Shown in pieces: positions 1 through 64,000 of a DNA stretch of 64,000 nt (position 1 is the stretch's first letter; each line of letters begins with the position of its first letter). The DNA is from Actinomycetota bacterium. GTDB taxonomy: Bacteria; Actinomycetota; Thermoleophilia; Solirubrobacterales; 70-9. Made by a program: the position numbers and the translations under genes. Below the pieces are notes generated by a model. The model saw nothing but the letters and a program-made list of their open reading frames with translations. It was not told the DNA's origin and did no database searches. The DNA lies in NCBI GenBank assembly GCA_018268675.1, contig JAFDWB010000084.1, positions 289,981 through 353,980 on the forward strand, given 5' to 3'.

Positions 1-694
1 CCCAGACGATCGACTGGCCGACCCCGAGCGTCGCCAGCACGACCAGCGGCCGGAACGCGTTGGGGAGGATGTTCCTGAACAGCGTCCGCGAGGGCTTGTG
101 GCCCAGCGCTCGCGAGGCGATCACGTAATCGGCGCCTTTCACCTGCAGCACCTGCGCGCGGATCATGCGCGCGTACCCGGGCGCCGAGGCGATCCCGACC
201 GCGATGATCTGGGTCGAGACGCCGGAGCCGAAGATCGCCACCAGGAAGAGCGCGAACAACAGCAGCGGGAACGAGAACAGCACCTCGAGCAGGCGGCTGA
301 TCACCCCGTCGACCCACTTGCCGCCGAGCCCGGCGGCAACACCGAGGAGAGCCGCGACGCCGAGGCCGACCGCGGTGGCGCCGATGCCGATCAGGATCGA
401 CTCGCGGGCGCCGTAGATCACCCGCGTGTAGACGCTGCGGCCGGACTGATCGGTGCCGAACGGGAATTCGAGCGATGGCGCCTGCAGGCTGTGCCCGAGG
501 TTCACCTGCAGCGGATCCCCTTTGGTGAGCAGCGAGGGGGCGATCGCCGCGATCAGGATGAACAGCAGGAACACCGCGGAGAGGACGACGGCCGGCCGCA
601 GGCCGCGGACGCGGGAGAGGACCCGGCCGCGAACGGGGGACGGCGCGCCGGGGAGCGGCAGCCCGCCGACGGTCGGGTCGATCGCCGTCGCCAT
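1..694 (-). CDS. ABC transporter permease, DppC/OppC-like (3' end outside window)
   Basis: Inner-membrane permease of a dipeptide/oligopeptide-type ABC importer, second of the usual permease pair. Only the first ~231 codons are present; the C-terminus runs off the left edge. Visible: a hydrophilic N-terminus, a first membrane segment near residues 35-52, the periplasmic 'FPFGTDQSGRSV' block typical of DppC, several further hydrophobic segments and the start of the EAA loop ('ASRALGHKPSRTLFRNILPN'). The ATG overlaps the TGA of the upstream dppB-like gene by one base (TGATG), so the two are translationally coupled. Substrate unknown; the monooxygenase operon upstream suggests an organic nutrient other than ordinary peptides, but that is inference. 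Confidence 0.85.
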   Translation of the reverse strand, partial: MATAIDPTVGGLPLPGAPSPVRGRVLSRVRGLRPAVVLSAVFLLFILIAAIAPSLLTKGDPLQVNLGHSLQAPSLEFPFGTDQSGRSVYTRVIYGARESILIGIGATAVGLGVAALLGVAAGLGGKWVDGVISRLLEVLFSFPLLLFALFLVAIFGSGVSTQIIAVGIASAPGYARMIRAQVLQVKGADYVIASRALGHKPSRTLFRNILPNAFRPLVVLATLGVGQSIVW

Positions 695-1695
695 CACACC
701 ACCTCCTTGCGCGTCCGCAGTCGCGGATCGACGATCACGTAGAGCAGGTCGACCACGAGGTTGACCACGACGTAGATCAGCGCGACCAACATCGTGATGC
801 CCACCACCACCGGGAGGTCCTGGTTGGAGACGGCGTTCACGAGCACCTGCCCGAGCCCGGGCCGGGCATAGATGACTTCGACCAGGACGGCCCCGGAGAT
901 CGTCGCGCCGATCGCCCAGCCGGTCAGGGTGATCCCCGGCAGCAGCGCGTGTCGGAGCACGTGCCTGCGGCGGACTTCGCCCTCGCTGGCGCCGCGGGCG
1001 CGGGCCGAGATCGCGAACGGCTGCTTCAGCCCGCGCTCGAATTCGTCGCGCGTCACCTGGCCGAGAAAGCCCGCGAGCGGCAGGGCGAGCGTGAGCGCGG
1101 GCAGGAACAGCGCGCTCGCCGAGGTGCCGCCGGTGACCGGGAAGACGCCGAGTTCGAAGGCGAAGACGACGAGCAGCACCAGCCCCAGCCAGTAGGGCGG
1201 GACGCCCGCGAAGAACGCCTCGAAGCCGGCTCCCATCGATGATCGGACCCTCCCCTTGCCGGCGGTGAAGAGGGTGATCGGCACCGATATCAACCACGCC
1301 AGCAAGGTCGAGACGAAGACCAACACCAGGGTCGGCCCGACCTGTTCCTTGATCAAGGAGGTGACCGGCTGCTTGTACTGATAGGAGGTGCCGAGGTCAC
1401 CGGTCGCGAGGTTGCCGATGAACCGTCCGTAGCGCTGCACGATCGGGTCGTTCAGGCCGTACTTCTCTTCCGTTTCTTCGATCACCGCCTGCGGCGGGCG
1501 GGCGCCGGCGCCGCCGAGGATGGCAAGCGCCTTGTTGCCCGGTGAGAGTTCCTGCATGGCGAAGCAGAGCGTCGCCGCGGCCCAGAGGACGAGGATCGCG
1601 CCGAGGGCCTTGTAGACGGCCGTGCGCCACGGGACGCGGCGCCGGGGGGGCGCCTCCAGCGCCCCCCCATGGGTGATCGATGGCGTCGTGCTCAT
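694..1695 (-). CDS. ABC transporter permease, DppB/OppB-like
   Basis: First permease of the DppABC-type importer, 333 residues, the normal family length. It has an N-terminal membrane segment (about residues 28-48), the DppB-type periplasmic region ('EKYGLNDPIVQRYGRFIGN') and five further hydrophobic segments. The EAA-type loop that contacts the ATPase is near residues 225-250 ('ARARGASEGEVRRRHVLRHA'). It starts 2 bp after the binding-protein stop and overlaps the next permease by one base, so SBP-DppB-DppC form one operon. No ATPase gene is inside the window; it may lie beyond the left edge. Confidence 0.88.
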   Translation of the reverse strand: MSTTPSITHGGALEAPPRRRVPWRTAVYKALGAILVLWAAATLCFAMQELSPGNKALAILGGAGARPPQAVIEETEEKYGLNDPIVQRYGRFIGNLATGDLGTSYQYKQPVTSLIKEQVGPTLVLVFVSTLLAWLISVPITLFTAGKGRVRSSMGAGFEAFFAGVPPYWLGLVLLVVFAFELGVFPVTGGTSASALFLPALTLALPLAGFLGQVTRDEFERGLKQPFAISARARGASEGEVRRRHVLRHALLPGITLTGWAIGATISGAVLVEVIYARPGLGQVLVNAVSNQDLPVVVGITMLVALIYVVVNLVVDLLYVIVDPRLRTRKEVV

Positions 1696-1697
1696 GG

Positions 1698-3401
1698 TCA
1701 GCCTTCCAGCCAGGCGTCGCTGAGGACCGGCTCGCCCTCGGATGGCTCGATCCAGACGCCTTTGAGCTTGTCGCTGATGCCGAGCAGGGTCTGCTCCGGA
1801 TACATCGGAACCCAGTACGCGTTTTCGGCGATGATCTGCTGCGCCTTGTCGTAGAGGACTTCCTGCTTGGAGCGGTCCGTCGTCGCGGCCGCCGCAAGCA
1901 ACACGTGGTCGAGTTCCGGATTTTTGACTTTGACCTGATTGGCGAACGGTTCGTTATAGGTCTCTGAGCTGGCGACGATGTACATGCACATCGGCGTCGG
2001 GCAGTTCCAGTACGTCGGCTGGGCGTCGTAGTCGGCGGGAATGTTGGACTGTTCGTTCTCTTCCGCTTCCGGCTCGGGGACCAGCTTCATGTCGAAACCG
2101 GCTTCCTTCACGGCGGCCTGGATGTTCTGGTACAAGGTCAACTCGGCCGGCGGGGTGGTACCGGTATTCGAGTTGTAGATGAATTTCACCGTGAGCTTCT
2201 TGCCGTTCTTTTCACGGACGCCTTCGGCTCCTTCCTTCCAACCCGCTTCGTCGAGCAGCTTCGCCGCTTTCGCGACGCTGTGCGGGTAGAGGTTGGCGTA
2301 CTTCGGCGTGTAGAACGGGGTGCCGGAGCTGATCGCGCTGGTCGCCACCGGATAGGAGCCCTGGTAGGCGCTTTCGACCGCCGCCGGGGCGTTGGCCGCA
2401 TAGCTGAACGCCTGGCGGACCTTCAGGTCGTTGAACGGCGGTTCGCTGTTGTCGAGGACGATGTAGTGGCCGATCCCGGCGTGGACGAACTGCTGCACTT
2501 CGATGTTCGGGTCGGATTTGGCCGCGGCGAAGTCCTCTGGCGGGATGCCGAAGATCGCCTGCGCTTCGCCGCTCTGCAGCGCCTGCCAGCGGACCGAGGG
2601 ATCGGAGATGAATCGCCAGGTGATGCCGTCGAGATAGGCCGGGCCCTGGTTGTTGGCGTCCGCCGGAGGCGAGTTGTAGTTCGGGTTGCGGACCAGGTCG
2701 ATCTGCTGGCCTTTCTTCCAGTCCTTGACGATGAACGGCCCGGTGCCGACCGGCGACACGCAGTTCTGCTTGATCCCGCGCGCCATCGCCTTCGGTGACT
2801 CCATGCCGAAGAAGGCCTGGGCGAGGACGTCGAGGAACGGCGAGTAGGGTCGTTTCAGGTCGACGCGCACCGTGTATTTGTTGAGGACGTCGACGCCCTT
2901 GTAGATCGGCAGCAGGTAGACGAGGTTCGTCGATGACTGCGTTTCGGGTTTGAGGGTCTGGACGAAGTTCGCCTTGACCGCTTCGGCGTCGAACGGCGTG
3001 CCGTCGGTGAAGTTCACGCCCTTCTTCAGATAGAACGTGTACTGCAGGCCGTCGGGGGAGATCGTCCATTTTTCGGCCAGCCACGGCACCACCGTCCCGT
3101 TCGGCTGCATCGAGACGAGCGAGTCGAGGTACTGCCGCGCGACATAGGTCTGCGGCATGTCGCCGAAGTTGTGCGGGTCGAGGCAGGTCGGTTCCCGATC
3201 CGTGGCGTAGACGAGGGTCCCGCCTTTGACCGGAGTGCCTTCCACCTTCTTGGCGCCGGCGCCGACGCCGACGACCGCCGTCGTGTTGGCGGAGGCCGCG
3301 GTGGACTCGCCGCCACCGCAGGCGCTCAGGCCTACCGTCAGCGCCGCGAGGGCGGCGAACACGGCGAGGGCCATGAGGCGCGATTTCAAGCTCGGTTTCA
3401 T
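1698..3401 (-). CDS. ABC transporter substrate-binding lipoprotein (SBP family 5)
   Basis: Extracellular solute receptor of 567 residues for the DppBC-type permeases downstream. It begins with a lipoprotein signal: a basic start, a hydrophobic run and the lipobox 'LSAC' near residues 25-28, so the mature protein is anchored by a lipid on Cys28. The mature part has the family-5 pattern (early 'LDPHNFGDMPQTYVARQYLD', mid 'VGTGPFIVKDW', later 'LKVRQAFSYA'). A clear ribosome site (AGGAG) precedes the ATG. Family members bind peptides, nickel, opines, glutathione and sugars; the ligand cannot be read from sequence alone. Confidence 0.9.
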   Translation of the reverse strand: MKPSLKSRLMALAVFAALAALTVGLSACGGGESTAASANTTAVVGVGAGAKKVEGTPVKGGTLVYATDREPTCLDPHNFGDMPQTYVARQYLDSLVSMQPNGTVVPWLAEKWTISPDGLQYTFYLKKGVNFTDGTPFDAEAVKANFVQTLKPETQSSTNLVYLLPIYKGVDVLNKYTVRVDLKRPYSPFLDVLAQAFFGMESPKAMARGIKQNCVSPVGTGPFIVKDWKKGQQIDLVRNPNYNSPPADANNQGPAYLDGITWRFISDPSVRWQALQSGEAQAIFGIPPEDFAAAKSDPNIEVQQFVHAGIGHYIVLDNSEPPFNDLKVRQAFSYAANAPAAVESAYQGSYPVATSAISSGTPFYTPKYANLYPHSVAKAAKLLDEAGWKEGAEGVREKNGKKLTVKFIYNSNTGTTPPAELTLYQNIQAAVKEAGFDMKLVPEPEAEENEQSNIPADYDAQPTYWNCPTPMCMYIVASSETYNEPFANQVKVKNPELDHVLLAAAATTDRSKQEVLYDKAQQIIAENAYWVPMYPEQTLLGISDKLKGVWIEPSEGEPVLSDAWLEG

Positions 3402-3433
3402 CGTTGGTGGATCTCCTGGGTCCTAGGGGGCGA

Positions 3434-4666
3434 TCAGTTGACGGGGTTGACGGTCGGTGGGTCGAAGCGGCACGAGAGTGCGGTTTTCTCGCCGCCGAGG
3501 AGGGGCAGCGCGAGCACGCACGGGAGCGCCAGGAAGGCGATCCCGGTGCCGTCGCCGACCGCCCCGGCGAGGGCGCCACAGAGCAGCGAGCCGCCGCCGA
3601 GGCCGACGCTCCAGGCGATCACGCTGACCGCCGAGGCTTCCGCCGGTGAGCGGCCGAGGTGCCGCGCCCAATCGGACAGCAGGGCGGTCCCGAGCGGCCA
3701 GAGGACGGCGACCACCGATCCGGTCAGCGCGACCGCCATCGCGGTCAGCGGAATCGAGCCGGCGAAGCCGACGGCGAAGAGGAGGGGCGCCGCGGCGAGG
3801 AGTGCGACCCGGATCGGCACCACCCGTCCGACCCGGTCGGAGACGTGGCCGACGGCGGGCGAGATCAGCACCTCGCCGAAGGCGGAGAGGACGAAGGCGG
3901 CGGCGATCAGGACGACGCCCGCGCCGAGGTCGGCGAGGCGCAGCGGGCCGATCGTCGAGACCGCGCCGAGCACGGCACCGCAGACGAGGACCACGCCGGC
4001 CGGGCGGGCCAGCCCGGCGTCGAGGTGACGACCGTGCGGCGCGGGGGCGCCCTCGACGCGCTCACCCGGGAGCTCCCCGGCCCGGTGGAGGGCGAAGGCG
4101 AGCGCGAATGCTCCGACGCCGAGCGCGACCAGGGTCGCCTCGATGCCGATCACACCACTGGCCGCGGCGAACCCCGGACCGGCAAGCGACCCGGCGCCCG
4201 CCGCCGCCCCGGCCAGGCCGAGCGCGGCGCCGCGGCGCTCCGGCGCCACCGCAACCTGCATCCGCGCGAGCCCGGCGCACCAGACCAGCGCCGCGCTGGC
4301 GCCCTGGACGAGCCGGCAGGCGACCAGCACCGGGTAGGAGTCGGTCAGGCCGAAGACGATCGCGGCGGCGCCGAGGCCGGCCAGCCCGATCGTCATCACC
4401 GGGCCGGGCCCCTGCGCGTTGACCAGGCGGGCGGCGGGAAGGGCCACCAGCACGGTCCCCGCCGGGTGGGCGGCGAACAGCAGCGCGACTTCGAGATGGC
4501 CGAGCGAGAGCAGCTGCCGGTAGTGCGGCAGGAGCGGCGCGATCACCGCGTAGAAGGTGGCGTCCGCGAACATCGCCGCGGTCACCAGGGCGATCACCGC
4601 CCTGGCCCCCCGGGGAGAGATCCGGGGGGCCAGTCTTGGGGTGGGGAGGGCGATCTGGGGGGTCAT
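3434..4666 (-). CDS. MFS transporter
   Basis: Major facilitator permease of 410 residues with about 12 hydrophobic segments and a basic inter-helix loop near residues 260-275 ('GHVSDRVGRVVPIRV') in place of the classic GxxxDRxGRR loop. It is probably an efflux or uptake carrier linked to the monooxygenase operon that ends 85 bp upstream. It has its own leader: the 16-bp motif at 4686-4701 lies 19 bp before the ATG, exactly as it does before the monooxygenase operon, which suggests co-regulation. The SBP gene follows 32 bp downstream on the same strand, so transcription may continue into the ABC importer. Substrate unknown. Confidence 0.8.
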   Translation of the reverse strand: MTPQIALPTPRLAPRISPRGARAVIALVTAAMFADATFYAVIAPLLPHYRQLLSLGHLEVALLFAAHPAGTVLVALPAARLVNAQGPGPVMTIGLAGLGAAAIVFGLTDSYPVLVACRLVQGASAALVWCAGLARMQVAVAPERRGAALGLAGAAAGAGSLAGPGFAAASGVIGIEATLVALGVGAFALAFALHRAGELPGERVEGAPAPHGRHLDAGLARPAGVVLVCGAVLGAVSTIGPLRLADLGAGVVLIAAAFVLSAFGEVLISPAVGHVSDRVGRVVPIRVALLAAAPLLFAVGFAGSIPLTAMAVALTGSVVAVLWPLGTALLSDWARHLGRSPAEASAVSVIAWSVGLGGGSLLCGALAGAVGDGTGIAFLALPCVLALPLLGGEKTALSCRFDPPTVNPVN

Positions 4667-4685
4667 CGCGGAGCGAAAGTAGATT

Positions 4686-4701
4686 AAGTTGACCAGCTAA
4701 G
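4686..4701 (-). promoter_or_regulatory. Shared 16-bp motif upstream of MFS gene
   Basis: On the plus strand this reads AAGTTGACCAGCTAAG. It matches the motifs at 10511-10526 and 10611-10626 (minus strand) with consensus AAGTTGAYCRRCWARG. Relative to the gene it controls it has the same orientation and the same 19-bp distance to the start codon as the copy before the monooxygenase operon. Probably an operator or promoter element of the LysR regulator at 10671; binding is inferred. Confidence 0.5.
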
Positions 4702-4750
4702 ACAAGAAAGGGAGGAAGCTGTACCTGAATGGGGAAATCAGGGGCGTCGA

Positions 4751-5422
4751 TCAGGCAGCTTCGAGGCCGAGGCCGCGGCCGAGGACCAACTCCGCGCGCC
4801 GCGCCGCCTCGGTCCGGTTGCGCACGCCGAGCTTCCGGTAGAGGGCGGTGGCGCCCTTCTTGATGCTGTCGGGCCCGAGGTGCAGGCGCTCGGCGATCTC
4901 GCGGTTGGTGGCACCGGTCGCCAGCAGCATCAGGATCTCCCGCTCGCGCTCGCTCAGGTCGAGGTCGTCGGTCGGCGGCGCCTCGCGCGGGGCGAGGGGC
5001 TCACCGCCGATCACCACGGTGCGCACGGTGTCGACGAGGTCGGCGGAGGAGACACCCGCGGGCAGGAAGCCGACCGCGCCGAGGGCGGCGGGCGGAGCGC
5101 CCGGCGATGTGCGGCAGCGCGAGATGAGCAGGATCTGGACGCCCGGATGGGCCTCCCGGATCGCCGCCGTGATCGAGCCCGCGAAGGGGCCGGTCTGGGA
5201 GATGTCGAGGATCGCCACGTCGGGCCGGTGCCGGCGGGTCAGCGCCACCGATTCCTCGCTCCCCTCGGCGAGCAGGCACCGTTCGATCCACGGCTGCTCC
5301 TCGAGCAGCGCCGCCAGCCCGATCCGCGAGGGCGCGTGCGCGTCGATCACGATCGCCCGCACCGATGCGTCCGGCAGCGCCTCGGCCGCGATCCGCAACA
5401 CGGGGTCAGGCGGCACGGTCAT
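4751..5422 (-). CDS. LuxR/NarL-type response regulator, atypical receiver
   Basis: DNA-binding regulator of 223 residues. Residues 20-145 form a receiver-like domain with the likely phospho-acceptor Asp73 ('VAILDIS'). The acidic pair is reduced to a single Asp ('VIDAH'), and the conserved Lys of the beta5 strand is replaced ('VGFLPAG'), so phosphorylation control may be altered or lost. Residues 153-215 are a LuxR helix-turn-helix ('LSEREREILMLLATGATNREIA'). The ATG overlaps the stop of the flavin enzyme gene by 4 bp (ATGA), making it the last gene of the monooxygenase operon. No histidine kinase is nearby. Its targets are unknown. Confidence 0.8.
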   Translation of the reverse strand: MTVPPDPVLRIAAEALPDASVRAIVIDAHAPSRIGLAALLEEQPWIERCLLAEGSEESVALTRRHRPDVAILDISQTGPFAGSITAAIREAHPGVQILLISRCRTSPGAPPAALGAVGFLPAGVSSADLVDTVRTVVIGGEPLAPREAPPTDDLDLSEREREILMLLATGATNREIAERLHLGPDSIKKGATALYRKLGVRNRTEAARRAELVLGRGLGLEAA

Positions 5423-6477
5423 CCTCCTCGATGCTCGAGGTGGTGGGCGAGGCCGATGACGATCTCGTGGTCGCCGGCCGGGTGGATCGCCTCGACCTCG
5501 CAGGCGACCGTCGCCAGCGCCCCGGGCAGGACCGGCACGCCGAGCTCGTGGTCCTCGAAGAAGCGGTCGGAGTGGTGGCGCTGCTCGGCGGCGAGGACGT
5601 TGACCGCGAAGCGGCCCGCGGCGCGGATCGCCGCCAGGGTCTCGGAGGTGCGCGCCAGGCAGGCGAGCAGGAGCGGCGGGTCGAGCGAGACCGAGGAGAT
5701 CGCGTCGGCGGTCGTGCCGACCGGCGCCCCGGCCGGGTCGCGGGCGGTGACGATCGAGACGCCGGTGGCGAAGTCGCCCACCACCTCGCGCATCAGGCGG
5801 CCGGCCTCGGTGGCCCGCGCCGCGGCGGCGGGCGCGGCGGCGCGGCGGCGGGCGACGACGTCGGAGACGGCGAGGATCGCGACCCCGTGGCGGGCGGCGA
5901 AGAGATCGAGGTCCTCGCCCGCGGCCATGCGACCGTCGTCGCGCATCACCTGGCAGAGGACGACGGCGCCGCGCAGGCGCGCCCCGGCGGCGAGGTCGAC
6001 GGCCGCCTCGATCCGGCCCGCCCGCTCCAGCACGCCGCCGGGGCGCGCGCGCAGGGGGAAGACGTGGCCGGGCTGGACGAGGTCACCGGGGCCGCTCGCC
6101 GGATCGACCGCGACCGCGATCGTGCGGGCGCGGTCGGCGGCCGAGATGCCGGTGGTGACACCCTCGCGGGCCTCGATCGAGACCATCGCCGAGTCGCCGA
6201 GCGAGGAGCGGTTGCCGCGCGGGCCGATCTGCTCCAGCCCGAGCCGCTCGCAGCGCTCCGCCGGCAGCGCCAGGCAGACCAGGCCGCGCGCCTCGATCGA
6301 CATGAAGTTGATCGCCTCGGCGTCGGCGAACTCGGCGCCGATCAGGAGGTCGCCCTCTCCCCCGCGCTCGCGGTCGTCGCGGAGGAGGACCATGCGGCGG
6401 GCGGCGAGCTCGTCGGCCGCCGCGGCGACCGGGCCCGGCGCGGGCGTGGGGTCGCGGACCAGGCCCGGGTGGCCCAT
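5419..6477 (-). CDS. RibB-like (DHBP synthase) domain fused to flavin reductase
   Basis: Two-domain protein of 352 residues. Residues ~20-195 match 3,4-dihydroxy-2-butanone-4-phosphate synthase (RibB): 'GGEGDLLIGAEFADAEAINF', 'EGVTTGISAADR', 'QPGHVFPLRA'. Residues ~205-352 match the FMN-binding flavin reductase family ('FATGVSIVTARD', C-terminal 'GDHEIVIG'). This single protein could both feed riboflavin synthesis and supply reduced FMN to the two FMN monooxygenases upstream in the operon. However, the RibB metal motif GHTEA reads GRIEA here: Arg155 and Ile156 replace the catalytic His and Thr. The RibB half may therefore be inactive or altered. It overlaps its neighbours by 1 bp (TGATG) and 4 bp (ATGA). 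Confidence 0.85.
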   Translation of the reverse strand: MGHPGLVRDPTPAPGPVAAAADELAARRMVLLRDDRERGGEGDLLIGAEFADAEAINFMSIEARGLVCLALPAERCERLGLEQIGPRGNRSSLGDSAMVSIEAREGVTTGISAADRARTIAVAVDPASGPGDLVQPGHVFPLRARPGGVLERAGRIEAAVDLAAGARLRGAVVLCQVMRDDGRMAAGEDLDLFAARHGVAILAVSDVVARRRAAAPAAAARATEAGRLMREVVGDFATGVSIVTARDPAGAPVGTTADAISSVSLDPPLLLACLARTSETLAAIRAAGRFAVNVLAAEQRHHSDRFFEDHELGVPVLPGALATVACEVEAIHPAGDHEIVIGLAHHLEHRGG

Positions 6478-7931
6478 CAGGCCGCCTCCCACTCGGAGGC
6501 GGTGGCGGCGGCGTGCAGGGCGGTCGGCTCCGGCAGCGCGGCACGTTCCCCCGCGGCGACGATCTGGCGCGCCACGGCGCCGGAGTGGTCGCGGATCTCG
6601 GTGATCCCGATCGCCTCCCACTCGACCCCCTTGCGCAGGGCGCCGACCGCGAAGAGGCGCTCCGAGGGGGTGCCGTCGGCGGCGAGCAGGGCGCCGCCCG
6701 GGGAGACGTCGAGCCCGAGGCCGAGCTCGTCGGCGCGCGCCGCGCCCGCCGCGAGGAGGCCGGCCAGGACCGGCGGCGCCTGGCGGCGCAGGTCGGTCCC
6801 GGCGCCGCTGCAGTTGATCACCCGATCGACCTCGACCTGGCCGAGGTCGTGGGCCCCGGGGGTGCGCAGGAAGACCCGCACGCGGGCGCCGTGCGGCTCC
6901 AGCGAGACGATCGAGTTCGCCTCGACGACGATCCGCCCGGACGCCTGATGCGCCTCGAAGCGGTCGGCGACCGCGGGCGCCATGCGGAACCGGTGGACGT
7001 CCCAGAGGCGGTGGTGCTCGGCGAGGAAACGCCGCCGCTCCTCCAGGTCGAGCGCCTTCCAGAGCGCCGGCGTCACCGGCCGCATCGAGTCGATCACGTC
7101 GCGCCAGTCGTCGCCCTGGCGGGAGACCCGGCAGATCTGGGCGAAGATCGCCGCGACGATCGGCTCGAGGCGGCCGGTCTCGGTCGGGAGGTGGAAGCGA
7201 CGCAGGTTGGTCAGGGTGCGGCGGTGGCGGCGCGGCACGAGGCCGTGGCGGGAGACCGCCCGTACCCGCGGCCCGTTCTCCCCCGCGCAGAGGGTCAGCG
7301 CGACGTCGACCATCGAGAGGCCGGTGCCGACGACCAGCACCTGGCGGTCGCGGTGCGCATCCTCGAGCGCCCCCGCCTCCCACGGGTCGGCGACGTAGAC
7401 GCCGGAGGCCTTCAGCTCGGCCGGCACCGGGATCGGGTCGCCGGCCTCGAGCGGCCCGAGCGCCAACACCACGCGGTCGGCCTCGATCCGCTCGCCGTCG
7501 GCGAGGGTCAGTTCGAGCGGTGCGGCGGCGGCGCCGTGGTGGGCGACGATCGCCGTCACCTCGCCGCGACGGCGACGCAGCCGGGCGTCCGACTCGCGCT
7601 CGGCTCGCACCAGCAGGTCGCGGATGTAGGCGGCGAAGAGCCCGCGCGGCAGGAACGCTTCCTCGGCCACCGGTTCGCCGCGATCGGCGAGCCACTCGTG
7701 GAAGTGCTCGGGGCGGCCGGCGACCGCGCCCATCCGCACGGCGGGGACGTTCAACAGGTGGAGTGGGTCGGCGGTGCGGTAGGCGACGCCTGCGCCGAAG
7801 CTGCCGGTGCGGTCGATCAGGTCGATCTCGAGGGCGCCCCGCGCACGCGGCTCGCGCAGCAGGTGGATCGCGGCGACCGCCCCGGCCGCCCCGCCGCCGA
7901 CGATCGCGACGCGCTCGGTCGGGCCGCTCAC
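6477..7931 (-). CDS. FAD/NAD(P)-binding oxidoreductase (COG4529-like)
   Basis: Flavoprotein of 484 residues with an N-terminal FAD Rossmann motif ('VAIVGGGAAGAVAA', residues 8-21) and a second dinucleotide motif near the middle ('VLVVGTGLSMVDVAL'). The pattern fits the uncharacterised FAD/NAD(P)-binding family often found next to FMN monooxygenases; a role in hydroxylating or reducing a product of the pathway is inference. GTG is chosen as start because it overlaps the upstream stop as GTGA and comes just before the FAD motif; the stop overlaps the next ATG by one base. Without this start the protein would extend into the preceding gene. Confidence 0.8.
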   Translation of the reverse strand: MSGPTERVAIVGGGAAGAVAAIHLLREPRARGALEIDLIDRTGSFGAGVAYRTADPLHLLNVPAVRMGAVAGRPEHFHEWLADRGEPVAEEAFLPRGLFAAYIRDLLVRAERESDARLRRRRGEVTAIVAHHGAAAAPLELTLADGERIEADRVVLALGPLEAGDPIPVPAELKASGVYVADPWEAGALEDAHRDRQVLVVGTGLSMVDVALTLCAGENGPRVRAVSRHGLVPRRHRRTLTNLRRFHLPTETGRLEPIVAAIFAQICRVSRQGDDWRDVIDSMRPVTPALWKALDLEERRRFLAEHHRLWDVHRFRMAPAVADRFEAHQASGRIVVEANSIVSLEPHGARVRVFLRTPGAHDLGQVEVDRVINCSGAGTDLRRQAPPVLAGLLAAGAARADELGLGLDVSPGGALLAADGTPSERLFAVGALRKGVEWEAIGITEIRDHSGAVARQIVAAGERAALPEPTALHAAATASEWEAA

Positions 7932-9100
7932 CGCTCCGCCCCCACCGCGAAGGGGACCGCCGTACCCTCGCGCCCGCCCGCGAACGCGAGCTCGGCCGCC
8001 CCCGGCGCCCGCCACAGCCCGCGCCGCTCGAGCAGCGGCAGGACGCCCTCGCCGACCCAGTAGAGCTCCTCCAGGTGGGGGTAGCCGGAGAGGACGAACT
8101 CCTCGATCCCGGCCTCGGCGTACTCCTCGATCCGCGCGGCGACCTCGGCGTGGGAGCCGACCAGCGCGGTCCCGGCGCCACCGCGGCCGAGCCCCACCCC
8201 GGCCCAGAGGTTGGGGTAGACCTCGAGCCCGTCGCGGGAGCCGCCGTGCAGGTCGAGCATCCGCCGCTGGCCCTCCGACTCGGACTCCCGCAGGCGCGCC
8301 TGGACCTGGGCGATGGTCGCCGCCGGGACCGAGGCGAGCAGGCGCTCGGCCTCGGCCCAGGCGGCGGCCGCGGTGTCGCGGGAGATCGTGTGGAGGCGGA
8401 TGCCGAAGCGCACCTCGCGGCCCCGCTCGGCGGCCGCGGCGGCGACCCGGTCGATCTTCTCGGCGACCGCGGCGGGCGGCTCGCCCCAGGTCAGGTAGAC
8501 GTCGGCGTGGGCGGCGGCGACCTCGATCCCGGCGGGCGAGGAGCCGCCGAAGTAGATCCCCGGCCGCGGGTCGGGGAGGCGGTGGATCCTCGCCCCCTCG
8601 ACCCGCAGGTGCTCGCCCGCGTGGTCGACCGTCTCGCCCTCCCAGAGGCGGCCGACGATCGCCAGGAACTCGCCGGTGCGAACGTAGCGCTCCTCCTTGC
8701 CGAGGAAGTCGCCGAAGGCGCGCTGTTCGCCGCCGTCCCCGCCGGTCACCACGTTCAGCAGCAGGCGCCCGCGCGAGTGCCACTGGAAGGTCGCCGCCAT
8801 CTGCGCGGCGAGGGTCGGGGAGACGAGGCCGGGGCGGAAGGCGACCAGGAACTTCAGCCGCTCGGAGGTCTCGCAGAGCATCGCGGTCACCACCCAGGCG
8901 TCGTCGCACCAGCCGCCGGTCGGGGTCAGCGCGGCCTCGAAGCCGAGGTCCTCGGCGGCGCTCGCGATCCGCGAGAGATAGGCGATCGAGGGCTCCCGCA
9001 GACCACCCGCGATCCCGGCCGGGGGCGCCTCGCCGGTCTCGATCAGGCCACGACCGTCCCCCTGCGTGGGCAGGAACCAGTGGAAGCGCAGGTCACTCAC
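7928..9100 (-). CDS. LLM-class FMNH2-dependent monooxygenase, SsuD-like
   Basis: Luciferase-like oxygenase of 390 residues, close to the length of alkanesulfonate monooxygenase SsuD, which uses FMNH2 and O2 to release sulfite and an aldehyde from alkanesulfonates. SsuD-like blocks include 'EDLGFEAALTPTG', 'AFRPGLVSPTLAAQMAAT', 'GRLLLNVVTGGD' and 'PRPGIYFGGSSPAG'. Reduced flavin would come from the flavin reductase domain encoded two genes downstream. GTG start, overlapping the upstream stop as GTGA. The exact substrate is not evident; alkanesulfonate is the nearest family reaction, but other organosulfur substrates are possible. No ssuABC-type transporter adjoins it. Confidence 0.85.
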   Translation of the reverse strand: MSDLRFHWFLPTQGDGRGLIETGEAPPAGIAGGLREPSIAYLSRIASAAEDLGFEAALTPTGGWCDDAWVVTAMLCETSERLKFLVAFRPGLVSPTLAAQMAATFQWHSRGRLLLNVVTGGDGGEQRAFGDFLGKEERYVRTGEFLAIVGRLWEGETVDHAGEHLRVEGARIHRLPDPRPGIYFGGSSPAGIEVAAAHADVYLTWGEPPAAVAEKIDRVAAAAAERGREVRFGIRLHTISRDTAAAAWAEAERLLASVPAATIAQVQARLRESESEGQRRMLDLHGGSRDGLEVYPNLWAGVGLGRGGAGTALVGSHAEVAARIEEYAEAGIEEFVLSGYPHLEELYWVGEGVLPLLERRGLWRAPGAAELAFAGGREGTAVPFAVGAER

Positions 9101-10491
9101 GCCCCCGCCCCCGCAAGGCTCCGGCCGAGGTCGCGGTAGGAGGCGCCGGGATGGCGGTCGGGGAGGCGCGGGCCCTCGCCGAAGAGCTTCTCCCGCAGCG
9201 TGCCCGGGGGGTACTCGGTGGGCGCGACGCCGCGCCGCCGCAGCTCCGGCATCAGGTGCTCGACCAGGTCCTCGAAGGTGCCCGGGGTGATCGCGTAGGC
9301 GAGGTTGAAGCCGTCGACGTCGGCGTAGTCGATCCACTCCTGCATGTGGTCGGCGACTTCGGCGGGCGAGCCGACGACGCGCGGGCCGAGCCCGCCGACG
9401 ACGCCCCAGCGGGCGATGTCGCGGACGGTCCACTCGCCGCCCTCGGGGTCGGCCTGCTGGAAGGCGGCGACGGCGGAGTGGATCGCGTTCGACTCCACCT
9501 CGCCGATCGGGTCGTCGAGGTCGTAGCGGGAGAGGTCGACGCCCATCCAACCGGAGAAGAGGGTCAGCGCGGCCTCGTCGTCGCCGTAGCGCTCGAGGTC
9601 GTCGTGCTTGGCCCACGCCTTCGCCTTGGTCTCGTCGACGATCGCCGTCAACAGGTTGTAGATGCGGGCGTCGTAGGGGTCGCGGCCGACCTCGCGCATG
9701 CGCCGGCGGATGTCGCCGACGGTCTCCTTGAGGATCTCCTTGGTCGGCGCGGCGGTGAAGATCGCCTCCGCATGCTCGGCGGCGAACTGGCGGCCGCGGG
9801 CCGAGGCGCCCGCCTGGTAGATGACCGGGGAGCGCTGAGGCGAGGGCTCGCAGAGGTGGATGCCGGGGACCTTGAAGAACTCGCCCTCGTGCTCGATCCC
9901 GTGCACCTTCGCCGGGTCGGTGAAGATGCCCGCGGCGCGGTCGCGGAGGACGGCGTCGTCCTCCCAGCTGCCCTCCCAGAGCTTGTAACAGACCTCGAGG
10001 TACTCGTCGGCGACGTCGTAGCGGTTGTCGTGGGTGAGCTGGGCCGCCGCGCCGAGGTTGCGGGCGCCGCTGTCGAGGTAGGAGGTGACGACGTTCCAGC
10101 CGACCCGGCCGTCGGTGAGATGGTCGAGCGTCGACATCCGGCGCGCGAAGGGGTAGGGGTGCTCGAAGGAGATCGAGGCGGTGAGACCGAAGCCGAGGCC
10201 CTCGGTGACCGCGGCCATCGCCGAGATCAGCATCGCCGGGTCGTTGACGGGGACCTGGGTGGCGTGGCGCACGGTCGCGTCGCGGCCGCCGCCATAGACG
10301 TCGTAGATGCCGAGCACGTCGGCGATGAAGAGGCCGTCGAAGCGCCCCCGCTCGAGCAGCTGGGCGAGGTCGGTCCAGTAGGAGAGCTTGCGATAGTCCC
10401 AGGCGCGGTCCTCGGGATGGCGCCAGAGGCCGGGCGACTGGTGGGCCACACAGTTCATGTCGAAGGCGTTGAGGCGGATCGGTCGGGGCAT
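9097..10491 (-). CDS. LLM-class FMN-dependent monooxygenase, NtaA/SnaA/DszA-like
   Basis: First gene of the operon, 464 residues, the length of the nitrilotriacetate/dibenzothiophene-sulfone monooxygenase group. Diagnostic blocks: N-terminal 'MPRPIRLNAFDMNCVAHQSPG', 'WTDLAQLLERGRFDGLF', 'EHPYPFARRMSTLDHLTDGR' and 'VIYQAGASARGRQFAAEHAE'. These enzymes use FMNH2 and O2 to oxidise and cleave C-N or C-S bonds. The start at MPRPIRL is chosen because an AAGGA lies upstream and the family begins this way; longer in-frame options run through the promoter motif. With the SsuD-like enzyme it suggests stepwise oxidation of an organosulfur or organonitrogen compound. Confidence 0.87.
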   Translation of the reverse strand: MPRPIRLNAFDMNCVAHQSPGLWRHPEDRAWDYRKLSYWTDLAQLLERGRFDGLFIADVLGIYDVYGGGRDATVRHATQVPVNDPAMLISAMAAVTEGLGFGLTASISFEHPYPFARRMSTLDHLTDGRVGWNVVTSYLDSGARNLGAAAQLTHDNRYDVADEYLEVCYKLWEGSWEDDAVLRDRAAGIFTDPAKVHGIEHEGEFFKVPGIHLCEPSPQRSPVIYQAGASARGRQFAAEHAEAIFTAAPTKEILKETVGDIRRRMREVGRDPYDARIYNLLTAIVDETKAKAWAKHDDLERYGDDEAALTLFSGWMGVDLSRYDLDDPIGEVESNAIHSAVAAFQQADPEGGEWTVRDIARWGVVGGLGPRVVGSPAEVADHMQEWIDYADVDGFNLAYAITPGTFEDLVEHLMPELRRRGVAPTEYPPGTLREKLFGEGPRLPDRHPGASYRDLGRSLAGAGA

Positions 10492-10510
10492 GGTCCTGCT
10501 ATTCCTTAGT

Positions 10511-10526
10511 AAGTTGATCGACAAAG
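10511..10526 (-). promoter_or_regulatory. Shared 16-bp motif before the monooxygenase operon
   Basis: Plus strand reads AAGTTGATCGACAAAG, matching consensus AAGTTGAYCRRCWARG. It ends 19 bp before the operon's first ATG, the same spacing as the copy before the MFS gene at 4666. It faces the copy at 10611-10626 across the divergent intergenic region, as expected for a LysR-type regulator acting on its own gene and a divergent operon. Confidence 0.5.
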
Positions 10527-10610
10527 CACGCTTAGTGCGATGGGGATGATGCAGCCACGCTTCGGGCCCTGTCAAATCGGACTTTCGGGTAGCCCTATAG
10601 TCTTTCCTTA

Positions 10611-10626
10611 CCTAGTCGGTCAACTT
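10611..10626 (+). promoter_or_regulatory. Shared 16-bp motif before the LysR gene
   Basis: The minus-strand reading is AAGTTGACCGACTAGG. In orientation relative to its gene it agrees with the two other copies, but it lies 44 bp rather than 19 bp from the start codon. Probably an autoregulatory site for the LysR protein that starts at 10671. Confidence 0.5.
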
Positions 10627-10670
10627 TAGTGAAATAGGTTCACAGGTCCGCCCCGGAGGCCGGTCCGCCG

Positions 10671-11582
10671 ATGCGCATCCAACAACTCGAATACGCCACC
10701 GCCGTCGCCCGCTTCGGCTCCTTCCGCCGCGCGGCCGAGGCGCTCCACATCTCCCAGCCGGCGCTGAGCGAGAACGTGCGCCGCCTGGAGCGGGAGCTCG
10801 GGGTGGAGATCCTCGACCGGCGGCGCTCCGGGGCGACGGTAGGCGAGCACGGCCGCGAGCTCCTCCCCCACATGCTGGCCGTGATCGAGGCGGCCGACAG
10901 CCTGAAGCGGGCCGCCGACGAGAGCCGGGCGCTCTCCCGCACGGTCCGGGTCGGCACCGTGACCGCGGCGACGGTGCCGCTGCTGGCGCCGACGATCCAT
11001 GCCTTCCGCGAGACCCACGCCTCGACCCAGGTGGAGATCCTGAGCGCCCAGCAGGGGGCGATCCACCGGGCGCTGCTGGAGGGCTCGATGGACCTTGGGC
11101 TGGTCAACTACCTGGAGGGCGACGACATACCGCCGGAGTTCGAGTCGACCGAGCTGCTGCGCGGCCGGCCGGTGGTCTGCCTGCGACCCGACGACGAGCT
11201 GGCGAACGGCGGCGCGGTGCGCACCGCGGACCTCTGGGATCGCCCTCTGATCGCGATGCGCCCGGGCTACGTCATGCACCGCTACGTCACCCGCCTCCTC
11301 GACGGCCGCGATCCGACCCCCTCCTACTCCGCCGACGGTGCCGAGATGGGCAAGCTGATGGTCGCCGCCGGCCTCGGCATCGCCCTCCTCCCCGACTACT
11401 CCGTGATCGGCGACCCGCTCGAGCGCAGCGGCGAGATCACCCACCGCCCCCTGGAGGACGACGGCGCCGGCGTCCTCCTCGTCCTGCAGCGCCGCCGCTC
11501 GACCCCGGCCCACAACGCGGTCTCCGACCTCCACGATTTGTTCGTGGCCGAAGCGGAGCGAGCGCGGGACCGAGGAAGCTGA
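10671..11582 (+). CDS. LysR-family transcriptional regulator
   Basis: Regulator of 303 residues. The N-terminal winged helix-turn-helix is at residues 1-62 ('FRRAAEALHISQPALSENVR'); the effector-binding domain follows from about residue 90 and is of normal length. It diverges from the monooxygenase operon with a 179-bp intergenic region that contains two copies of a shared motif. By family rule it would bind a pathway metabolite and switch the operon, and probably the MFS gene, which carries the same motif. CysB/Cbl-type control of organosulfur genes is a parallel but not shown here. Confidence 0.88.
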   Translation: MRIQQLEYATAVARFGSFRRAAEALHISQPALSENVRRLERELGVEILDRRRSGATVGEHGRELLPHMLAVIEAADSLKRAADESRALSRTVRVGTVTAATVPLLAPTIHAFRETHASTQVEILSAQQGAIHRALLEGSMDLGLVNYLEGDDIPPEFESTELLRGRPVVCLRPDDELANGGAVRTADLWDRPLIAMRPGYVMHRYVTRLLDGRDPTPSYSADGAEMGKLMVAAGLGIALLPDYSVIGDPLERSGEITHRPLEDDGAGVLLVLQRRRSTPAHNAVSDLHDLFVAEAERARDRGS

Positions 11583-11610
11583 CGCCGGCCGCGCCCTTAT
11601 CGTCCCCGCG

Positions 11611-12696
11611 GTGACCCGCCTCACCCTCGTCGACCTCTTCGCCGGCTGCGGGGGGATGACGCGGGGGTTCGAGGACTCGGGGGCGTTCCGGTCGGTGTTC
11701 GCGGTCGAGTTCGATCGCGACGCGGCGGCGACGTATGCGGTCAATTTCGGCGACCACGTGGCGTGCGGGCCGATCGAGGACGTTGCTGCGTTCCCCGGCG
11801 CGGACGTGGTGATCGGGGGGCCGCCGTGCCAAGGGTTCTCGCCGCTCAACCGGGGGGCGGTGGGGTTCGAGCGCCGGGGGCTATGGCGGGAGTACCTGCG
11901 GGCCTTGGAGGCCATCGGGCCGCGCGCCTTCGTGATGGAGAACGTCCCCGAGCTGCTGCGGAGCGCCGAGTACGCGGAGTTCAGGCGCCGCGCCGAGGCG
12001 CTCGGCTTCGAGGTCGAGGGCGAGATCCTGAACGCCGCCGACTTCGGCGTCCCCCAACGCCGCCGCCGCGCCATCGTCCTCGGCCTCCGCGACCTCGGCG
12101 CGCGCCGCGTCCCCTGGCCGACGCCGACCCACGCCGACCCGACGCTTGTCCTCGATACGAAGACAAGCGTCGACGGGGTGGGAGGCTGGGTGACGTTTCG
12201 TGAGGCGGTCGTCGGGCTTTCGTTGCAGCCTGACGGGAGGCGGTGGCATCGGCCCAGGCGGCCGCGGCCGGAGAGCGTGCGGCGCTACAAGGCGGTGCCT
12301 CGCGACGGCGGGGATCGGTTCGCGATGCAGCGGAACCTCGACCGGGCCGGCCTCGGGCACCTGGTGCCGCGTTGCTGGCGGGAGAAGCCGACCGGGACGA
12401 CCGACGTCTTCGGCCGGCTCTGGTGGGACCGCCCGGCGCTGACGATTCGGACCGAGTTCTACAAGCCCGAGAAAGGGCGCTACCTCCACCCCTCCGCCCA
12501 CCGCCCGATCACGGTGCGCGAGGCGGCGCGGCTGATGAGCTTCCCGGACGACTTCGCCCTGCCGGAGGACCAGGCGATGTCGAGCGTCGCCCGCCAGGTC
12601 GGCAACGCGGTGCCGCCGCTGCTCGCCCGCCGCATCGCCGAGTCGCTCGCCGCCTCACTTGCGGCGGGCGATCCCGCCTTGGCCACGGCCGCCTAG
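11611..12696 (+). CDS. dcm: DNA (cytosine-5) methyltransferase
   Basis: C5-cytosine methyltransferase of 361 residues acting on DNA with S-adenosylmethionine. The conserved motifs are in order: 'LVDLFAGCGGMTRGF' (SAM binding), 'GGPPCQGFSPLNR' (catalytic Cys), 'FVMENVPELL', 'FGVPQRRRRAIV', and C-terminal 'VARQVGNAVPP'. GTG start. The 3' end overlaps the convergent Vsr gene by 42 bp, and no restriction enzyme is present, so this may be a solitary methylase or the remnant of a restriction-modification system. A 33-bp palindrome shared with 43613-43645 is embedded in frame at 12140-12172, between the conserved core and the target-recognition region. The target sequence is unknown. Confidence 0.92.
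   Translation: MTRLTLVDLFAGCGGMTRGFEDSGAFRSVFAVEFDRDAAATYAVNFGDHVACGPIEDVAAFPGADVVIGGPPCQGFSPLNRGAVGFERRGLWREYLRALEAIGPRAFVMENVPELLRSAEYAEFRRRAEALGFEVEGEILNAADFGVPQRRRRAIVLGLRDLGARRVPWPTPTHADPTLVLDTKTSVDGVGGWVTFREAVVGLSLQPDGRRWHRPRRPRPESVRRYKAVPRDGGDRFAMQRNLDRAGLGHLVPRCWREKPTGTTDVFGRLWWDRPALTIRTEFYKPEKGRYLHPSAHRPITVREAARLMSFPDDFALPEDQAMSSVARQVGNAVPPLLARRIAESLAASLAAGDPALATAA
12140..12172. repeat. 33-bp palindrome inside the methyltransferase gene
   Basis: Arms 12140-12154 and 12158-12172 are complementary around a 3-base ATA loop, with one mismatch (A at 12161). The element is 32/33 identical to the intergenic palindrome at 43613-43645. Its length is 11 codons, so it keeps the frame and encodes part of a non-conserved linker. 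Core of each arm: GACGCTTGTCCTCG. Confidence 0.85.
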
Positions 12697-13122
12697 GGAC
12701 TCGCGCACCGCCGCCTCGACCCGGTCGGCGGCGTCGGCGATCCCCTCGTGCTCCCAGACCCGCACCACGGTCCAGCCCGCGACTGCGAGGAGGTCGTTGA
12801 CGGTGGCGTCGCGCTCCCGGTTGCGGGCGAGCTTGTCCTGCCAGAAGGCTTCGTTCGCGCGCGGCATCGTGCCGTGCTCGGGACAGGAGTGCCAGAAGCA
12901 CCCGTCGACGTACACGGCGACCTTCGCCGGGCCGAAGACGAGGTCGGCGCGGCTCGGCACGCCTTTCATCGGCCGCCGGTCGACCCGGTAGCGCAGGCCG
13001 CGCCGGTGCAGCTCGGAGCGCAGTTCGAGCTCCGGCGCCGTGTCCCGCCTCCGCACCCGCGACATCCGCTCGCTGACGCCGACCGAGGAGGGCGTCATCG
13101 GCGGTCGGGCGCGGCGGGCCAC
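12655..13122 (-). CDS. vsr: Very short patch repair endonuclease (Vsr)
   Basis: T:G mismatch endonuclease of 155 residues, normally partnered with a C5-cytosine methylase to repair deaminated 5-methylcytosine. Vsr blocks: 'ERMSRVRRRDTAPELELRSE', 'LRYRVDR', 'RADLVFGPAKVAVYVDGCFW' (catalytic Asp in the RADLVF stretch), 'CPEHGTMPRANEAFWQDKL' and 'RVWEHE'. It converges on the methyltransferase and the two coding regions overlap by 42 bp. Two starts are possible: GTG at 13122 or ATG at 13098; neither has a strong ribosome site. The conserved core begins after both. Confidence 0.9.
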   Translation of the reverse strand: MARRARPPMTPSSVGVSERMSRVRRRDTAPELELRSELHRRGLRYRVDRRPMKGVPSRADLVFGPAKVAVYVDGCFWHSCPEHGTMPRANEAFWQDKLARNRERDATVNDLLAVAGWTVVRVWEHEGIADAADRVEAAVRESLGGRGQGGIARRK

Positions 13123-13173
13123 GGCCCGACTCTAGTCGCGCCCCGCGCTCACCCGCGCGGCCGCGCCCGGCGC

Positions 13174-14340
13174 TCAGCCTCCGGGGAAGGCGATGACCTG
13201 GTCGTTCAGCGGCAGCTCGTCGCGCCGCGCGCCGACCCCCTTGCGGGCGATCTTCGCCACTTCGCCCGCTTCGACCCCTTCCAGGTTCGTCAGTTCGCCT
13301 TCGACCGAGAAGCTCGAGAACCGGTACGGCATCCCGTTGGAGGCGAGCGCGTGCGGGCTGTCCATGACGTGGAAGTGAAGGTGCGGGGCGCTCGAGTTGC
13401 CGCTGTTGCCGAGCAGCCCGAGGACCTGGCCGACCGCCACCCTCTGCCCCACCTTGACCCGCACCGACCCCGGCTCGAGGTGTGCGTAGAAGGCGTAGTG
13501 GCCGCCGCCGAAGGCGACGATGACGTGGTTGCCGCCCGCGCGTTCGGCGGTGATCGCGGGCGGCAACGCGCCCGCCGGCGTGTTGGGGATGTCGTCGACG
13601 ACCCCCACCACCTTGCCCGCGGTCGCCGAGAGCACTTCGTCGCCGAAGTACGGGTAGCTGGAGAGCTGGTCGAGCGGGCCCTCGAAGAGGCGGCCGAGCG
13701 GGTCGATCTGGACGAAGTCGATCGCGAAGCGCTCCGCCACGTGGGGCGCGCCGTTGACCGGCAGCACGGTCCCCCGGTGGGAGGTGAAGGCCGAGCAGCA
13801 GCCGTTGGCGACGACCCACCCGGGGCCGCGCAGCGGCGGCGCGATGACGACAGCTTCGCGGCGCGTCACCTTGACCGGCGCCAGTTCGTAGGCGGTCGCG
13901 ACGGCGGCCTGCCGCGGCTGCATCGTCAGCGCGATCCGGTGGGTCAGCCGCGCCGGGACCTTCGCGTCGCGCGCGAGGCTGACGTCCATCACCACGTAGG
14001 CGCCCTGGCCCGGTTTCAGCTTGACCGAGTGGGTCGACTGGCCGTAGGGCTGCATCACCGCTTCGAGCGACGGGCCGGCGAGCTTCTCGACCACCTTGCC
14101 GCCGGCCAGCGCCTCGAGGCTGCGCACGGTGACGGTCGATTCGCTGCGGTTGATCAGCTGCAGCTCGTAGGCGAGTTCGCGGCGCCCGTTGCCGGCGAGG
14201 ACCGGTTCGGGCGAGGCGATCCCGTTGCCGACGACCGGGGTCAGCACTTCGTGCGGTGCCCCGGCCGCACCGGGGACGACCGCCACCAGCAGGGCGGCGA
14301 GCGCGGCGAGGAGCCCGATCGGGAGGGGGCGGCAGGACAA
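13174..14340 (-). CDS. Secreted M23-family peptidase
   Basis: Exported protein of 388 residues with an N-terminal signal peptide (hydrophobic stretch about residues 7-26, ending AAGA). Residues 30-190 are an unassigned N-terminal region. Residues ~225-355 form an M23 (LytM-like) domain with the 'PHLHFHVMD' zinc/catalytic motif and 'GHYAFYAHLEPGSV'. The first zinc-ligand region reads 'ERFAIDF', so the usual His of HxxxD is not obvious while the Asp is kept. A cell-wall endopeptidase or related peptide-binding role is likely. It begins with TTG; no better start precedes the signal peptide. Confidence 0.8.
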   Translation of the reverse strand: MSCRPLPIGLLAALAALLVAVVPGAAGAPHEVLTPVVGNGIASPEPVLAGNGRRELAYELQLINRSESTVTVRSLEALAGGKVVEKLAGPSLEAVMQPYGQSTHSVKLKPGQGAYVVMDVSLARDAKVPARLTHRIALTMQPRQAAVATAYELAPVKVTRREAVVIAPPLRGPGWVVANGCCSAFTSHRGTVLPVNGAPHVAERFAIDFVQIDPLGRLFEGPLDQLSSYPYFGDEVLSATAGKVVGVVDDIPNTPAGALPPAITAERAGGNHVIVAFGGGHYAFYAHLEPGSVRVKVGQRVAVGQVLGLLGNSGNSSAPHLHFHVMDSPHALASNGMPYRFSSFSVEGELTNLEGVEAGEVAKIARKGVGARRDELPLNDQVIAFPGG

Positions 14341-14427
14341 GGGGCGCGCACTTTACGGAGCGACGACCGGCGGCGGCACCCGATCTGGACGGATGGTCGC
14401 CGAATTTCGGCGCCCGCCCCGCCGCCC

Positions 14428-14925
14428 TCAGCCGGGCTTGCCCGCCCCCCCGGCGAGGCGCTCGACCTGGGCGCCGCCGATCTCCCCGGTCAGCTCGAGG
14501 AAGGCGACGATCGTCTCCAGCTCTGCCGCGGTGAAGCGCGCCGCCAGGCGCCGCTGCCACTCGGCGGCGATCGGCCCCCAGATCGACTCGGCGCGGGCGC
14601 GGAACTCCGGCGTCACCGCGACGCGCACGCGCCGCCGGTCGGCGGGATCGGGGGCGCGGCGGGCGAACCCGGCGCCTTCGAGGCGGTCGAGCGCGCCGGT
14701 CACGGCCCCGGTCGTCACCCCCACCGCGCGCGCCAGCTCGCCCGCGGTGAGCCCGCCCGCGTTCTCGATCGCATTGAGGAAGCGCAGGTCCATCGCCGAG
14801 ATCCCGAGGCGCCGCGCGGCCAGCTCTTCGATCGCGCCGTCCTGGGTACCGGCAGCGCGGAACGCCGCGATCAGGCGCGCGACCAGCTCGCTCTTCGACG
14901 CTCTCCTGGAGGGTTTGGCGACCAT
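14428..14925 (-). CDS. MarR-family transcriptional regulator
   Basis: Winged-helix regulator of 165 residues. The DNA-binding core is at about residues 50-110 ('LTAGELARAVGVTTGAVTGALDRLE', then 'DPADRRRVRVAVTPE', the basic wing). The ATG at 14925 is preferred to a GTG 24 bp upstream because a palindromic operator (14929-14941) sits just before it. It diverges from a VOC-family protein gene, a common arrangement in which MarR represses both. The inducer is unknown. Confidence 0.85.
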   Translation of the reverse strand: MVAKPSRRASKSELVARLIAAFRAAGTQDGAIEELAARRLGISAMDLRFLNAIENAGGLTAGELARAVGVTTGAVTGALDRLEGAGFARRAPDPADRRRVRVAVTPEFRARAESIWGPIAAEWQRRLAARFTAAELETIVAFLELTGEIGGAQVERLAGGAGKPG

Positions 14926-14928
14926 TCT

Positions 14929-14941
14929 CTTAGCTGCTAAG
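14929..14941. promoter_or_regulatory. MarR-type operator palindrome
   Basis: CTTAGCTGCTAAG is a perfect palindrome around a central base, of the kind bound by MarR dimers. It lies 3 bp from the preferred MarR start, in the region shared with the divergent VOC gene, so autorepression and control of the VOC gene are likely. Confidence 0.6.
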
Positions 14942-15009
14942 ATACTCACGTACTAAGTTACTTGCCGAAGCGTGATCTTACGCCCCGGCGCGAACGGAAG
15001 GACAGCGAG

Positions 15010-15399
15010 ATGAGCACCGACAGCACCGCGGCCTCGAAGCTCGACTGGCGCCTGGAGCTGATCCAGGTCCCGGTCGCCGACATCGACCGGGCGAAGGCCT
15101 TCTACGTCCAGGCGGGCTTCCTCGCCGAACACGACCACCAGGTGAGCGACGAGCTCCGCTTCGTCCAGCTGACCCCGCCCGGCTCCGCCTGCTCGATCGC
15201 GCTGACCAGCGGCGCCCACGGGATGGCGCCCGGCTCGCTCGAGGGCCTGCAGCTCGTCGTCACCGACGTCGACACGGCGCGCGAGGAGCTGCTCGCCCGC
15301 GGGATCGAGGTCGGCGAGGTCCAGGAGTTCCCCTGGGGGCGCTTCGTCTTCTTCGCCGACCCCGACGGCAACCGCTGGGCGGTCCAGCAGGTCGGCTAG
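15010..15399 (+). CDS. VOC-family (glyoxalase/bleomycin resistance) protein
   Basis: Protein of 129 residues with the paired beta-alpha-beta-beta-beta pattern of the vicinal oxygen chelate fold: 'LELIQVPVADIDRAKAFYVQ' at the N-terminus, 'LQLVVTDVDTAREELLARG' in the middle and 'FVFFADPDGNRWAVQQ' at the end, which carries the usual second-half ligand region. ATG at 15010 is chosen for its ribosome site (GGAAGGA, 7-base spacing) over an in-frame upstream start. Members bind metal and detoxify or isomerise small molecules; the substrate is not predictable. It is divergent from the MarR gene and 2 bp short of the convergent TauE stop. Confidence 0.85.
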   Translation: MSTDSTAASKLDWRLELIQVPVADIDRAKAFYVQAGFLAEHDHQVSDELRFVQLTPPGSACSIALTSGAHGMAPGSLEGLQLVVTDVDTAREELLARGIEVGEVQEFPWGRFVFFADPDGNRWAVQQVG

Positions 15400-15401
15400 C
15401 G

Positions 15402-16145
15402 CTACTTGACGAAGAGCACGATCGCGACGATGACGCCGACCGTCACCACGATCCAGCGCAGCGCCTCGTCGGGGACGCGGCGGCCGTAGCGGGCGCCGAT
15501 CTGGGCGCCGACGGTCGAGCTGACGGCGAGCAGCGCGGCGGCCTCCCAGGCGACGTGGGCGACGATCACGAAGAGGATCGCGGCGACCCCGTTGGTGATC
15601 CCGGCCATCAGGTTCTTCAGCCCGTTCAGCCGTTGCAGGCGGTCGGCGATGAGGAAGCGCAGCGCGGCGAGCAGGATCACCCCCTGCGCGGCGCCGAAGT
15701 AGCCGCCGTAGACGCCGACCGCGAAGCCGACGGCGAGGAGCGCCAGCTTGCGATGGTGGCTGAGCGAGCCGTGGCTCAGCTTCGGTTTCGGGCGCGCCAC
15801 CATCAGCGCGCAGGCGAGCAGGATCAGGATCGGGACGACCGCTTCGAAGACGCCTTCGGGCAGGGTCAGCAGCAGGACGCCGCCGGTGATCGCCCCGAGC
15901 ACCGACCCGGTGCCGCCGTGCAAGATCCGCTCGCGCTGCCCCTCGAGCTCGCGCCGATACCCCCAGGCCGCGCTGATGCTGCCGGAGACGAGGCCGACCG
16001 TGTTGGAGACGTTGGCCGTGACCGGCGCGTACCCCACCGCCAGCAGCACCGGGTAGGTGAGCAGCGAGCCGGAGCCGACGATCGCGTTGATGCCGCCCGC
16101 GGTGAAGCCGGCGGCGAGCACGGCGAGGGCCTGGAGCAGGTTCAT
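15402..16145 (-). CDS. TauE/SafE-family membrane permease
   Basis: Membrane protein of 247 residues with about eight hydrophobic segments and the TauE/SafE signature near the start ('GFTAGGINAIVGSGSLLTYP') and repeated in the second half ('GFAVGVYGGYFGAAQGVILL'). Family members export sulfite, sulfoacetate or related anions, or remain unassigned. It converges on the VOC gene with only 2 bp between stops. A link to sulfite released by the SsuD-like enzyme is tempting but the genes are 6 kb apart and not co-transcribed. Confidence 0.85.
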   Translation of the reverse strand: MNLLQALAVLAAGFTAGGINAIVGSGSLLTYPVLLAVGYAPVTANVSNTVGLVSGSISAAWGYRRELEGQRERILHGGTGSVLGAITGGVLLLTLPEGVFEAVVPILILLACALMVARPKPKLSHGSLSHHRKLALLAVGFAVGVYGGYFGAAQGVILLAALRFLIADRLQRLNGLKNLMAGITNGVAAILFVIVAHVAWEAAALLAVSSTVGAQIGARYGRRVPDEALRWIVVTVGVIVAIVLFVK

Positions 16146-16205
16146 CAGCCCGCCAGTCTCCCCGAAGCACGAGAGCGGAGCGCACAGTCCCCCGCGCCCC
16201 CGATG

Positions 16206-16252
16206 TTGATGGGCCGAAAACCTCTCTATTTCAGCGGTTTTCGGCCCATCAA
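16206..16252 (-). terminator. 17-bp perfect inverted repeat overlapping a stop codon
   Basis: Arms 16206-16222 and 16236-16252 are exact complements around a 13-base loop. The TGA of the minus-strand gene (16249-16251) lies inside the first transcribed arm. The GGTTTTCGG-type arms end in an A/T-rich base, so this is probably the terminator of that gene and insulates the TauE gene downstream. Confidence 0.6.
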
Positions 16253-16686
16253 CCGTGAGGGTCGCCTTCGACCACCTCGGCGACGGCGCCGGTCGCCAGC
16301 GCCTTGCGGCCGAGGCGGGTCGGGGTGTAGTCGAGGCCGTCTGCCGTAGCGTGCACCTGGGGACGGACGAGCGCCGCGTGCTCCAGCGCCTGCATCCCCT
16401 CGGCGACGAGCCGCTCCAGGCGACCGCCGAGGCGCTCGTCCGCGCCGCGGCCCGAGCCCTCCGGCGCCATCGCGCCCGCCAGCCCGGCGATCGTCGCCCC
16501 GGCCCCGCCCGACCCGCCGACGGTCACTTCCTCCTCCGGGTCCTCCCACTCGGCCCCCGGCCCGAACGCCCTGCCCATCACCTCGGCCGCGAGCATCGGC
16601 AGCGGTAGCCGGTCGAGCCGCTCGATCTCGGCTTCCAACGCGTCCGCCTCCGCGCTCCGGTCGACCCTACCGCCGAACAGCGCCAT
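16249..16686 (-). CDS. Hypothetical protein, 145 aa
   Basis: Not recognised. Soluble, acidic protein with a predicted short helix at the N-terminus ('AEADALEAEIERLDRLPLPM'), a Gly-rich middle ('VTVGGSGGAGATIAGLAGAM') and a C-terminal part that reads like a small winged-helix tail ('TADGLDYTPTRLGRKALATG'). The start ATG has a good ribosome site (AAGGAAGG). It stands alone between two hairpins: a terminator overlaps its stop codon, and another hairpin (16983-17027) lies upstream and separates it from the aminotransferase gene. Confidence 0.6.
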   Translation of the reverse strand: MALFGGRVDRSAEADALEAEIERLDRLPLPMLAAEVMGRAFGPGAEWEDPEEEVTVGGSGGAGATIAGLAGAMAPEGSGRGADERLGGRLERLVAEGMQALEHAALVRPQVHATADGLDYTPTRLGRKALATGAVAEVVEGDPHG

Positions 16687-17047
16687 CCCCGCCTTCCTTT
16701 CCTTCGTCGAAGCCACCGCCCGACGGCGGTGCGCGGGCAAGCATAGGTACGAAGGCGGACCGGGCGCGGTTCGGTCATGTCGGCGGCACGAAACGCCGCG
16801 CCGCCAGATCACCGCGGTGAGCGCGGCGACGCGCTGGAATATCTCGGCGAGCCATCCGATCGCCCCCTTCGAGACCCGTAGTGCTGCGCCGCCGCAGTGA
16901 CGATCGGCGCAAAGGCGAGCCAGAGGATCTACCTCGCCGCGAGGAACTGGGACGACCTCCCTTCTCTCCAACCCGACCCCCTCCAGCTGTTCCTTATGGC
17001 CGATATACCGGCATAAGGAACAGCTGGACGGGAAGCGCCTCCTGGGG
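16687..17047. other. 361-bp intergenic stretch
   Basis: No convincing coding region. It holds the leader of the 145-aa hypothetical gene (ribosome site close to 16690-16700), sequence without recognised features at about 16720-16980, and the long hairpin at 16983-17027 just downstream of the aminotransferase stop. Confidence 0.6.
16983..17027 (-). terminator. Long hairpin after the aminotransferase gene
   Basis: Arms 16983-16998 and 17012-17027 are perfect 16-bp complements; the stem continues with a CCG/CGG pair after one bulged base and ends in an ATATAC loop. It starts 20 bp past the aminotransferase stop, so termination is its likely role. The TGTTCCTTA/TAAGGAACA core is shared with the hairpin at 28407-28445. 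Confidence 0.6.
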
Positions 17048-18430
17048 TTAGACAGGCTGTCTAGTTGCGACGATGCTTTCGCCGACGATCGTGACGGCGC
17101 GGGCGAGCTGCTCGTCGGAGATCGTGAAGGGGGGTGCGAGGCAGAGGATGTCGTCGAGGAGGCCGCGGGTGAGGAGGCCGCGGTCGCGGGCCTGGTCGGC
17201 GACCTGGCGGCCACGGGTGAGGTCCTTGGGGAAGCGGGCGCGGGTCTGCTTGTCGGCGACCAGCTCGATCCCGACCATCAGGCCGGCCTGGCGGATCTCG
17301 CCGACCTCGGGGAGGTCGGACAGGGGCTCGAGGAGGCCGGCGAGGGTCGCCGTCGCCTCCTCGACGCGGTCGAGGATCCCCTCCGCCTCGATCGCGGCGA
17401 TGTTCGCGAGGCCGACCGCGCAGGCCACCGGGTGGCCGGAGTGGGTGAAGCCGTGCATGAGGAAGCCGGGCTCGGCGGCGGGGTCGCGCAGCTCGTCCCA
17501 GAGCTGGTCGGAGACAAGCACGCCGCCGAGCGGGACGTAGCCGCTGCTCACCCCCTTGGCGAAGGTGAGGAGGTCGGGGGTGACCTCCTGGGCGCCGGAC
17601 GCGAACCAGCTGCCGGTGCGGCCGAAGCCGGTGATCACCTCGTCGACGATCAGCAGCACCTCGTGGCGGTCGCAGACCTCGCGCACCGCCCGCAGGTACC
17701 CCGGCGGCGGCACGATCACTCCCCCCGAACCGAAGACCGGCTCCACGACCACGGCCGCCACGCGGTCGCCGCCGACCTCGCGGATTCGGCTCTCCAGAGC
17801 ACTTCCCGTGCACACCGGACAGGTCTCCGGGTCGCACGGCACGCCCGCGTCGCAGCGGTAGGTGTAGGGGGCGGAGACCTCGACGATCTGTGGCGCTTCG
17901 GGGCCGAAGTCGCCGTGGTAGGGGTCGAGCCGCGTCGCCGTCGTGGTCACCCCGGCGAGCCCGTGGTAGCCGCGATCGTGGGCGATCACGACCGCCTTCT
18001 CGGGGCGCCCGTCGCGGACCCAGTGGCGGCGGGCGAGCTTGATCGCGGTCTCGTTGGCCTCGCTGCCGCCGGAGACGAAGAAGACGCCGCCGAGCCCGGG
18101 CGGGGCGAGGTCGACGATCCGCTCCGCCAGTTCGATCGCCGGCGGCGAGGACACCCCGCCGAAGGTGGCGACGTAGGCGACCGTCGCCATCTGCCGGCGC
18201 GCCGCCTCGACCAGGTCCGCCCGACCATGCCCGAGGTTCACCGTCCAGAGGCCGGCCGAGCCGTCGAGGATGCGGCGGCCGCGCTCGTCGATCAGCTCGC
18301 AGCCCTCGGCGGCGACGATCACGAGGGGCGCTGTCGCGGCGAGCCGCGAGTGGTCCGTCAGCGGATGGACCAGATTGGCGAGATCGGTCTCCGCGTAGCT
18401 CGAAGAGGTGCTTGGCGTCGCTTTGCTCAT
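17048..18430 (-). CDS. Class III PLP-dependent aminotransferase
   Basis: Fold-type I aminotransferase of 460 residues that moves an amino group, usually from an omega- or beta-amino acid or amine, to a keto acid. Blocks: 'LDGSAGLWTVNLGHG', 'FFVSGGSEANETAIKLAR', 'LLIVDEVITGFGRTG' (PLP-binding Asp) and 'LLTFAKGVSSGYVPLGGV' (Schiff-base Lys). The start at 18430 ('MSKATPS') is preferred over an upstream in-frame start that overlaps the operator. A Cys-rich insert ('CDPETCPVCTG') near residue 180 occurs in a subset of the family. It lies downstream of the TetR gene with an operator between, and a second operator palindrome overlaps its own stop codon. Confidence 0.88.
   Translation of the reverse strand: MSKATPSTSSSYAETDLANLVHPLTDHSRLAATAPLVIVAAEGCELIDERGRRILDGSAGLWTVNLGHGRADLVEAARRQMATVAYVATFGGVSSPPAIELAERIVDLAPPGLGGVFFVSGGSEANETAIKLARRHWVRDGRPEKAVVIAHDRGYHGLAGVTTTATRLDPYHGDFGPEAPQIVEVSAPYTYRCDAGVPCDPETCPVCTGSALESRIREVGGDRVAAVVVEPVFGSGGVIVPPPGYLRAVREVCDRHEVLLIVDEVITGFGRTGSWFASGAQEVTPDLLTFAKGVSSGYVPLGGVLVSDQLWDELRDPAAEPGFLMHGFTHSGHPVACAVGLANIAAIEAEGILDRVEEATATLAGLLEPLSDLPEVGEIRQAGLMVGIELVADKQTRARFPKDLTRGRQVADQARDRGLLTRGLLDDILCLAPPFTISDEQLARAVTIVGESIVATRQPV
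17049..17063. promoter_or_regulatory. TetR-type operator copy 1 (perfect palindrome)
   Basis: TAGACAGGCTGTCTA, a perfect 7+1+7 palindrome, overlaps the last codons and stop of the aminotransferase gene. It fits TRGNCA-N3-TGTYYA shared with 18499, 22690 and 26748. No promoter is apparent directly after it and a hairpin follows, so it may act as a roadblock or decoy site. Confidence 0.55.
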
Positions 18431-18498
18431 GGCCCCCGCGCGGGCGATCGCGACAGTGCTGTCGGCGGTCGCCCCGCGGCCACGAACGCTATCGAAAC

Positions 18499-18513
18499 TA
18501 GACAGTCTGTTCA
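18499..18513. promoter_or_regulatory. TetR-type operator copy 2
   Basis: TAGACAGTCTGTTCA lies between the TetR stop and the aminotransferase start and includes the TetR stop codon. On the minus strand the half-site supplies a -35-like TTGAAC. Expected to let TetR repress the aminotransferase gene. Confidence 0.6.
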
Positions 18514-19170
18514 ACTATTGCCGAGGGCGCCGCGGCCCAGCGGGCTCTCCGGCGCCTCGTCCGGATCGACCCGGCAGATCGAGTACCAGTGGAGCAGCGC
18601 CAGCTGGTGCGCGGCCTCGTCGATCTGCTCCGGCCCGGCGGCGACATCGAAGGAGGAGAGGACCGACTCGATCATCGCGTAGGCGGCCCGCACCCCGAAC
18701 TCGAGGTCGATGTCCTCGCGGATCAGCCCGGCCGCGTCGTCGGCAGCGTGGACGGCGAGGATCCAGCCGAGCATCGCGTCGTCGGCGGCCCGGTTCGCCT
18801 GGTCCCAGCCGCTGCCGCGCGAGTTGCGGGCGACCGCGACCAGCGGCCGCAGGTCGGCGTTCTCGACCCGCCAGGCGAGCGCCTCGCGGACCATCTCCTG
18901 GATCAGGTCGAAAGAGGTCTGCCCCGGCCGCGCGTTGGCGCGCAATCGTTGCGCGATCCGCGCGTACCCGGTCATGTAGTCGGCGATGATCGCGGCGAGG
19001 ATGTCCTGCTTGTCGTCGAAGTTGTTGTAGATCGTCGCGCGCACCACGCCCGCCGCCTTGGCGATGTCGCCGACCGACACCTCGGCGTAGCCGCGCCGGA
19101 CGAACAGCTTGCGGCTCGCCTCGAGGATCTTGGTGCGGGCTTTCGGCTGGCCCCTGCGCGGCCGGGTCAA
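18511..19170 (-). CDS. TetR-family transcriptional regulator
   Basis: Regulator of 219 residues. The N-terminal helix-turn-helix is at residues 12-58 ('EVSVGDIAKAAGVVRATIYN'), followed by a helical ligand domain. A TTG start is used; a near-alternative is not evident. It sits within the amino-acid catabolic cluster and is the obvious candidate to bind the four matching palindromes at 17049, 18499, 22690 and 26748, one of which overlaps its own stop codon. The ligand is probably an intermediate of the pathway; unknown. Confidence 0.85.
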   Translation of the reverse strand: MTRPRRGQPKARTKILEASRKLFVRRGYAEVSVGDIAKAAGVVRATIYNNFDDKQDILAAIIADYMTGYARIAQRLRANARPGQTSFDLIQEMVREALAWRVENADLRPLVAVARNSRGSGWDQANRAADDAMLGWILAVHAADDAAGLIREDIDLEFGVRAAYAMIESVLSSFDVAAGPEQIDEAAHQLALLHWYSICRVDPDEAPESPLGRGALGNS

Positions 19171-19251
19171 GCCGACCCGCCGTGCTCGCTGTTGCGCTGC
19201 CGCGTCACCTGGGCGAGGTTAGTCGCAATTCAGACGGATTCCGCACATCGC

Positions 19252-20034
19252 TCAGCCGACCTCTTCGGGCAGCTCGTACCAACGCTTGCGCTCGCCGATC
19301 CGGGCGCGCATCTTCCAGCCGCGGCTCTTCGGCGCCTCCTCGAGTCGCCCGCGCAGCCGCTCCAGTCGCGCCGCGACCAGCTCACCCCGCTCGAAGCCGG
19401 GCAGTCCCCGGGCGAACTCCTCCGCCCGCTCGGCCACCATGCCGAGCGTCCGCCAGAGCCCCCAGTCGGCACCGGCGAGATCGGCCAGGTAGGCGACGTC
19501 GACGCCGCTCTCGTCCTCGGCGAGGTCATGGTCGGCGAGGATCGCGCAGATGTCGACCAGGTCCTTCTCGTTGGTCTCCACCACCTGCAGCTTCATCAGC
19601 AGCAGGTCGGCCAGGGACAGGGTCCGGGCGCTGACCTCGAGCCGCGGCCGGAAGTCGATCCGGTGGCAGAGCTGCGCCTGGTCGACGAAAACGTCGAGCT
19701 GGCGCCCGTTGACCGGGTCCCAGAAGAAGAGCCGGCTCGAACCGTGGAGGGCGTTGAACTCGCGGTCGGGCTCGTACCCGAGCGACTCGAGCAGCGCCGC
19801 GCTCGCGTCCCGCCCGCCGCCGAGCGTGACCACGTCGATGTCTTTGTAGACGCGGGCCAGCGGGGGCGTCGCCGCCGCGGGGCAGCGCAGGGCGACGGCG
19901 ACGCCGCCGGTCAGCCGCAGGGGGACACCCTGGGCCGCGGCGGCGTCGGCGACCCGCCCTCCCTCGCGGACGGGATCGGCTTGTGGCTGCTCACTCAGGT
20001 GGGATCTCCGCCGCCAGCTTGTCGACGTCGACAC
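19252..20034 (-). CDS. Nucleotidyltransferase-like protein (AbiEii-type fold)
   Basis: Protein of about 260 residues. It carries a nucleotidyltransferase-like pattern: 'RLTGGVAVALR' followed by 'VYKDIDVVTLGG' (the DxD metal pair) and 'GRQLDVFVDQ' (third acidic position), then a helical C-terminal part. The fold resembles AbiEii/AbiGii-type toxins or tRNA/antibiotic nucleotidyltransferases. It is co-directional with the APC permease and overlaps its 3' end by up to 44 bp. The start is uncertain: GTG at 20034 is the closest ordinary start; initiation near 19996 would need CTG. No antitoxin partner is adjacent. Confidence 0.6.
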   Translation of the reverse strand: MSTSTSWRRRSHLSEQPQADPVREGGRVADAAAAQGVPLRLTGGVAVALRCPAAATPPLARVYKDIDVVTLGGGRDASAALLESLGYEPDREFNALHGSSRLFFWDPVNGRQLDVFVDQAQLCHRIDFRPRLEVSARTLSLADLLLMKLQVVETNEKDLVDICAILADHDLAEDESGVDVAYLADLAGADWGLWRTLGMVAERAEEFARGLPGFERGELVAARLERLRGRLEEAPKSRGWKMRARIGERKRWYELPEEVG

Positions 20035-21634
20035 CCTGGCGCAGACGGGCGAAACGGGCGATGAAGAAGGTCGCCAACGCGGCCGCGAGGATGATCGCGC
20101 AGTCACGGAAGAAGTGACTCTTTTCGATCCCAAGTTCGGGGTAGTGCATGTAGATGAAGAAGAGGCCGCCGAGCAGGAGGACGGTGAGCCCGCCCGCGAG
20201 CGCGACGATCGGCACCCCGGCCACCCTCCTCGTGGTCGCCGAGGCTTCCCACACCTCCGGCTTGCGGTAGGGCAACAACACCGCGGCGATCCCGATCAGG
20301 ATCATCGTGATCAGCTGCAGCACCACCGCCTCATAGAGCACGCTGAGGAACCCGGAGCCGTTGGTGACCGCCCAGTAGAGGACGAGGATGCTGACGATCA
20401 CGACCAGCCCGATCGCCCAGTTCGGGGCGTGGGTTTTCGGCGACACCCGGGCGAAGCGCGTGGGCAGCAGGCCGTCGAGCGCCCAGGCGAACACGGTGCG
20501 GACCGCGATCGTGATGTTCGGCAGCACCAACAGTGGATAGGCGACGGCGAAGGTGATGAAGAGCCACCACGCGAGCAGGGTGCTGCCACCCGCGATCGAG
20601 GTCAGGAACGTGTAGTAGGGAGGCGCTGCGAAGGGGTAGGCTTCGCTGCCGCCGAGGGCGTTCACCGCGACGAAGAATTCGTGGCCGAACTTCCAGAAGA
20701 AGACGATCGAGAGCAGCACCGCGATCCCGATGTGGATGAAGGAGGCGGTGCCCATGATCTTCATCTGCGTGGTGTCTTTGGCCCGCCTGATCTCACCCGA
20801 GATGTAGATCGAGAGCCAGCTGTAGATCGAGAGGCCGGCGATCGCGGCGAAGGTCGGCCAGGTGTTGTTGAGGCTGAAGGCGGGAGACGTGTCGATGCCT
20901 TCTTTCGCCGCCGCTTTGATCAGCGCGTGGTAGGAGTCCGCTTCGCCGGTGATCGGGTTGGCGAACTGGTTGAAGCTGTTGACGAAGCCGCTCTGGGACT
21001 TGAACAGCAGGACGACGAACACGGTGAAGAGGCCGAGCATCATGATCACCCAGAGCGAGTTCATGATCCGCGTCGTCCAGCGCCAGCCGCCCGCCAGCAG
21101 GGCGGCGGAGATCAGGATCACCACGGTGCCGATCCCGAACTGCCAGCCTTCCTTGGTGACCAGATCGTTCCCCGCCGTCACCAGTGAGTTGTGGCCGCTG
21201 ACCAGCCCCACCGCGGTGAGCGAGGGGCCGAGCGCGACGGTGACGAAGGCGAAGGCGGTGAAGGCGATCGAGAGGACGACGCCCGAGACCCAGAAGAACG
21301 AGGAGATCAGCCCGATCACCGGGTGGGTGATCCGCCCGACCAACACATAGTCGCCGCCGCTGCGCGGGATCGCCGACGAGAACAGCCCGTAACAGACACA
21401 CAGGACCAGGGCGACGCCGAAGGCCATCGCGAAGCCGAGCCAGATCGAGCCGCCGGGGTATACCCCGAGGACGAAGAACACCGAGACCGCGAGCAGGATC
21501 GCGGTCGGCTGGCCCGCCATGTTGAAGACGAAGGTGGAGAACGGCGAGACTTCTCGCACCAGGCCGGTCGCTTTGCGGGCGAACATGCCCTGCGAGCTTG
21601 CGTGGGCCGCACCCTCTGCACTCAGGTCACTCAT
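19991..21634 (-). CDS. APC-superfamily amino acid permease
   Basis: Membrane transporter of 547 residues with about 13-14 hydrophobic segments. N-terminal 'REVSPFSTFVFNMAGQPTA' and 'YGLFSSAIPRSGGDYVLVGR' match amino acid/polyamine antiporters, the latter being the conserved consensus amphipathic region. It likely imports the amino acid or amine degraded by the neighbouring mutase, aminotransferase and dehydrogenase. It starts 31 bp after the phosphoesterase gene and overlaps the nucleotidyltransferase gene, so all are transcribed together from the promoter region near 22690. Confidence 0.85.
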   Translation of the reverse strand: MSDLSAEGAAHASSQGMFARKATGLVREVSPFSTFVFNMAGQPTAILLAVSVFFVLGVYPGGSIWLGFAMAFGVALVLCVCYGLFSSAIPRSGGDYVLVGRITHPVIGLISSFFWVSGVVLSIAFTAFAFVTVALGPSLTAVGLVSGHNSLVTAGNDLVTKEGWQFGIGTVVILISAALLAGGWRWTTRIMNSLWVIMMLGLFTVFVVLLFKSQSGFVNSFNQFANPITGEADSYHALIKAAAKEGIDTSPAFSLNNTWPTFAAIAGLSIYSWLSIYISGEIRRAKDTTQMKIMGTASFIHIGIAVLLSIVFFWKFGHEFFVAVNALGGSEAYPFAAPPYYTFLTSIAGGSTLLAWWLFITFAVAYPLLVLPNITIAVRTVFAWALDGLLPTRFARVSPKTHAPNWAIGLVVIVSILVLYWAVTNGSGFLSVLYEAVVLQLITMILIGIAAVLLPYRKPEVWEASATTRRVAGVPIVALAGGLTVLLLGGLFFIYMHYPELGIEKSHFFRDCAIILAAALATFFIARFARLRQGVDVDKLAAEIPPE

Positions 21635-21664
21635 TCACCGCTCCTCTCCGGACAGGAATCCGAT

Positions 21665-22636
21665 TCACCCCGACACCAGGTACTGATTGACGACGCGATC
21701 CGGCTCCAGGTGGATGAGGCAGCCGTCCAGGTGACCACTGCCGTAGTCGGAGCCGGGATTGATGGCGACGGTGCGCCCGATCTTGGTCACGCCCTTGCTC
21801 TCGTGGATGTGACCGTGAAGGCTGAGCAGGGGCTGGGTCTCCTCGATGATCTGGCGCACCGCCTTGCTGCCGGTGGCGATCTCGTGCGGGCGCCCGCCCT
21901 TGGTCACGTACCGCAGCTCCTCGTCCACCTCGAAGGCGGTGTCGAGGCTCGAGTCGTACGGCGGCACGTGGATGTTGAAGATCGCCCGCCCGGGGCTCTC
22001 CAGCTGGTCGGTCAGGACCTTCAGGCGGGTGTAGATCTCGTCCTCGTCGAGCTCCCGCGGGGTCTTCCACGGAGTGTGGTTGGCGTAGCCGAAGGAGACC
22101 ATCTCGTGCGGGCCGACCTGGCGGATCGCCTCGTCGCAGTCGTCGACCGAGGTGCCCGCTGCGAGGATCGCGTCGACGGTCCAGGGGTCGTCGTTGCCGG
22201 GGATCACGTAGGCGATCGCGTCGGTGCCGGCGAGCCGCTCGTCGGCGAACTCGACCCACAGCCGCAGCTCGTCGAGGAGGGCCTTCTCGAAGGCCGCTTC
22301 GCGGCGGCGCGCGTCGGAGCGGAGCTGCTCGGCCTCCTCGGGGTCGACCACCAGGTGGTACATCCCGTTGGTCGAGATCGCCCGTTGGATCTGGTCGAGC
22401 TCCTCGGCGGTCCGCGCCTGGCGCACTTCGCCGATCACCTCGGCCGTGTAGGTGCCGTCGGCGCCCTTGACGATCGGGATCAGCGCCTTGCCGGTGAGGT
22501 CACCGCCCATCACCAGCGCCTGCGCCGGGTAGTGGGCGGCGGCGTTGACGAACTTCTTCCAGCAGACCCGCGATCCGTGCACGTCTCCGGCGTAGAAGAT
22601 GGCCAGCGGCTGATCGCGCCGGCGGCGGTTGAACAT
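21665..22636 (-). CDS. Metallophosphoesterase
   Basis: Calcineurin-like phosphoesterase of 323 residues. Metal ligands are visible: 'FYAGDVHGS' (DxH), 'LVMGGDLTG' (GD), 'VIPGNDDP' (GNxD in place of GNHD), 'NIHVPPYD' and 'LHGHIHESKG' (GHxH). The usual GNHD reads GNDD, so His is replaced by Asp at that position. A long helical insertion (residues ~85-145, rich in Glu/Arg) is unusual. The gene starts 54 bp after an operator-promoter region (22690-22704) and heads the transcript that includes the APC permease. Substrate unknown. Confidence 0.8.
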   Translation of the reverse strand: MFNRRRRDQPLAIFYAGDVHGSRVCWKKFVNAAAHYPAQALVMGGDLTGKALIPIVKGADGTYTAEVIGEVRQARTAEELDQIQRAISTNGMYHLVVDPEEAEQLRSDARRREAAFEKALLDELRLWVEFADERLAGTDAIAYVIPGNDDPWTVDAILAAGTSVDDCDEAIRQVGPHEMVSFGYANHTPWKTPRELDEDEIYTRLKVLTDQLESPGRAIFNIHVPPYDSSLDTAFEVDEELRYVTKGGRPHEIATGSKAVRQIIEETQPLLSLHGHIHESKGVTKIGRTVAINPGSDYGSGHLDGCLIHLEPDRVVNQYLVSG

Positions 22637-22689
22637 TGACTCCCCGATCTCTCCGAGCTTCTGGAACCCGGCGCGACCTTAGCATTACT

Positions 22690-22704
22690 TGGTCACTGTG
22701 TCTA
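22690..22704. promoter_or_regulatory. TetR-type operator copy 3 with promoter
   Basis: TGGTCACTGTGTCTA overlaps the GlmL-like stop codon and lies before the phosphoesterase gene. On the minus strand, TAGACA from the operator plus 17 bases plus TAAGGT forms a plausible promoter, so binding would block RNA polymerase. Confidence 0.5.
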
Positions 22705-24090
22705 GTTTTTGTCCAACTCTCTTTCGAGGACCTCGAGGGCGAGGTCGGAGTCGAGCTCGGCGAGCAGCCCGGCGGCGGCAATCACGTAGTCGCCGTCGAC
22801 GCTGACGGTGGGATCGACCGGGGTCAGCGAGCGCGGCTCGCGGCGGGCCAGCGCCTCGAGCAGGATCTCGCGGCCATCGGAGCGGTGGGCGAAGACGCCG
22901 CCGGTGCCGATCACGTGGCGGATCTCGCGCAGGTCCGGCCCGTCGACCGCCAGGGTCGGCGGCCCCTTCGGGCTCACCGTGAGCACCATCGTCCCGCAGT
23001 GGCGCTCCAGGGCGTGGGCGACGCAGCCGACCGCGAGCAGGCGATCGAGCCGCGCCTCGGCGGCGGTGGCCGGGATCCAGGCGGGGTGGCGGCCACGGTC
23101 GCCGACCTCCGCGTCGAGGTCGGCGACCGCTCCATCCTCGCCGAGCCGCGCGGCGATCCAGCGCCGGTCGGCGTCGAGGGCGCCCGCCGCGCCCGCGCGC
23201 ATCCCGAGATCGCCCTCGACCGTGCGCAGGGTCAGCGGCGTCGGCAGCAGCGGCTCCTCGATCCCCGGCGTCGCCGCCTGCGCCGCGCGGCTCGAGTGGA
23301 CGTCGGTGGTGGCGCCGCCGACGTCGACCACGGCGATGCCGCCGGCGCCGGCGCGGCGCCCGGTCCCGAGCGCGAGCAGACGGGTGGCGGCGAGGACGGC
23401 TTCGGGCGTCGGCATCCGCACCATCGCGGCGAAGCGGCGGTCGGCACTCATCCGCTTGCCGCCGATGACGTGCTCGAGGAAGGCGCGCGAGATCGCCGCC
23501 CGGGCGCCCTCGATCTCGAGCCGGCCGAGCTGCGGCATCACGTTGTCGGCGATCTCCACCCCGCCCCCGGCCCCGGCGAGGATCGCGCCCGCCCCCTCGG
23601 CGACCTCGCGGTTGCAGGCGACGACGAAGCGCGCCTCGAGCCCCGCCGCGGCGAGGGTGCGCGCGTTCGCCAGCACCAGCTCGCCCTGGCCGCCGTCGGT
23701 GCCGCCGGCGAAGAGGACGATCTCCGGCGCCGCCGCCCGCAACTCCGCCACCGCGGCCGCGCCGAGCCTGCCCGAGAGGACCGCGCCGACCCGCGCTCCG
23801 GCGTTCAGCGCCGCCTGGCGCGCCGCCGCCGCGGTCAGGTCGGCGACCAGCCCGACCGCCGCCACCCGCAGGCCGCCGCCGGCGCTCGAGACCGCGAGCT
23901 CCGCCTGCGGCGCGCCCGCCGCCCCGGCCCGCGCGAGCGCCGCCGCCAGCGCCGCCTCGTAGCCCTCGATCACGTCGGTGGCGATCGAGGTCGGGGCCTC
24001 CGCCCGCGCCACCAGCCGCCGCGCCCCGCGGTCGACCAGGGCGACCTTGGTGTAGGTGCTGCCGAAGTCGGCGAGCGCGACCAGGCCCAC
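22702..24090 (-). CDS. GlmL/MutL-like reactivating factor
   Basis: Protein of 462 residues of the MutL family, ASKHA-fold ATPases that protect or reactivate B12-dependent glutamate mutase. Sugar-kinase/actin-type motifs: 'ALADFGSTYTKVALVDRG' (phosphate 1), 'IVLFAGGTDGGQ', and 'AVVDVGGATTDVHS' (phosphate 2), and 'VIGTGGVFAH' near the end. GTG start 15 bp after the mutase stop, so the two are co-translated. The location confirms the neighbouring enzyme as a carbon-skeleton or amino mutase. It is of normal length and has no visible defects. Confidence 0.87.
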   Translation of the reverse strand: MGLVALADFGSTYTKVALVDRGARRLVARAEAPTSIATDVIEGYEAALAAALARAGAAGAPQAELAVSSAGGGLRVAAVGLVADLTAAAARQAALNAGARVGAVLSGRLGAAAVAELRAAAPEIVLFAGGTDGGQGELVLANARTLAAAGLEARFVVACNREVAEGAGAILAGAGGGVEIADNVMPQLGRLEIEGARAAISRAFLEHVIGGKRMSADRRFAAMVRMPTPEAVLAATRLLALGTGRRAGAGGIAVVDVGGATTDVHSSRAAQAATPGIEEPLLPTPLTLRTVEGDLGMRAGAAGALDADRRWIAARLGEDGAVADLDAEVGDRGRHPAWIPATAAEARLDRLLAVGCVAHALERHCGTMVLTVSPKGPPTLAVDGPDLREIRHVIGTGGVFAHRSDGREILLEALARREPRSLTPVDPTVSVDGDYVIAAAGLLAELDSDLALEVLERELDKN

Positions 24091-24104
24091 GGCCAGTGCC
24101 GGCG

Positions 24105-25889
24105 CTAGGCCGGGACCCCGCCGCCGCGGTGCTCGACCAGCGCCTCGACCAGGCGGTCGATCGTCCCCGGGGTCCGGATCCCGCCCGCGTTCAGGTCGGC
24201 GCGCACGTCGATCGGGATCTCCGAGCCCTCGACGTCCTCGTTCAGCACCCCGCCCATGAAGACCGGGACCGCGCCCGCGTCGGCTGCCGCCAGCTCGCTC
24301 ATCAGCCGCTCGCCGAAGGAGCGGGCGACGCCGTTGTGGGTGGTGACGACGACCGCGTCGGCGTCGGTCTCGATCACCGCCTTGACGATGTCCTCGGGGT
24401 CGCGGTTGATGCCGAAGTCGATCACCTCGGTGCCCGCCGCGGCAAGCGTCGAGGCGAGCAGGAACTCGGCGAATTCGTGCACGTCGGTGGAGCTGACGAG
24501 CACCTTCATCCCGCGGATCGCGTCCTCGGTCCCCCGCCGGGAGAGCTCGGCCAGGAGCTCCTCGCGCCGGCGCATCGTGCTCTTCACCAGGTCGGTCTGG
24601 AGGACCGGGCGGCGGCCGCGCGGGAAGGCCTCGTCGGGCTCGCCGGCGCCGAAGAGCTGCTCGCAGCGGTCGGCCCCGAGGCGCTTCAGCACGAGCAGCA
24701 GGCGGGCCGGGTCGGCGGTGTCGATCCCCGCCCCGGCGAGCCCCTGGAGCGCCGCCTCGAAGAACGCCCGCCCGCCGACGACGAGCCGGTCGCGCATCGC
24801 CTCGATCTGGCCCCAGTCGACGACCGGGTCGACCATCGGCACGTATTCCTCGAGCCGCCGGCTGATCGTCTGCACGGTCGCCACCTCCTCCCAGGTGGGG
24901 ATGCGCTCGGTCTCGGTCACCGGCACCGCGATCGGCGCGCCGCCGAGCCGGTAGCGGCGGTCGACCATCTTCATGAAGAGGACGTCGGCGCCGACCACCG
25001 CCATGTTCGAGTCGAAGTCGGGCGTGTTGCCGATCGTGTCCCCCTGGACGAAGCCCGCCGGGACACCGTCGGGGTTGACCGCGTGGAGGGCCAGGGTGAC
25101 CGCCGACTTGACCACCGGGTCCTGGGTGAGGCCGCCCCAGGAGCAGGAGTAGGCGGCGCCGATCAGCTGTTCGGAGATGTGGCGCTCGAGCATCGACCAG
25201 CCGACGTAGTTGGCATAGTCGTGGAAGACGCCGGGGTAGCCGTCCTCGAGGTAGGTGTCGAAGCAGACGCCCTCGGATTTGAAGGCGGCGAGGGTGCCGG
25301 CGGCCTCGAGCACGGCCATCGTCTGGGCGACCTCGTCGTCCCAGTAGGGCCAGCGCCAGGAGTACTGCGAGAGGACGCCGATGTGGGTGATCCCGACCTG
25401 CAGCGCGTCGACCGCGTTTTCGACCGAGCCGGGCCCGCCGATCGTGTTGTCGGCGGCCTCCGGCTGGATCGGCGCGGTGTTGGCGAGCTCGTGCCAGTCC
25501 TGCTCGGTCCAGAGGGCGGGGCCGGTCTCCTGCGGCGCCTCGGCGCGGGTCGCTTTCGGCAGGCCCATGCGGCGCTCGGCGATCAGGTTGAAGCGGTCGG
25601 GCGGGCGGACGCCGCGGGAGAGCGCGTCTTCGTAGATGCGGCCGATCGCCTCGCGGGTGTCCGGCCAGTTGGCGAGGCCGATGTTCATGCAGGTGCAGTC
25701 GAAGCCCTCGGCGCGGGCGCGCTCGCGCCACTCGCGCTCGGACTCGACCCCGTTCTCGCGGCAGAAGAGCGAGCGGCCACGCTCGATTCCGGCGGCGCGC
25801 GCCTTGCCCGCCTCGACCGCCTCGCGGCCGTCGGGCAGGTCGGCCGGCAGCAGGGCGCCGAGGTCGACCTCGATCGCGGGCGTGCTCAC
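24105..25889 (-). CDS. B12-dependent mutase, GlmE-like barrel fused to GlmS-like cobalamin domain
   Basis: Single-chain mutase of 594 residues. Residues ~50-440 resemble the TIM-barrel glutamate mutase subunit E ('NTIGGPGSVENAVDALQVGI', 'SWRWPYWDDEVAQTMAVLEA', 'CSWGGLTQDPVVKSA'). Residues ~465-590 are a cobalamin-binding domain: 'STDVHEFAEFLLASTL' carries the DxH motif (His ligand; the usual DxHxxG is DxHxxA), followed by 'FGINRDPEDIVKAV' and 'VPVFMGGVLNEDVEG'. In classical glutamate mutase E and S are separate proteins. GTG start with ribosome site GAGGG. A methylaspartate ammonia-lyase is absent, so the substrate may not be glutamate. Confidence 0.85.
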   Translation of the reverse strand: MSTPAIEVDLGALLPADLPDGREAVEAGKARAAGIERGRSLFCRENGVESEREWRERARAEGFDCTCMNIGLANWPDTREAIGRIYEDALSRGVRPPDRFNLIAERRMGLPKATRAEAPQETGPALWTEQDWHELANTAPIQPEAADNTIGGPGSVENAVDALQVGITHIGVLSQYSWRWPYWDDEVAQTMAVLEAAGTLAAFKSEGVCFDTYLEDGYPGVFHDYANYVGWSMLERHISEQLIGAAYSCSWGGLTQDPVVKSAVTLALHAVNPDGVPAGFVQGDTIGNTPDFDSNMAVVGADVLFMKMVDRRYRLGGAPIAVPVTETERIPTWEEVATVQTISRRLEEYVPMVDPVVDWGQIEAMRDRLVVGGRAFFEAALQGLAGAGIDTADPARLLLVLKRLGADRCEQLFGAGEPDEAFPRGRRPVLQTDLVKSTMRRREELLAELSRRGTEDAIRGMKVLVSSTDVHEFAEFLLASTLAAAGTEVIDFGINRDPEDIVKAVIETDADAVVVTTHNGVARSFGERLMSELAAADAGAVPVFMGGVLNEDVEGSEIPIDVRADLNAGGIRTPGTIDRLVEALVEHRGGGVPA

Positions 25890-25896
25890 CGTTCCC

Positions 25897-26697
25897 TCAC
25901 CCGTCCAGGATCCAGCCGCCGCTGACCTCGAGCACCTGGCCGGTGGTGTAGGCGCCGCCGTCGGAGGCGAGGTAGAGGACGGTTTCGGCGATCTCCTCGG
26001 GCATGCCCATGCGGCCGAGCGGGGTCATCGCGAGCGCCTCGTCGACGTGCTCCTTCGGGATCCCCCAATCGCCCTCCCAGTTGGCGGCGATCGGGCCGGG
26101 GGCGACGGCGTTGACGCGGATGTCCGGGGCGAGGTCGCGGGCGAGCGCCGAGGTGAAGGCGCGGACGCCGCCCTTCGCGGCGCTGTAGGTGACGGCGACC
26201 GAGTTGACCACGTTCTCCTGGTTCGTGCCGTTGCCGTAGGAGCCGGAGAAGTTGACGATCGCGCCGCCGCCGTCCTCGCGCAGGTGCGGCACGGCGGCCT
26301 GGCAGACGCGGAAGGTGCCGATCAGGTCGACGTCGAGGAGCTTGGCAAAGGCCTCTTCGTCGGAGTCGGCGAAGCGGACCGCGTCGGCGGGGTCGATCCG
26401 GCCGGCCGCGTTGACGAGGACGTCGAGGCGGCCGTGGCGCTCGAGGGTCGCGGCGACGAAGGCGTCGACCGAGGCGCGGTCGGTGACCTCCAGGCGGGAG
26501 GCATGGCCGGTACCGCCCGCGGCCTCGATCGCGGCGAGGGTCTCGGCGGCGGCGTCGGCCGAGCTGCGGTAGCCGATCGCGACCTTGGCGCCCTCGGCGC
26601 CGAGCGCGCGGGCCACGGCTCCGCCCAGGGCGCCGCCCGCGCCGGTCACGATCGCCACCTTCCCCTCGAACCGCCGGCCGTTGTTCCACTGCTCCAT
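25897..26697 (-). CDS. Short-chain dehydrogenase/reductase
   Basis: NAD(P)-dependent oxidoreductase of 266 residues. The Rossmann glycine motif is 'VTGAGGALGGAVARALG' near residue 19, 'VNAAGRIDPAD' is the NAG element, Ser is in 'NFSGSYGNG' and the catalytic pair is 'YSAAKGG'. It likely oxidises or reduces a hydroxy/keto intermediate of the amino acid pathway. It is the first gene after the operator at 26748-26762 and 7 bp before the mutase start, so it begins the SDR-mutase-GlmL operon. Confidence 0.88.
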   Translation of the reverse strand: MEQWNNGRRFEGKVAIVTGAGGALGGAVARALGAEGAKVAIGYRSSADAAAETLAAIEAAGGTGHASRLEVTDRASVDAFVAATLERHGRLDVLVNAAGRIDPADAVRFADSDEEAFAKLLDVDLIGTFRVCQAAVPHLREDGGGAIVNFSGSYGNGTNQENVVNSVAVTYSAAKGGVRAFTSALARDLAPDIRVNAVAPGPIAANWEGDWGIPKEHVDEALAMTPLGRMGMPEEIAETVLYLASDGGAYTTGQVLEVSGGWILDG

Positions 26698-26747
26698 GCG
26701 ACCTCGTTCCCTCGTTGACGAAACCCGGCGGCGAGTCTAGGACCTAA

Positions 26748-26762
26748 TGGACACTTTGTCCA
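26748..26762. promoter_or_regulatory. TetR-type operator copy 4 with promoter
   Basis: TGGACACTTTGTCCA (TGGACA-N3-TGTCCA) lies between the aldehyde dehydrogenase stop and the SDR start. On the minus strand, TGGACA is a good -35 and, after 17 bases, TAGACT is a plausible -10; the operator therefore covers the promoter of the SDR-mutase operon. Confidence 0.6.
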
Positions 26763-26790
26763 GTTATTGCGGGGACCTGCCCCGCGCCGC

Positions 26791-28161
26791 CTACGGCGCG
26801 GCGCGGATCAGCTTCTTGTTGACGAACTCGTCGGCGCCGTAGCGGCCGAGCTCGCGGCCGAAGCCGGAGCGCTTGAAGCCGCCGAAGGGGAGCTCCGCGC
26901 TGTCGGCGCCGACGATGTTGACGTAGACCATGCCCGCTTCGATCTGGTCGGCGACGCGGTCGGCCTGGGACTTGTCGGTGGTCATCAGGTAGGAGCCGAG
27001 GCCGAAGGACGTGTCGTTGGCGAGCGCCACCGCCTCCTCCTCGGAGCCGACCTTGTACACCTGCGCAACCGGGCCGAAGAACTCTTCCTGGGAGGCCTCG
27101 TCGCCGGGCTTGATCCCGGTGAGGATCGTCGGTTCGAAGTAGTTCCCGTCGCGCTTGCCGCCGGTGAGGACTTCGGCGCCGCCCGCGATCGCGCGGTTCA
27201 CCTGGTCCTCGAGCCGGTCGGCGGCGAGCTTCGAGGAGAGCGGGCCCATCGCCGTGTCCGCCGCGGCGGGGTCGCCCGGCTTCGCCGCCTCGAGCTGCTG
27301 CTTGAAGGAGGCGACGAAGTCGTCGTAGTACTCCTCGGTGACGATGAACCGCTTCGCCGCGTTGCAGGCCTGGCCGGCGTTCTCGAGGCGCGCCGCGGCG
27401 GCCTGCTCGGCGACCGCGTCGACGTCGTCGGTGGCGAGCAAGATGAAGGGGTCGGAGCCGCCCAGCTCGAGCACGACCTTCTTCAGGTTGCGGCCCGCGA
27501 TCTCGGCGACCGCGGCGCCCGCGCGCTCGGAGCCGGTGACGGAGACGCCGTGGACGCGCGGATCGCCGATCACCCACTCGACCTGGTCATTGGTCGCGTA
27601 GATGTTCTGGTAGGTCCCGGCGGGGAAGCCCGCGTCGTCGAAGATCTGCTGGATCGCCGCGGAGGATTCCGGGCACTGGGGCGCGTGCTTCAGCAGGATC
27701 GGGTTGCCGATCACCAGGTTCGGCCCGGCGAAGCGCGCCACCTGGTAGTAGGGGTAGTTCCACGGCATGATCCCCAGCAGGGTGCCGAAGGGGCTGCGGC
27801 GGACGATCGCGGTGCCGTCGCCGCCGAAGTGGCGGACCGGTTCGTCGGCCATCATCTCGTCGGCGTAGTCGGCGTAGAAGGCGTAGATTTCGACACAGAA
27901 GTCGACCTCGCCGAGGGCCTGCTCGACCGGCTTGCCCATCTCGCGGACGATGATGTCGGCGAGGTCCTCGCGCCGCTCGCCGTGCAGCTCGCCGACCTTC
28001 TTCATCAGCGCCGCGCGCTCGGCGAGGCTGCTCGACCGGGTCCAGGTCTTGTAGGCGTCGTCGGCCCGGCCGATCGCCGCACGCAACTCGTCGTCGGTGA
28101 TCGTCGGGAACTCCTTGATCGTCTCTCCGGTGGCGGGATTGACTACGGCGTAATCGCTCAT
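26791..28161 (-). CDS. NAD(P)-dependent aldehyde dehydrogenase, succinate-semialdehyde type
   Basis: Aldehyde dehydrogenase of 456 residues that oxidises an aldehyde to the acid. Catalytic Glu is in 'VVLELGGSDPFI' and Cys in 'AGQACNAAKRFI'; 'GIMPWNYPYYQVARFAGPN' is the N-terminal cofactor block, and 'FGGFKRSGFGRELG' lies near the C-terminus. Most like SSADH-type enzymes (GabD/Sad). A GAGGA ribosome site precedes the ATG. Next to the class III aminotransferase, an amine or omega-amino acid would give an aldehyde for this enzyme to oxidise. The gene is upstream of the operator at 26748 and has its own leader. Confidence 0.87.
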   Translation of the reverse strand: MSDYAVVNPATGETIKEFPTITDDELRAAIGRADDAYKTWTRSSSLAERAALMKKVGELHGERREDLADIIVREMGKPVEQALGEVDFCVEIYAFYADYADEMMADEPVRHFGGDGTAIVRRSPFGTLLGIMPWNYPYYQVARFAGPNLVIGNPILLKHAPQCPESSAAIQQIFDDAGFPAGTYQNIYATNDQVEWVIGDPRVHGVSVTGSERAGAAVAEIAGRNLKKVVLELGGSDPFILLATDDVDAVAEQAAAARLENAGQACNAAKRFIVTEEYYDDFVASFKQQLEAAKPGDPAAADTAMGPLSSKLAADRLEDQVNRAIAGGAEVLTGGKRDGNYFEPTILTGIKPGDEASQEEFFGPVAQVYKVGSEEEAVALANDTSFGLGSYLMTTDKSQADRVADQIEAGMVYVNIVGADSAELPFGGFKRSGFGRELGRYGADEFVNKKLIRAAP

Positions 28162-28486
28162 CTGGCTTCCTCGCGGCTGAAGTTGGTGGATGTCGTCGGC
28201 CCGTTCCCGATGGGCAGCTACCCGGATCGGGGCCTCCGAAAGAACTTATCCGGTCAGCGCCGTCGACCCCCGCCGATTTGGACAGCCCGCGCCGGATCGC
28301 GACTCCACCGCGACCAAGGGGCCGTGGTGGAGCCGCGCTCCGGGGGTCGATTGCGCCGCGCCCGTCCGACGCCGGTCTGTAACGGATCGGGGTGCCCCGG
28401 TCTTCCGGTGTTCCTTACTTGCACATATGGCAAGTAAGGAACACCGCAGGGGCCGGCCACGGGACCGACCATCTAGGGTCGGCGGC
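28162..28486. other. 325-bp divergent intergenic region
   Basis: Lies between the aldehyde dehydrogenase (minus) and the phosphoesterase (plus). It holds the dehydrogenase ribosome site near 28165, then about 220 bases with no recognised feature, the hairpin at 28407-28445 and a 41-base leader before the TTG at 28487. Confidence 0.6.
28407..28445. repeat. Perfect 16-bp hairpin
   Basis: Arms 28407-28422 and 28430-28445 are exact complements with a 7-base loop (ACATATG). The TGTTCCTTA core matches the hairpin at 16983-17027. Here it is in a divergent region 41 bp before the phosphoesterase start, so it is not a simple terminator; a mobile-repeat remnant or leader structure are options. Confidence 0.6.
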
Positions 28487-29254
28487 TTGAGCCGCGCCTT
28501 CGTCCTCGCCCAGATCAGCGACCCGCACCTGGGCGAGCGCCCGCGCGACGGGGTCAAGCCGAAGCGCTGCCTGCGGGCGGTGGTCGATGCGCTCGGGCGG
28601 CTGCCGAATCGGCCCGACGCGGTGCTCGTGTCCGGGGACCTCGCCGAGCATGGGAAGGCGAAGGAGTACCGGCTCGCGATCGAGTTGGTCGGGCGGCTCG
28701 GGGTGCCGATCCACGCCCTGCCCGGCAACCACGACGACCGCGCCACGATGCGGGCCGCCTTCGGGATCCCCGGCAGCGGCGACGCGCCGATCGACTACGC
28801 GGTCGACCTCGGGCCGCTGCGGCTGGTCGTCATCGACTCGACCATCCCCGGCGAGATCCGCGGCGGCTTCGAGCCCGAGCAGCTCGCCCGCCTCGAGGCG
28901 AACCTCGCCGCCGACCCCGAGCGCCCGACGATCGTCGCCACCCACCACCCCCCACTCCCCACCGGGATGGCCGACTGGGACGCCGTCAACCTCCCGCCGT
29001 CCGAGCGCCGCGCCCTCGCCGACGTCGTCGCCGGTCACCCCCAGGTCAAGGCGATCGTCGGCGGCCATCTCCACCGCGTCGCCGCCTCGGCCCTCGCCGG
29101 CCGCCCCGTCCTCGCCGCCCCCAGCGCCTACCTCCAGGCTCGCCCCGACTTCGCCGCCGAAACCGTCTCCCTCTACGCCAGCGCCCCCGGCTTCGCCCTC
29201 CACGTGCTCCGCGGCGAGGACCTCTCGACCCAGGTCGAGGTCATCCACCTCTAG
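28487..29254 (+). CDS. Metallophosphoesterase, CpdA-like
   Basis: Phosphodiesterase-like protein of 255 residues. Motifs in order: 'LAQISDPHLGERP' (DxH), 'VLVSGDLAEHG' (GD), 'ALPGNHDDRA' (GNHD), 'ATHHPPLPTG' and 'VGGHLHRVAAS' (GHxH). This is the layout of cyclic-nucleotide and related phosphodiesterases (CpdA/GpdQ group). TTG is chosen as start because it immediately precedes the fold; longer readings run through the hairpin. It is followed after 9 bp by a TetR regulator, probably co-transcribed. Substrate not established. Confidence 0.82.
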   Translation: MSRAFVLAQISDPHLGERPRDGVKPKRCLRAVVDALGRLPNRPDAVLVSGDLAEHGKAKEYRLAIELVGRLGVPIHALPGNHDDRATMRAAFGIPGSGDAPIDYAVDLGPLRLVVIDSTIPGEIRGGFEPEQLARLEANLAADPERPTIVATHHPPLPTGMADWDAVNLPPSERRALADVVAGHPQVKAIVGGHLHRVAASALAGRPVLAAPSAYLQARPDFAAETVSLYASAPGFALHVLRGEDLSTQVEVIHL

Positions 29255-29263
29255 CCTGCGCCG

Positions 29264-29956
29264 ATGGCGCGGCTACCGAAAGGGCGGGAGACCAACCTGA
29301 CGCCGGAGGCGATCGTCGCGGAGGCGCTGCGGCAGTTCGACGAGGGCGCGGGCGAGCCGACGATCCGCAGCCTCGCCGCCGGGCTCGGGGCGGGGCCGTC
29401 GGCGATCTACCACCACTTCCCTTCGCGGGCGGCGATCGTCCAGCGAGCGGTCGAGCGGGTATGGGGCGAGGCGCTGGCGAACCTGGTCGAGCTGATCCCG
29501 CGGCCACTCGAGGCCGAGCCGCGCGAGGTGTTGGTCGCCTGCGGCCTCGCCAGCCGGCGCGCCTGGCTCACCCATTTCCGGCTCTGCCCGTACCTGGCGG
29601 CGAGCCCCGAAGGCGACGACTTCACCAGCGAGGCGCTGGGGGCGATGGCGGCGCTGTTCGAGGGCCTCGGCCTGGAAGGGGACGAGGCGGCCGCCGCCTT
29701 CTACGCCTACGGCACCTTCATGCTCGGCTCGATCCTCTTCGCCGCGACCCGGCTGATCGCCAACGAGCAGCTCGCCGAGCGCGGCAGGAGGGGCGCCGTG
29801 CGCACCGAGCACTCCGAGGCGATGGCGCGCCGCTCCGGCGCGGCGACGCGGCGCTCGCTCGACCACGTGATCGCGGTCTCGGTGACCGACCCCGCCGAGG
29901 ACGAGGAGCTCTTCGTCGGCGCCCTGCGCGGCCTGGTCGAGGGGCTGGGACCGTAG
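29264..29956 (+). CDS. TetR-family regulator
   Basis: Regulator of 230 residues with an N-terminal helix-turn-helix at about residues 10-55 ('PTIRSLAAGLGAGPSAIYHH') and a C-terminal helical domain of the tetracycline-repressor-C type. It follows the phosphoesterase gene by 9 bp on the same strand, so the two probably share a transcript. No palindromic operator stands out nearby. Ligand and targets unknown. Confidence 0.82.
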   Translation: MARLPKGRETNLTPEAIVAEALRQFDEGAGEPTIRSLAAGLGAGPSAIYHHFPSRAAIVQRAVERVWGEALANLVELIPRPLEAEPREVLVACGLASRRAWLTHFRLCPYLAASPEGDDFTSEALGAMAALFEGLGLEGDEAAAAFYAYGTFMLGSILFAATRLIANEQLAERGRRGAVRTEHSEAMARRSGAATRRSLDHVIAVSVTDPAEDEELFVGALRGLVEGLGP

Positions 29957-30007
29957 GCGGCCGGCCGAGGCTCCTCGCCCCGACCGACCGCCCGGCGCCC
30001 GCGGTCG

Positions 30008-31009
30008 CTACTTGGCGGCGACCTTGTAGATGCTGCCGGTCAGATCGCCGACGTAGATGCTCCCGGCGTTCACGCCGAGCGCGATGACCGGAGCGGCGAA
30101 GCCGGTGAGGAACGGCTGCGGCTGGCCGCGCTCCGACATTTCCACCACTTCGGGCCCTTTGCCGGTGCCGCCGAACAGGGAGACGTAGAGCGTCTTGCCG
30201 ATCGACCCGATGCCCATCGGCGAGGCGTGGGGCGGCAGGTAGATCGCCGGTTCGTCGAACCCTTCGCACTGCTTCTTCTGCTTCGGCAGGATCCAGGTGC
30301 AGGTCGGGAACCCGTAGTCCTGGCCCGGCTTGGCGACGACGATCTCGTCGTTCGGCGCCTTGCCCTTGTCCTGCCCGAGGACGGTGACGTAGGGGTACTT
30401 CGAGCCCTGCGGGAAGGCCAGCTGGAACGGCTGGCGCAGCCCCTTCGCCACGACCTTGAACTTCTTCCCGGCCGCGGTCATCGAGACGACCGCCTGCGAG
30501 GGCTTGAACGGGTCCTCCGAGTGGTCGTACTTCGGGTTCAGCGCGAGCCCCGCGTAGAGGCGCCCGTCGGGACCGAAGGCGAGCCCGTTGAAGCCGGGGA
30601 AGCCCTTCTTCTTGCTCGCGTAGATCGTCTTTTCGGCGCTGAAGGCGGCGCCGTTCCACCCGCTGAGGGCGACGATGGTGGGGCCGGTCGAAACGTACAG
30701 TTTGTTCGACTTCCAAGCGAGGCCGAAGACGATCGGCGGGGTGTTCGGGACTTTGGTCGCGGTGCCGCCGGCCAGCGTGAAGAGGCCGCCGGGGCCACCG
30801 CTCTGCTCATTCGGGCCGGAGCCCGCGAAGACGGTCGAGCCGGTGAACGCGAAGGCGGTCGGCGTCGGTACCCCGGTGCCGACGACTTCCACGGTTTTGC
30901 CGTTGGTGGCCTTGGGAAGCGGCGGGCCGGCGGCGCCACTCGTGGCGACGACGAAAGCGGACGCGATCAAGGCAAGCAGGACTGCGCCAAACCAGCGCGG
31001 ACGAGACAT
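30008..31009 (-). CDS. Secreted beta-propeller, glucose/sorbosone-dehydrogenase-like
   Basis: Exported protein of 333 residues with an N-terminal signal peptide (residues 8-26, ending at TSGAAG). The mature part has repeated short strands with a 'GLAFGPDGRLYAGLAL' block and 'NDEIVVAKPGQDYGFPTC', typical of soluble PQQ-type aldose/sorbosone dehydrogenase propellers ('NDE..PGQNYGWP'). The active-site His cannot be placed with confidence, so it may be only structural. It is the downstream neighbour of a TetR gene on the same strand but separated by its own leader. Confidence 0.7.
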   Translation of the reverse strand: MSRPRWFGAVLLALIASAFVVATSGAAGPPLPKATNGKTVEVVGTGVPTPTAFAFTGSTVFAGSGPNEQSGGPGGLFTLAGGTATKVPNTPPIVFGLAWKSNKLYVSTGPTIVALSGWNGAAFSAEKTIYASKKKGFPGFNGLAFGPDGRLYAGLALNPKYDHSEDPFKPSQAVVSMTAAGKKFKVVAKGLRQPFQLAFPQGSKYPYVTVLGQDKGKAPNDEIVVAKPGQDYGFPTCTWILPKQKKQCEGFDEPAIYLPPHASPMGIGSIGKTLYVSLFGGTGKGPEVVEMSERGQPQPFLTGFAAPVIALGVNAGSIYVGDLTGSIYKVAAK

Positions 31010-31053
31010 GTGACTCCTTTGTGTAGGGACGTAGACGGTGGGAAGGTAACCGG

Positions 31054-31665
31054 TCAGGCGAGGACGCGGTCGACCAGCAGCTCGATGTAGCGGTCCTCGT
31101 CGGGGAAGGGGAAGCCCGGCATCGCCGAGGCGACCGCGGCGCGACCGTGCAGCGCCATCCAGAGCACCACGCCGAGGTCGAAGGCGTCGGCCTCGGGGAC
31201 CCCGCAGCGGCGGACGACCCCGACCAGACTCTCGAAGACGTCCATGCCGACCTTCGGCTCGTCGTCGTCTTCGTCGGCCTCGGGGGTGATCTGGCGCTGG
31301 AAGAGGACGGCGTAGTGACCGGGGCGCTCGCGGGCGAAGCGCAGGTAGGCGTGGCCCATCGCGGCGAGCTGGTCGCGCGGCTCGCCGCCGGCGTCCGGCC
31401 CGGCCGCGCACATCGCCGCGCCGAGCTCGGCGAAGCACTCTTCGCTGACCGCGCGGAAGAGCTGCTCGCGGCTCTCGAAGTGGAGGTAGATCGCGGTCGG
31501 GCTGACGCCGGCGCGGCGGGCGATCCCGCGGACCGAGACGCGCTCCGGGTGCTCGCTCTCGGCCAGTAGCTCGGTGGCGGCCTCGAGCAGCGTCGCGCGC
31601 AGCTTCTCGCCCTCGCCGCGGGGATTTCGTCCCCGGATCTTCAAATCTGAGTTGACATTGTTCAT
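31054..31665 (-). CDS. TetR-family regulator, divergent to MMPL transporter
   Basis: Regulator of 203 residues with a helix-turn-helix at about residues 25-70 ('VSVRGIARRAGVSPTAIYLH') and a helical C-terminal domain. The ATG lies in the operator palindrome (31665-31677), so the mRNA may be almost leaderless and the gene self-repressed. Divergent from the MMPL transporter 58 bp away, which it most likely represses; MMPL exporters of lipids or drugs are often controlled in this way. Confidence 0.85.
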   Translation of the reverse strand: MNNVNSDLKIRGRNPRGEGEKLRATLLEAATELLAESEHPERVSVRGIARRAGVSPTAIYLHFESREQLFRAVSEECFAELGAAMCAAGPDAGGEPRDQLAAMGHAYLRFARERPGHYAVLFQRQITPEADEDDDEPKVGMDVFESLVGVVRRCGVPEADAFDLGVVLWMALHGRAAVASAMPGFPFPDEDRYIELLVDRVLA

Positions 31666-31677
31666 TTACAGTGTAAA
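31665..31677. promoter_or_regulatory. TetR operator between TetR and MMPL genes
   Basis: TTTACAGTGTAAA is a palindrome around a central base. A TTGACA (31652-31657) lies just upstream for the MMPL direction, and the palindrome falls in the spacer/-10 region, so bound repressor would block transcription. It also covers the TetR start codon. Confidence 0.65.
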
Positions 31678-31723
31678 CCTACCTCCCCGAACGGTCGCCT
31701 GCAAGCCCCGAAGGAGCCTCCGA

Positions 31724-33811
31724 ATGTCCCAGCGCCTCGCAAGCATCGCAACTGCCCACCCCAAGCGCCTCGGCCTCCTCGCCGCCGCGGTGTTCCTGGT
31801 CGTCGCCGTGATCGGCAGTGGCGCGCCGGGCAGCTTCGACGTCCCGCGGGCGTTCGTCGACCCGGGATCGGACTCGACCCACGCGCGCAATCAGATCGAA
31901 GCGGCGAGCGGGGAAAGCGCCGAACCGGCGGTGATCGCGCTGGTCGACGCGGCGCCGGGGAGCGCCAAGGTTGCGAGCGTGGCGAAGACGCTCGAAGCCG
32001 ACCCGGGCGTCGCCACCGTCACCCGGCCGGCGCCGGGCACGCCGCTGGTCTCGCGCGACGGCACGAGCAGCATCGTCGCCGCCACGATCAACGCCACGGC
32101 CACCGAAAAGGCGGTCGCCGAACGGATCATGGCCGACTTCAGGGGCGATCCCGGCGTGCAGCTCGGCGGCAACGCGATCGCCTTCACCCAGGTCTCCGAA
32201 CAGGCGACGACCGACCTCGCGACCGCCGAGCTGATCGCCTTCCCGCTCCTCTTCCTGCTCACCTTCCTCTTCTTCCGCGGGGTCGCCGCGCTGCTGCCGT
32301 TGGCGGTCGGGGCGACGACGGTCCTCGGCGCCTTCGCCGTCCTGCGCGCCGTCAACCTGGGGCTCGCGATCTCCCCCTTCGCGCTCAACCTCGTGATCGG
32401 CATGGGGCTCGGGCTGGCGGTCGACTACAGCCTGCTCTCGGTCTCGCGCTTCCGCGAGGAGATGGGGCGCGGCGCGGCGCCGCCGGACGCGCTGGCGGCG
32501 ACGCTGCGGAACGCCGGCCACACCGTGCTCTTCAGCGCGGTCACGGTGGCGGCGGCGCTCGCCTGCCTCTGCGTCTTCCCACAGCGGTTCCTGATCTCGA
32601 TGGGGATCGGCGGCATCGTCGTCGCCCTGGTCGCGGCGGCGGCGACCTTCCTCGTCCTGCCGCCACTGCTGATCCTGATGGCGCCCCGACTCGGCAAGGT
32701 GACGCCGAAGCCCGACGGGACCGGGCGCTGGTACCGGCTGGCGAAGTGGGTGATGCGGCGGCCGGCGGTGGTCGCGATCGGCGCCGCGGCGCTGATGTGC
32801 GTGCTGGCGGCGCCGACGCTGGGGCTCAACTGGACCGGCGTCGACGCGACCTCGCTGCCGAGCAGCCAGAGCGCCCGCACCGTCTTCGAAACCACGCAGC
32901 GGGAGTTCCCGGAAGCGGACGGGAGCCCGTTCTTCGTCGCCGTCGAGGCGCCCGCGAGCGCCGGGGCGCGGGTAGCCGGGTACGCCGGGGCGCTCGGCGA
33001 AGTCGAAGGGGTCAAGGAGAGCGGCCGGCCCGCCTATCTCGGCAGCGGGGTCTGGCGGGTCACCGTCGATGCGCCGGGCGCGCCCAGCTCCGACGCCTCG
33101 CAGCGCGCGGTCGGGGAGCTCCGCTCCGTCCCCGCCCCGTTCCCGGCGCTGGTCGGCGGCGGCGCGGCCGAACTGAAGGACTCCCAGGCGGCGGTCACCG
33201 CGTCGGTCGGCCTCGCCCTCGCCCTGCTCGTCATCCTCACCTGCACCGCGCTCTGGTTGATGACCGGCTCGGTGATCCTGCCGGTCAAGGCGCTGCTGAT
33301 GAACTTCCTCACTCTGGCGGCGGCGACCGGCATCGTCGTCTTCGTCTTCCAGGAAGGGCACCTCGCGGGGCTCTTCGGCACCGAAGCGCAGGGCGGGATC
33401 GAGCAGACCGACTACCTCGTGATGGCGGCGATCGTCTTCGGCCTCTCCACCGATTACGGCGTCTTCCTGCTCACCCGGATCAAGGAAGGCCGCGACCGCG
33501 GCGCCGCCGACGAGGAGGCGATCGCCCACGGCCTCGAGCGGACCGGCTCCGTGGTCAGCGCCGCCGCCGTGCTCCTCGCGATCGCCCTCGGCGCCTTCGT
33601 CACCTCCGGCATGGTCTTCCTCAAGGAGCTCGGCCTCGGCGCCGGCATGGCCGTCCTCCTCGACGCCTTCGTCGTCCGCGCCCTCCTCGTCCCCAGCCTG
33701 ATGGCCCTCCTCGGCCGCGCCAACTGGTGGTCCCCGCGCCCCCTGCGCCGGCTCCACGAACGCGTCGGCCCGGCCCTCGGCGCCGCAGAGGTCCCCTCGA
33801 GCCCGGCGTAA
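31724..33811 (+). CDS. MMPL-family transporter
   Basis: RND-superfamily membrane protein of 695 residues with about 12 hydrophobic segments in two halves. A large exported loop follows the first segment (residues ~35-170). Charged signature residues in the membrane: 'GMGLGLAVDYSLLSVSRFRE' in the first half and 'FGLSTDYGVFLLTRIKEGRD' in the second, the Asp-Tyr pairs of MMPL proton relays. Good ribosome site (AAGGAG, 8 bases). It likely exports a lipid or hydrophobic compound; regulated by the divergent TetR. Both halves are complete. Confidence 0.87.
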   Translation: MSQRLASIATAHPKRLGLLAAAVFLVVAVIGSGAPGSFDVPRAFVDPGSDSTHARNQIEAASGESAEPAVIALVDAAPGSAKVASVAKTLEADPGVATVTRPAPGTPLVSRDGTSSIVAATINATATEKAVAERIMADFRGDPGVQLGGNAIAFTQVSEQATTDLATAELIAFPLLFLLTFLFFRGVAALLPLAVGATTVLGAFAVLRAVNLGLAISPFALNLVIGMGLGLAVDYSLLSVSRFREEMGRGAAPPDALAATLRNAGHTVLFSAVTVAAALACLCVFPQRFLISMGIGGIVVALVAAAATFLVLPPLLILMAPRLGKVTPKPDGTGRWYRLAKWVMRRPAVVAIGAAALMCVLAAPTLGLNWTGVDATSLPSSQSARTVFETTQREFPEADGSPFFVAVEAPASAGARVAGYAGALGEVEGVKESGRPAYLGSGVWRVTVDAPGAPSSDASQRAVGELRSVPAPFPALVGGGAAELKDSQAAVTASVGLALALLVILTCTALWLMTGSVILPVKALLMNFLTLAAATGIVVFVFQEGHLAGLFGTEAQGGIEQTDYLVMAAIVFGLSTDYGVFLLTRIKEGRDRGAADEEAIAHGLERTGSVVSAAAVLLAIALGAFVTSGMVFLKELGLGAGMAVLLDAFVVRALLVPSLMALLGRANWWSPRPLRRLHERVGPALGAAEVPSSPA

Positions 33812-33860
33812 CCGGGGACCGCCAGCATGGGGACACCGTCCGCCTAGGACCTCTGCGGCG
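33781..33860. repeat. 14-bp inverted repeat spanning the MMPL stop
   Basis: Arm 33781-33794 (CGCCGCAGAGGTCC) is exactly complementary to 33847-33860. The 52-base loop contains the MMPL stop codon (33809-33811). A long-range stem that could end transcription or protect the mRNA end; not a classical terminator because no U-run follows. Confidence 0.5.
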
Positions 33861-33906
33861 GCTCGGAGATCGTCGGGTCCCACCGGCGAACATACTTGCG
33901 GTGTCG

Positions 33907-35925
33907 ATGTCCGATCCAGGGTCCACCCAGTCAGACGGCGCGCAGCCGGCCGCCGAGCCCGCCGGCACTCCCCCGCCGAGCGCCGGGCGCACCGCATGGG
34001 CGCGCAACCTGGCGACCCCGGTGCGGGACTTCCTCGGCACCGAGACCGGCTCGGCGCTGGCCCTAGTCGGCGCGGTGGTCGTCGCCCTGCTGTGGGCGAA
34101 CGTCGACTTCGGCAGCTACAGCGAACTGTGGTCGACCCACCTCCGGGTGCAGGTCGGCGCGCACGGGATCGACAACGAGCTGCGCGTGTGGGTGAACGAG
34201 GGGCTGATGACGCTCTTCTTCCTCGTCGTCGGGCTGGAGGCGAAGCGGGAGATCGACCTCGGCGAGCTGCGCGAGCACAACCGGCTCTGGTACCCGGCGC
34301 TGGCGGCGCTGGGCGGGATCGCGGGGGCGGTCGGCATCTACCTCCTCTTCAACGCGGGCGGGCCGGGGGGCGGCGGCTGGGGGGTGGCGATGTCGACCGA
34401 CACGGCGCTGGCGCTCGGCGTCCTCGCCTTGGTCACGCCGACCGGCTCCACCCGCCTGCGCGTCTTCCTTCTCACCCTCGTCGTCTTCGACGACCTCGCC
34501 GCGCTGGTGATCATCGTCGTCGCCTACACCACCTCGATCGACGTCGTCGCCCTCGCCGTCGCCGCCGGCCTCTTCGCGATCCTCGGCCTGCTGCGCTTCC
34601 TGCCGACGGCGCGCGGGCCGATCGCGGTCGTCGTCGGCACCGGGATCTGGGTGGCGCTGTACGAGTCGGGGATCGACCCGGTGATCGCGGGGCTCGCGAT
34701 CGGGCTGGTGACGAGCGCCTACCCGCCCTCGCGCCACGAGCTCGAGCGCGCCACCGACCTCACGCGCGAGTTCCGCGAGCAGCCGACCGCGGGGGGCGCG
34801 CTCACCGCGCGGCGCAGCCTCGCCCAGGCGATCTCGCCGAACGAGCGCATCCAGTACGCGCTCCACCCGTGGACGAGCTACGTGATCGTGCCGCTGTTCG
34901 CGCTCGCCAACGCGGGCGTCCACATCACCGGCGGGCTCCTCTCGGAAGCGATCGCCTCGCCGATCACGATCGGGATCGTCGTCGCCTACGTGGTCGGCAA
35001 GCCGCTCGGCATCTTCGTCGCGCCGTGGCTGGCGACGCGGGCGGCGGTGCGCAAGCTGGTCGGCGGCGGCAAGCTGACGATCACCTGGCCGGGGCTGCTC
35101 GGCACCGGTACCGCGGCCGGGGTCGGCTTCACCGTCTCCTTCCTGATCGCCAGCCTCGCCTTCTCCGGCGGGCAGCTCGACCAGGCGAAGCTCGGCGTGC
35201 TCGCCGCCTCCCTCATCTCGCCGCTGGTCGCCTTCGCGGTGTTCCGCGGGACGCGGGCGCTGATCCCGACCTCGAAGCGGCTCGAACAGCTGCGCCGCAC
35301 CGCCGAGTCGATCATCGACCTCTCCGACGATGTCGACCCCGAGCGCGACCACATCCGCGGCGACCCCGACGGCGCCGTCACCCTGGTCGAGTACGCGGAC
35401 TTCGAGTGCCCCTACTGCGGGCGCGCCGAGCCGACGGTGCGCGAGCTGCTCGACCTGCACCACGGGGTCGGCCTGCGCTACGTCTTCCGCCACCTGCCGC
35501 TGCAGGACGTCCACCCGCACGCCCAGCTGGCGGCGGAGGCGAGCGAGGCGGCGGCCGCGCAGGACGCCTTCTGGCCGATGCACGACACGCTGATGGCCCA
35601 CCAGGGGGAGCTCGACCTCGACGACGTGCACCGTTATGCCGAAGAGCTCGAGCTCGACGCCGACCGGCTCGAAGAGGAGGTGCGCAAGCGGGTGTACCTC
35701 GAGCGCGTGTCCGAGGACGTGTCGAGCGCGGACGCCTCCGGCGTATCGGGCACGCCGACGTTCTTCATCAACGGGCGGCGCCACCAGGGCGTCTACGACA
35801 TCGACGCGCTGACCAAGGCGATCAACCGCGCCCGCATCCTCGCCGAGGCCGAAGCGAAGGCGCTGGCGGAGAAGCGGCGGCGGAAGGAAGAGGAGCGGGC
35901 ACGCGAGGCGGCGGGGCGGCCGTGA
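33907..35925 (+). CDS. nhaA: Na+/H+ antiporter NhaA fused to DsbA-like thioredoxin domain
   Basis: Fusion of 672 residues. Residues ~30-440 are NhaA, a sodium-proton antiporter with 12 helices; 'AMSTDTALALGVLALVTP' and 'LVVFDDLAALVIIVVAYT' (the Asp pair of the ion site) are intact. Residues ~465-640 are a DsbA-type domain with redox motif 'FECPYCGRAEPT' (CxxC) and cis-Pro region 'GVSGTPTFFING'. The last 35 residues are a charged helix. NhaA-DsbA fusions occur in actinobacteria. ATG at 33907; a GTG lies 6 bp upstream. The fused domain may keep the antiporter folded or sense redox (inference). Confidence 0.9.
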   Translation: MSDPGSTQSDGAQPAAEPAGTPPPSAGRTAWARNLATPVRDFLGTETGSALALVGAVVVALLWANVDFGSYSELWSTHLRVQVGAHGIDNELRVWVNEGLMTLFFLVVGLEAKREIDLGELREHNRLWYPALAALGGIAGAVGIYLLFNAGGPGGGGWGVAMSTDTALALGVLALVTPTGSTRLRVFLLTLVVFDDLAALVIIVVAYTTSIDVVALAVAAGLFAILGLLRFLPTARGPIAVVVGTGIWVALYESGIDPVIAGLAIGLVTSAYPPSRHELERATDLTREFREQPTAGGALTARRSLAQAISPNERIQYALHPWTSYVIVPLFALANAGVHITGGLLSEAIASPITIGIVVAYVVGKPLGIFVAPWLATRAAVRKLVGGGKLTITWPGLLGTGTAAGVGFTVSFLIASLAFSGGQLDQAKLGVLAASLISPLVAFAVFRGTRALIPTSKRLEQLRRTAESIIDLSDDVDPERDHIRGDPDGAVTLVEYADFECPYCGRAEPTVRELLDLHHGVGLRYVFRHLPLQDVHPHAQLAAEASEAAAAQDAFWPMHDTLMAHQGELDLDDVHRYAEELELDADRLEEEVRKRVYLERVSEDVSSADASGVSGTPTFFINGRRHQGVYDIDALTKAINRARILAEAEAKALAEKRRRKEEERAREAAGRP

Positions 35926-36332
35926 TGGCGGGCTGGGACGACGTCGAGGCGATCGCGGGCGCCCTGCCGGAGGTCGCCGAGGAACCGATGCACGGCACGC
36001 GCGCCTGGAAGGTGCGCAAGAAGCTCTTCGTCTGGGAGCGGCCGCTGCGGGCGAAGGAAGTCGAGGCCCTGGGCGGCTTCGAGCCGCACGGCGCCGCCCC
36101 GGCGGGCGAGATCCTCGGCGTCCGGGTACCGGACCTGGAGGCGAAGACGGCGCTGCTCGAGAGCGAACCGGAGATCTACTTCACCACCCCCCACTTCGAG
36201 GGCCACCCGAGCGTCCTCGTCCGCCTCGAGCGCATCCCCCGCGCGGACCTCGAGGAAGCGATCGTCGAAGCGTGGCTCTCGCGAGCGCCCAAGCGCGTCG
36301 CCGCCGCGTACCTGGCGGAGCGGGGCGAGTAG
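35925..36332 (+). CDS. MmcQ/YjbR-family protein
   Basis: Small protein of 135 residues with the pattern of the MmcQ/YjbR DNA-binding-like fold: 'IAGALPEVAEEPMHGTRAWK' near the start, a central 'KKLFVWERPLR' and 'EIYFTTPHFEGHPSVLVRL' toward the end, then a short C-terminal helix. The TGA of nhaA and the ATG overlap (TGATG), so it is translated together with the antiporter. Function of the family is not established; no catalytic residues are recognised. Complete and of normal size. Confidence 0.78.
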   Translation: MAGWDDVEAIAGALPEVAEEPMHGTRAWKVRKKLFVWERPLRAKEVEALGGFEPHGAAPAGEILGVRVPDLEAKTALLESEPEIYFTTPHFEGHPSVLVRLERIPRADLEEAIVEAWLSRAPKRVAAAYLAERGE

Positions 36333-36459
36333 GAACCGGGACCCGGGAAGCCGGCGCCCGAGGAAAAGGACGCTTGGCGCCATATGCGTCGAGCGCCGGG
36401 GGCTTGCCACCAGCGGATCGCGGTCAGCTGTGCGGATTACTGATCAGTGCGATGAGCGG

Positions 36460-37257
36460 CTATTCGCAGCTCGGGCGCCGACCCTTCGGCAGTTCGCGGA
36501 CCGTGCCGTGGGGGTCGACGCTGATGCCCAGCGGCCCGGCGGTCGAGGGGGTGGGGGCGACCTTGCCGTCGACCAGGAGGCGGACCGAGTCGTTGCCGAA
36601 GGCGGCGGTGTAGGAGCCCGAGTGGAACGGGCCGGCCGGTTCCCCGGGCAGCAGGGTGACGCCGTTGACCAACCGCTTCCCCTGCGCGTCGAGGACGCAG
36701 GCCCACACTTCCGCGGTCGGGTCGATCCGCAGGGCGACGGTGGTCGGGTGCCCGGCGCCTCGCGCGCCCGCCTTGGCGCCGCCGTGCTTCCGTCCCGCGA
36801 CCGCGCCGCCCTTGGCGCCCGCCTTCGCGCCGCCGCCCGTCGCTTCTCCGGTCCCGCCGCCGCCCGAGGCGAGCAGCACGATCGCGACCACGACCGCGGC
36901 GAGGAAGACCGCCGCTCCGGCCCACGCGTAGACCGCCTGGCGCCGGCGGCGACGGCGCAGCGCCTCGGCCCGCCGCGAGGTCGTCCGCGCGAACGGCGAG
37001 GTCGGCGCCCCTCCCCGGCCGGCCCCGCCCTCCCGGCGCCGGTACTGCTCGACCAGCGGCTCCGGCGCGACGTCGAGGAACTGCGCGTACTTGCGGATGA
37101 AGGAGCGCACGTAGAACTCCTCCGGCAGCACCCCCCAGTCTTCGGCCTCGATCGCGCGCAGGTAGCGGACGCGGATCCCGGTGGCGGCCTCGACGTCCTC
37201 GAGATCGACCGCCCGTCTGATCCGCGCCTCGGACAGGGTGTCGCCAATTACACCCAC
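36460..37257 (-). CDS. RodZ-like protein (HTH, membrane anchor, DUF4115)
   Basis: Membrane protein of 265 residues. An N-terminal HTH (residues 8-65, 'TLSEARIRRAVDLEDVEAAT', 'YLRAIEAEDWGVLPEEFYVR') is followed by a basic linker, a single membrane segment (about residues 108-130) and an Ala/Lys/Gly-rich periplasmic linker. Then comes a C-terminal DUF4115-type domain ('ALRIDPTAEVWACVLDAQGK', 'GSYTAAFGNDSVRLLVDG'). This is the layout of RodZ, a cell-shape factor linking the elongasome to MreB. GTG start. It has its own leader; an MFS gene ends 58 bp upstream on the same strand. Confidence 0.8.
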   Translation of the reverse strand: MGVIGDTLSEARIRRAVDLEDVEAATGIRVRYLRAIEAEDWGVLPEEFYVRSFIRKYAQFLDVAPEPLVEQYRRREGGAGRGGAPTSPFARTTSRRAEALRRRRRRQAVYAWAGAAVFLAAVVVAIVLLASGGGGTGEATGGGAKAGAKGGAVAGRKHGGAKAGARGAGHPTTVALRIDPTAEVWACVLDAQGKRLVNGVTLLPGEPAGPFHSGSYTAAFGNDSVRLLVDGKVAPTPSTAGPLGISVDPHGTVRELPKGRRPSCE

Positions 37258-37315
37258 AGGGCCATTGTGCAGGTCTCGCGGCGGTCATGTGGAGACTTAC
37301 TCGGGCATAGACCGA

Positions 37316-38611
37316 CTAACCCTCCGCAGCCGTCGCCCCAGGCCGATGCCGAGCGCGGCCAGGGGACAGCGAGAGGCCCTCGTCGGAGACGCCGCGCACC
37401 CGGGTCATCGGCGAGGGCAGCAGCCAGAGGACGCCCGCGAGACCGCCGACCGCGGCGATCCACATCGTCGGGCGCAGGCCGATCGCGCCCGCGAGCAGCC
37501 CGCCCGCGAGCGCGCCGATCGGCCTGATGCCCCAGTTGACGAAGAGGATCGCGCCCCAGACACGGGAGCGGAGCTCGTCCGGGATCAGCGCCGCCTGCAG
37601 CGCGCCGAGGCCGACGTCGAGGACCATCACGCCGATCCCGGAGAGGAACTCGGCCGCCGTCAGCAGGGCCATCGAGACCGCGGGCGGGCCGTCGGCGATC
37701 GGCACCAGGACCAGCGGCAGCGGCGCGAGGACGAAGGCGAGGACGAGCGCCCGGCCGAGGCCGATCCGCTCGCCGAGGCGCTTGGCGATCGCCGACCCGA
37801 GCACGCTGCCGAGCGCGCCGACCCCGAGCGCGATGCCGATCGCCCCCGAGCCGAGGTGGAGCTCGCGCGTGGCGAAGAGGACGACCAGCGCCCAGAAGGC
37901 GGTGTTGAAGGCGTTGAAGGTGGCGGTGCCGAGGAGCGAGGCCCGCAGCAGCGGGGTGCGGCGGATGAAGCGGGCGCCGACCGCGAGGCCGCCCGAGTCG
38001 GGCGCGGCGGCGGGCGGCTCGGGGACGTCGACGCGGCGGACGAAGAGCGCCGAGAAGAGAAAGCTGACGCCGTCGACCGCGATCGCGATCGGGGCGGTCA
38101 GCGCCGCGACGAGGAGACCGCCGAGCGTCTTGCCGCCGACGATCGCGACCGAGCCGCTGCCGATCAGCAGCGAGCTGGCTTCGACGTAGTCGCGGGGGCG
38201 GACCAGGGAGGTGAAGACCGTCGCTTCGGAGACTTTGAAGAGGACGCCGAGGGTGCCGGTGAGGAAGGCGACCGCGTAGAGCACCGGCAGGGTCAGGGCG
38301 CCGAGGGCGACGGCCACCGGCAGCGCGAGGAGGAGGGCGGCGCGGCCGAGGTCGGCGCCGATCAGGAGCGCGCGGCGGCTGGCGCGGCGGTCGACCCAGG
38401 CACCGAGGTGGAAGGCGAAGAGGAGGCTCGGCGCCATCTCGGCGGCGGCCAGGAGGCCCATCTGGCGGGCGTCGGCGTGGAGGGTGAGGATGGCGAGCAG
38501 GGGGATCGCGAGGAGCGCGATCTGGTCTCCGAACAGCGAGATCGTCTGCCCCGTCCAGTAGTCGCGGAAGGGGCGGTTCACCCGCAGCAGCGTCGGGACC
38601 CGGCGGCGCAT
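37316..38611 (-). CDS. MFS transporter (enterobactin-exporter-like)
   Basis: Membrane carrier of 431 residues with about 12 hydrophobic segments, of the MFS-3/DHA3 group: 'FRDYWTGQTISLFGDQIALL' at the start and 'LGAWVDRRASRRALLIG' as the loop 2-3 signature. The ATG overlaps the stop of the ArsR gene by one base (TGATG), so it is co-translated and probably self-controlled through that regulator. Likely an exporter of a drug, metal chelate or macrolide; no evidence which. Confidence 0.85.
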   Translation of the reverse strand: MRRRVPTLLRVNRPFRDYWTGQTISLFGDQIALLAIPLLAILTLHADARQMGLLAAAEMAPSLLFAFHLGAWVDRRASRRALLIGADLGRAALLLALPVAVALGALTLPVLYAVAFLTGTLGVLFKVSEATVFTSLVRPRDYVEASSLLIGSGSVAIVGGKTLGGLLVAALTAPIAIAVDGVSFLFSALFVRRVDVPEPPAAAPDSGGLAVGARFIRRTPLLRASLLGTATFNAFNTAFWALVVLFATRELHLGSGAIGIALGVGALGSVLGSAIAKRLGERIGLGRALVLAFVLAPLPLVLVPIADGPPAVSMALLTAAEFLSGIGVMVLDVGLGALQAALIPDELRSRVWGAILFVNWGIRPIGALAGGLLAGAIGLRPTMWIAAVGGLAGVLWLLPSPMTRVRGVSDEGLSLSPGRARHRPGATAAEG

Positions 38612-39192
38612 CAGGGGGGCGGCGGCTCGTCGGCGATCGGGAAGCCGAGCTGGACAAGGGTGGCGACGCGGGCGCCCTCGGGCTGGGCCTCGGGGCGCCC
38701 TACCCGTTCCATATAAGGGGCGAGGAGCGCGCCGATCTGCCGGTCGAGGTCTTCGAGCTCGGCGGGCGTCACCGCGATCATCCGGTCGCCGACGATCGCC
38801 GCGTCCGACCACTCGCGGGTCTCCTCGCGGCGCCGGTCCACCCAGCCCAGCGCCTCCTCGAACCAACGCTCGACGACGACCCGCGTGAGAAGGTCCCCCG
38901 CCTCATCGACCTCCTCACTCGGGCCGCGCGCCGCCCATTCGTGGCCGTTCGCGGTCGCCTGCCACGGACGCTCCCGACCTCGCCCGCCCCCCGCTTCCTC
39001 CACCAGCCCCCACTTCGCCAGCGACCGCAGGTGAAACGAGCAGCCGGCCGGGCTCTCCCCGATCCGCTCCCCCGCCTGCGTCGCCGTCAACGGCCCGAGC
39101 CGACGCAACAGCGAGATCAGCTTCAGCCGGGTCGGATGAGCGACGGCGCGCAGCGCCCGCGGGTCGGTGAGCTGGACAACCCCCTCTGGCAC
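38611..39192 (-). CDS. ArsR-type winged-helix regulator
   Basis: Regulator of 193 residues with an N-terminal winged helix (residues 8-80; 'RALRAVAHPTRLKLISLLRR' and 'ATQAGERIGESPAGCSFHLR') and a helical C-terminal part. It resembles the ArsR-like helix-turn-helix proteins placed before MFS exporters in actinobacteria. GTG start. A palindrome directly upstream (39197-39214) is the likely operator, overlapping the promoter of the two-gene unit. Confidence 0.82.
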   Translation of the reverse strand: MPEGVVQLTDPRALRAVAHPTRLKLISLLRRLGPLTATQAGERIGESPAGCSFHLRSLAKWGLVEEAGGGRGRERPWQATANGHEWAARGPSEEVDEAGDLLTRVVVERWFEEALGWVDRRREETREWSDAAIVGDRMIAVTPAELEDLDRQIGALLAPYMERVGRPEAQPEGARVATLVQLGFPIADEPPPP

Positions 39193-39196
39193 GGTC

Positions 39197-39214
39197 TCGA
39201 AAGATAGCTTTCGA
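39197..39214. promoter_or_regulatory. Operator palindrome before the ArsR-MFS unit
   Basis: TCGAAAG-ATAG-CTTTCGA is a perfect 7+4+7 inverted repeat 4 bp upstream of the ArsR start. Probably the autoregulatory site of the ArsR protein. Confidence 0.55.
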
Positions 39215-39331
39215 AAGGGTTCTTTTCAAGCGGAGCGTGGGACCCCCTCCGCGGAACCGTGACTTCTCCCGCCTTCCGTCACATCTCACCCTCCACAGGA
39301 CGCCGCCGGCCGCCGTCCCTCACCCCACCAC

Positions 39332-40330
39332 TCAGCGGCGCTTCACGCCTGCCCGGGCGTTCGGGGCCAGGGCTGCGTCCTTGACGGGGGCGTCGCCGAG
39401 GGCCTCGTCGATCGCCGCGAGGAGGTCCGGCGAGAGGTCGATGGCGGAGGCGGCGGCGTTGGCGTGGACCTGCTCGGGGCGGGAGGCGCCGACGATCGCG
39501 GCGGCGACCTCGGGGCGGCGGAGAACCCAGGCGAGGGCCAGTTGGACCAAGGTCAGGCCGGCCTCGTCGGCGAGCGGGCGGAGGCGGTCCACGGCCTCGA
39601 GGTTGGCGTCGGTCATCAGGCGGCCGATGAAGCCGCTCATCGAGTCGCTGGCGGCGCGGGAGTCGGGGGGCGGCGCCTCGCCGGGGCGGTACTTGCCGGT
39701 GAGCAGGCCCTGGGCGAGCGGCGACCAGACGATCTGCGAGATCCCGTTCGCCGCGCTCAGCGGGAAGACCTCGGCCTCGGGCGCTTGCCAGAGCATCGAG
39801 TACTGCGGCTGGGAGGAGACGAAGAGGTCGGGGCCGGCGATCTCGAGGGCCGCCTCGATCTGCTCCGGCGTCCACTCGCTGAAGCCGAGGTAGCGCGCCT
39901 TGCCCGCGGCGACGACCTGCTGGAGCGCCTCGATCGTCTCCTCGATCGCCACGTCGGGGTCGAAGCGGTGCGCCTGGTAGAGGTCGACGTGGTCGGTCTG
40001 GAGGCGGGCGAGCGAGGCGTCGATCTGCTTCGCGATCTGGGCCGCGGAGAGGCCGCGGTCGTCCGGGTCATCCGACATCTGTCCCCAGACCTTGGTCGCG
40101 AGGATGTAGGAGTCCCGTGGGCGTTTGGAGAGGATTTCTCCCCAGGCGGCCTCGGCGGCGCCGCGGCCGTAGACGTTGGCGGTGTCGAAGAAGTTGATCC
40201 CGGCCTCGAAGGCGGCTTCGGTGCAGGCGCGGGTCTGGTCGAGCTCGACCCCGCCTGAGTAGGTCAGCCAGGCTCCGAGGGCGATCTCCGACACCTCGAG
40301 GTCCGAGCTGCCGAGCTGGCGATAGCGCAT
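39332..40330 (-). CDS. Aldo/keto reductase
   Basis: NADPH-dependent carbonyl reductase of 332 residues in the YghZ/beta-subunit-like branch. Catalytic residues: Asp in 'NFFDTANVYGRG' with Tyr four residues on, Lys in 'YILATKVWGQMS', His in 'VDLYQAHRFDPDVAI'; C-terminal cofactor block 'AAAIVGASRPEQVHANAAAS'. Full length, single gene with its own leader. Substrate unknown; members reduce methylglyoxal and other aldehydes. No regulator is coupled to it. Confidence 0.87.
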   Translation of the reverse strand: MRYRQLGSSDLEVSEIALGAWLTYSGGVELDQTRACTEAAFEAGINFFDTANVYGRGAAEAAWGEILSKRPRDSYILATKVWGQMSDDPDDRGLSAAQIAKQIDASLARLQTDHVDLYQAHRFDPDVAIEETIEALQQVVAAGKARYLGFSEWTPEQIEAALEIAGPDLFVSSQPQYSMLWQAPEAEVFPLSAANGISQIVWSPLAQGLLTGKYRPGEAPPPDSRAASDSMSGFIGRLMTDANLEAVDRLRPLADEAGLTLVQLALAWVLRRPEVAAAIVGASRPEQVHANAAASAIDLSPDLLAAIDEALGDAPVKDAALAPNARAGVKRR

Positions 40331-40368
40331 GTGACTCCTTTCGCGAAAGGTTTACCCGCCGGGCGCGC

Positions 40369-41055
40369 TCAGTAGCCGACCGGGTGGCGGACGACGAAGC
40401 CCTTCGGGTAGGGCGGTTCGGCGTGCCAGCGGGGGCCGGTTTCCCCGGCGAGGTCGCCGCCGGTGTCCCAGCGGAGGCCGGCCACGACCATGTAGACGTG
40501 TTCCTTGTTCGCGTAGATCGTGATCCAGGTGCCGGGACCCGGTTCCCCCCAGGTCATGAAGGACCCGGAGACGAGCGGCGATTCGAGCAGCTTGGCGCCG
40601 TGCAGCGCGAAGGAGACGGCGCCGGAGCAGTCGTAGCCGGTCGAGGTCCAGCTCAGGTGGCCGCCTCCCCATACGTAGGGGGTGGTGCGGATCCGGTTGG
40701 CGGCGGCGATCACGCGCTTGACCGCGAGCGGCGCCGAGGCGGGGGCGACGGCGCGCTGCCCGCGCAGAACCGCGAGCGCGCCGGGGACGGTCGGGCCGCT
40801 CGGCGAGGGCACCGGGATGCCGCTCGGTTCGCTCACCGCCGGGACCGCGGATTCCGCCGCGGAGACCGGGATCGAGGGCGTTTCGACGGTTTCGCCCGAG
40901 TAGGAGGAGGAGATGCCGCCGGGTTCGGAGCGGGCCGCGGCGTGCGCCGCCGGGGCCAGGGCGAGCGCCGCCGTCGCCAGGCAGGCGAGCGCGAAACTCC
41001 ACGCCGCGATGCGGGTTTGCGGGGTTCGTGCAGGAATTCGCCACAGCAGAGTCAC
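40369..41055 (-). CDS. Secreted NlpC/P60-like hydrolase
   Basis: Exported protein of 228 residues. A signal peptide is at about residues 15-42 (ending AHAAA), followed by a Ser/Pro-rich linker. The C-terminal ~130 residues look like a shortened NlpC/P60 domain: 'YVWGGGHLSWTSTGYDCSGA' (catalytic Cys in DCSGAV) and 'ITIYANKEHVYMVVAG' (His-containing strand). It probably cleaves peptidoglycan peptide bonds or is a related amidase. It diverges from the secreted repeat protein at 41151 with 95 bp between. Confidence 0.7.
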   Translation of the reverse strand: MTLLWRIPARTPQTRIAAWSFALACLATAALALAPAAHAAARSEPGGISSSYSGETVETPSIPVSAAESAVPAVSEPSGIPVPSPSGPTVPGALAVLRGQRAVAPASAPLAVKRVIAAANRIRTTPYVWGGGHLSWTSTGYDCSGAVSFALHGAKLLESPLVSGSFMTWGEPGPGTWITIYANKEHVYMVVAGLRWDTGGDLAGETGPRWHAEPPYPKGFVVRHPVGY

Positions 41056-41150
41056 CAGACGGTGATCGGGCGCTCGCGGGCGAGCGTCGAATCTTGCACG
41101 TCGACGCCCAAACGCGAATTCCTCCTTCCCACCAGGTAAAAACTTCGACC

Positions 41151-42530
41151 GTGCGCCGCCTCGCCCTCCTGCTCGCCCTCACGGCCGCCCTCTTCGGGGC
41201 CGTCGGCGTGGGCGCGGCCCAGGCCTCGCCCTGGACGCTGACCGGCCTCAACCTCGGCCCCGGCGAAACGATCTACGGGATGAGCTGCGAAGCGAGCGGC
41301 TCCTGCATCGGGGTCGGTCAGGAAGGCGTGGTGATCCAGTCGACCGCACCGACCGGGGGCGCCGCCGCCTGGACGGTCGGCCACGTCACCCTCGGCGGCG
41401 AACTCCGCGGCAACCTGCGCGGCATCTCCTGCCCCTCGGCCACGCTTTGCGTCGCGGTCGACTTCAGCGGCGGGGTCTGGACGACCACCGACCCCGGCGC
41501 GGGCGCCGCCTCGTGGACGCCGACGAAGATCCCGAAGGCGAAGTCGCTCTGGGGGATCTCCTGCCAGTCGCCGACCCAGTGCGTGCTGGTCGGCAGCTCC
41601 GGCCTCGTCGTCACCTCGAGCAACCCGACCGGGGGCGCCACCGCCTGGACGCGGACGACGCTGGCGGGCGAACCGCCGCTGCGCTCGGTCAGCTGCACCG
41701 GCAACCTCTGCGTGGCGAGCGCCTTCAACGGGGAAATCTTGACCACCCTGGCGCCCGCCGGCGGCGCCGCTGCCTGGACCTCGGCCGGGCAGCCCGCCGG
41801 GGAAACGCCGCTGCTCGGCGCGAGCTGCCTCAGCGAAACGCTCTGCACGGTCGGCGGCCTAGGCAAGGTGCTGGTCTCGACCGAACCGACCAAAGGCGCC
41901 GCCGCCTGGCCGGCGACGGCGCTGCCGAACCGCTTCCAGATCCTCGCCACCGACTGCCCGCAGGCCAGCCTCTGCGTCCTCGCCAGCAACAACGGCGAAA
42001 TGACCGCGTCGACAAACCCCCTCGGCGGCCCGACGACCTGGCTCACCGAACACCTGATCAAGGGAGTCACCAACGCCCTCTTCGGCCTCTCCTGCCCGAG
42101 CGAATTCCTCTGCGTCGCGGCGGGCAAGTTCGGCCAGATCCTCACCTCGACCCAGCCCGGGGCGACCGGTCAGCCGGAACCGCCGCCACCCCCGCCGCCG
42201 CCGTCGACGCTTCTGATGCACGCGCCGCCGAAGGTCATCCACCTCGGCGTCCACACCCCCGCCCCCACCGTCTCGTTCCGCTTCACGGCCCAGGGCGTCG
42301 GCCCGTTCTGGTTCCGCTGCAAGCTCGACTCGCGGCCCGGCACCGTCTGCTCGGCGCCGAGCAGACGCCGGGTGGGCGTCGGCAACCACGCCTTCCGCGT
42401 CCGCGCCTTCGGCCCCGGCGGTGGCGCCGCCACCCAGATCGTCTACCGCTTCCGCGTCCTGCGCGCGAAGCCGAAGCCCAGGTCGAAGCCGAAGTCGAAG
42501 CCGGCGAAGAAGCCCGGCCGCACGGCCTGA
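41151..42530 (+). CDS. Secreted seven-repeat (beta-propeller-like) protein
   Basis: Exported protein of 459 residues with a signal peptide (residues 3-24, ending AQAS). Residues ~30-350 hold seven repeats of about 43 residues, each with a Cys pair spaced 6-7 residues, a Gly and an AAW/TAW end (examples 'GMSCEASGSCIGVGQEG', 'GISCQSPTQCVLVGSSG'), as expected for a seven-bladed propeller. A Pro-rich linker ('PPPPPPPS') and an immunoglobulin-like segment ('FRCKLDSRPGTVCSA', a Cys pair) follow. The last 25 residues are basic Lys/Pro-rich, perhaps for cell-wall contact. Function unknown. GTG start chosen at the signal peptide. Confidence 0.75.
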   Translation: MRRLALLLALTAALFGAVGVGAAQASPWTLTGLNLGPGETIYGMSCEASGSCIGVGQEGVVIQSTAPTGGAAAWTVGHVTLGGELRGNLRGISCPSATLCVAVDFSGGVWTTTDPGAGAASWTPTKIPKAKSLWGISCQSPTQCVLVGSSGLVVTSSNPTGGATAWTRTTLAGEPPLRSVSCTGNLCVASAFNGEILTTLAPAGGAAAWTSAGQPAGETPLLGASCLSETLCTVGGLGKVLVSTEPTKGAAAWPATALPNRFQILATDCPQASLCVLASNNGEMTASTNPLGGPTTWLTEHLIKGVTNALFGLSCPSEFLCVAAGKFGQILTSTQPGATGQPEPPPPPPPPSTLLMHAPPKVIHLGVHTPAPTVSFRFTAQGVGPFWFRCKLDSRPGTVCSAPSRRRVGVGNHAFRVRAFGPGGGAATQIVYRFRVLRAKPKPRSKPKSKPAKKPGRTA

Positions 42531-42545
42531 CCAGGGCCCGGCCGG

Positions 42546-43577
42546 CTAGCGCCCTTCGCCGCCGACCTGGGTCGTCACTTTCACGCTCCCGCCCGAGACC
42601 TTCGCGGCCTTCACACCGAAGGTCAGCGTTCCCGGTCGCAGGTGGGACACCTTCAACACCGTGAAGGTGCTGCTCTGCGCCGCGGTGGTCACCTTCAGCT
42701 TCGTCGGCTTGACCCGCTTGGGGCGGGAGAGGGCGACGACCTGGCCATGGGATTTGATCCGCAGGCCGGTGAGCTTGAAGGCATCACCGGGGTTCGCCCA
42801 GGTGAGGGTGACGCGGAGGACGTGGGTCTTGGGACCGATCGTGATGGTGTGGGTCGCGGTCTGGCCCTGGGAGAGTTCGTCGGTGAACTGGCGCGGCGGG
42901 GTCTGGCAGGTGAGCGCGGCGCCGATGCCGTTGACGACGGCCTGCAGCTGGCTCGCGTCTTCGAGGTAGAAGACCTTGCCCCCGGTATCGGCGGCGATTT
43001 TCTTCAGGCGCGCCTTGTCGGCGGGGGCGGTGAGGCCCGAGCCGAAGCCGATCACATAGGTCGGCACGTTGTGCACGAGGTGCGCTTCGTTGTAGGTGCC
43101 TTCGTTGTGCCCGCCGTCGGTGAGGAAGATGCGCGCCTGGGAGGTCGGGTTGTCGGCGTCGGCCTTGGCGAAGGCCGCGTTGTAGTCGGTCGCCCCGTTG
43201 TCGGCGTTGATGTTCGCGCTCAGCGCCGCTTCCATCGCCGCCGAGTTCGGCTGGATCGGCTCCGGCGGGAACAGCGTGTTGGCCGCGGGGATGCCTTCGA
43301 AGACGCCGGGGATCCCTTCGATCCCGGAGCCGAACTCGACCGCGCCGAGCGTCGTCGAGTGCGGCAGGGTCTGGATCAGCAGGTCCATCGCCTGCACGCG
43401 CAGCTTGTTGGGGTCGGTCACGGACATCGAGCCGGAGTCGTCGATGATCGCCTCGATGTTGGTGGCGGGCGCGCACGCGGCGGAGCCGGTCGCGGGCGGC
43501 GCCGCGGACGCGATGTCGGCGATGAAGGCGGCCGCGAGCAGGGCGACCAGGCCGATCGCGATAAGTGCCTTGCGCAT
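42546..43577 (-). CDS. Secreted VWA-domain protein
   Basis: Exported protein of 343 residues: signal peptide at residues 4-26 (ending ASAAP), then a von Willebrand factor A domain (about residues 40-220). The MIDAS motif is 'IIDDSGSMSVTDPNKL' (DxSxS), the Thr is near 'NADNGATDYNAAF' and the Asp at 'RIFLTDGGHNEG'. The C-terminal ~110 residues are a beta-rich domain ('THTITIGPKTHVLRVTLTW'). VWA domains bind metal and partner proteins at surfaces. It converges on the seven-repeat protein with 15 bp between stops; the pair may act together on the cell surface (inference). Confidence 0.85.
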   Translation of the reverse strand: MRKALIAIGLVALLAAAFIADIASAAPPATGSAACAPATNIEAIIDDSGSMSVTDPNKLRVQAMDLLIQTLPHSTTLGAVEFGSGIEGIPGVFEGIPAANTLFPPEPIQPNSAAMEAALSANINADNGATDYNAAFAKADADNPTSQARIFLTDGGHNEGTYNEAHLVHNVPTYVIGFGSGLTAPADKARLKKIAADTGGKVFYLEDASQLQAVVNGIGAALTCQTPPRQFTDELSQGQTATHTITIGPKTHVLRVTLTWANPGDAFKLTGLRIKSHGQVVALSRPKRVKPTKLKVTTAAQSSTFTVLKVSHLRPGTLTFGVKAAKVSGGSVKVTTQVGGEGR

Positions 43578-43612
43578 GATTCCTCCCCGTGAGTGGGTGA
43601 CGAGACGATGGA

Positions 43613-43645
43613 CGACGCTTGTCCTCGATACGAGGACAAGCGTCG
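43613..43645. repeat. 33-bp perfect palindrome in an intergenic region
   Basis: Arms 43613-43627 and 43631-43645 are perfect complements with an ATA loop. It is 32/33 identical to the element inside the methyltransferase gene (12140-12172). It lies in the divergent region between the VWA gene and the ArsR gene, so it is not a terminator of an obvious kind. Confidence 0.85.
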
Positions 43646-43716
43646 GTTGCCCAGCCTATCCGCCGGCCGGGGATCGCGGACGTTTAGCCGAGGCGGCGAT
43701 TTCTCGGGCTGCTACA

Positions 43717-43734
43717 GTTAACCAAGTGGTTAAC
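43717..43734. promoter_or_regulatory. ArsR operator palindrome over the start codon
   Basis: GTTAACC-AAGT-GGTTAAC, a perfect 7+4+7 inverted repeat, includes the GTG start (43726-43728) of the ArsR gene. It should allow direct autorepression of the ArsR-DUF899-AHSA1 operon. Confidence 0.65.
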
Positions 43735-44040
43735 AGTTCGTTCAAGGCGTTGTCCCACCCGATCCGCCGCCAGATCGTCGAACGGCTGGCGGCCGGCCCC
43801 GCCACGGTCGGCGAAGTGACCGGCGACTTCGGCGTCTCCAAGCCCGCGATCTCCAAGCACCTGAAGGTGCTCGAGGAGTCGGGCGTGGTCACCCGCGTCG
43901 TCGACGGCCGCACCCACGTGCTGTCTCTGCGGACCGAGGCGCTCGACGAGGCGACCGAGTGGATGGTCCGCCAGCGCGAGATCTGGACCCGCCTGTTCGA
44001 CGTCGTCGAAGATCATCTGAAGGAGGAGAGCAAGCGATGA
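43726..44040 (+). CDS. ArsR-family regulator
   Basis: Small winged-helix repressor of 104 residues: 'FKALSHPIRRQIVERLAAGP', 'DFGVSKPAISKHLKVLEESG' (recognition helix), then 'TRVVDGRTHVLSLRTEALDE' as the wing. No metal-binding Cys is visible, so it senses something else or none. GTG start inside its palindromic operator. The TGA overlaps the ATG of the DUF899 gene (ATGA). It heads a four-gene operon (43726-45404), the usual ArsR/AHSA1/DUF899 arrangement of actinobacteria. Confidence 0.87.
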   Translation: MVNSSFKALSHPIRRQIVERLAAGPATVGEVTGDFGVSKPAISKHLKVLEESGVVTRVVDGRTHVLSLRTEALDEATEWMVRQREIWTRLFDVVEDHLKEESKR

Positions 44041-44765
44041 ACCTGCCACCCGTCGTATCGGCCGAGGAGTGGAGCGCCGCGCGCGAGAAGCTCCTGGTCA
44101 AAGAGAAGGAAGTGACCCGCGCGCGTGACGCGCTTGCCGCCGAACGCCGGCGGATGCCGCGCCAGGCCGTGACCAAGGAATATCGATTCGAGGGGCCCGA
44201 CGGGCCGCTGAGCCTGCTCGACCTCTTCGAGGGGCGCCGGCAGCTCGTCCTCTACCGCTTCTTCTTCGAGCCCGGCGTCCTCGGCTGGCCGGAGCGCGGC
44301 TGCCGCGGCTGCTCCTTCGGCGCCGACCAGGTCGCCCACCTCGCCCACCTGCACGCTCGCGACACCACCTTCGCCTGGGCTTCCCGGGCGCCGCAGGAGG
44401 ACATCGCCCGCTACCGCGATCACATGGGCTGGGAAGTTCCCTGGTACACGATCACCGACGACTGGGACCTCGACTTCGGCGTCGACGAATGGCACGGGAC
44501 CAACGCCTTCATCCGCGAGGGCGACGACGTCTTCCGCACCTACTTCGTCGACAAGCGCGGCGACGAGCAGCTCGGCAGCACCTGGAGCTACCTCGACATC
44601 ACCGCGCTCGGGCGCCAGGAGATGTGGGAGGACTCGCCCGAGGGCTACCCGCAGACCCAGGCGTATGCGTGGTGGAACTACCACGACAAATACGAGGATG
44701 GCGACGAATTCACGCACGCCCTCTCGGTGGCGACGGCCGGGCAGCGGGGCAAGACCAGTGCCTGA
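44037..44765 (+). CDS. DUF899-family thioredoxin-like protein
   Basis: Protein of 242 residues of the DUF899 family, a thioredoxin-like fold of unknown reaction. Blocks: 'YRFEGPDGPLSLLDLFEGRR', 'GCRGCSFGADQV' (two Cys in CxxC), 'GWEVPWYTITDDWDLDFGVD' and 'GDDVFRTYFVDKRGDEQLGS'. Overlaps the ArsR stop (ATGA) and is overlapped by the AHSA1 gene start, so all are translated together. Likely involved in redox or detoxification; not established. Confidence 0.85.
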   Translation: MNLPPVVSAEEWSAAREKLLVKEKEVTRARDALAAERRRMPRQAVTKEYRFEGPDGPLSLLDLFEGRRQLVLYRFFFEPGVLGWPERGCRGCSFGADQVAHLAHLHARDTTFAWASRAPQEDIARYRDHMGWEVPWYTITDDWDLDFGVDEWHGTNAFIREGDDVFRTYFVDKRGDEQLGSTWSYLDITALGRQEMWEDSPEGYPQTQAYAWWNYHDKYEDGDEFTHALSVATAGQRGKTSA

Positions 44766-45225
44766 GGGGACCGGCACCGAGACGCTGCTGATCGAGCGCA
44801 CCTTCCAGGCGCCGCCCGACGCGGTCTTCGACGCCTGGACCAACACCGAGGTGCTGCGCCGCTGGTTCCACGCGGACCGCGACTGGGACACGACCGAGGC
44901 CGAGGTCGACGTGCGCGTCGGGGGCGTCGTCCGGCTCGCGATGCGGAACACCGACAACGGCGAGGTCTACGGCGCGACCGGCGAGTACACCGAGGTCGAC
45001 CCGCCGACCCGGCTCGCCTTCACCTGGAGCTGGGACGACGGCGCCCGGGACACGCTGATCGAGATCGACTTCGAGCCGGTCGGCGAGGGCGCGACGCGCG
45101 TCCGCTTCACCCACAGCGGCCTCCCCGACGAGCCGTCCAAGGTCAACCACGAAGGCGGCTGGGGTAGGTGCTTCGACAACCTCGACGAGGCGCTCGCCGA
45201 GGCGGGGGCGGGGCGCGCGGGATGA
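44758..45225 (+). CDS. AHSA1/SRPBCC-family protein
   Basis: Protein of 155 residues of the START-like SRPBCC fold: 'IERTFQAPPDAVFDAWTNTE' and 'LRRWFHADRDWDTTEAEVDV' at the N-terminus, and 'LIEIDFEPVGEGATRVRFTH' later, ending with a long helix ('GWGRCFDNLDEALAEAG'). These proteins bind hydrophobic ligands. GTG start, overlapping the DUF899 stop. It is regularly placed downstream of ArsR in actinobacteria; ligand unknown. Confidence 0.85.
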   Translation: MPEGTGTETLLIERTFQAPPDAVFDAWTNTEVLRRWFHADRDWDTTEAEVDVRVGGVVRLAMRNTDNGEVYGATGEYTEVDPPTRLAFTWSWDDGARDTLIEIDFEPVGEGATRVRFTHSGLPDEPSKVNHEGGWGRCFDNLDEALAEAGAGRAG

Positions 45226-45404
45226 CCCCGTTCGCCCACATCGCCGGGATCCCGGTCGAGGAGACGGCGCTCGGCTTCGGCCCGATGCTGCTCGCCGCGG
45301 GCGGCCTGGTGACGCTGAAGATGCGCGAGCGCTGGGGGCGGCTGCGGCGCCGGCGGGGCGGCGGGGCGATGGCGGGCGCGCGCGCGCGCCGGACGCCCCG
45401 TTGA
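45222..45404 (+). CDS. Small hypothetical membrane protein, 60 aa
   Basis: Not recognised. Residues ~10-33 contain a Gly/Leu/Ala-rich hydrophobic stretch ('GFGPMLLAAGGLVTLKM') followed by a strongly basic Arg-rich tail, so it may be a single-pass membrane or nucleic-acid-associated peptide. The ATG overlaps the AHSA1 stop (ATGA), which supports translation. It ends the ArsR operon. Confidence 0.5.
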   Translation: MTPFAHIAGIPVEETALGFGPMLLAAGGLVTLKMRERWGRLRRRRGGGAMAGARARRTPR

Positions 45405-45435
45405 CCGGCGGGGCGCGGCGCCGTAATCTCCCGGC

Positions 45436-45876
45436 GTGCTCCGCCGCCCCGCCTTCGCCCTCCTCGCGCTCGCGTCGCTGCTGGTCGCGGTGAGCGCGGT
45501 CGGGGTCGCAAGCGGCGCGGCGCCGAAGAAGGTCTACGTCGAGAGCGACGTCGTCGGCCAGGAACTGGTCTACCGTCCGCACTCGATCGGGCTCGCCGCC
45601 GACGGCACCTTCGCCCTCACCGGGATCAAGTACTCGAGCTACGGCGGCCCGACCGCCACCGCGACCTCGCGCGCCTACGTCCGTGGCTGCACGCCGAACT
45701 GCGCCGAAGGCAAGGTCTACCGCCCCACCGCCCGCCTGCGCCTCGAAAGCCTGGCCCAGTGCCGCGGCAAGACGATCTACTCGAAGCTCCACTACACCCT
45801 CCAAGGATCGCTCCCCGCGGGCTTCCGCCGCCAGGGCACCGAGGAACTGGTCCCGCTCGGCCCGAAGGGCTGCTGA
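45436..45876 (+). CDS. Secreted hypothetical protein, 146 aa
   Basis: Not recognised. The N-terminal signal peptide (residues 5-27, ending ASGA) is followed by a beta-rich mature part with two Cys pairs ('RGCTPNCAEGKVY', 'LAQCRGKTIY' and the final Cys). The C-terminus ends 'GPKGC'. It looks like a small exported domain; no catalytic pattern. GTG start with the signal sequence directly after. Position between the ArsR operon and HU gives no functional clue. Confidence 0.7.
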   Translation: MLRRPAFALLALASLLVAVSAVGVASGAAPKKVYVESDVVGQELVYRPHSIGLAADGTFALTGIKYSSYGGPTATATSRAYVRGCTPNCAEGKVYRPTARLRLESLAQCRGKTIYSKLHYTLQGSLPAGFRRQGTEELVPLGPKGC

Positions 45877-45995
45877 GCGCCTTCGAGAGGCCCTCAGGCC
45901 CGCCGCGCCGGGAAAACGACCTACGGCGCGGCTACGGTCCCGGGATGACAAGTCCGCATGGGAAAGCGGAGTACCGAGAGGTTCGGAGGTGATCG

Positions 45996-46277
45996 ATGGC
46001 ACTCGTAGGCAAGGATGAGTTGATCCGTGACGTCGCCGAGAGAAGCGGGCTCGGCGTGGGCGACGCGAAGCGCGCGGTGGAGGCGACGCTCAAGGCAATC
46101 GAGGATCAGATGGGCGCAGGCAACGAAGTGAGGCTGACCGGCTTCGGCAAGTTCTCGGTCTCACACCGCGAGGCCCGCATGGGCCGCAACCCCCAGACCG
46201 GCGAGACGATGCAGATCGCCGCGAAGACGGTGCCGAGGTTCAGCGCGGGCGCCGAGCTGAAGAAGGCGGTCGAGTAG
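45996..46277 (+). CDS. hup: DNA-binding protein HU
   Basis: Nucleoid protein of 93 residues that bends DNA as a dimer. Standard features: helical N-terminus ('MALVGKDELIRDVAERSG'), 'VRLTGFGKFSVSHREARMGR', and the DNA-binding arm 'NPQTGETMQIAAKTVPRF'. Strong ribosome site (GGAGGTGA, 4-base spacing) before ATG. A good terminator hairpin follows (46300-46350), and the gene stands alone, consistent with high-level expression. Confidence 0.95.
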   Translation: MALVGKDELIRDVAERSGLGVGDAKRAVEATLKAIEDQMGAGNEVRLTGFGKFSVSHREARMGRNPQTGETMQIAAKTVPRFSAGAELKKAVE

Positions 46278-46299
46278 CGCGGCCGCCGCGCCGGCCCCA

Positions 46300-46350
46300 G
46301 GGCGCGTTCGCACTTTCCCGCGCTATCCGCGGGTTTCTGCGAACGCGCCC
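46300..46350 (+). terminator. Terminator after HU
   Basis: Nested stem: outer arms 46300-46312 and 46338-46350 (13 bp, GTTCGCA core) and inner arms 46317-46322 and 46328-46333 (CCCGCG). It lies 22 bp after the HU stop. No long U-run, as is usual for GC-rich actinobacteria. Confidence 0.65.
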
Positions 46351-46448
46351 CGAGTCGGCCCGCTCTGGGCCGATCGGGGACGTGAACGTTCCCGTTCAAA
46401 CGGGCGCGCCCGAGGCCCGCGCCCGCGCTCCCTCCCTAGCCTTTGGGG

Positions 46449-46688
46449 ATGGCAGCCCTCCAGTTCTGGATCCGCGGCGACCTCGGGGCCGAGCAACTCG
46501 ACCGCCTCACCGAGATCGGCGCCCGTGCCGTCCCGATGTCCCGCAACGGTAACGGCGACGACCGCCGCCGCGCCGCCTGGACGATGATCGAGGCCCGCCC
46601 CGGCGAGCCCGAGGCCGAGCGCGCCCGCCTCGCCGCCGCCCTCGGCACCGAGCCCGACGAGCTCACCGGGCCTTACGCGTTTCACTGA
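46449..46688 (+). CDS. Hypothetical protein, 79 aa
   Basis: Not recognised. The sequence starts 'MAALQFWIRGDLGAEQLDRL' and is charged overall, with two probable helices and a short C-terminal region ending 'LTGPYAFH'. ATG at 46449 fits a GGGG-containing leader better than TTG six bases upstream. Codon usage is typical of the chromosome. It is isolated between the HU terminator and a minus-strand gene. Confidence 0.5.
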   Translation: MAALQFWIRGDLGAEQLDRLTEIGARAVPMSRNGNGDDRRRAAWTMIEARPGEPEAERARLAAALGTEPDELTGPYAFH

Positions 46689-46720
46689 GCCTTACCCGGG
46701 CACCCCCCCGCGATGATCGC

Positions 46721-47593
46721 CTAGCGCTGGTAAGCCTGCTTGGTCCTGTAGAGGAAGATGCGGTGGAGCTTGACCTTCGCCGTGCCGGTGACGCCGTGGG
46801 TGCAGCTTTCCATTTCTTCGCTGGTCAGCGGGCAGGTCGTGCTGCCCGAGACCGGCGTGTCGAGGTTGACCTTGAACCGCACCGTTTCGGCGTGCTGGAG
46901 GCGGTGGAACTCTTCCCCGGCGCCGGTGCTGATCGTCACTTCGGGGAAGTTTTCGTTGAGGTCGGCGGGGTAGAGCCTGCCCGCTTCGGAGAGCATCGCC
47001 GTCATCAGCTGGGTGCCGTCGGCGACGGCGCACGAGCCGTCCGGGGTGTTGACCCCGAGGACGCTGATCGTCCACGAGCGCGGGAGGAATCCGTTGTCCT
47101 GGGCGACCACCGTCTCCACGATCGAGCTCGGCAGCGGGATCAGTTCCCAATGGCACGACCCCGAGATCGCGTGGCACGCGTCGTTTTCGCCTTCGGCGAC
47201 CGTGTACTGGGTGTCCAAGGTCGAGTGGTCGTGCTCGACTTTTCCTTTCGTGGTGACCGTGGGCTTCACCGTGAGCCGGCCGGCCGCGGCGCCGAGTTCC
47301 TTCGCGGTGGCGACCGGCACGGTGATGTGGCTGAAGTAGAGGGTGCGCTGGAAGTGGAGCGTGTCGCGAGCGCCGCCGGAGATGTTGACTTCGTGCCCGT
47401 CCGCGGTCACCCCGCACCGTTCGAAGCCGGTGTCCGCGTAGGTGTAGGTGCCGTCGTATTCGATCGTCGCCTGGATCTCCGCGGCGTAAGGGAATTCCTT
47501 CGGCAGGACCGAGCTGTGCTTGGCGGCGGCCGAGCCGGCGACGACGGCCAACAGCGCCGCCGCGGCGACCGTGATCAGGACGAGAACCTTCAC
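46721..47593 (-). CDS. Secreted hypothetical protein, 290 aa
   Basis: Not recognised. Signal peptide at residues 3-24 (ending GSAAA). The mature part is beta-rich with several Cys ('FERCGVTADGHE', 'NDACHAISGSCHWE', 'STTCPLTSEEMESCTH'), suggesting disulfide bonds. It has a run of repeated 'VSGSTTC'/'DGSCAV' style turns but no catalytic motif. ATG start at 47593. It faces the methyltransferase gene across 186 bp. Confidence 0.6.
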   Translation of the reverse strand: MKVLVLITVAAAALLAVVAGSAAAKHSSVLPKEFPYAAEIQATIEYDGTYTYADTGFERCGVTADGHEVNISGGARDTLHFQRTLYFSHITVPVATAKELGAAAGRLTVKPTVTTKGKVEHDHSTLDTQYTVAEGENDACHAISGSCHWELIPLPSSIVETVVAQDNGFLPRSWTISVLGVNTPDGSCAVADGTQLMTAMLSEAGRLYPADLNENFPEVTISTGAGEEFHRLQHAETVRFKVNLDTPVSGSTTCPLTSEEMESCTHGVTGTAKVKLHRIFLYRTKQAYQR

Positions 47594-47700
47594 CGCGGCG
47601 ATCCTCTCCCGCCGCCCCCGCCGCGGTCAACCGAAAACTCGGTACCCGCCCTCCGAGGGGTGACCAAGGAATGAATCCGGTGAGAGAGCGGTAGGGCGTC

Positions 47701-47729
47701 TTGACGGCGCTCTGCGCCTCGGTTCTACT
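47701..47729 (+). promoter_or_regulatory. Candidate promoter of the methyltransferase gene
   Basis: TTGACG (47701-47706), a 17-base spacer, then TCTACT (47724-47729), 50 bp before the ATG. It has four of six matches to the -10 and good spacing, so it is only a candidate. Confidence 0.35.
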
Positions 47730-47779
47730 CGCGTTGAGCAGGGATCTCAATCTAAAACTGCATAGACCGCCTGGAGGCG

Positions 47780-48844
47780 ATGACGATGGCCGCGACCGAG
47801 ATCGACCCTGAGAAGCTCGAAGCATTCATGGGCCAGGCGGTGACCGACATGGGGGCGGTGATCAGCGCGCCGCTCTTCGTGATCGGCGAGCGCCTCGGCC
47901 TCTACAAGGCGATGGCCGGCGCCGGGCCCCTCACCTCGGCAGAGGTCGCGGAGCGCGCCGGGGTCGCGGAGCGCTCGGTGCGCGAGTGGCTGCGCAACCA
48001 GGCGGCGGGCGGCTACGTCACCTACGACGCCGCCACCGACACCTACGAGCTGCCGCCGGAGCAGGCGCTGGCGCTGGCCGACGAGGAAAGCCCCTTCTAC
48101 CTCCTCGGCGCCTACGAGCTGATCGCCTCCCTCTACGCCGACGAGGACAAGATCGCCGCCGCCTTCAAGAGCGGCGACGGGATGGGCTGGCATGAGCACG
48201 ACCACCGCCTGTTCCACGGCACCGAGCGCTTCTTCCGCCCCGGCTACCGAGGCCACCTCGTCGCCGAGTGGATCCCGGCGCTCGACGGGGTCGAGGAGAA
48301 GCTCCTCGAGGGGGCGAAGGTGGCCGACGTCGGCTGCGGCCACGGCGCCTCCACCGTGCTCATGGCCGAAGCCTTCCCCCACTCCGACTTCCACGGCTTC
48401 GATTATCACCCGGCCTCGATCGAGCGGGCCCGCGAGGCGGCCGCCGACCTCGACAACGCCCACTTCGACGTCGCCACCGCGAAGGACTACCCGGGCACCG
48501 ACTACGACCTCGTCGCCGTCTTCGACTGCCTCCACGACATGGGCGACCCGGTCGGCGCCTCCGCCCACATCCACGACTCCCTGGCCTCCGACGGCGCCTG
48601 GCTGATCGTCGAGCCCTTCGCGGGCGACCGCGTCGAGGACAACCTGAACCCGGTCGGTCGCGTCTTCTACGGCGCCTCCACGGTGATCTGCACCCCCGCC
48701 TCACTCGACCAGGAGGTCGGCCTTGCCCTCGGCGCTCAAGCCGGCCAGGAGCGCCTGACCGAGGTGATCACCGAGGGCGGCTTCAAGGAGGTGCGCCGGG
48801 CGACTGAGACGCCGTTCAACCTGATCCTCGAAGCGAGGCCGTAA
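47780..48844 (+). CDS. SAM-dependent methyltransferase with winged-helix N-terminus
   Basis: Protein of 354 residues. Residues ~35-90 form a winged-helix dimerisation domain ('LTSAEVAERAGVAERSVREW'), as in O-methyltransferases and rebeccamycin-type enzymes. Residues ~165-350 are a Rossmann methyltransferase with SAM motif 'VADVGCGHGASTVLMAE', 'FHGFDYHPASIERARE' and 'DLVAVFDCLHDMGDPVGASA'. The likely substrate is a small molecule. No regulator adjoins it. A candidate promoter lies at 47701-47729. Confidence 0.85.
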   Translation: MTMAATEIDPEKLEAFMGQAVTDMGAVISAPLFVIGERLGLYKAMAGAGPLTSAEVAERAGVAERSVREWLRNQAAGGYVTYDAATDTYELPPEQALALADEESPFYLLGAYELIASLYADEDKIAAAFKSGDGMGWHEHDHRLFHGTERFFRPGYRGHLVAEWIPALDGVEEKLLEGAKVADVGCGHGASTVLMAEAFPHSDFHGFDYHPASIERAREAAADLDNAHFDVATAKDYPGTDYDLVAVFDCLHDMGDPVGASAHIHDSLASDGAWLIVEPFAGDRVEDNLNPVGRVFYGASTVICTPASLDQEVGLALGAQAGQERLTEVITEGGFKEVRRATETPFNLILEARP

Positions 48845-48867
48845 GGGCGGCGGGGACGCCGCCGGTT

Positions 48868-49533
48868 TCAGCGCAGCAGCGGCAGCACGCAGCGGAACTG
48901 CTTCGGGTCGATCTGGTTGTCGAGGTTGACCACCCCGGTGCTGGACACGGTCACACCGGTGTAGTTGTCGGCCGCGGTGACCGTGTTGATGCTCGAGGAC
49001 CACTCGTCCCCGGCGCTCAGCGTCACCCCCGAGGTGAGCGCGAAAGCGCGCAGATCGAGCGCGTCGGGCAGCGAGCCGCCGGCCCCGGTGCACGCCTGAG
49101 CGGCGAGCGGCTGGGTCGCCGCGGGGCGCGCCGCGGTCTCCCAGCAGGCGCCGGCGAAGGGTATCGTGCCGCCCGGGCAGCCGGCGGTGTGACCGTCGAC
49201 CGCGTTCGCGTTGGCGGCCGTCGTGGCGCTGGTCGCGGTGGTCGCGCTGGTCGCCGTGTTGGCCGTGGTCGCGACCTTGGCCGTGTCGGCGCTCTTGGCG
49301 CTCGGGACCTGACCGAGAGTCGACGCGTTCACCTGCGTGCCGGTCACCGTCCCCGGCTTCAGCCGATTGCCGGGCATCGACTTCGGCGTCACCCTGTTGC
49401 CGGGCAGCGACTTCACCTTGATCGTCGCGCCACTGATCTTCGTCCCCGCGTACACGGTGCCGGCCATCGCCATCACCAACGCGATCACCGCCACCACCAT
49501 CGCCCCCGAGGGGCGACCGATCTTCCTCGGCAT
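48868..49533 (-). CDS. Secreted protein of the RPSxAMVVAVIAL type
   Basis: Exported protein of 221 residues. The N-terminus 'MPRKIGRPSGAMVVAVIALV' is an unusual signal sequence found in many Thermoleophilia secreted proteins. The mature part has a Gly/Asn/Thr repeat-like region ('LPGNRVTPKSMPGNRLKPG'), then an Ala/Thr-rich stretch ('TANTATSATTATSATTAA') and a C-terminal ~90-residue domain with paired Cys. It may be a surface or matrix protein. It supports the inferred order-level placement. ATG chosen because it begins the signal. Confidence 0.7.
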   Translation of the reverse strand: MPRKIGRPSGAMVVAVIALVMAMAGTVYAGTKISGATIKVKSLPGNRVTPKSMPGNRLKPGTVTGTQVNASTLGQVPSAKSADTAKVATTANTATSATTATSATTAANANAVDGHTAGCPGGTIPFAGACWETAARPAATQPLAAQACTGAGGSLPDALDLRAFALTSGVTLSAGDEWSSSINTVTAADNYTGVTVSSTGVVNLDNQIDPKQFRCVLPLLR

Positions 49534-49541
49534 GTCGTCTC

Positions 49542-51314
49542 CTATCGGTTCAGAGTGTCGGGCACACAGCATCCTCCTCCGCGGACCCGACGGCGCGGGC
49601 GACGGGTGTCAGCCGGTTCTCCCGGGCGCCGAGTCGACGATCGCGGCGCCCAGGAGGCGGTTTCGCGGAAGACGGTGCCGTCGGGCACCTGAGGCCAGCC
49701 GGCGGGCTTAGCGGCGAAGATCACTTCGGCCTGGGCGAGGATCTGCGAGGTCCGCGGGTCGAAGATGAAGCGGCGGCCGAAGCCCGGTGCCCTGGTCCAG
49801 GCGATCGCGTCGCCCCGACGGCCGGCGGCATCGATGACGTTTCGTTCGAAACCGATGCCCGGGATTTCGGCCAGCGCACCGAAGGCGGCCGCGCGGAGGG
49901 CAGGGTCGGCGAGCGGTTCGCCGAGGATTTCGAGCAGCCTTTCGACCGTCGCGCCACCCCTCGCCGAGGTGGCCGGCGACGGAGCGAGGGGCGAGCCGGT
50001 GGGGCGCCGGTGTTCGATCTGCAGGCGCAGGGCTTCGGGTTCGGTCGGGAGTCGGGAGAGCCTCGCCAGGTAGGTGAATTCGTGCCGGCCGCGGAAGGAG
50101 GTCGAGCGGTACTCCTTCCGCAGCCGGCCCGATTCGCCGCCCGAGACGTGGTGTTCGGCGGGATCGAAGGCCCAGGGCGGCGGCGAACCCGCCTCTTCCC
50201 ACCGACGCTGGTCGGCGGGCGAGAGGAATTCGACCTCGCCGAGGGTTTCGCGGACCTGCTCCTTCCCGTCGGGGGCCGTCCAGACCTGCTTCGTCACCGG
50301 GACGAGGGCGTAGCGCCCGCACGGATCGTTGGTCGGCACGAAGTACCTGGGGTGCGCCTTCGAACCCTTCCCGTCGCCTTTCGGCAGCCAGGCCTGCAGC
50401 TCGACCGTCTTCGTCCTCTCGGCGAGGAACTGGCCGGGTCGCGGGGCTTCGACCTGGGTGTCGGCGCGCGCGGCGGCGGCGGCGGCGCGATGCAGGTCGG
50501 CGACGACGGCGGCGCGTCCCAGGGTGCTGTCGCCGTGGGGATGGAACGCCGGCCCGCCCTCCGCGTTCAGGCCGAAGGCGCCGTTGCCGCTGGGCGGCGC
50601 GGGGACCGGCCTGCAGGGTTCGACCGGGCCCGCGGCGATCCCCAGCTTGGTGAGGCTGCCCCCTTCCGGGTCGCCGCCGTAGGGCACCGGCGCGCCGGAG
50701 ATGACGACGCTCTGCCCGGGGCGGAACGCGTCCGGATTGAGGGTCAGGTTGGCCCTCGATTCTCGATATTCGCGGGCGGAGATTTCGCCCCGACGGTATT
50801 CACCGAAGCGCTGGCGCCAGCTCTTGGTGCCGGCGACGGCGATCGTGATCCCGCCGGCGCCGGGACCGCCCATCGTCATCCCGCCGAGGGTGCCGCCGCC
50901 GGGGATGTGGAGGACCGATGGCTTGTAGTGGGGTTCGCGGCAGACCATCCCGGCGTCCAGCCAGCTCACCTGCGCGCGGATCCCGGCTTCCTTCAACGCC
51001 GCTTCGAGGCCGGCGGCATCTTCGAGGCGGTAGATCTTGATCGTCACGCCGCCGCCGGGCTGCGGTTCGACCGCGAAGGCCGTGGAGCCGTCGCCGTCAC
51101 CGGCGCGGGCGACGATCGCGGTGACGATCGCGACCAGCGCGAGCGCGCCGACGAGCGCCAGCCGCGGACCGCGCCGGCGCCAGATCGGCGGACCGGCCGC
51201 GCCTGCCGCCACCTCGCGCCGCGACGCGGCATCGCCGCGCGCCGCGACGAGCGCCTTCAGGTGAGCGAGGAGGCGGCTCTCGAAATCGTCGCCTCGACCC
51301 GATTGTCGGTTCAC
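49542..51314 (-). CDS. Single-pass membrane protein next to ECF sigma factor, 590 aa
   Basis: Resembles the actinobacterial CU044_5270-like partner proteins encoded after ECF sigma factors. N-terminal ~50 residues are cytoplasmic, then one membrane helix (residues ~52-68, 'ALVGALALVAIVTAIVARA') and a large exported part. Exported region: proline/glycine-rich blocks ('GTLGGMTMGGPGAGGITIAV') and a C-terminal segment ('FGALAEIPGIGFERNVIDAA', 'IFDPRTSQILAQAEVIF'). GTG start overlaps the sigma stop (GTGA), so the two are co-translated. It may be an anti-sigma or a surface effector of the regulon; not shown. The C-terminus is unusually basic and Cys-containing. Confidence 0.65.
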   Translation of the reverse strand: MNRQSGRGDDFESRLLAHLKALVAARGDAASRREVAAGAAGPPIWRRRGPRLALVGALALVAIVTAIVARAGDGDGSTAFAVEPQPGGGVTIKIYRLEDAAGLEAALKEAGIRAQVSWLDAGMVCREPHYKPSVLHIPGGGTLGGMTMGGPGAGGITIAVAGTKSWRQRFGEYRRGEISAREYRESRANLTLNPDAFRPGQSVVISGAPVPYGGDPEGGSLTKLGIAAGPVEPCRPVPAPPSGNGAFGLNAEGGPAFHPHGDSTLGRAAVVADLHRAAAAAARADTQVEAPRPGQFLAERTKTVELQAWLPKGDGKGSKAHPRYFVPTNDPCGRYALVPVTKQVWTAPDGKEQVRETLGEVEFLSPADQRRWEEAGSPPPWAFDPAEHHVSGGESGRLRKEYRSTSFRGRHEFTYLARLSRLPTEPEALRLQIEHRRPTGSPLAPSPATSARGGATVERLLEILGEPLADPALRAAAFGALAEIPGIGFERNVIDAAGRRGDAIAWTRAPGFGRRFIFDPRTSQILAQAEVIFAAKPAGWPQVPDGTVFRETASWAPRSSTRRPGEPADTRRPRRRVRGGGCCVPDTLNR

Positions 51315-51964
51315 GGTCGGTCCTCCTCGCGAGGGTTCGGTTGGTCGGCCGCCTCCAGCTCCGCGCGCAGCTTGCGCCGGGCGCGGTGCAGCCGCACCCG
51401 GGCGGTGACCGGGCGGACCCCGGCCGCGGCGGCGGCCTCGGCGAGGCTCAGTTCGTCGAGCGCGACGAGCTCGAGCACCGCCCGCTCGCCGTCGGGCAGC
51501 CGCTCCATCGCCGCGTAGAGGTCCCGCGCGCGGGCGGCGGCGTCGATCCGCGCGTCCCAGCGCGCCGCGTCGTCATGGTCGAGCAGCGCGCTGCCGCGCA
51601 ACCGCTCCTCCCCGACCCGCCGCCGATCGCGGCTGCGCCGGTCGCCGGCGACGACGATCCGGGCGATTCCCAGGAGCCATGCCCGCGGCGTCCCCAGCCG
51701 CCGCCGGTAGCGGTGCGCCGAGTCGATCGCCGCGAGGAAGATCTCCGCGGTCAGGTCCGCGGCGCGCTCCCGATCTCCCACCCGCCGCACCACGAACCCC
51801 TCGACGCACTCGATGTGCTCGCGGTAGAAGACATCGAAGATGTCGGCGTCGATCCCGATCAGCGGCAGCTGCTCAGGTCCCACCCCGTGCTCGCGGGCGG
51901 CGACCACGCTGAGCCGACGGCTGAGCGCGCTGGGCGGATTCGGCAGGGCCGGCCGGGTCTCCAT
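51311..51964 (-). CDS. ECF RNA polymerase sigma factor
   Basis: Sigma-70-family ECF factor of 217 residues. Region 2 lies at about residues 42-110 ('IFDVFYREHIECVEGFVVRR', 'RERAADLTAEIFLAAIDSAH', 'RAWLLGIARIVVAGDRRSRD') and region 4 at 145-200 ('LPDGERAVLELVALDELSLA', 'GVRPVTARVRLHRARRKL'). It is encoded before the membrane protein (GTGA overlap), as in many ECF-anti-sigma pairs. No promoter signature was recognised with confidence. Confidence 0.88.
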   Translation of the reverse strand: METRPALPNPPSALSRRLSVVAAREHGVGPEQLPLIGIDADIFDVFYREHIECVEGFVVRRVGDRERAADLTAEIFLAAIDSAHRYRRRLGTPRAWLLGIARIVVAGDRRSRDRRRVGEERLRGSALLDHDDAARWDARIDAAARARDLYAAMERLPDGERAVLELVALDELSLAEAAAAAGVRPVTARVRLHRARRKLRAELEAADQPNPREEDRP

Positions 51965-52017
51965 ACCCCTTTATTGGTCGCCGGGGCGCAAAGCGTTACC
52001 GGCGGGGCGCGCAGGCC

Positions 52018-52225
52018 CTACTTCCCGAGCAGCGCGCAGACCGCGGTCGTCTGCGCGCTTCCCATTCCCGTTCGCGGCGGCGAACTGCACGTAGCCGGGG
52101 AAGTTGCCGGGGTGCCCATAGACGGTGCCGCACCTGGTCTGGTAGCGGAAGAGCGCGAGGCCGGCCGAGTTCTTGCCCGGGCCGGGCGGGCTTCGCGTCC
52201 AAGGAAGGCCGGGGAGATTCCCACA
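52018..52225 (-). pseudogene. Remnant of a secreted-protein gene at the island edge
   Basis: A minus-strand stretch reads like real protein in one frame ('GLALFRYQTRCGTVYGHPG', 'NFPGYVQFAAANGNG') and then only in another frame to a natural end ('QTTAVCALLGK', stop at 52018). A one-base shift near 52070 and the lack of a start indicate a broken gene. It lies just left of the tRNA fragment. Not assigned to a family. Confidence 0.35.
52031..52059. terminator. 11-bp hairpin before the sigma gene
   Basis: Arms 52031-52041 and 52049-52059 are perfect complements around 7 bases. It lies inside the end of the gene remnant and upstream of the ECF sigma gene, so it may terminate leftward transcription coming from the island. 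Confidence 0.45.
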
Positions 52226-52258
52226 ATCCGGCTCGGGTAGGAGCTGCGTAAGCAGGCC

Positions 52259-52306
52259 TGCGCCCGATGGGAGTCGAACCCGCGACCTTCGGTTTGAAAG
52301 GCCGAA
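52259..52306 (-). repeat. 3' tRNA fragment, probable attachment site of the island
   Basis: On the minus strand the sequence reads as the 3' half of a tRNA: 3' anticodon stem (ACCGA), variable loop, T-arm 'GGGTTCGACTCCC' and acceptor strand ending in CGGGCGCA. No 5' acceptor strand (GCGCCCG) is found in the next 100 bp, so it is not a complete gene. With an integrase 515 bp away this fits a duplicated tRNA 3' end left by site-specific integration, with the intact tRNA expected beyond the right edge. Confidence 0.6.
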
Positions 52307-52416
52307 ATCGGTTTGGACGCGAGGCCGCCTGGGGAGCCAAGATCGGGTCCGGAGGAATCGAAAGGGAAGGCTGAAGGGAAGGAAACCGCGTCTGAAATGC
52401 AGAGAGGTCGGCTCGC

Positions 52417-52827
52417 TCAGCTACGTGAGACGAGCCGGCGATCGGAGCCGGCGATCTGCCAACGAAGGCCGGGGCCGAACTCCAGCGTCAGGTGGTCCGG
52501 AGTGATGAGCTCCCAGTTGGGCGGATCGTCCGGCGCCTCGTCGGGCGCCGGTACCACAACGAGCCGGGTTCCGTCCGAGAGGCGCCAGCGAAGCTCGGTC
52601 GTGATCGGGTCGAGCCTCGCCTCCTCGAGCGTCCGCCCGACGAGACAGGCCGGATCGGCAGGATCGAAGGCGGCGTCCTGGGTGGCGAAGCGCCAGAGGC
52701 CGCCGGCCTCGTCGGTGACTTCGACGTGAAGCACCTCCGGATAAGCGATCCGGGCATCGACGATCCGCCCGCGTAGCGAGCGCAGGATCGTTGCCGGGGA
52801 GGCGGCGAGTGCGTCGCCGGTCACCAT
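52417..52827 (-). CDS. Hypothetical protein next to the integrase, 136 aa
   Basis: Not recognised. A soluble acidic protein with a probable beta-rich middle ('VTDEAGGLWRFATQDAAFDP') and an acidic region ('VPAPDEAPDDPPNWELITPD'). The ATG at 52827 overlaps the 3' end of the integrase by 7 bp, so it was probably co-transcribed with it. Small integrase-linked proteins of this kind are common at island edges; function unknown. Confidence 0.5.
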   Translation of the reverse strand: MVTGDALAASPATILRSLRGRIVDARIAYPEVLHVEVTDEAGGLWRFATQDAAFDPADPACLVGRTLEEARLDPITTELRWRLSDGTRLVVVPAPDEAPDDPPNWELITPDHLTLEFGPGLRWQIAGSDRRLVSRS

Positions 52828-54058
52828 CTCGGCCCCCTGGACCTCAGGCGGCCGCGAGGGCCGGGGCGAGATCGTCCGCACTCGCCTTGACCGACCTTGA
52901 ACGACCTGTCCTTTTCCTCATCCTCCCGGGTAGAGAGGAACTCGTCGAGCTGGTCGCGGGCGCGCTCCAGCTCTCCCGGCAGGACGTGGGTGTAGCGACC
53001 CAGGGTGATAGGTGCCGCGTCGGGAAACTGGTCGCGCCGGGGTGCTTTGTGGCCCATGAAGACCGAGGCTACCTTCGGGGCGATACCGGCATGGTCGAGC
53101 CAGGTCGCGGCCGTATGGCGCGAGTCCTGAAGGCCGATCGGCACCAGATCGAGCGCCTCCCATTCGCGAGCCACCCGCTTGGAGAGCTGGCCCAGTGAGA
53201 GCAGCCCCGACCTCGACCTGTTCCGCCGCGGACAGACCTTGCCGCTCCTTGGCCTGCCCCGTCTCAACCACTCAGCATGGAGCCTCTTGCGCAAGGGTCC
53301 GACCAGTGGCGTGGTCCGGAGCGCCGCCTCCGACTTCCTGGCCTCCTCGTCCACGGCGAGCAAGATCAGACCCTCCTCCAGATCGACCTGTGGCCATTCG
53401 AGGGTCCGGATCTCCTGTGAGCGGGCGGTCCCGTACGCGGCGAGCGCCCAGGCCAGCGCGTCCTCGGTCACCAGCGCCTCGAGCAGACACACGAACTCCC
53501 CCGGTGCCGCGACCCGATCGCGTTCCCGTGAGTCGTTCGCCGGCAGACGGATCCCCGAGGCGGGATTCGTAAGGGCCCTCTCCCGATCGATCGCCCACCG
53601 GTACAGGGAGCGGACCGCATTGATCACGGATCCGATCCGCGAGCTGGAGAGTCCTTCGCGCCGGAACCGGTCCACGACCTCCTGGAGCTCTCCGCTACCG
53701 ACGCGTCGAGAGGCTTGTGGCGCATCTCCTCCGGCAGCCTTCGAAGGGAGGAGTCGAGGTCGACGATCGCGTTCCGCTTGTAGGGCCGACCCAGCTTGTT
53801 GAGGGCGACGCCGGCCTCGCAGTCGGCGATGAACCGACGTTGCTCCGCCGCCAGACCGTGCTCGCCCGACCGCGACCGGATCGTGCCGGCGCGGACCTCC
53901 TCATCGGCCCAACGCTCGAGATCCGAGTTCCGGTAGAGCCTCAGCTGACCCGAGCGCACGCACGGGAGCCGCGGCTGCACATGGCGCTGGAAATGGCTGA
54001 GGCTCATGTTGAGGACGCGGGCCGCCTCTTGACGCGACATCAGCATCCGGTCGTCCAT
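52821..54058 (-). pseudogene. int: Tyrosine integrase with N-terminal HTH, frameshifted
   Basis: The reading frame is broken near 53680. The 5' part (54058 to about 53690) has an excisionase-like HTH ('LMSRQEAARVLNMSLSHFQR') and the start of the core-binding domain ('LNKLGRPYKRNAIVDLDSSL', 'PEEMRHKPLDA'). The 3' part, in the -1 frame (52821-53675), has the rest ('SSSRIGSVINAVRSLYRWAI') and the catalytic domain: first Arg in 'YGTARSQEIRTLEW', 'LQDSRHTAATWLDHAGI', 'VFMGHKAP', and Tyr in 'RYTHVLPGELE'. The box usually reads HxxR but here starts with Gln. Start 54058 has a strong AAGGAGG site. It is inactive unless the frameshift is bypassed. Confidence 0.8.
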
Positions 54059-54341
54059 CGCCTTCCTCCTTGTGGTCATCGGCTCGATCACGGTTCGCCT
54101 GCCTCGACCCCGACGGATGACCGGGGCGGGGACGGAGACACGAGCGGCGCGTCGCCCCGACCTACCCGACCCGGCGGCTCGATCCCCGGACGACGTCCGG
54201 TGGACCCCCGGTCGCGACCGACCTGGCGCCTACGTTCGTCACAAACCCAGGGCCGCCGCGGCGGCCACCTGGACACGGCGCAGGCCGATCGGCCTGTCGC
54301 CCCGGCGGCTCGCCCGTGCAGCCCCCAACAAGGAGGCACAG

Positions 54342-55334
54342 ATGAGCCCGCTGAACAACAACGCGTACGCCGCAGGCGCGCAGCAGTCCCGGATCGACCT
54401 GACCGTCGACGCGGACCAACACGCCGGACTGGTGAGGAGTGTGCGCAACCAGGTTCCCGGCATCAGCCGCGAGGACGCCGAGGACGCGGTGCAGGAAGCC
54501 TGGATCGTCCTCGCCGAGAAGGCGGATCGGCTCGAGCCGGGACCGATCGGCGGCTACCTGCGAGGGACCGCACGCAACAAGGCGATGAAGATCCGCGACA
54601 AGGGACGGAGGACGACGTCGCTGGAGGCTCTCGCGGAGGCCGCCGGGGAAGGGAGCCGCGCGCTGATCGACCCGATGTCGGGATCGCTCCAGTCGCACGC
54701 CGAACTCGACGAGCTGATCGACGACCCGGTCGCCAGGCGTGCGGTCGAGGCGGCGGAGCTGGGCGCCGCGCCGTGCGTGGCGCCACGAGGGATGAACCAT
54801 CGCGCCGCCCGCTACACCGATCGGCAGGTCGAGGAGGTCAGGGCCTTGCGGCGGCAGGGCCACACCTTCCGCGAGATCGAGGCCAGGACCGGGGTGCCGG
54901 CGGGATACGGGCCGACCCTGGCGCGGCGAGAGTGCCGGGTCACGCATTCGAGCGAAGGCTGGACCCGACAGCTCGTTCTGGATTGTCTCCTCCGGTTCCA
55001 GAAGAAGTTCGGCAGGGCTCCGGTCTACCGCGATGCCGAGGGCAACCTGGCAATGCCGTCCCCGAACACGGTCAAGCGACTCTTCGGATCCTGGAGGGAC
55101 GCCGTGAGGGCGGCAGGGCTCGATCCGGCCTATGGAGATCGCCGAGTAACCCCGTGGACCGACGGGGAGATGATCCTCGCCTTCTGCGGATGGCGACTCA
55201 CCCATGGGCGTTGGCCGAACAGGGAAGACATGGTGGCCGATCCCGCTCTCCCGTCCCCGGCCACGACGCGCCGCCGCTTCGGCACGCAGAGCCCGAACCG
55301 CCTGATGCTCAGGGTGCTGGGCAGATTGGGATAG
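54342..55334 (+). CDS. Sigma-region-2-like protein with homing-endonuclease-associated repeats
   Basis: Protein of 330 residues in the island. Residues ~25-90 resemble sigma-70 region 2 ('DAEDAVQEAWIVLAEKADRL', 'IGGYLRGTARNKAMKIRDKG'). Residues ~150-190 are a helix-turn-helix ('YTDRQVEEVRALRRQGHTFR'), and the C-terminal ~130 residues carry two repeats of the HEAR type ('FQKKFGRAPVYRDAEGNLAM', 'LFGSWRDAVRAAGLDPAYGD'). This looks like a regulatory protein of a mobile element rather than a standard ECF factor. A strong AAGGAGG ribosome site precedes ATG 54342. It diverges from the integrase with 283 bp between. Confidence 0.7.
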   Translation: MSPLNNNAYAAGAQQSRIDLTVDADQHAGLVRSVRNQVPGISREDAEDAVQEAWIVLAEKADRLEPGPIGGYLRGTARNKAMKIRDKGRRTTSLEALAEAAGEGSRALIDPMSGSLQSHAELDELIDDPVARRAVEAAELGAAPCVAPRGMNHRAARYTDRQVEEVRALRRQGHTFREIEARTGVPAGYGPTLARRECRVTHSSEGWTRQLVLDCLLRFQKKFGRAPVYRDAEGNLAMPSPNTVKRLFGSWRDAVRAAGLDPAYGDRRVTPWTDGEMILAFCGWRLTHGRWPNREDMVADPALPSPATTRRRFGTQSPNRLMLRVLGRLG

Positions 55335-55342
55335 CAGCGTCT

Positions 55343-55375
55343 CGTCCGGGGGCGGGCCTCGCCCGCCCCCGGACG
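55343..55375 (+). terminator. Terminator after the sigma-like gene
   Basis: Arms 55343-55357 and 55361-55375 are perfect 15-bp GC-rich complements with a 3-base loop, 9 bp after the stop codon. Confidence 0.75.
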
Positions 55376-55420
55376 ATCTGCCTCGGCGGACCGCCACCTC
55401 GCCGAGCAGGACCGCGCCGG

Positions 55421-55462
55421 CGCCGGGACCGACGGAACGAATCCCTTCCGTCGGTCCCGGCG
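55421..55462 (-). terminator. Terminator after the toxin gene
   Basis: Arms 55421-55437 and 55446-55462 are perfect 17-bp complements with an 8-base loop, ending 2 bp before the vapC stop. It insulates the toxin-antitoxin pair from the convergent sigma-like gene. Confidence 0.7.
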
Positions 55463-55463
55463 C

Positions 55464-55853
55464 TCACCAAAGGGTCGCGACGCCGTGGGCGGCGACGCCC
55501 GGGTCGCGGCTGACGAGCGGCACCTCCTCGACCGTCGCCTGGGCGACGAGGAGGCGGTCGAAGGGGTCGCGCTGCAGGCTGCCGCCATGCTCGACGTAGG
55601 GAAGGCGCCGATAAGCCGCGGCGTGTGCCGGGGTGATCGGCAACAGGGAGAAGCCCTCCGAGAGAAGCTCCTCGGCCCATCCGTCGGCGACCTCGAGCTT
55701 GCCGAGCGAGGCTTTGATCGCGACCTCGAAGAGGGTCCCGGCACCGAACAACGGCTCCTCGGCCCCGGCGATCGCCTCGCGCGCCGTTCCCGACAGGCGC
55801 GGGTCGTCCGCCAACCACCAGAGGACCGCGTGGGTGTCGGCGAGGAGCCTCAG
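55464..55853 (-). CDS. vapC: PIN-domain toxin (VapC-like)
   Basis: Ribonuclease toxin of about 129 residues. The PIN acidic residues are visible: Asp in 'LLADTHAVLWWL', Glu in 'LFEVAIKASLGKL', Asp in 'RDPFDRLLVAQA' and Asp in 'PLVSRDPGV'. The conserved first strand requires a start upstream of the available TTG at 55814; the only near start is CTG at 55853, which overlaps the antitoxin stop (CTGA). A rare CTG start coupled to the antitoxin is therefore inferred. Toxin and antitoxin are co-translated. Confidence 0.8.
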   Translation of the reverse strand: MRLLADTHAVLWWLADDPRLSGTAREAIAGAEEPLFGAGTLFEVAIKASLGKLEVADGWAEELLSEGFSLLPITPAHAAAYRRLPYVEHGGSLQRDPFDRLLVAQATVEEVPLVSRDPGVAAHGVATLW

Positions 55854-56092
55854 TCGGTCGCCCCGAGCGCCGCGGCGACGTCCTCGGGCCAGGAGTCGAA
55901 GTCCTCGGCGAGGACGACCTTCCCCGCCAGGGCGCCGGGACGGCGACGGGCGCCGCCGGGCCGCGGCAGCGCCACCAGTCTGGCGACGGGCTCCTTACCG
56001 CGGCGCAGCTCGACCGTCTCGCCCTGCTCTGCCAGGGCGATCAGCTTCGAGAGGTTCGTCTTCGCCTCGCCGATGGTGAAGGTGTGGGTCAT
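55850..56092 (-). CDS. Phd/YefM-type antitoxin
   Basis: Antitoxin of 80 residues for the PIN toxin downstream. The N-terminal DNA-binding fold is visible ('MTHTFTIGEAKTNLSKLIAL', 'GETVELRRGKEPVARLVAL'); the C-terminal part is flexible and acidic ('LAEDFDSWPEDVAAALG') and would bind the toxin. The stop overlaps the toxin start. It also represses its own promoter, normal for the family. Confidence 0.82.
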   Translation of the reverse strand: MTHTFTIGEAKTNLSKLIALAEQGETVELRRGKEPVARLVALPRPGGARRRPGALAGKVVLAEDFDSWPEDVAAALGATD

Positions 56093-56368
56093 GGCCTCAG
56101 GATAGCGCCCTGGCCAACTTGGCCAACCGGGGCCTCGCTCACCCCCACGCGACCGCGTGCCCGATAAACCACATTACGGATACGCCCGAGAATGGGTCTT
56201 ATGTAGAAACTTCCCGAGCCGGGACCTCAAGCTCCGCATGGGCCGATTTCATGCTCGAGGTGGGGCTGCCGGCTCCGGCCCGAGGACCCGAGCGAGGGAA
56301 GGCGGATCTCGATGTCGCGGACGACCCTGGCGGCGGTGCTCGCGTCGGGCCGCGGGACGTCGGCCCGT

Positions 56369-56947
56369 TCAGGCGCCGGCGTAGATCGGACCGGCGCCGG
56401 TGCTCAGAGTGATCGGCTCATCGGGAAGCTTCTCCGAGGTCACCGTGGAGAGCTTCACGCCGAAGAGCAGCATGTCCGCGACACGGCGCCTCAGAAAGTC
56501 GTCCTGATCGAGGCTTCCTCGGATGGCATCGGCGCAAGAGCCGGAGAGCTTGGCGACGTGGAGCGCGTAGTGCCGGAGCTGCTCCGACTTGGTCAGCCCC
56601 ACCACGTCGTAGTGATATGCCTGATCGTGGTGGTCCTGGACGACTTGAAGGGCTCGCCAGTCGCGAAGCCCGCGCGCAGCACTCGAGCCATCGTAGGAAT
56701 CCGCGCAGAAGTGGACGTTGCGTCGCTCGATCACTCCGAGCCGGTCGGCGTAGAGCTCGACCGGATCGACCCGGGCGATGTCGCTAAGCCAGAGCGAGGT
56801 CTCGCGCAGAGTCTGGGCTGCGTCTCTCACCCATCCGATCTCCACGTGCTCGTTGTGCTCTACGTGGTCGCAATAGTTGGCGACCGCGGCGGAGGCGGGA
56901 GCCAGGTGGAGGAGAGCCTCGATCAGGTCTTCGCGTTGGAAGGTCAT
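56369..56947 (-). CDS. Hypothetical all-helical protein, 192 aa
   Basis: Not recognised. Last gene of the long minus-strand operon, 55 bp after the phosphoesterase gene. It appears entirely helical and is rich in His ('VANYCDHVEHNEHVEI', 'VVQDHHDQAYHYDVVG', 'LRHYALHVAKLSGSCADAIR'), with a pattern reminiscent of MazG-like or other helical nucleotide hydrolases but no firm motif. Its position suggests a part in the same system as the TS-like and phosphoesterase proteins. Confidence 0.55.
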   Translation of the reverse strand: MTFQREDLIEALLHLAPASAAVANYCDHVEHNEHVEIGWVRDAAQTLRETSLWLSDIARVDPVELYADRLGVIERRNVHFCADSYDGSSAARGLRDWRALQVVQDHHDQAYHYDVVGLTKSEQLRHYALHVAKLSGSCADAIRGSLDQDDFLRRRVADMLLFGVKLSTVTSEKLPDEPITLSTGAGPIYAGA

Positions 56948-57002
56948 GGGCGGCAGCCAGCAGATTTACACCTGGTACGGACGTTCATCCTCACAGGACG
57001 GC

Positions 57003-59207
57003 TCAGCTGCGGAGCGCCGCCCTCACGGCTTTGCGGAGTGCTTTCTCGCAATCGCCCGCTGCCTCTTTCAACTGGGTCGCCCACCCGTCCAGCGTACTGC
57101 CATTCGGGTTCTTGCCGGCAAGGGCATCCTCGGCCGATCTTGCACGTTGGCGGAGATTTCCGAGCGACTTGGTCAACGCGCGGAACTCGGGGGTGGTCGT
57201 GCTAGCCGGGTGGGTGTCGAGGGCATCACAGAGGCGCTCGATGCCGACGGACGGCACCAGGAGCCCTTTGGGAGGGCGGTCGCCGATGTCTCCGAGCGCA
57301 CGGCCCCACTCGGTGAGAACCTCTGCATCCTCATCCGCTGAATCGGGGACCGCGGCCAAATAGGCAAGTCGATAGATCCACTCCGGCCGAAGGTCGACGG
57401 CGCGGTCGAGCAGGGTACCTGCCATCTGGGGCAGCACATCGTCATGGACCCCCTGCATCGCGATCGCAGATAGCCGCCCGGGCTCCCATTCCGCCTCGAG
57501 ATGCTTCAGGTCGTTTGCGGTCGCGACGGCTTTCGCCTGGATGCGGGCCAACTCCGCCATGTTCACGGGCCACCAGAGATTGAGGTCCTGCTTCCTGTAG
57601 ACGCCGATCACGTCGAGAGCCCGGCGCCCCTTCACCAGCGAGCGGGTCTGCAGCTGGACCTCGAGGAAGGCGGGTGACTCGGCCTCGCTACCTGCCTCCC
57701 CCGATCGGACGAGGAGGGCGAAGGCCTTGCTGGAGGGAAGCGCCGCGACGGCCCTGTCGACCGAGTCCTCGCCGCCGTAAAGGCGTTCTCCGTGGTTGAA
57801 GGTTGAACCCGAGTACGAGGAGACCGCCTCAGGGCGCGGCAGTTGCCACCAGTCGACCAGGTCGCCGAGCCGGGGGATCTTTTTGTCGGGGTAGTTCGTC
57901 GGGTAGTCGGCGGTCGACGCAGGGTCGTTGACCACGCTGACCACAGGCCGACCCCCCGGGTCCGGAAGGGCGAGGTCGCGCACCTGCTCGTAGGCTGCGT
58001 CTGCCGTCTCCGCCTCGATCACCCACGGCGTCATCGGGTTCGCGGACGTGAATGCCGGCTGGGCGAGCGAGTATTTCGGCCAGACGTCGATGTCGAGTGC
58101 CATCGACTCCGCGGCGTCGACGCCTTTTATCGGCACGATGCGGACCCTCGGTGCCCCGGCCACCGGCTCCTCTCCCTCAGGCGAGACCTCGATCAGCCGG
58201 CAGACGATGCCACCGACCCGAAAGCGTCCGGGTGCGCCCAGCACCATCGCCCGCCGCGCTTTGATTTCAAGGTCGTCCCTCGGTGGCGCCAGCCAGTCCC
58301 AGGCCGCATAGGACGTGTGCTTGTGGCCGTGAAGGACGAGGTGGAATCCCAGGCGATAGAGGAAGGTACGAACGATCGCGAGGTTCGTGATCACCTCGAA
58401 GGGCTTGATCTCCTCCTGGTCGGTAGCCGGGGTGATCGGGTGGTGTATGGCGGCTATCCGAAGCCGAGGATCCCGGTCGGCATCGTCTCCGATCTTCGCC
58501 ACGTCGAGCCGCTTCTTCAGAGCATCGATCTGTTTTTTGTCCACTTTCGGAATGTCGTGGGTGCGGAGCTTCTTCAACTCTTCGGCAGCACGCTTCCGTG
58601 TCTCCTCGGCGCCATCCCCGGTGTCGCCCTCCAGGTAGGCAGCCAGCACAGCGTCCCAGTCGGTCTTCGTCTTCTGCTCCTTGGTCCAGCAGTAGTCGGC
58701 GGAGTTGATCGCGACGACCACCGCGTCGCCAAGATCGACGACCGGCTTCGGCCTTCCTCGGGCACCGGGATTTAGATGCAGGTTGTCGCTCTTGTAGTCG
58801 AGCCCCTTGACCAACGGAGTCGAATACCGCGGGCGCGTCGCGTCCATGAAGCGGGCCAGCTTGGCGCGATCGCCCGGCTGGAGGTCGCGGTCGACATCGT
58901 GGTTCCCCGGGATGACGACGACCTTGTCCTCGGCGGGCATCGCATCGCCCAGTAGTTCGAGGAGCGGGGGAAACGCCCGGTAGCCGTCGGTGTGGTTTCC
59001 CTTCGTGATGTCGCCGGTGACCACGATGGCATCGAGTCCGTTGCCGGATTCGACGAGACGCCGACCGAGCGCCTCAAGCGTGTGTTCAAGGTGATCGGTT
59101 TCGGTCTCCCCCTCGTCCGGGTCCATGCCGAACTTATCGTCGTAGTCGCGCTGCCCGGGAGAGGCAGGACCGAGATGGAGGTCGGAGAGGTGGAGGATCA
59201 GGGACAT
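57003..59207 (-). CDS. Calcineurin-like phosphoesterase with TS-like segment
   Basis: Protein of 734 residues. Residues 1-310 are a metallophosphoesterase: 'ILHLSDLHLGPAS' (Asp9, His11), 'IVVTGDITKGN' (Asp66), 'VVIPGNHDVDRDLQ' (Asn102, His103), 'IAAIHHPITPA' and 'LVLHGHKHTSYA'. Residues ~375-590 resemble a thymidylate-synthase fold: 'FLEVQLQTRS', then 'IGVYRKQDLNLWWPVNMAEL', but the catalytic Cys is replaced ('ESPAFLEV'). The last ~130 residues are helical ('LRQRARSAEDALAGKNPNGS'). It starts inside the preceding gene's last codons (10-bp overlap). Similar phosphoesterase-TS combinations occur in putative conflict systems; substrate is not known. Confidence 0.75.
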   Translation of the reverse strand: MSLILHLSDLHLGPASPGQRDYDDKFGMDPDEGETETDHLEHTLEALGRRLVESGNGLDAIVVTGDITKGNHTDGYRAFPPLLELLGDAMPAEDKVVVIPGNHDVDRDLQPGDRAKLARFMDATRPRYSTPLVKGLDYKSDNLHLNPGARGRPKPVVDLGDAVVVAINSADYCWTKEQKTKTDWDAVLAAYLEGDTGDGAEETRKRAAEELKKLRTHDIPKVDKKQIDALKKRLDVAKIGDDADRDPRLRIAAIHHPITPATDQEEIKPFEVITNLAIVRTFLYRLGFHLVLHGHKHTSYAAWDWLAPPRDDLEIKARRAMVLGAPGRFRVGGIVCRLIEVSPEGEEPVAGAPRVRIVPIKGVDAAESMALDIDVWPKYSLAQPAFTSANPMTPWVIEAETADAAYEQVRDLALPDPGGRPVVSVVNDPASTADYPTNYPDKKIPRLGDLVDWWQLPRPEAVSSYSGSTFNHGERLYGGEDSVDRAVAALPSSKAFALLVRSGEAGSEAESPAFLEVQLQTRSLVKGRRALDVIGVYRKQDLNLWWPVNMAELARIQAKAVATANDLKHLEAEWEPGRLSAIAMQGVHDDVLPQMAGTLLDRAVDLRPEWIYRLAYLAAVPDSADEDAEVLTEWGRALGDIGDRPPKGLLVPSVGIERLCDALDTHPASTTTPEFRALTKSLGNLRQRARSAEDALAGKNPNGSTLDGWATQLKEAAGDCEKALRKAVRAALRS

Positions 59208-60193
59208 GCGACGAGAGGTGGTTCTTGGCGCTCGGCTGTCACCGACACATCGAGGCCCCACTTCGGCGGAAACGTGAGCTCGAGTGGGCGGGGGTCGGGG
59301 GTGAATTCCTGCTTGATACGAACTCGGTTGCTCTTCAACTCCGGGAAGGCCTGCCGCGCATACTTGTCGGTCTCACAGAAGAGACCCTGGCAGTCGATCG
59401 CGTGGAGGCGACGACCGAAAAGACCACCGAAGTCGAGCCCGAGGCGGTCGAATTCATCCTCCTGACGGTCGACCATCCGGGCGATCAGATCCTCGGGCGA
59501 TTCGCCCGCTCGGTCGCTGAAGACCTTTTCGATCCCTCGCTGCGCGCCTGGACCGGGGACGGTGAATTCGTCCTCGTCGAAGGCGAGATGCTCGGAATAG
59601 TTCAGGTCTACTGCGATCTGATAGCCGAGGAAGGGACCGATCATCGGGTAGGAGACCAACGCGTCATAGACATCACCGAGAGACCGGGCTCTCGACAACG
59701 ACAAGCCGAGGCCGCCTCTTCGGAACATGTCATGGACGAGCGCGAGGTGGTTGCGGTGCTTCGCCTTGTAACCGAATCCGTTCGGAGCCGCCAGGATGAA
59801 GGCGGCGGTATAGATCGGGCCGTCGCACCGCATCGATTCGAGGACGTCTCCGAGACCGGCGACGTCCAAGGTCGACAGCCGGACTCCCCCCGTGGCCTCC
59901 TCGAGTGCCTCCCAGGTCCTTTCCTTCGAGAACAGGCGGAAGAGGACGATCCGCAGGAAGACGTCCTCTGCCGGCAGTGCTCTCCATCGCTCCCCGTATA
60001 TGACCTCCCGGATCAGGAACTGCGAGACGCGGTCGGCCGCACGGAAGGTGTTGCAGAACTTGAACCTCCGAAGGATCGGATCGTCGGTCCAGGGTCCGGC
60101 CTCACCGCGTACACGGCTCATGAGGATCTCGTTGCGGCGCGCGGCGAAGAGCCAGTAGGCGTCATGAACTTTCGGGCGTACCGATGCTCGCAT
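59198..60193 (-). CDS. Protein resembling 5-hmdU DNA kinase helical domain / aGPT-pyrophosphorylase families
   Basis: Protein of 331 residues. The N-terminal third matches the pattern of the helical domain found in 5-hydroxymethyl-dUMP DNA kinase and thymine hypermodification pyrophosphorylases: 'GPWTDDPILRRFKFCNTFRA' and 'ADRVSQFLIREVIYGERW'. Further on are 'DVFLRIVLFRLFSKERTWEA' and 'SYPMIGPFLGYQIAVDLNYS', then a C-terminal Cys-containing part ('HAIDCQGLFCETDKYARQAF'). Those families act on modified thymine in phage DNA. It is translated just before the phosphoesterase and 63 bp after the TS-like gene. Assignment is by pattern and should be tested by profile search. Confidence 0.5.
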   Translation of the reverse strand: MRASVRPKVHDAYWLFAARRNEILMSRVRGEAGPWTDDPILRRFKFCNTFRAADRVSQFLIREVIYGERWRALPAEDVFLRIVLFRLFSKERTWEALEEATGGVRLSTLDVAGLGDVLESMRCDGPIYTAAFILAAPNGFGYKAKHRNHLALVHDMFRRGGLGLSLSRARSLGDVYDALVSYPMIGPFLGYQIAVDLNYSEHLAFDEDEFTVPGPGAQRGIEKVFSDRAGESPEDLIARMVDRQEDEFDRLGLDFGGLFGRRLHAIDCQGLFCETDKYARQAFPELKSNRVRIKQEFTPDPRPLELTFPPKWGLDVSVTAERQEPPLVACP

Positions 60194-60256
60194 CGCGCCA
60201 GTCTCTCAACTGACCGTGACGTCCCGTCGGCCCGGGAGCTGCGGTCGCGTGGACCG

Positions 60257-61054
60257 TCAGGAGCTCCCGAGGTAGCGAGCCCACAACGGTGCGAGCAGCT
60301 CGCCGGTCAGGCCCTTCTTCGAGTCGAGCTTTGCATGGCCGATCGTGAGTAGGAGCTCACCCACCGGCAGGCCAACTGCCGCCGCGATATAGGCCTGCAA
60401 TTCCGCTAGTCCCAGAAAGTTGCCATAGCCCCTGGCGCACAGATACTCGTAGCGATAGATCGCCTGGAAGTGAAGCTTGCCGCCGTTGAGGTGGACCGAG
60501 AGGTGAGCAAGACATGGAAAGCCCCTGGGGCTGGTGTCACAGCGCTCGTTGTAGACGTTGATCTCGTACCTTGCGCCCTTGGCTCCTCCGGCGGCGGCGA
60601 GCTCCCTGCGGAGCTTCTCCACCGTGTTCGAGAGCTGATCGGCAGGCTTCTCGCCCTCACCGAATCGCGGATATGCGACTACCCGCCCGAAGTAGGTCCC
60701 CCGGCCGTTCTGTCTGACCGCCCGCAGCCCCTCCTTGCCGTAGAGACCGCGGTAGTGATCGGCCAGCTGCCTCGGCTCCGGCATGCGGCGGGCCCACGCG
60801 GCCGGGAAGATCGTGTTGCGGGTCGTCTCGACCACCGGCATCTCGTCCTCTTCCAGACGCCCCTCGTTTTCATGGCCGATCAGCACTTCGGCGGCCGTGC
60901 GGATCTCGGGAACCTCAAGGGTCGGCTCTGCGATCCGGACCAAGAGATGGACGGTCGTCATGCCGTCGATCGCGTAGAGCGCGCCGGTCGCCCCCAGCCA
61001 CCCCTCGCTCAGGTTCGAGGCCTCTACGTAGCGTCCACTGACGAAGCTCGTCAT
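60257..61054 (-). CDS. Thymidylate-synthase-like protein
   Basis: Protein of 265 residues. The C-terminal half fits the thymidylate synthase fold: 'PRGFPCLAHLSVHLNGGK' contains the Pro-Cys catalytic element (Cys181), followed by 'LHFQAIYRYEYLCARGYGNF' with Asn212 in the usual place and 'LQAYIAAAVGLPVGELLLTI'. The N-terminal half is not the normal TS and lacks an obvious folate region. A deoxynucleotide or base methylation or hydroxymethylation reaction is likely; genuine ThyA is longer and more conserved, so this is a specialised member. The ATG overlaps the protease stop (ATGA). Confidence 0.65.
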   Translation of the reverse strand: MTSFVSGRYVEASNLSEGWLGATGALYAIDGMTTVHLLVRIAEPTLEVPEIRTAAEVLIGHENEGRLEEDEMPVVETTRNTIFPAAWARRMPEPRQLADHYRGLYGKEGLRAVRQNGRGTYFGRVVAYPRFGEGEKPADQLSNTVEKLRRELAAAGGAKGARYEINVYNERCDTSPRGFPCLAHLSVHLNGGKLHFQAIYRYEYLCARGYGNFLGLAELQAYIAAAVGLPVGELLLTIGHAKLDSKKGLTGELLAPLWARYLGSS

Positions 61055-61695
61055 ATCGCCCTTCCTCCGATCGAGTGCGCACAGATGCCGTAGGCGCCGA
61101 GATAACGTTCACTGATGAGCCCGTAGCCGCCGTGGCCCCACCGTGGACCCCAGGAGTTCCTGACCTTCAGCGTCTGCTCGGACTCTCCGTCCTCGCTCGC
61201 ACCAACAACGAGGACTGCGTGATTGCCGGGGACCTTCTCGCCGGCGGGGGAATCGATCATCCCGTCGCCACCGAGCCACACGCGCCTCACCACCCCCAAC
61301 GTCAACACGACCGCGCGTTCGCTCACGAGCTCATTTCTGATCACAGGGATCGCCATCTCTTCCAGCCGCCGCCATTCCGGTGGACTGATGCGGTTCTTCG
61401 GGTCAAGTGCGGCCTCGGGTCGGCCCTCATTCCAGCGCGGCGCACCGTAGGGCCAAGCCGCCTCCCCGGCGTGCTCATACTGACGGAGTCCTTCGAGCGC
61501 GTGATGCACGGACGTCTCCTCACCTTCGATCTCTCGGGGCATCACGCGATGAGCCGCCCACATCGCGTCCTCGGGTGAGCGTTCCACGCCGTCGCCGCCC
61601 ATCCAGTCGTGCGCTCCGCTGACGGCGAACGCCACGCAGGTCGGGCGATCTCCCTGGTTCCGGACGGGAAGCTGCCTGGCCTGCAGATCGATCAT
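61051..61695 (-). CDS. Papain-like (C1) cysteine protease, no prodomain
   Basis: Peptidase of 214 residues. The papain catalytic set is complete: Gln14 and Cys20 in 'LPVRNQGDRPTCVAFAVSGA', His159 in 'EKVPGNHAVLVVGASED' and Asn180 in 'LKVRNSWGPRWGHGGYGLI'. There is no signal peptide and no inhibitory propeptide, so the enzyme would be cytosolic and active on synthesis unless restrained. The gene before it encodes an ImmA/IrrE protein with a chagasin-like papain-inhibitor domain, and the two overlap (ATGA). This is the effector candidate of the operon. Confidence 0.88.
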   Translation of the reverse strand: MIDLQARQLPVRNQGDRPTCVAFAVSGAHDWMGGDGVERSPEDAMWAAHRVMPREIEGEETSVHHALEGLRQYEHAGEAAWPYGAPRWNEGRPEAALDPKNRISPPEWRRLEEMAIPVIRNELVSERAVVLTLGVVRRVWLGGDGMIDSPAGEKVPGNHAVLVVGASEDGESEQTLKVRNSWGPRWGHGGYGLISERYLGAYGICAHSIGGRAI

Positions 61696-62738
61696 CGGAG
61701 TCGGCCCTCACCGCCGCGGATCGCGAGGGCCGACTCGGGCACTTGGACGCCGTGCAACGGCGTGTTGACCGAGATCAGCAGCTCATACGTCTCGTCGTCC
61801 CGGGTGTCTTCCCACGGCTGGCCCTTGACGAGGACCAGCGGTTGGATCGCCTTCTCGGCATCCGGGTCGATCTCGAAGACGAAATAGCGATCCGGCCCGG
61901 CTCCCGCTGACTCCGGATCGTGTGGGTGGGCCGCATGGTGAAGGGCGCGGTCGGGCTCCCATCTGTCGTCGTAGGAGTCGGCCAGCATTCGCATTGAGTC
62001 GGGCGTCGTGGAGATCTTCCAGGTGAACCCGGATGACGGAATCTCGGGCAGAGACAGGACGAGCCGATCCCCCGGTCGGGCATCGACCGGCTGCATGTTG
62101 TTTCGTCGGTCAAGCCACCAGACGTCATTACGCAGATCATCGGGTGCCATCTCCCCGGCCAATGCCAGTTTGAGGTTTCGCGGCGGGATCTTGGCCCAGA
62201 CGTCGGCTTCGCCCTGGTCGATCAGCTTCGTCACGGCAAGCTGACGGGCGGTCGCCGTATAGCTCGCGCCGAGCCAGAGTGAGAGGGCATAGATGTCATA
62301 CGCATCTGCAGGACGCTCGATCCCGAGCCGCCTGAGTCCGCTCCTGAGGAGGCGGCGAGGCATGAGGAACCATGCTGCGAAGGCCTCCGCCTCCTTCTCA
62401 TGGTCAGGCCAGCGCTCGCCGGCGGCTCGCTCGAGCCCCTGGTCTGGCGCAAGGTCGATCTCGGCGGCGTGCTCGAAGATGTGATGCCCCAACTCGTGGG
62501 CCGCGGTGTAGCGCTGTCTGGTCCTTGGATGGCCCTCGTGCAACATGATCCCGGCGGACTTCGATCCCGGCAGGTACACACCCGATGCGTCTCCCAATGG
62601 GCCGAAGGCGAGGACCAGGCCCAACTGCTCGACGGCCCCGAAGACATCGACCGGACGGGACAGATCGATCTCAAGGTCGGCGTGGAGTTCCGCGGCCCGC
62701 ACCGCCGCCCTCGTGTTGGCCTCGACCCAGGTTGTCAT
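61692..62738 (-). CDS. ImmA/IrrE-type metalloprotease fused to chagasin-like (I42) inhibitor domain
   Basis: Protein of 348 residues. Residues ~15-190 are an ImmA/IrrE metalloprotease with 'YTAAHELGHHIFEHA' (His81, Glu82, His85) and the third ligand region 'EKEAEAFAAWFLMP'. Residues ~218-326 resemble chagasin, a family of cysteine protease inhibitors: 'LSLPEIPSSGFTWKI' (the LPxxP-[ST]-[ST]-G-[FY]-x-W loop), then 'GAGPDRYFVFEI' and 'LVLVKGQPWEDT' (the RPW loop, Arg to Gln). The neighbouring gene is a papain-like protease, the natural target. It overlaps the XRE gene and the protease gene by 4 bp each. An inhibitor whose removal unleashes the protease is inferred. Confidence 0.85.
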   Translation of the reverse strand: MTTWVEANTRAAVRAAELHADLEIDLSRPVDVFGAVEQLGLVLAFGPLGDASGVYLPGSKSAGIMLHEGHPRTRQRYTAAHELGHHIFEHAAEIDLAPDQGLERAAGERWPDHEKEAEAFAAWFLMPRRLLRSGLRRLGIERPADAYDIYALSLWLGASYTATARQLAVTKLIDQGEADVWAKIPPRNLKLALAGEMAPDDLRNDVWWLDRRNNMQPVDARPGDRLVLSLPEIPSSGFTWKISTTPDSMRMLADSYDDRWEPDRALHHAAHPHDPESAGAGPDRYFVFEIDPDAEKAIQPLVLVKGQPWEDTRDDETYELLISVNTPLHGVQVPESALAIRGGEGRLR

Positions 62739-63121
62739 CCTCGCTGCCCCTTGGAGCCGTCGAAGTTCTGGAGAAACAGCGCGAAGCGCAGAACCTCTCC
62801 TTTGGACTCCTCGTCCATCTCCTTCGCCGCCCGGGTCAATGCGAGTACCGTCGGGTCGTCCGCAGAACCGGCGAGCCCCGGATCGGGGGCCTGCTCGAGG
62901 AAGAATCCGACCGGCATCCGGTAGATCTCGGCCAGCCTCTTCAGCTCGAGGCTCTCGACGCGGCGGGTTCCGCGCTCGATGTCGGAGATCGCCGAACGCG
63001 GGATCCCGGTCTGCTCGGCGACGAACTGCTGGGACAGATTCACGAATTCACGAGCCTCCTTCAGGCGCCTCGCCAACTCCCGGGCGTCGTCGGAATCAAG
63101 TGTTTTCGAGACGTCGTTCAT
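62735..63121 (-). CDS. XRE-family repressor
   Basis: Helix-turn-helix protein of 128 residues. The Cro/CI-type HTH is at about residues 15-70 ('AREFVNLSQQFVAEQTGIPR', 'ISDIERGTRRVESLELKRLA'). The C-terminal part is charged and helical. XRE plus ImmA/IrrE is the pair used in ICEBs1-type switches, where the protease cleaves the repressor. ATGA overlaps on both sides. It probably binds the inverted repeats at 63412-63473 and so represses the operon and the divergent acpS gene. Confidence 0.85.
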   Translation of the reverse strand: MNDVSKTLDSDDARELARRLKEAREFVNLSQQFVAEQTGIPRSAISDIERGTRRVESLELKRLAEIYRMPVGFFLEQAPDPGLAGSADDPTVLALTRAAKEMDEESKGEVLRFALFLQNFDGSKGQRG

Positions 63122-63399
63122 GAACTCTCCTTCGCCGCGAACTCCGCGAACGCCCGGACCGAGCGCAGCGTGTTCTTCTTCAGCTTCTTCACCGGGATCT
63201 TCAGTCCGGTCCGCTTTCGGAACTCGGCCAACATGTCGAACATCTCGAGAGAGTCGATCGGCATCCCGGCGCCTTTCTGGCGAAGCCGGCCGCCCAGTTC
63301 CTCCTGCGACTCCCCCATCTGCTGGGCGAGTAACTTGAGCACGAGAACCTCGATCGCAGACTCCGTCCATGTATTCGTCGGCGCATCAACCGGGCTCAT
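63118..63399 (-). CDS. Acyl-carrier-protein-like protein
   Basis: Small acidic protein of 93 residues and first gene of the operon. The carrier motif is 'GAGMPIDSLEMFDMLAEF', with Ser50 as the likely phosphopantetheine site, followed by the helix-3 and -4 region ('TGLKIPVKKLKKNTLRSVRA'). It may carry an acyl or aminoacyl group for a system enzyme. A holo-ACP synthase gene lies just across the shared promoter region, which strongly supports a functional carrier. ATGA overlap with the XRE gene. Confidence 0.75.
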   Translation of the reverse strand: MSPVDAPTNTWTESAIEVLVLKLLAQQMGESQEELGGRLRQKGAGMPIDSLEMFDMLAEFRKRTGLKIPVKKLKKNTLRSVRAFAEFAAKESS

Positions 63400-63411
63400 C
63401 GGAATCCCTCC

Positions 63412-63473
63412 TTGTCGGAATTATCGACAGGATAGCATGATTTTCCGACAGTTTTGCGCTAAGCTGTCGGAAA
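63412..63473. promoter_or_regulatory. Operator region with repeated TGTCGGAA half-sites
   Basis: Two inverted repeats share the half-site TGTCGGAA: TGTCG (63413-63417) with CGACA (63425-63429), and TTTCCGACAG (63442-63451) with CTGTCGGAAA (63464-63473), the last reaching the acpS ATG. The region separates the ACP operon and the divergent acpS gene; the XRE protein is the likely binder of both. Confidence 0.6.
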
Positions 63474-63952
63474 TGCCGTCAGACCCAGGGATAAACGCCC
63501 CGTTGATCGGTTTCGACCTAGTCGAGACCTCTCGGATCGCCTCGAAGCTCGGTAAACCTGTCCGGGACGATCTCTTCCTTCCGGGCGAACTTTCCTATGC
63601 TGAGACTCAACCTGACCCCGCCCAGACTCTCGCTGCCAGGTACGCGGCGAAGGAGGCGGTCGTGAAGGCGCTGGGGATGGACGGCTGGGAGCCGCTGGAG
63701 GTCGAGATCGTTGGCGGAGGCGAGCGAACCAGCGTCCGACTACACGGAGACGTACGGAGACGAGCCGAGGAGCTCGGGGTCGAGGTGACGATCTCGATGT
63801 CCCACCTCGATTCCATCTGTGGCGCGGCCGCCCTTGGGCGTCCGCGCCGGTCCTCGGAAGTCGACCAAGGCTCGTCTCTAGGTGTAAGACCCGACCACGT
63901 TGTTCCGCTTCAGCTCGCCGAGGCGGGCTCCGGGCGACCTGTGGCTGAGTGA
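63473..63952 (+). CDS. Holo-ACP synthase (AcpS-like), 3' end altered by IS
   Basis: 4'-phosphopantetheinyl transferase of 159 residues as read. 'LIGFDLVETSRIASK' (Asp15), 'LAARYAAKEAVVKALG' (Glu61) and 'SMSHLDSICGAAALG' (His111) are the AcpS motifs. Homology stops near residue 121; the remaining tail overlaps the transposase end and is probably foreign sequence read through after an insertion. It is divergent from the ACP-like gene and shares its operator. This would activate the operon's carrier protein rather than the fatty-acid ACP (inference). Confidence 0.8.
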   Translation: MPSDPGINAPLIGFDLVETSRIASKLGKPVRDDLFLPGELSYAETQPDPAQTLAARYAAKEAVVKALGMDGWEPLEVEIVGGGERTSVRLHGDVRRRAEELGVEVTISMSHLDSICGAAALGRPRRSSEVDQGSSLGVRPDHVVPLQLAEAGSGRPVAE

Positions 63953-64000
63953 GCCGTGTGGTCTGTGCCAGTTATAGAACTCGAGCCAGCCGGATAGTGC
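63878..64000 (-). mobile_element. IS481-type transposase, 3' part (runs off the window)
   Basis: The minus strand encodes the last 40 residues of an IS481-like integrase-core transposase: 'LEFYNWHRPHGSLS' and the family ending 'NNVVGSYT' before TAG at 63880-63878. The IS end therefore lies within about 30-60 bp left of 63878 and truncates or extends the acpS gene. The full element and its inverted repeat are to the right. Confidence 0.8.

Follow-up and report, generated by a model that had tools for sequence, protein, structure and literature searches.

A recurrent, partly plasmid-borne operon combining an ACP-like protein, an XRE/ImmA pair, a TS-fold enzyme and an HMUDK_hel protein: a candidate inducible immune system

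Introduction

Papain–chagasin control is best known from eukaryotic parasites, and comparative-genomics papers of 2013 and 2015 are said to be the closest earlier work on a gene system such as that described here. Among the anti-phage systems from DefensePredictor, some with TS, 5-hmdU-kinase, and metallophosphatase domains have been validated in E. coli, and aGPT-PPlase, MazG, MazG-C, and dUTPase occur in its predicted systems, with UDG among a figure's abbreviations; the role of the TS and 5-hmdU-kinase domains is not explained in the accessible text (PMC13092281). Certain immune operons are controlled by CapH–CapP regulators, in which CapP is activated by single-stranded DNA (ssDNA) and cleaves CapH (PMC13373217, accessible part). 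Hypermodified phage DNA resists restriction enzymes, and known members of the HMUDK_hel and UDG families act on DNA (PMC6449724, accessible part).

The operon considered here (56369–63952) lies in a stretch of 64,000 nt, hereafter the window (contig JAFDWB010000084.1, positions 289,981–353,980, forward strand; GCA_018268675.1), from an Actinomycetota bacterium (Thermoleophilia; Solirubrobacterales; 70-9). It belongs to a gene system that recurs, is partly plasmid-borne, and is patchily spread.

Gene Organization of the Operon

The operon contains the following features (window coordinates).

63473–63952, plus strand: divergent AcpS-type phosphopantetheinyl transferase (ACPS 6.7e-9; stretches GFDLV and AAKEAVVKAL)
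63442–63473, no strand: inverted repeat with 10-base arms, TTTCCGACAG-N12-CTGTCGGAAA, lying between acpS and ACP and a candidate operator for XRE
63118–63399, minus strand: ACP-like gene with the phosphopantetheine Ser (PP-binding 3.2e-4; 21.3 bits, cut-off 20.8)
62735–63121, minus strand: XRE repressor (HTH_3 2.6e-11; capH 1.9e-8)
61692–62738, minus strand: ImmA/IrrE metallopeptidase with a C-terminal chagasin (I42) domain (Peptidase_M78 6.1e-13; Inhibitor_I42 3.9e-7; capP 1.3e-18)
61051–61695, minus strand: papain-like C1 protease, 214 residues (Peptidase_C1 1.1e-7)
60257–61054, minus strand: TS1, a TS-fold enzyme, probably pyrimidine-modifying (predicted fold)
59198–60193, minus strand: HMUDK_hel protein without a kinase domain (HMUDK_hel 3.5e-89)
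57003–59207, minus strand: metallophosphoesterase, probably inserted cargo (Metallophos 3.5e-13)
56369–56947, minus strand: helical accessory protein, without a Pfam family above cut-off and with matches beside the cassette at loci L067 (2e-8), L064 (9e-7), and L063 (1e-3)

The original prediction of eight minus-strand genes and a divergent acpS is borne out by the coordinates and domain matches, apart from one half-domain: in the protein read as a calcineurin–TS fusion, the calcineurin domain is present, whereas Pfam and NCBIfam profile searches find no TS domain. The starts of the XRE, phosphoesterase, and AcpS genes were chosen by us within longer open reading frames. As calculated from the coordinates, four junctions (ACP/XRE, XRE/ImmA, ImmA/C1, and C1/TS) are 4-base overlaps, the TS and HMUDK_hel genes are separated by 63 bases, the HMUDK_hel and phosphoesterase genes overlap by 10 bases, and a 55-base gap precedes the helical protein gene. 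GC content is 0.64–0.66 across the operon versus about 0.72 before it, and the window has similar dips at other places (e.g., near 1–3 kb and 20–22 kb). An integrase gene and an HTH_17 gene lie 2–3 kb from the operon.

Recurrence and Distribution of the Cassette

Fifty loci were collected by a search starting from TS1, and their neighbors within 8 kb were counted as profile matches on six-frame translations, the profiles being built from the same 50 loci. Among these TS1-selected loci, ImmA and HMUDK_hel are each present in 48, XRE in 47, and MazG in 37, and ACP is counted in 46, comprising 42 matches and four ACP-like proteins (N92) that were assigned by us through the conserved Ser. When the window proteins alone are used in tblastn, HMUDK_hel, ImmA, and XRE are recovered in 48, 47, and 45 of the same 50 loci, respectively. 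XRE precedes ImmA on one strand in 47/47 loci, and 43 of these 47 have TS1 located downstream of ImmA. Recurrence of this order across tens of loci makes the gene set more than a chance assembly; its core is ACP–XRE–ImmA–TS–HMUDK_hel, usually with MazG.

In a search starting from HMUDK_hel, PF18723 is found in five of 296 genomes from this phylum, one of them the own genome; four of the five contain XRE, ImmA, TS1, and ACP. TS1 itself is found in 2 of 61 genomes searched, one being its own and the other giving a weak 74-residue match, and in 21 of 72,556 plasmids, 13 of which are conjugative. The cassette occurs in many bacterial phyla and on a plasmid from a single archaeon; Streptomyces is frequent in the collection, and L020 of Streptomyces violaceoruber is an example of a complete copy. 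Defense genes neighbor two of the nine plasmid loci that were opened (Shedu in one, ABC-three component [ABC-3C] in another). In viral contigs, a two-pattern scan for TS1 relatives gave 38 stretches that fit a pattern, none of which was confirmed. A MazG_C search of the own genome gave no match, but the controls also matched nowhere.

Several recurrent neighbor gene clusters lie beside the loci, mostly in Streptomyces. An Nmad1-like identity for neighbors at loci L005 and L051 was rejected, as they have no Pfam match.

The XRE–ImmA Switch and the ACP–AcpS Pair

At the head of the operon, an HTH gene adjoins an ImmA-like HExxH peptidase gene, which is the layout of CapH–CapP, and HExxH is kept in 48 of 49 ImmA proteins. 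The likeness of both proteins to the CapH and CapP of immune operons supports the earlier view of this pair as a switch. In related loci, the operator-like half-site TGTCGGA/TCCGACA is enriched upstream of ACP, with 19 sites in 9,680 bases there as against 95 in 777,488. XRE may be pictured as a repressor acting from TGTCGGA repeats; ImmA would act as CapP does, with ssDNA as the trigger, and after DNA damage would cleave XRE, turning the operon on. The phosphopantetheine Ser of ACP is kept in 48/48 aligned rows, and AcpS would load this protein with phosphopantetheine.

The TS-Fold Enzyme, HMUDK_hel Protein, and MazG

The TS-like assignment of TS1 is weak by sequence, with matches below cut-off (PF00303, E 0.031, 13.9 versus 24.3 bits; TIGR03283, 9e-10, 38.4 versus 174.55 bits), but clear by predicted fold; by these curated cut-offs TS1 is not ThyA proper. 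The nearest solved folds to the TS1 model among the best 1000 chains of Foldseek are AfhB and MilA, at 14–15% identity, and these nearest folds are (d)CMP hydroxylases/hydroxymethylases. Cys181, which aligns with the catalytic Cys146 of ThyA, is kept in 45/45 rows. Two profile alignments of TS1 disagree on Asn177, Asp169, His207, and Tyr209 of ThyA, which we take to be substrate residues. TS1 is probably a pyrimidine-modifying enzyme, and may place a one-carbon substituent, hydroxymethyl-like, on C5 of a pyrimidine nucleotide.

A domain search of the HMUDK_hel protein of the window finds no P-loop kinase domain; fusion to such a kinase occurs in 6 of 48 HMUDK genes (e.g., Thymidylate_kin 5e-17 at locus L041). 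In fold comparison, its model resembles PUGT (the phage 5-PmdU glycinyltransferase) and DNA glycosylases, and phage relatives are present in 394 of 50,697 phage records. The protein could act on the 5-substituted base made by TS1, perhaps linking it with a group carried by ACP, and MazG may trim competing nucleotides.

The Protease, Chagasin Domain, and Metallophosphoesterase

The original prediction expected conserved co-occurrence of the protease, the ImmA–chagasin fusion, and the TS-like gene, which is found in 8 of 50 genome loci, 6 of 9 opened plasmid loci, and locus L071. Pairing of inhibitor and protease is likewise upheld: in tested loci, the ImmA protein carries chagasin in 15/15 with the protease and 0/5 without it. 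The I42 score is 30.7 bits in the window protein (cut-off 27.2) and falls below cut-off in 6 of 14 relatives tested. Cys, His, and Asn of the C1 site are kept in 16/16 family rows and Gln in 15/16. The place given to the protease at the core of the system does not hold, as it is an accessory of one subset: 42 of 50 loci are without it, and 39 of these 42 retain XRE and ImmA. Where the protease is present, as in the window, the chagasin domain likely holds it inactive, and it would be freed once ImmA is triggered.

Two candidate regularities were rejected. The chagasin loop pattern [TS]Gx(x)W at first separated 9/9 from 0/40 but missed five of six protease-bearing plasmids, in all five of which Pfam I42 is detected (below cut-off in two). 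A link between AcpS and the protease held without exception in the first 50 loci (both in the same eight) but is broken on plasmids, where L059, L065, and L066 have the protease with AcpS undetected and L067 has AcpS and no protease.

The metallophosphoesterase has 106 database relatives besides itself. The best match in the collected loci has E 0.16, with none at 1e-4, and at E 1e-20 it is found in its own genome only among 61, for which reason it was rejected as a core gene. Contrary to its earlier placement in the set, it is not conserved with the cassette and is probably inserted cargo. Its match to DS9_1 (NCBIfam) is partial (4e-22; 78.7 bits, cut-off 420).

Possible Functions of the System

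The likely role of the system is to protect the cell from phages or foreign DNA. We give about even credence to an immune operon of the inducible kind: DNA damage would lead ImmA to cleave XRE, and the enzymes would then produce a hypermodified pyrimidine, which likely serves to mark or damage invading DNA; this pyrimidine could be either a DNA mark or a signal. A fuller chemical scheme is put forward only tentatively, and we doubt that it holds in every part: the phosphopantetheine arm of ACP would supply or hold a group, the TS-fold enzyme and a transferase of glycosylase fold would attach this group to a pyrimidine, and the hypermodified nucleotide so formed would be a poison or alarm, with the papain-like protease gated by chagasin fused to a damage-sensing metallopeptidase.

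Free nucleotides are the substrates of TS folds and MazG, as would be expected if TS1, HMUDK_hel, and MazG made a free modified pyrimidine nucleotide as a second messenger, activating effectors such as a membrane-anchored dCTP-deaminase-like sensor elsewhere or the protease and phosphoesterase here. dCTP-deaminase-like genes accompany the cassette at 6 of the 50 genome loci and at 5 of the 9 plasmid loci, and nine aligned proteins have a C-terminal hydrophobic stretch (19-residue mean 1.64–2.89) and no Glu at what is presumably the catalytic position. However, the window has no such sensor, and the DNA-directed activity of known HMUDK_hel and UDG proteins, with which the HMUDK_hel fold matches agree, points away from free nucleotides (PMC6449724, accessible part); second-messenger immunity is possible but somewhat improbable. 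The conjugative plasmids among TS1 carriers, the phage relatives of HMUDK_hel, and the restriction resistance of hypermodified phage DNA would suit self-protection, in which plasmids or islands hypermodify their own DNA on entry, ssDNA triggering ImmA, and escape restriction as such phages do. The protease, chagasin, and membrane proteins would be superfluous for this role, which we regard as unlikely.

Synthesis of a nucleoside natural product by a small cluster that employs ACP and a MilA-like hydroxymethylase would fit the ACP, AcpS, and TS fold near MilA, the frequency of Streptomyces, and the TylF-type methyltransferase that 3 of the 50 loci carry, but occurrence of the same cassette across many phyla and on an archaeal plasmid, together with the ImmA switch and the defense genes beside some copies, makes it very unlikely. 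More improbable still is the original model, which puts the protease at the center as effector and has the nucleotide enzymes merely make its signal: although chagasin is found only where the protease is, and the protease site is intact, the protease-free majority of loci largely retains the switch.

If the immune reading is true, a widespread mobile system would tie carrier-protein chemistry to nucleobase modification in immunity, papain–chagasin control would belong to a prokaryotic damage switch, and a hypermodified DNA building block would represent a little-explored immune chemistry. The natural variants (with or without the protease, kinase fusion, uracil-DNA glycosylase, or membrane sensor) provide material for the role of TS and 5-hmdU-kinase domains in anti-phage defense.

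Comparison with Known Systems

The earlier statement that no described system has this gene set is too strong, because the TS/5-hmdU-kinase kind is partly known (PMC13092281, accessible text); the ACP/ImmA–chagasin/protease version was not found in the open-licence literature searched. The DefensePredictor systems and the window family both have TS-type and 5-hmdU-kinase-type domains, and TS1 and HMUDK_hel occur together in 48 of 50 loci, whereas the accessible text is silent on whether one system holds both. A term search of the main text finds no acyl carrier and no ImmA, and text and legends name no AcpS, chagasin, or papain-like protease (PMC13092281, accessible part). The DS-9 metallophosphatase is matched partially by the window phosphoesterase, beside whose gene no HAD partner gene is seen.

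With CapH–CapP regulators, the window shares an HTH gene and an ImmA-like HExxH peptidase gene heading the operon; unlike them, it has chagasin at the C-terminal end of the peptidase and an ACP gene ahead of the pair. The pyrimidine C5 enzymes MilA and AfhB are the closest solved folds to TS1, yet are distant in sequence. Unlike phage hypermodification pathways, the window cassette is bacterial and plasmid-borne and has a switch, and the two-pattern scan of viral contigs confirmed none of its TS1 relatives there; with phage thymidine hypermodification (5-hmdU, 5-HMUDK, and transferases) it shares HMUDK_hel, a TS-fold enzyme, and the 5-PmdU glycinyltransferase fold.

Gene Content and Surroundings of the Operon

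All nine genes of the operon at window positions 56369-63952 (a divergent acpS, followed on the minus strand by genes for an acyl-carrier-like protein (ACP), XRE, ImmA-chagasin, C1 protease, thymidylate synthase (TS)-like protein (TS1), 5-hmdU-kinase helical domain protein (HMUDK_hel), metallophosphoesterase and a helical protein) are real. The domain labels in the original prediction hold for eight of them; the exception is the calcineurin protein, whose assigned TS half was not found. Overlaps of 4 bases occur at four gene junctions, and HMUDK_hel overlaps the phosphoesterase gene by 10 bases, given the start chosen for the latter. Gaps of 63 and 55 bases separate TS from HMUDK_hel and the phosphoesterase from the helical protein, respectively. 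The GC content of the operon is 0.64-0.66, compared with about 0.72 ahead of it, with comparable dips elsewhere in the window, which apparently ends at the end of its contig. The following features lie just past the operon:

55464-56092, toxin-antitoxin pair immediately downstream, with a Phd/YefM (Phd-type) antitoxin and a PIN toxin
52821-54058, possible island boundary, marked by a phage-type integrase and an HTH_17 (excisionase-like) gene

Judging from these genes, the operon is probably carried by an integrative island. The protein encoded at 54342-55334 is an odd one, in which a homing-endonuclease-associated repeat is joined to a sigma-70 region 2 domain.

A Recurrent Cassette

Of 7,999 scored candidates, 310 were TS-like homologues at E 0.001 (120 of the 310 listed), and the family alignment comprised 22 homologues and the window protein. 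Two peptide patterns, scanned against the GTDB species genomes, matched 63 stretches, from which 50 loci were confirmed. Partner genes were detected by per-gene profiles on six-frame translations and counted within 8 kb of TS1; these counts are conditional on TS1, and the 50 loci were themselves the source of the profiles. ImmA and HMUDK_hel were each present in 48 of the 50 loci, XRE in 47, ACP in 42 (with an ACP-like gene of group N92 in 4 further loci without detected ACP) and MazG in 37 (MazG and MazG_C by Pfam in locus L008). Less frequent were a 95-residue protein (21), a second TS (10), AcpS (8), C1 protease (8), a dCTP-deaminase-like protein (6) and TylF (3). With the window proteins alone, tblastn detected HMUDK_hel in 48, ImmA in 47 and XRE in 45 of the 50 loci. 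Exceptions are L039, in which the TS1 relative (10001-10672) stands alone with no partner gene detected in the locus, L023, which is without HMUDK_hel, and L016 and L053, in which TS1 is near a contig end. XRE lies ahead of ImmA on one strand in 47/47 loci, and TS1 is downstream of ImmA in 43/47; in the remaining four, all Nocardia/Gordonia copies, it lies upstream.

In the reverse direction, HMUDK_hel (PF18723) was found in 5/296 genomes of the phylum, own genome included, and in 0/14 control genomes. Longer stretches from the four other genomes contained XRE, ImmA, TS1 and ACP in three cases, and HMUDK_hel and MazG only in the fourth. In locus L070, ~4 kb separate HMUDK_hel from MazG, and neither TS1 nor XRE nor ImmA was detected in the 17.5-kb stretch covered.

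The phosphoesterase, which has 106 database relatives besides itself, was rejected as a core gene: its best match among the collected loci has an E value of 0.16, and at E 1e-20 it occurs in its own genome only, among 61 genomes. The window copy has probably picked it up. The helical protein is probably a true accessory, since matches to it occur alongside the cassette in L067 and L064, with a weak one in L063. In the window's closest relatives (L004-L006), a TylF-type methyltransferase and an unknown ~213-residue protein adjoin HMUDK_hel. The gene after HMUDK_hel in L044 (11744-12769) encodes a Cys motif suggestive of a radical-SAM enzyme.

Protease and Chagasin Domain

The ImmA protein carries a chagasin domain (Pfam I42) in the window and in 14/14 other protease-bearing loci tested, whereas Pfam detects none in 5/5 tested loci without protease. 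Nine of these 15 protease-bearing loci pass the curated cut-off of 27.2 bits and six score below it (16.7-26.2 bits); in protease-bearing L071, chagasin was checked by loop motif only. The protease site retains Cys, His and Asn in 16/16 cases and Gln in 15/16. On the TS1 tree of 62 loci, protease presence requires at least two changes, and the pairing thus reflects a few events rather than 16. The copy in the window is one of the protease-bearing branch. On the simplest reading of these sequences, the fused chagasin domain would hold the C1 protease.

Regulation

The best PADLOC match of ImmA is capP (1.3e-18); XRE matches capH (1.9e-8), with general HTH models scoring better. According to PMC13373217, ssDNA activates CapP, the peptidase that cleaves CapH. 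By analogy, we infer that such a mechanism may apply to the ImmA and XRE proteins of the cassette. Between acpS and the ACP gene there is an inverted repeat of 10 bases. Its half-site, TGTCGGA, counted on both strands, is found at 19 positions in the 9,680 bases upstream of ACP (44 loci, window included) and at 95 in 777,488 bases elsewhere, a 16-fold enrichment; excluding the window, the source of the motif, 16 sites in 13/43 loci give about 14-fold. The half-site is absent upstream of ACP in 30/44 loci.

Mobility and Neighbors

In the relatives search, TS1 was found in 2/61 genomes, own included, the second being a weak 74-residue match. Among 72,556 plasmids, 21 carry TS1, 13 of them conjugative. 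Nine of the 21 plasmid loci were examined. In all nine, a small gene at the ACP position precedes XRE, ImmA and TS1; the ACP profile detects this gene in 5/9. The plasmid copy of the archaeon Haloarcula marina is accompanied by dTMP kinase, HMUDK_hel, phosphopantetheinyl transferase and protease. Named defense neighbors in the examined plasmids include Shedu (L060) and an ABC-three component system (L067); AbiEii genes (L066), a restriction endonuclease (L063) and a caspase-family gene (L064) also occur. In five alphaproteobacterial plasmids (L059, L060, L064, L065, L066), a uracil-DNA-glycosylase-family gene adjoins TS1, and no HMUDK_hel was seen in these copies. dCTP-deaminase-like proteins whose C-terminus has a hydrophobic stretch lie beside the cassette in L048 (3909-4550), L041, L051, L052, L059, L060, L064, L065 and L067; the catalytic Glu, at what we take to be its position, is apparently replaced.

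Function and Relation to Known Systems

The cassette is a mobile system under the control of a switch, and it likely produces a hypermodified pyrimidine for defense. There is an even chance that this system marks or damages invading DNA; that the hypermodified pyrimidine is instead a free nucleotide signal seems rather unlikely. Searches of the open-licence literature yielded no description of the carrier-protein, ImmA-chagasin or papain-like parts. One study (PMC13092281) reports E. coli systems that act against phage and contain TS and 5-hmdU kinase domains, and it predicts aGPT-PPlase, MazG, MazG-C and dUTPase systems; the nucleotide-modification kind is therefore already known.
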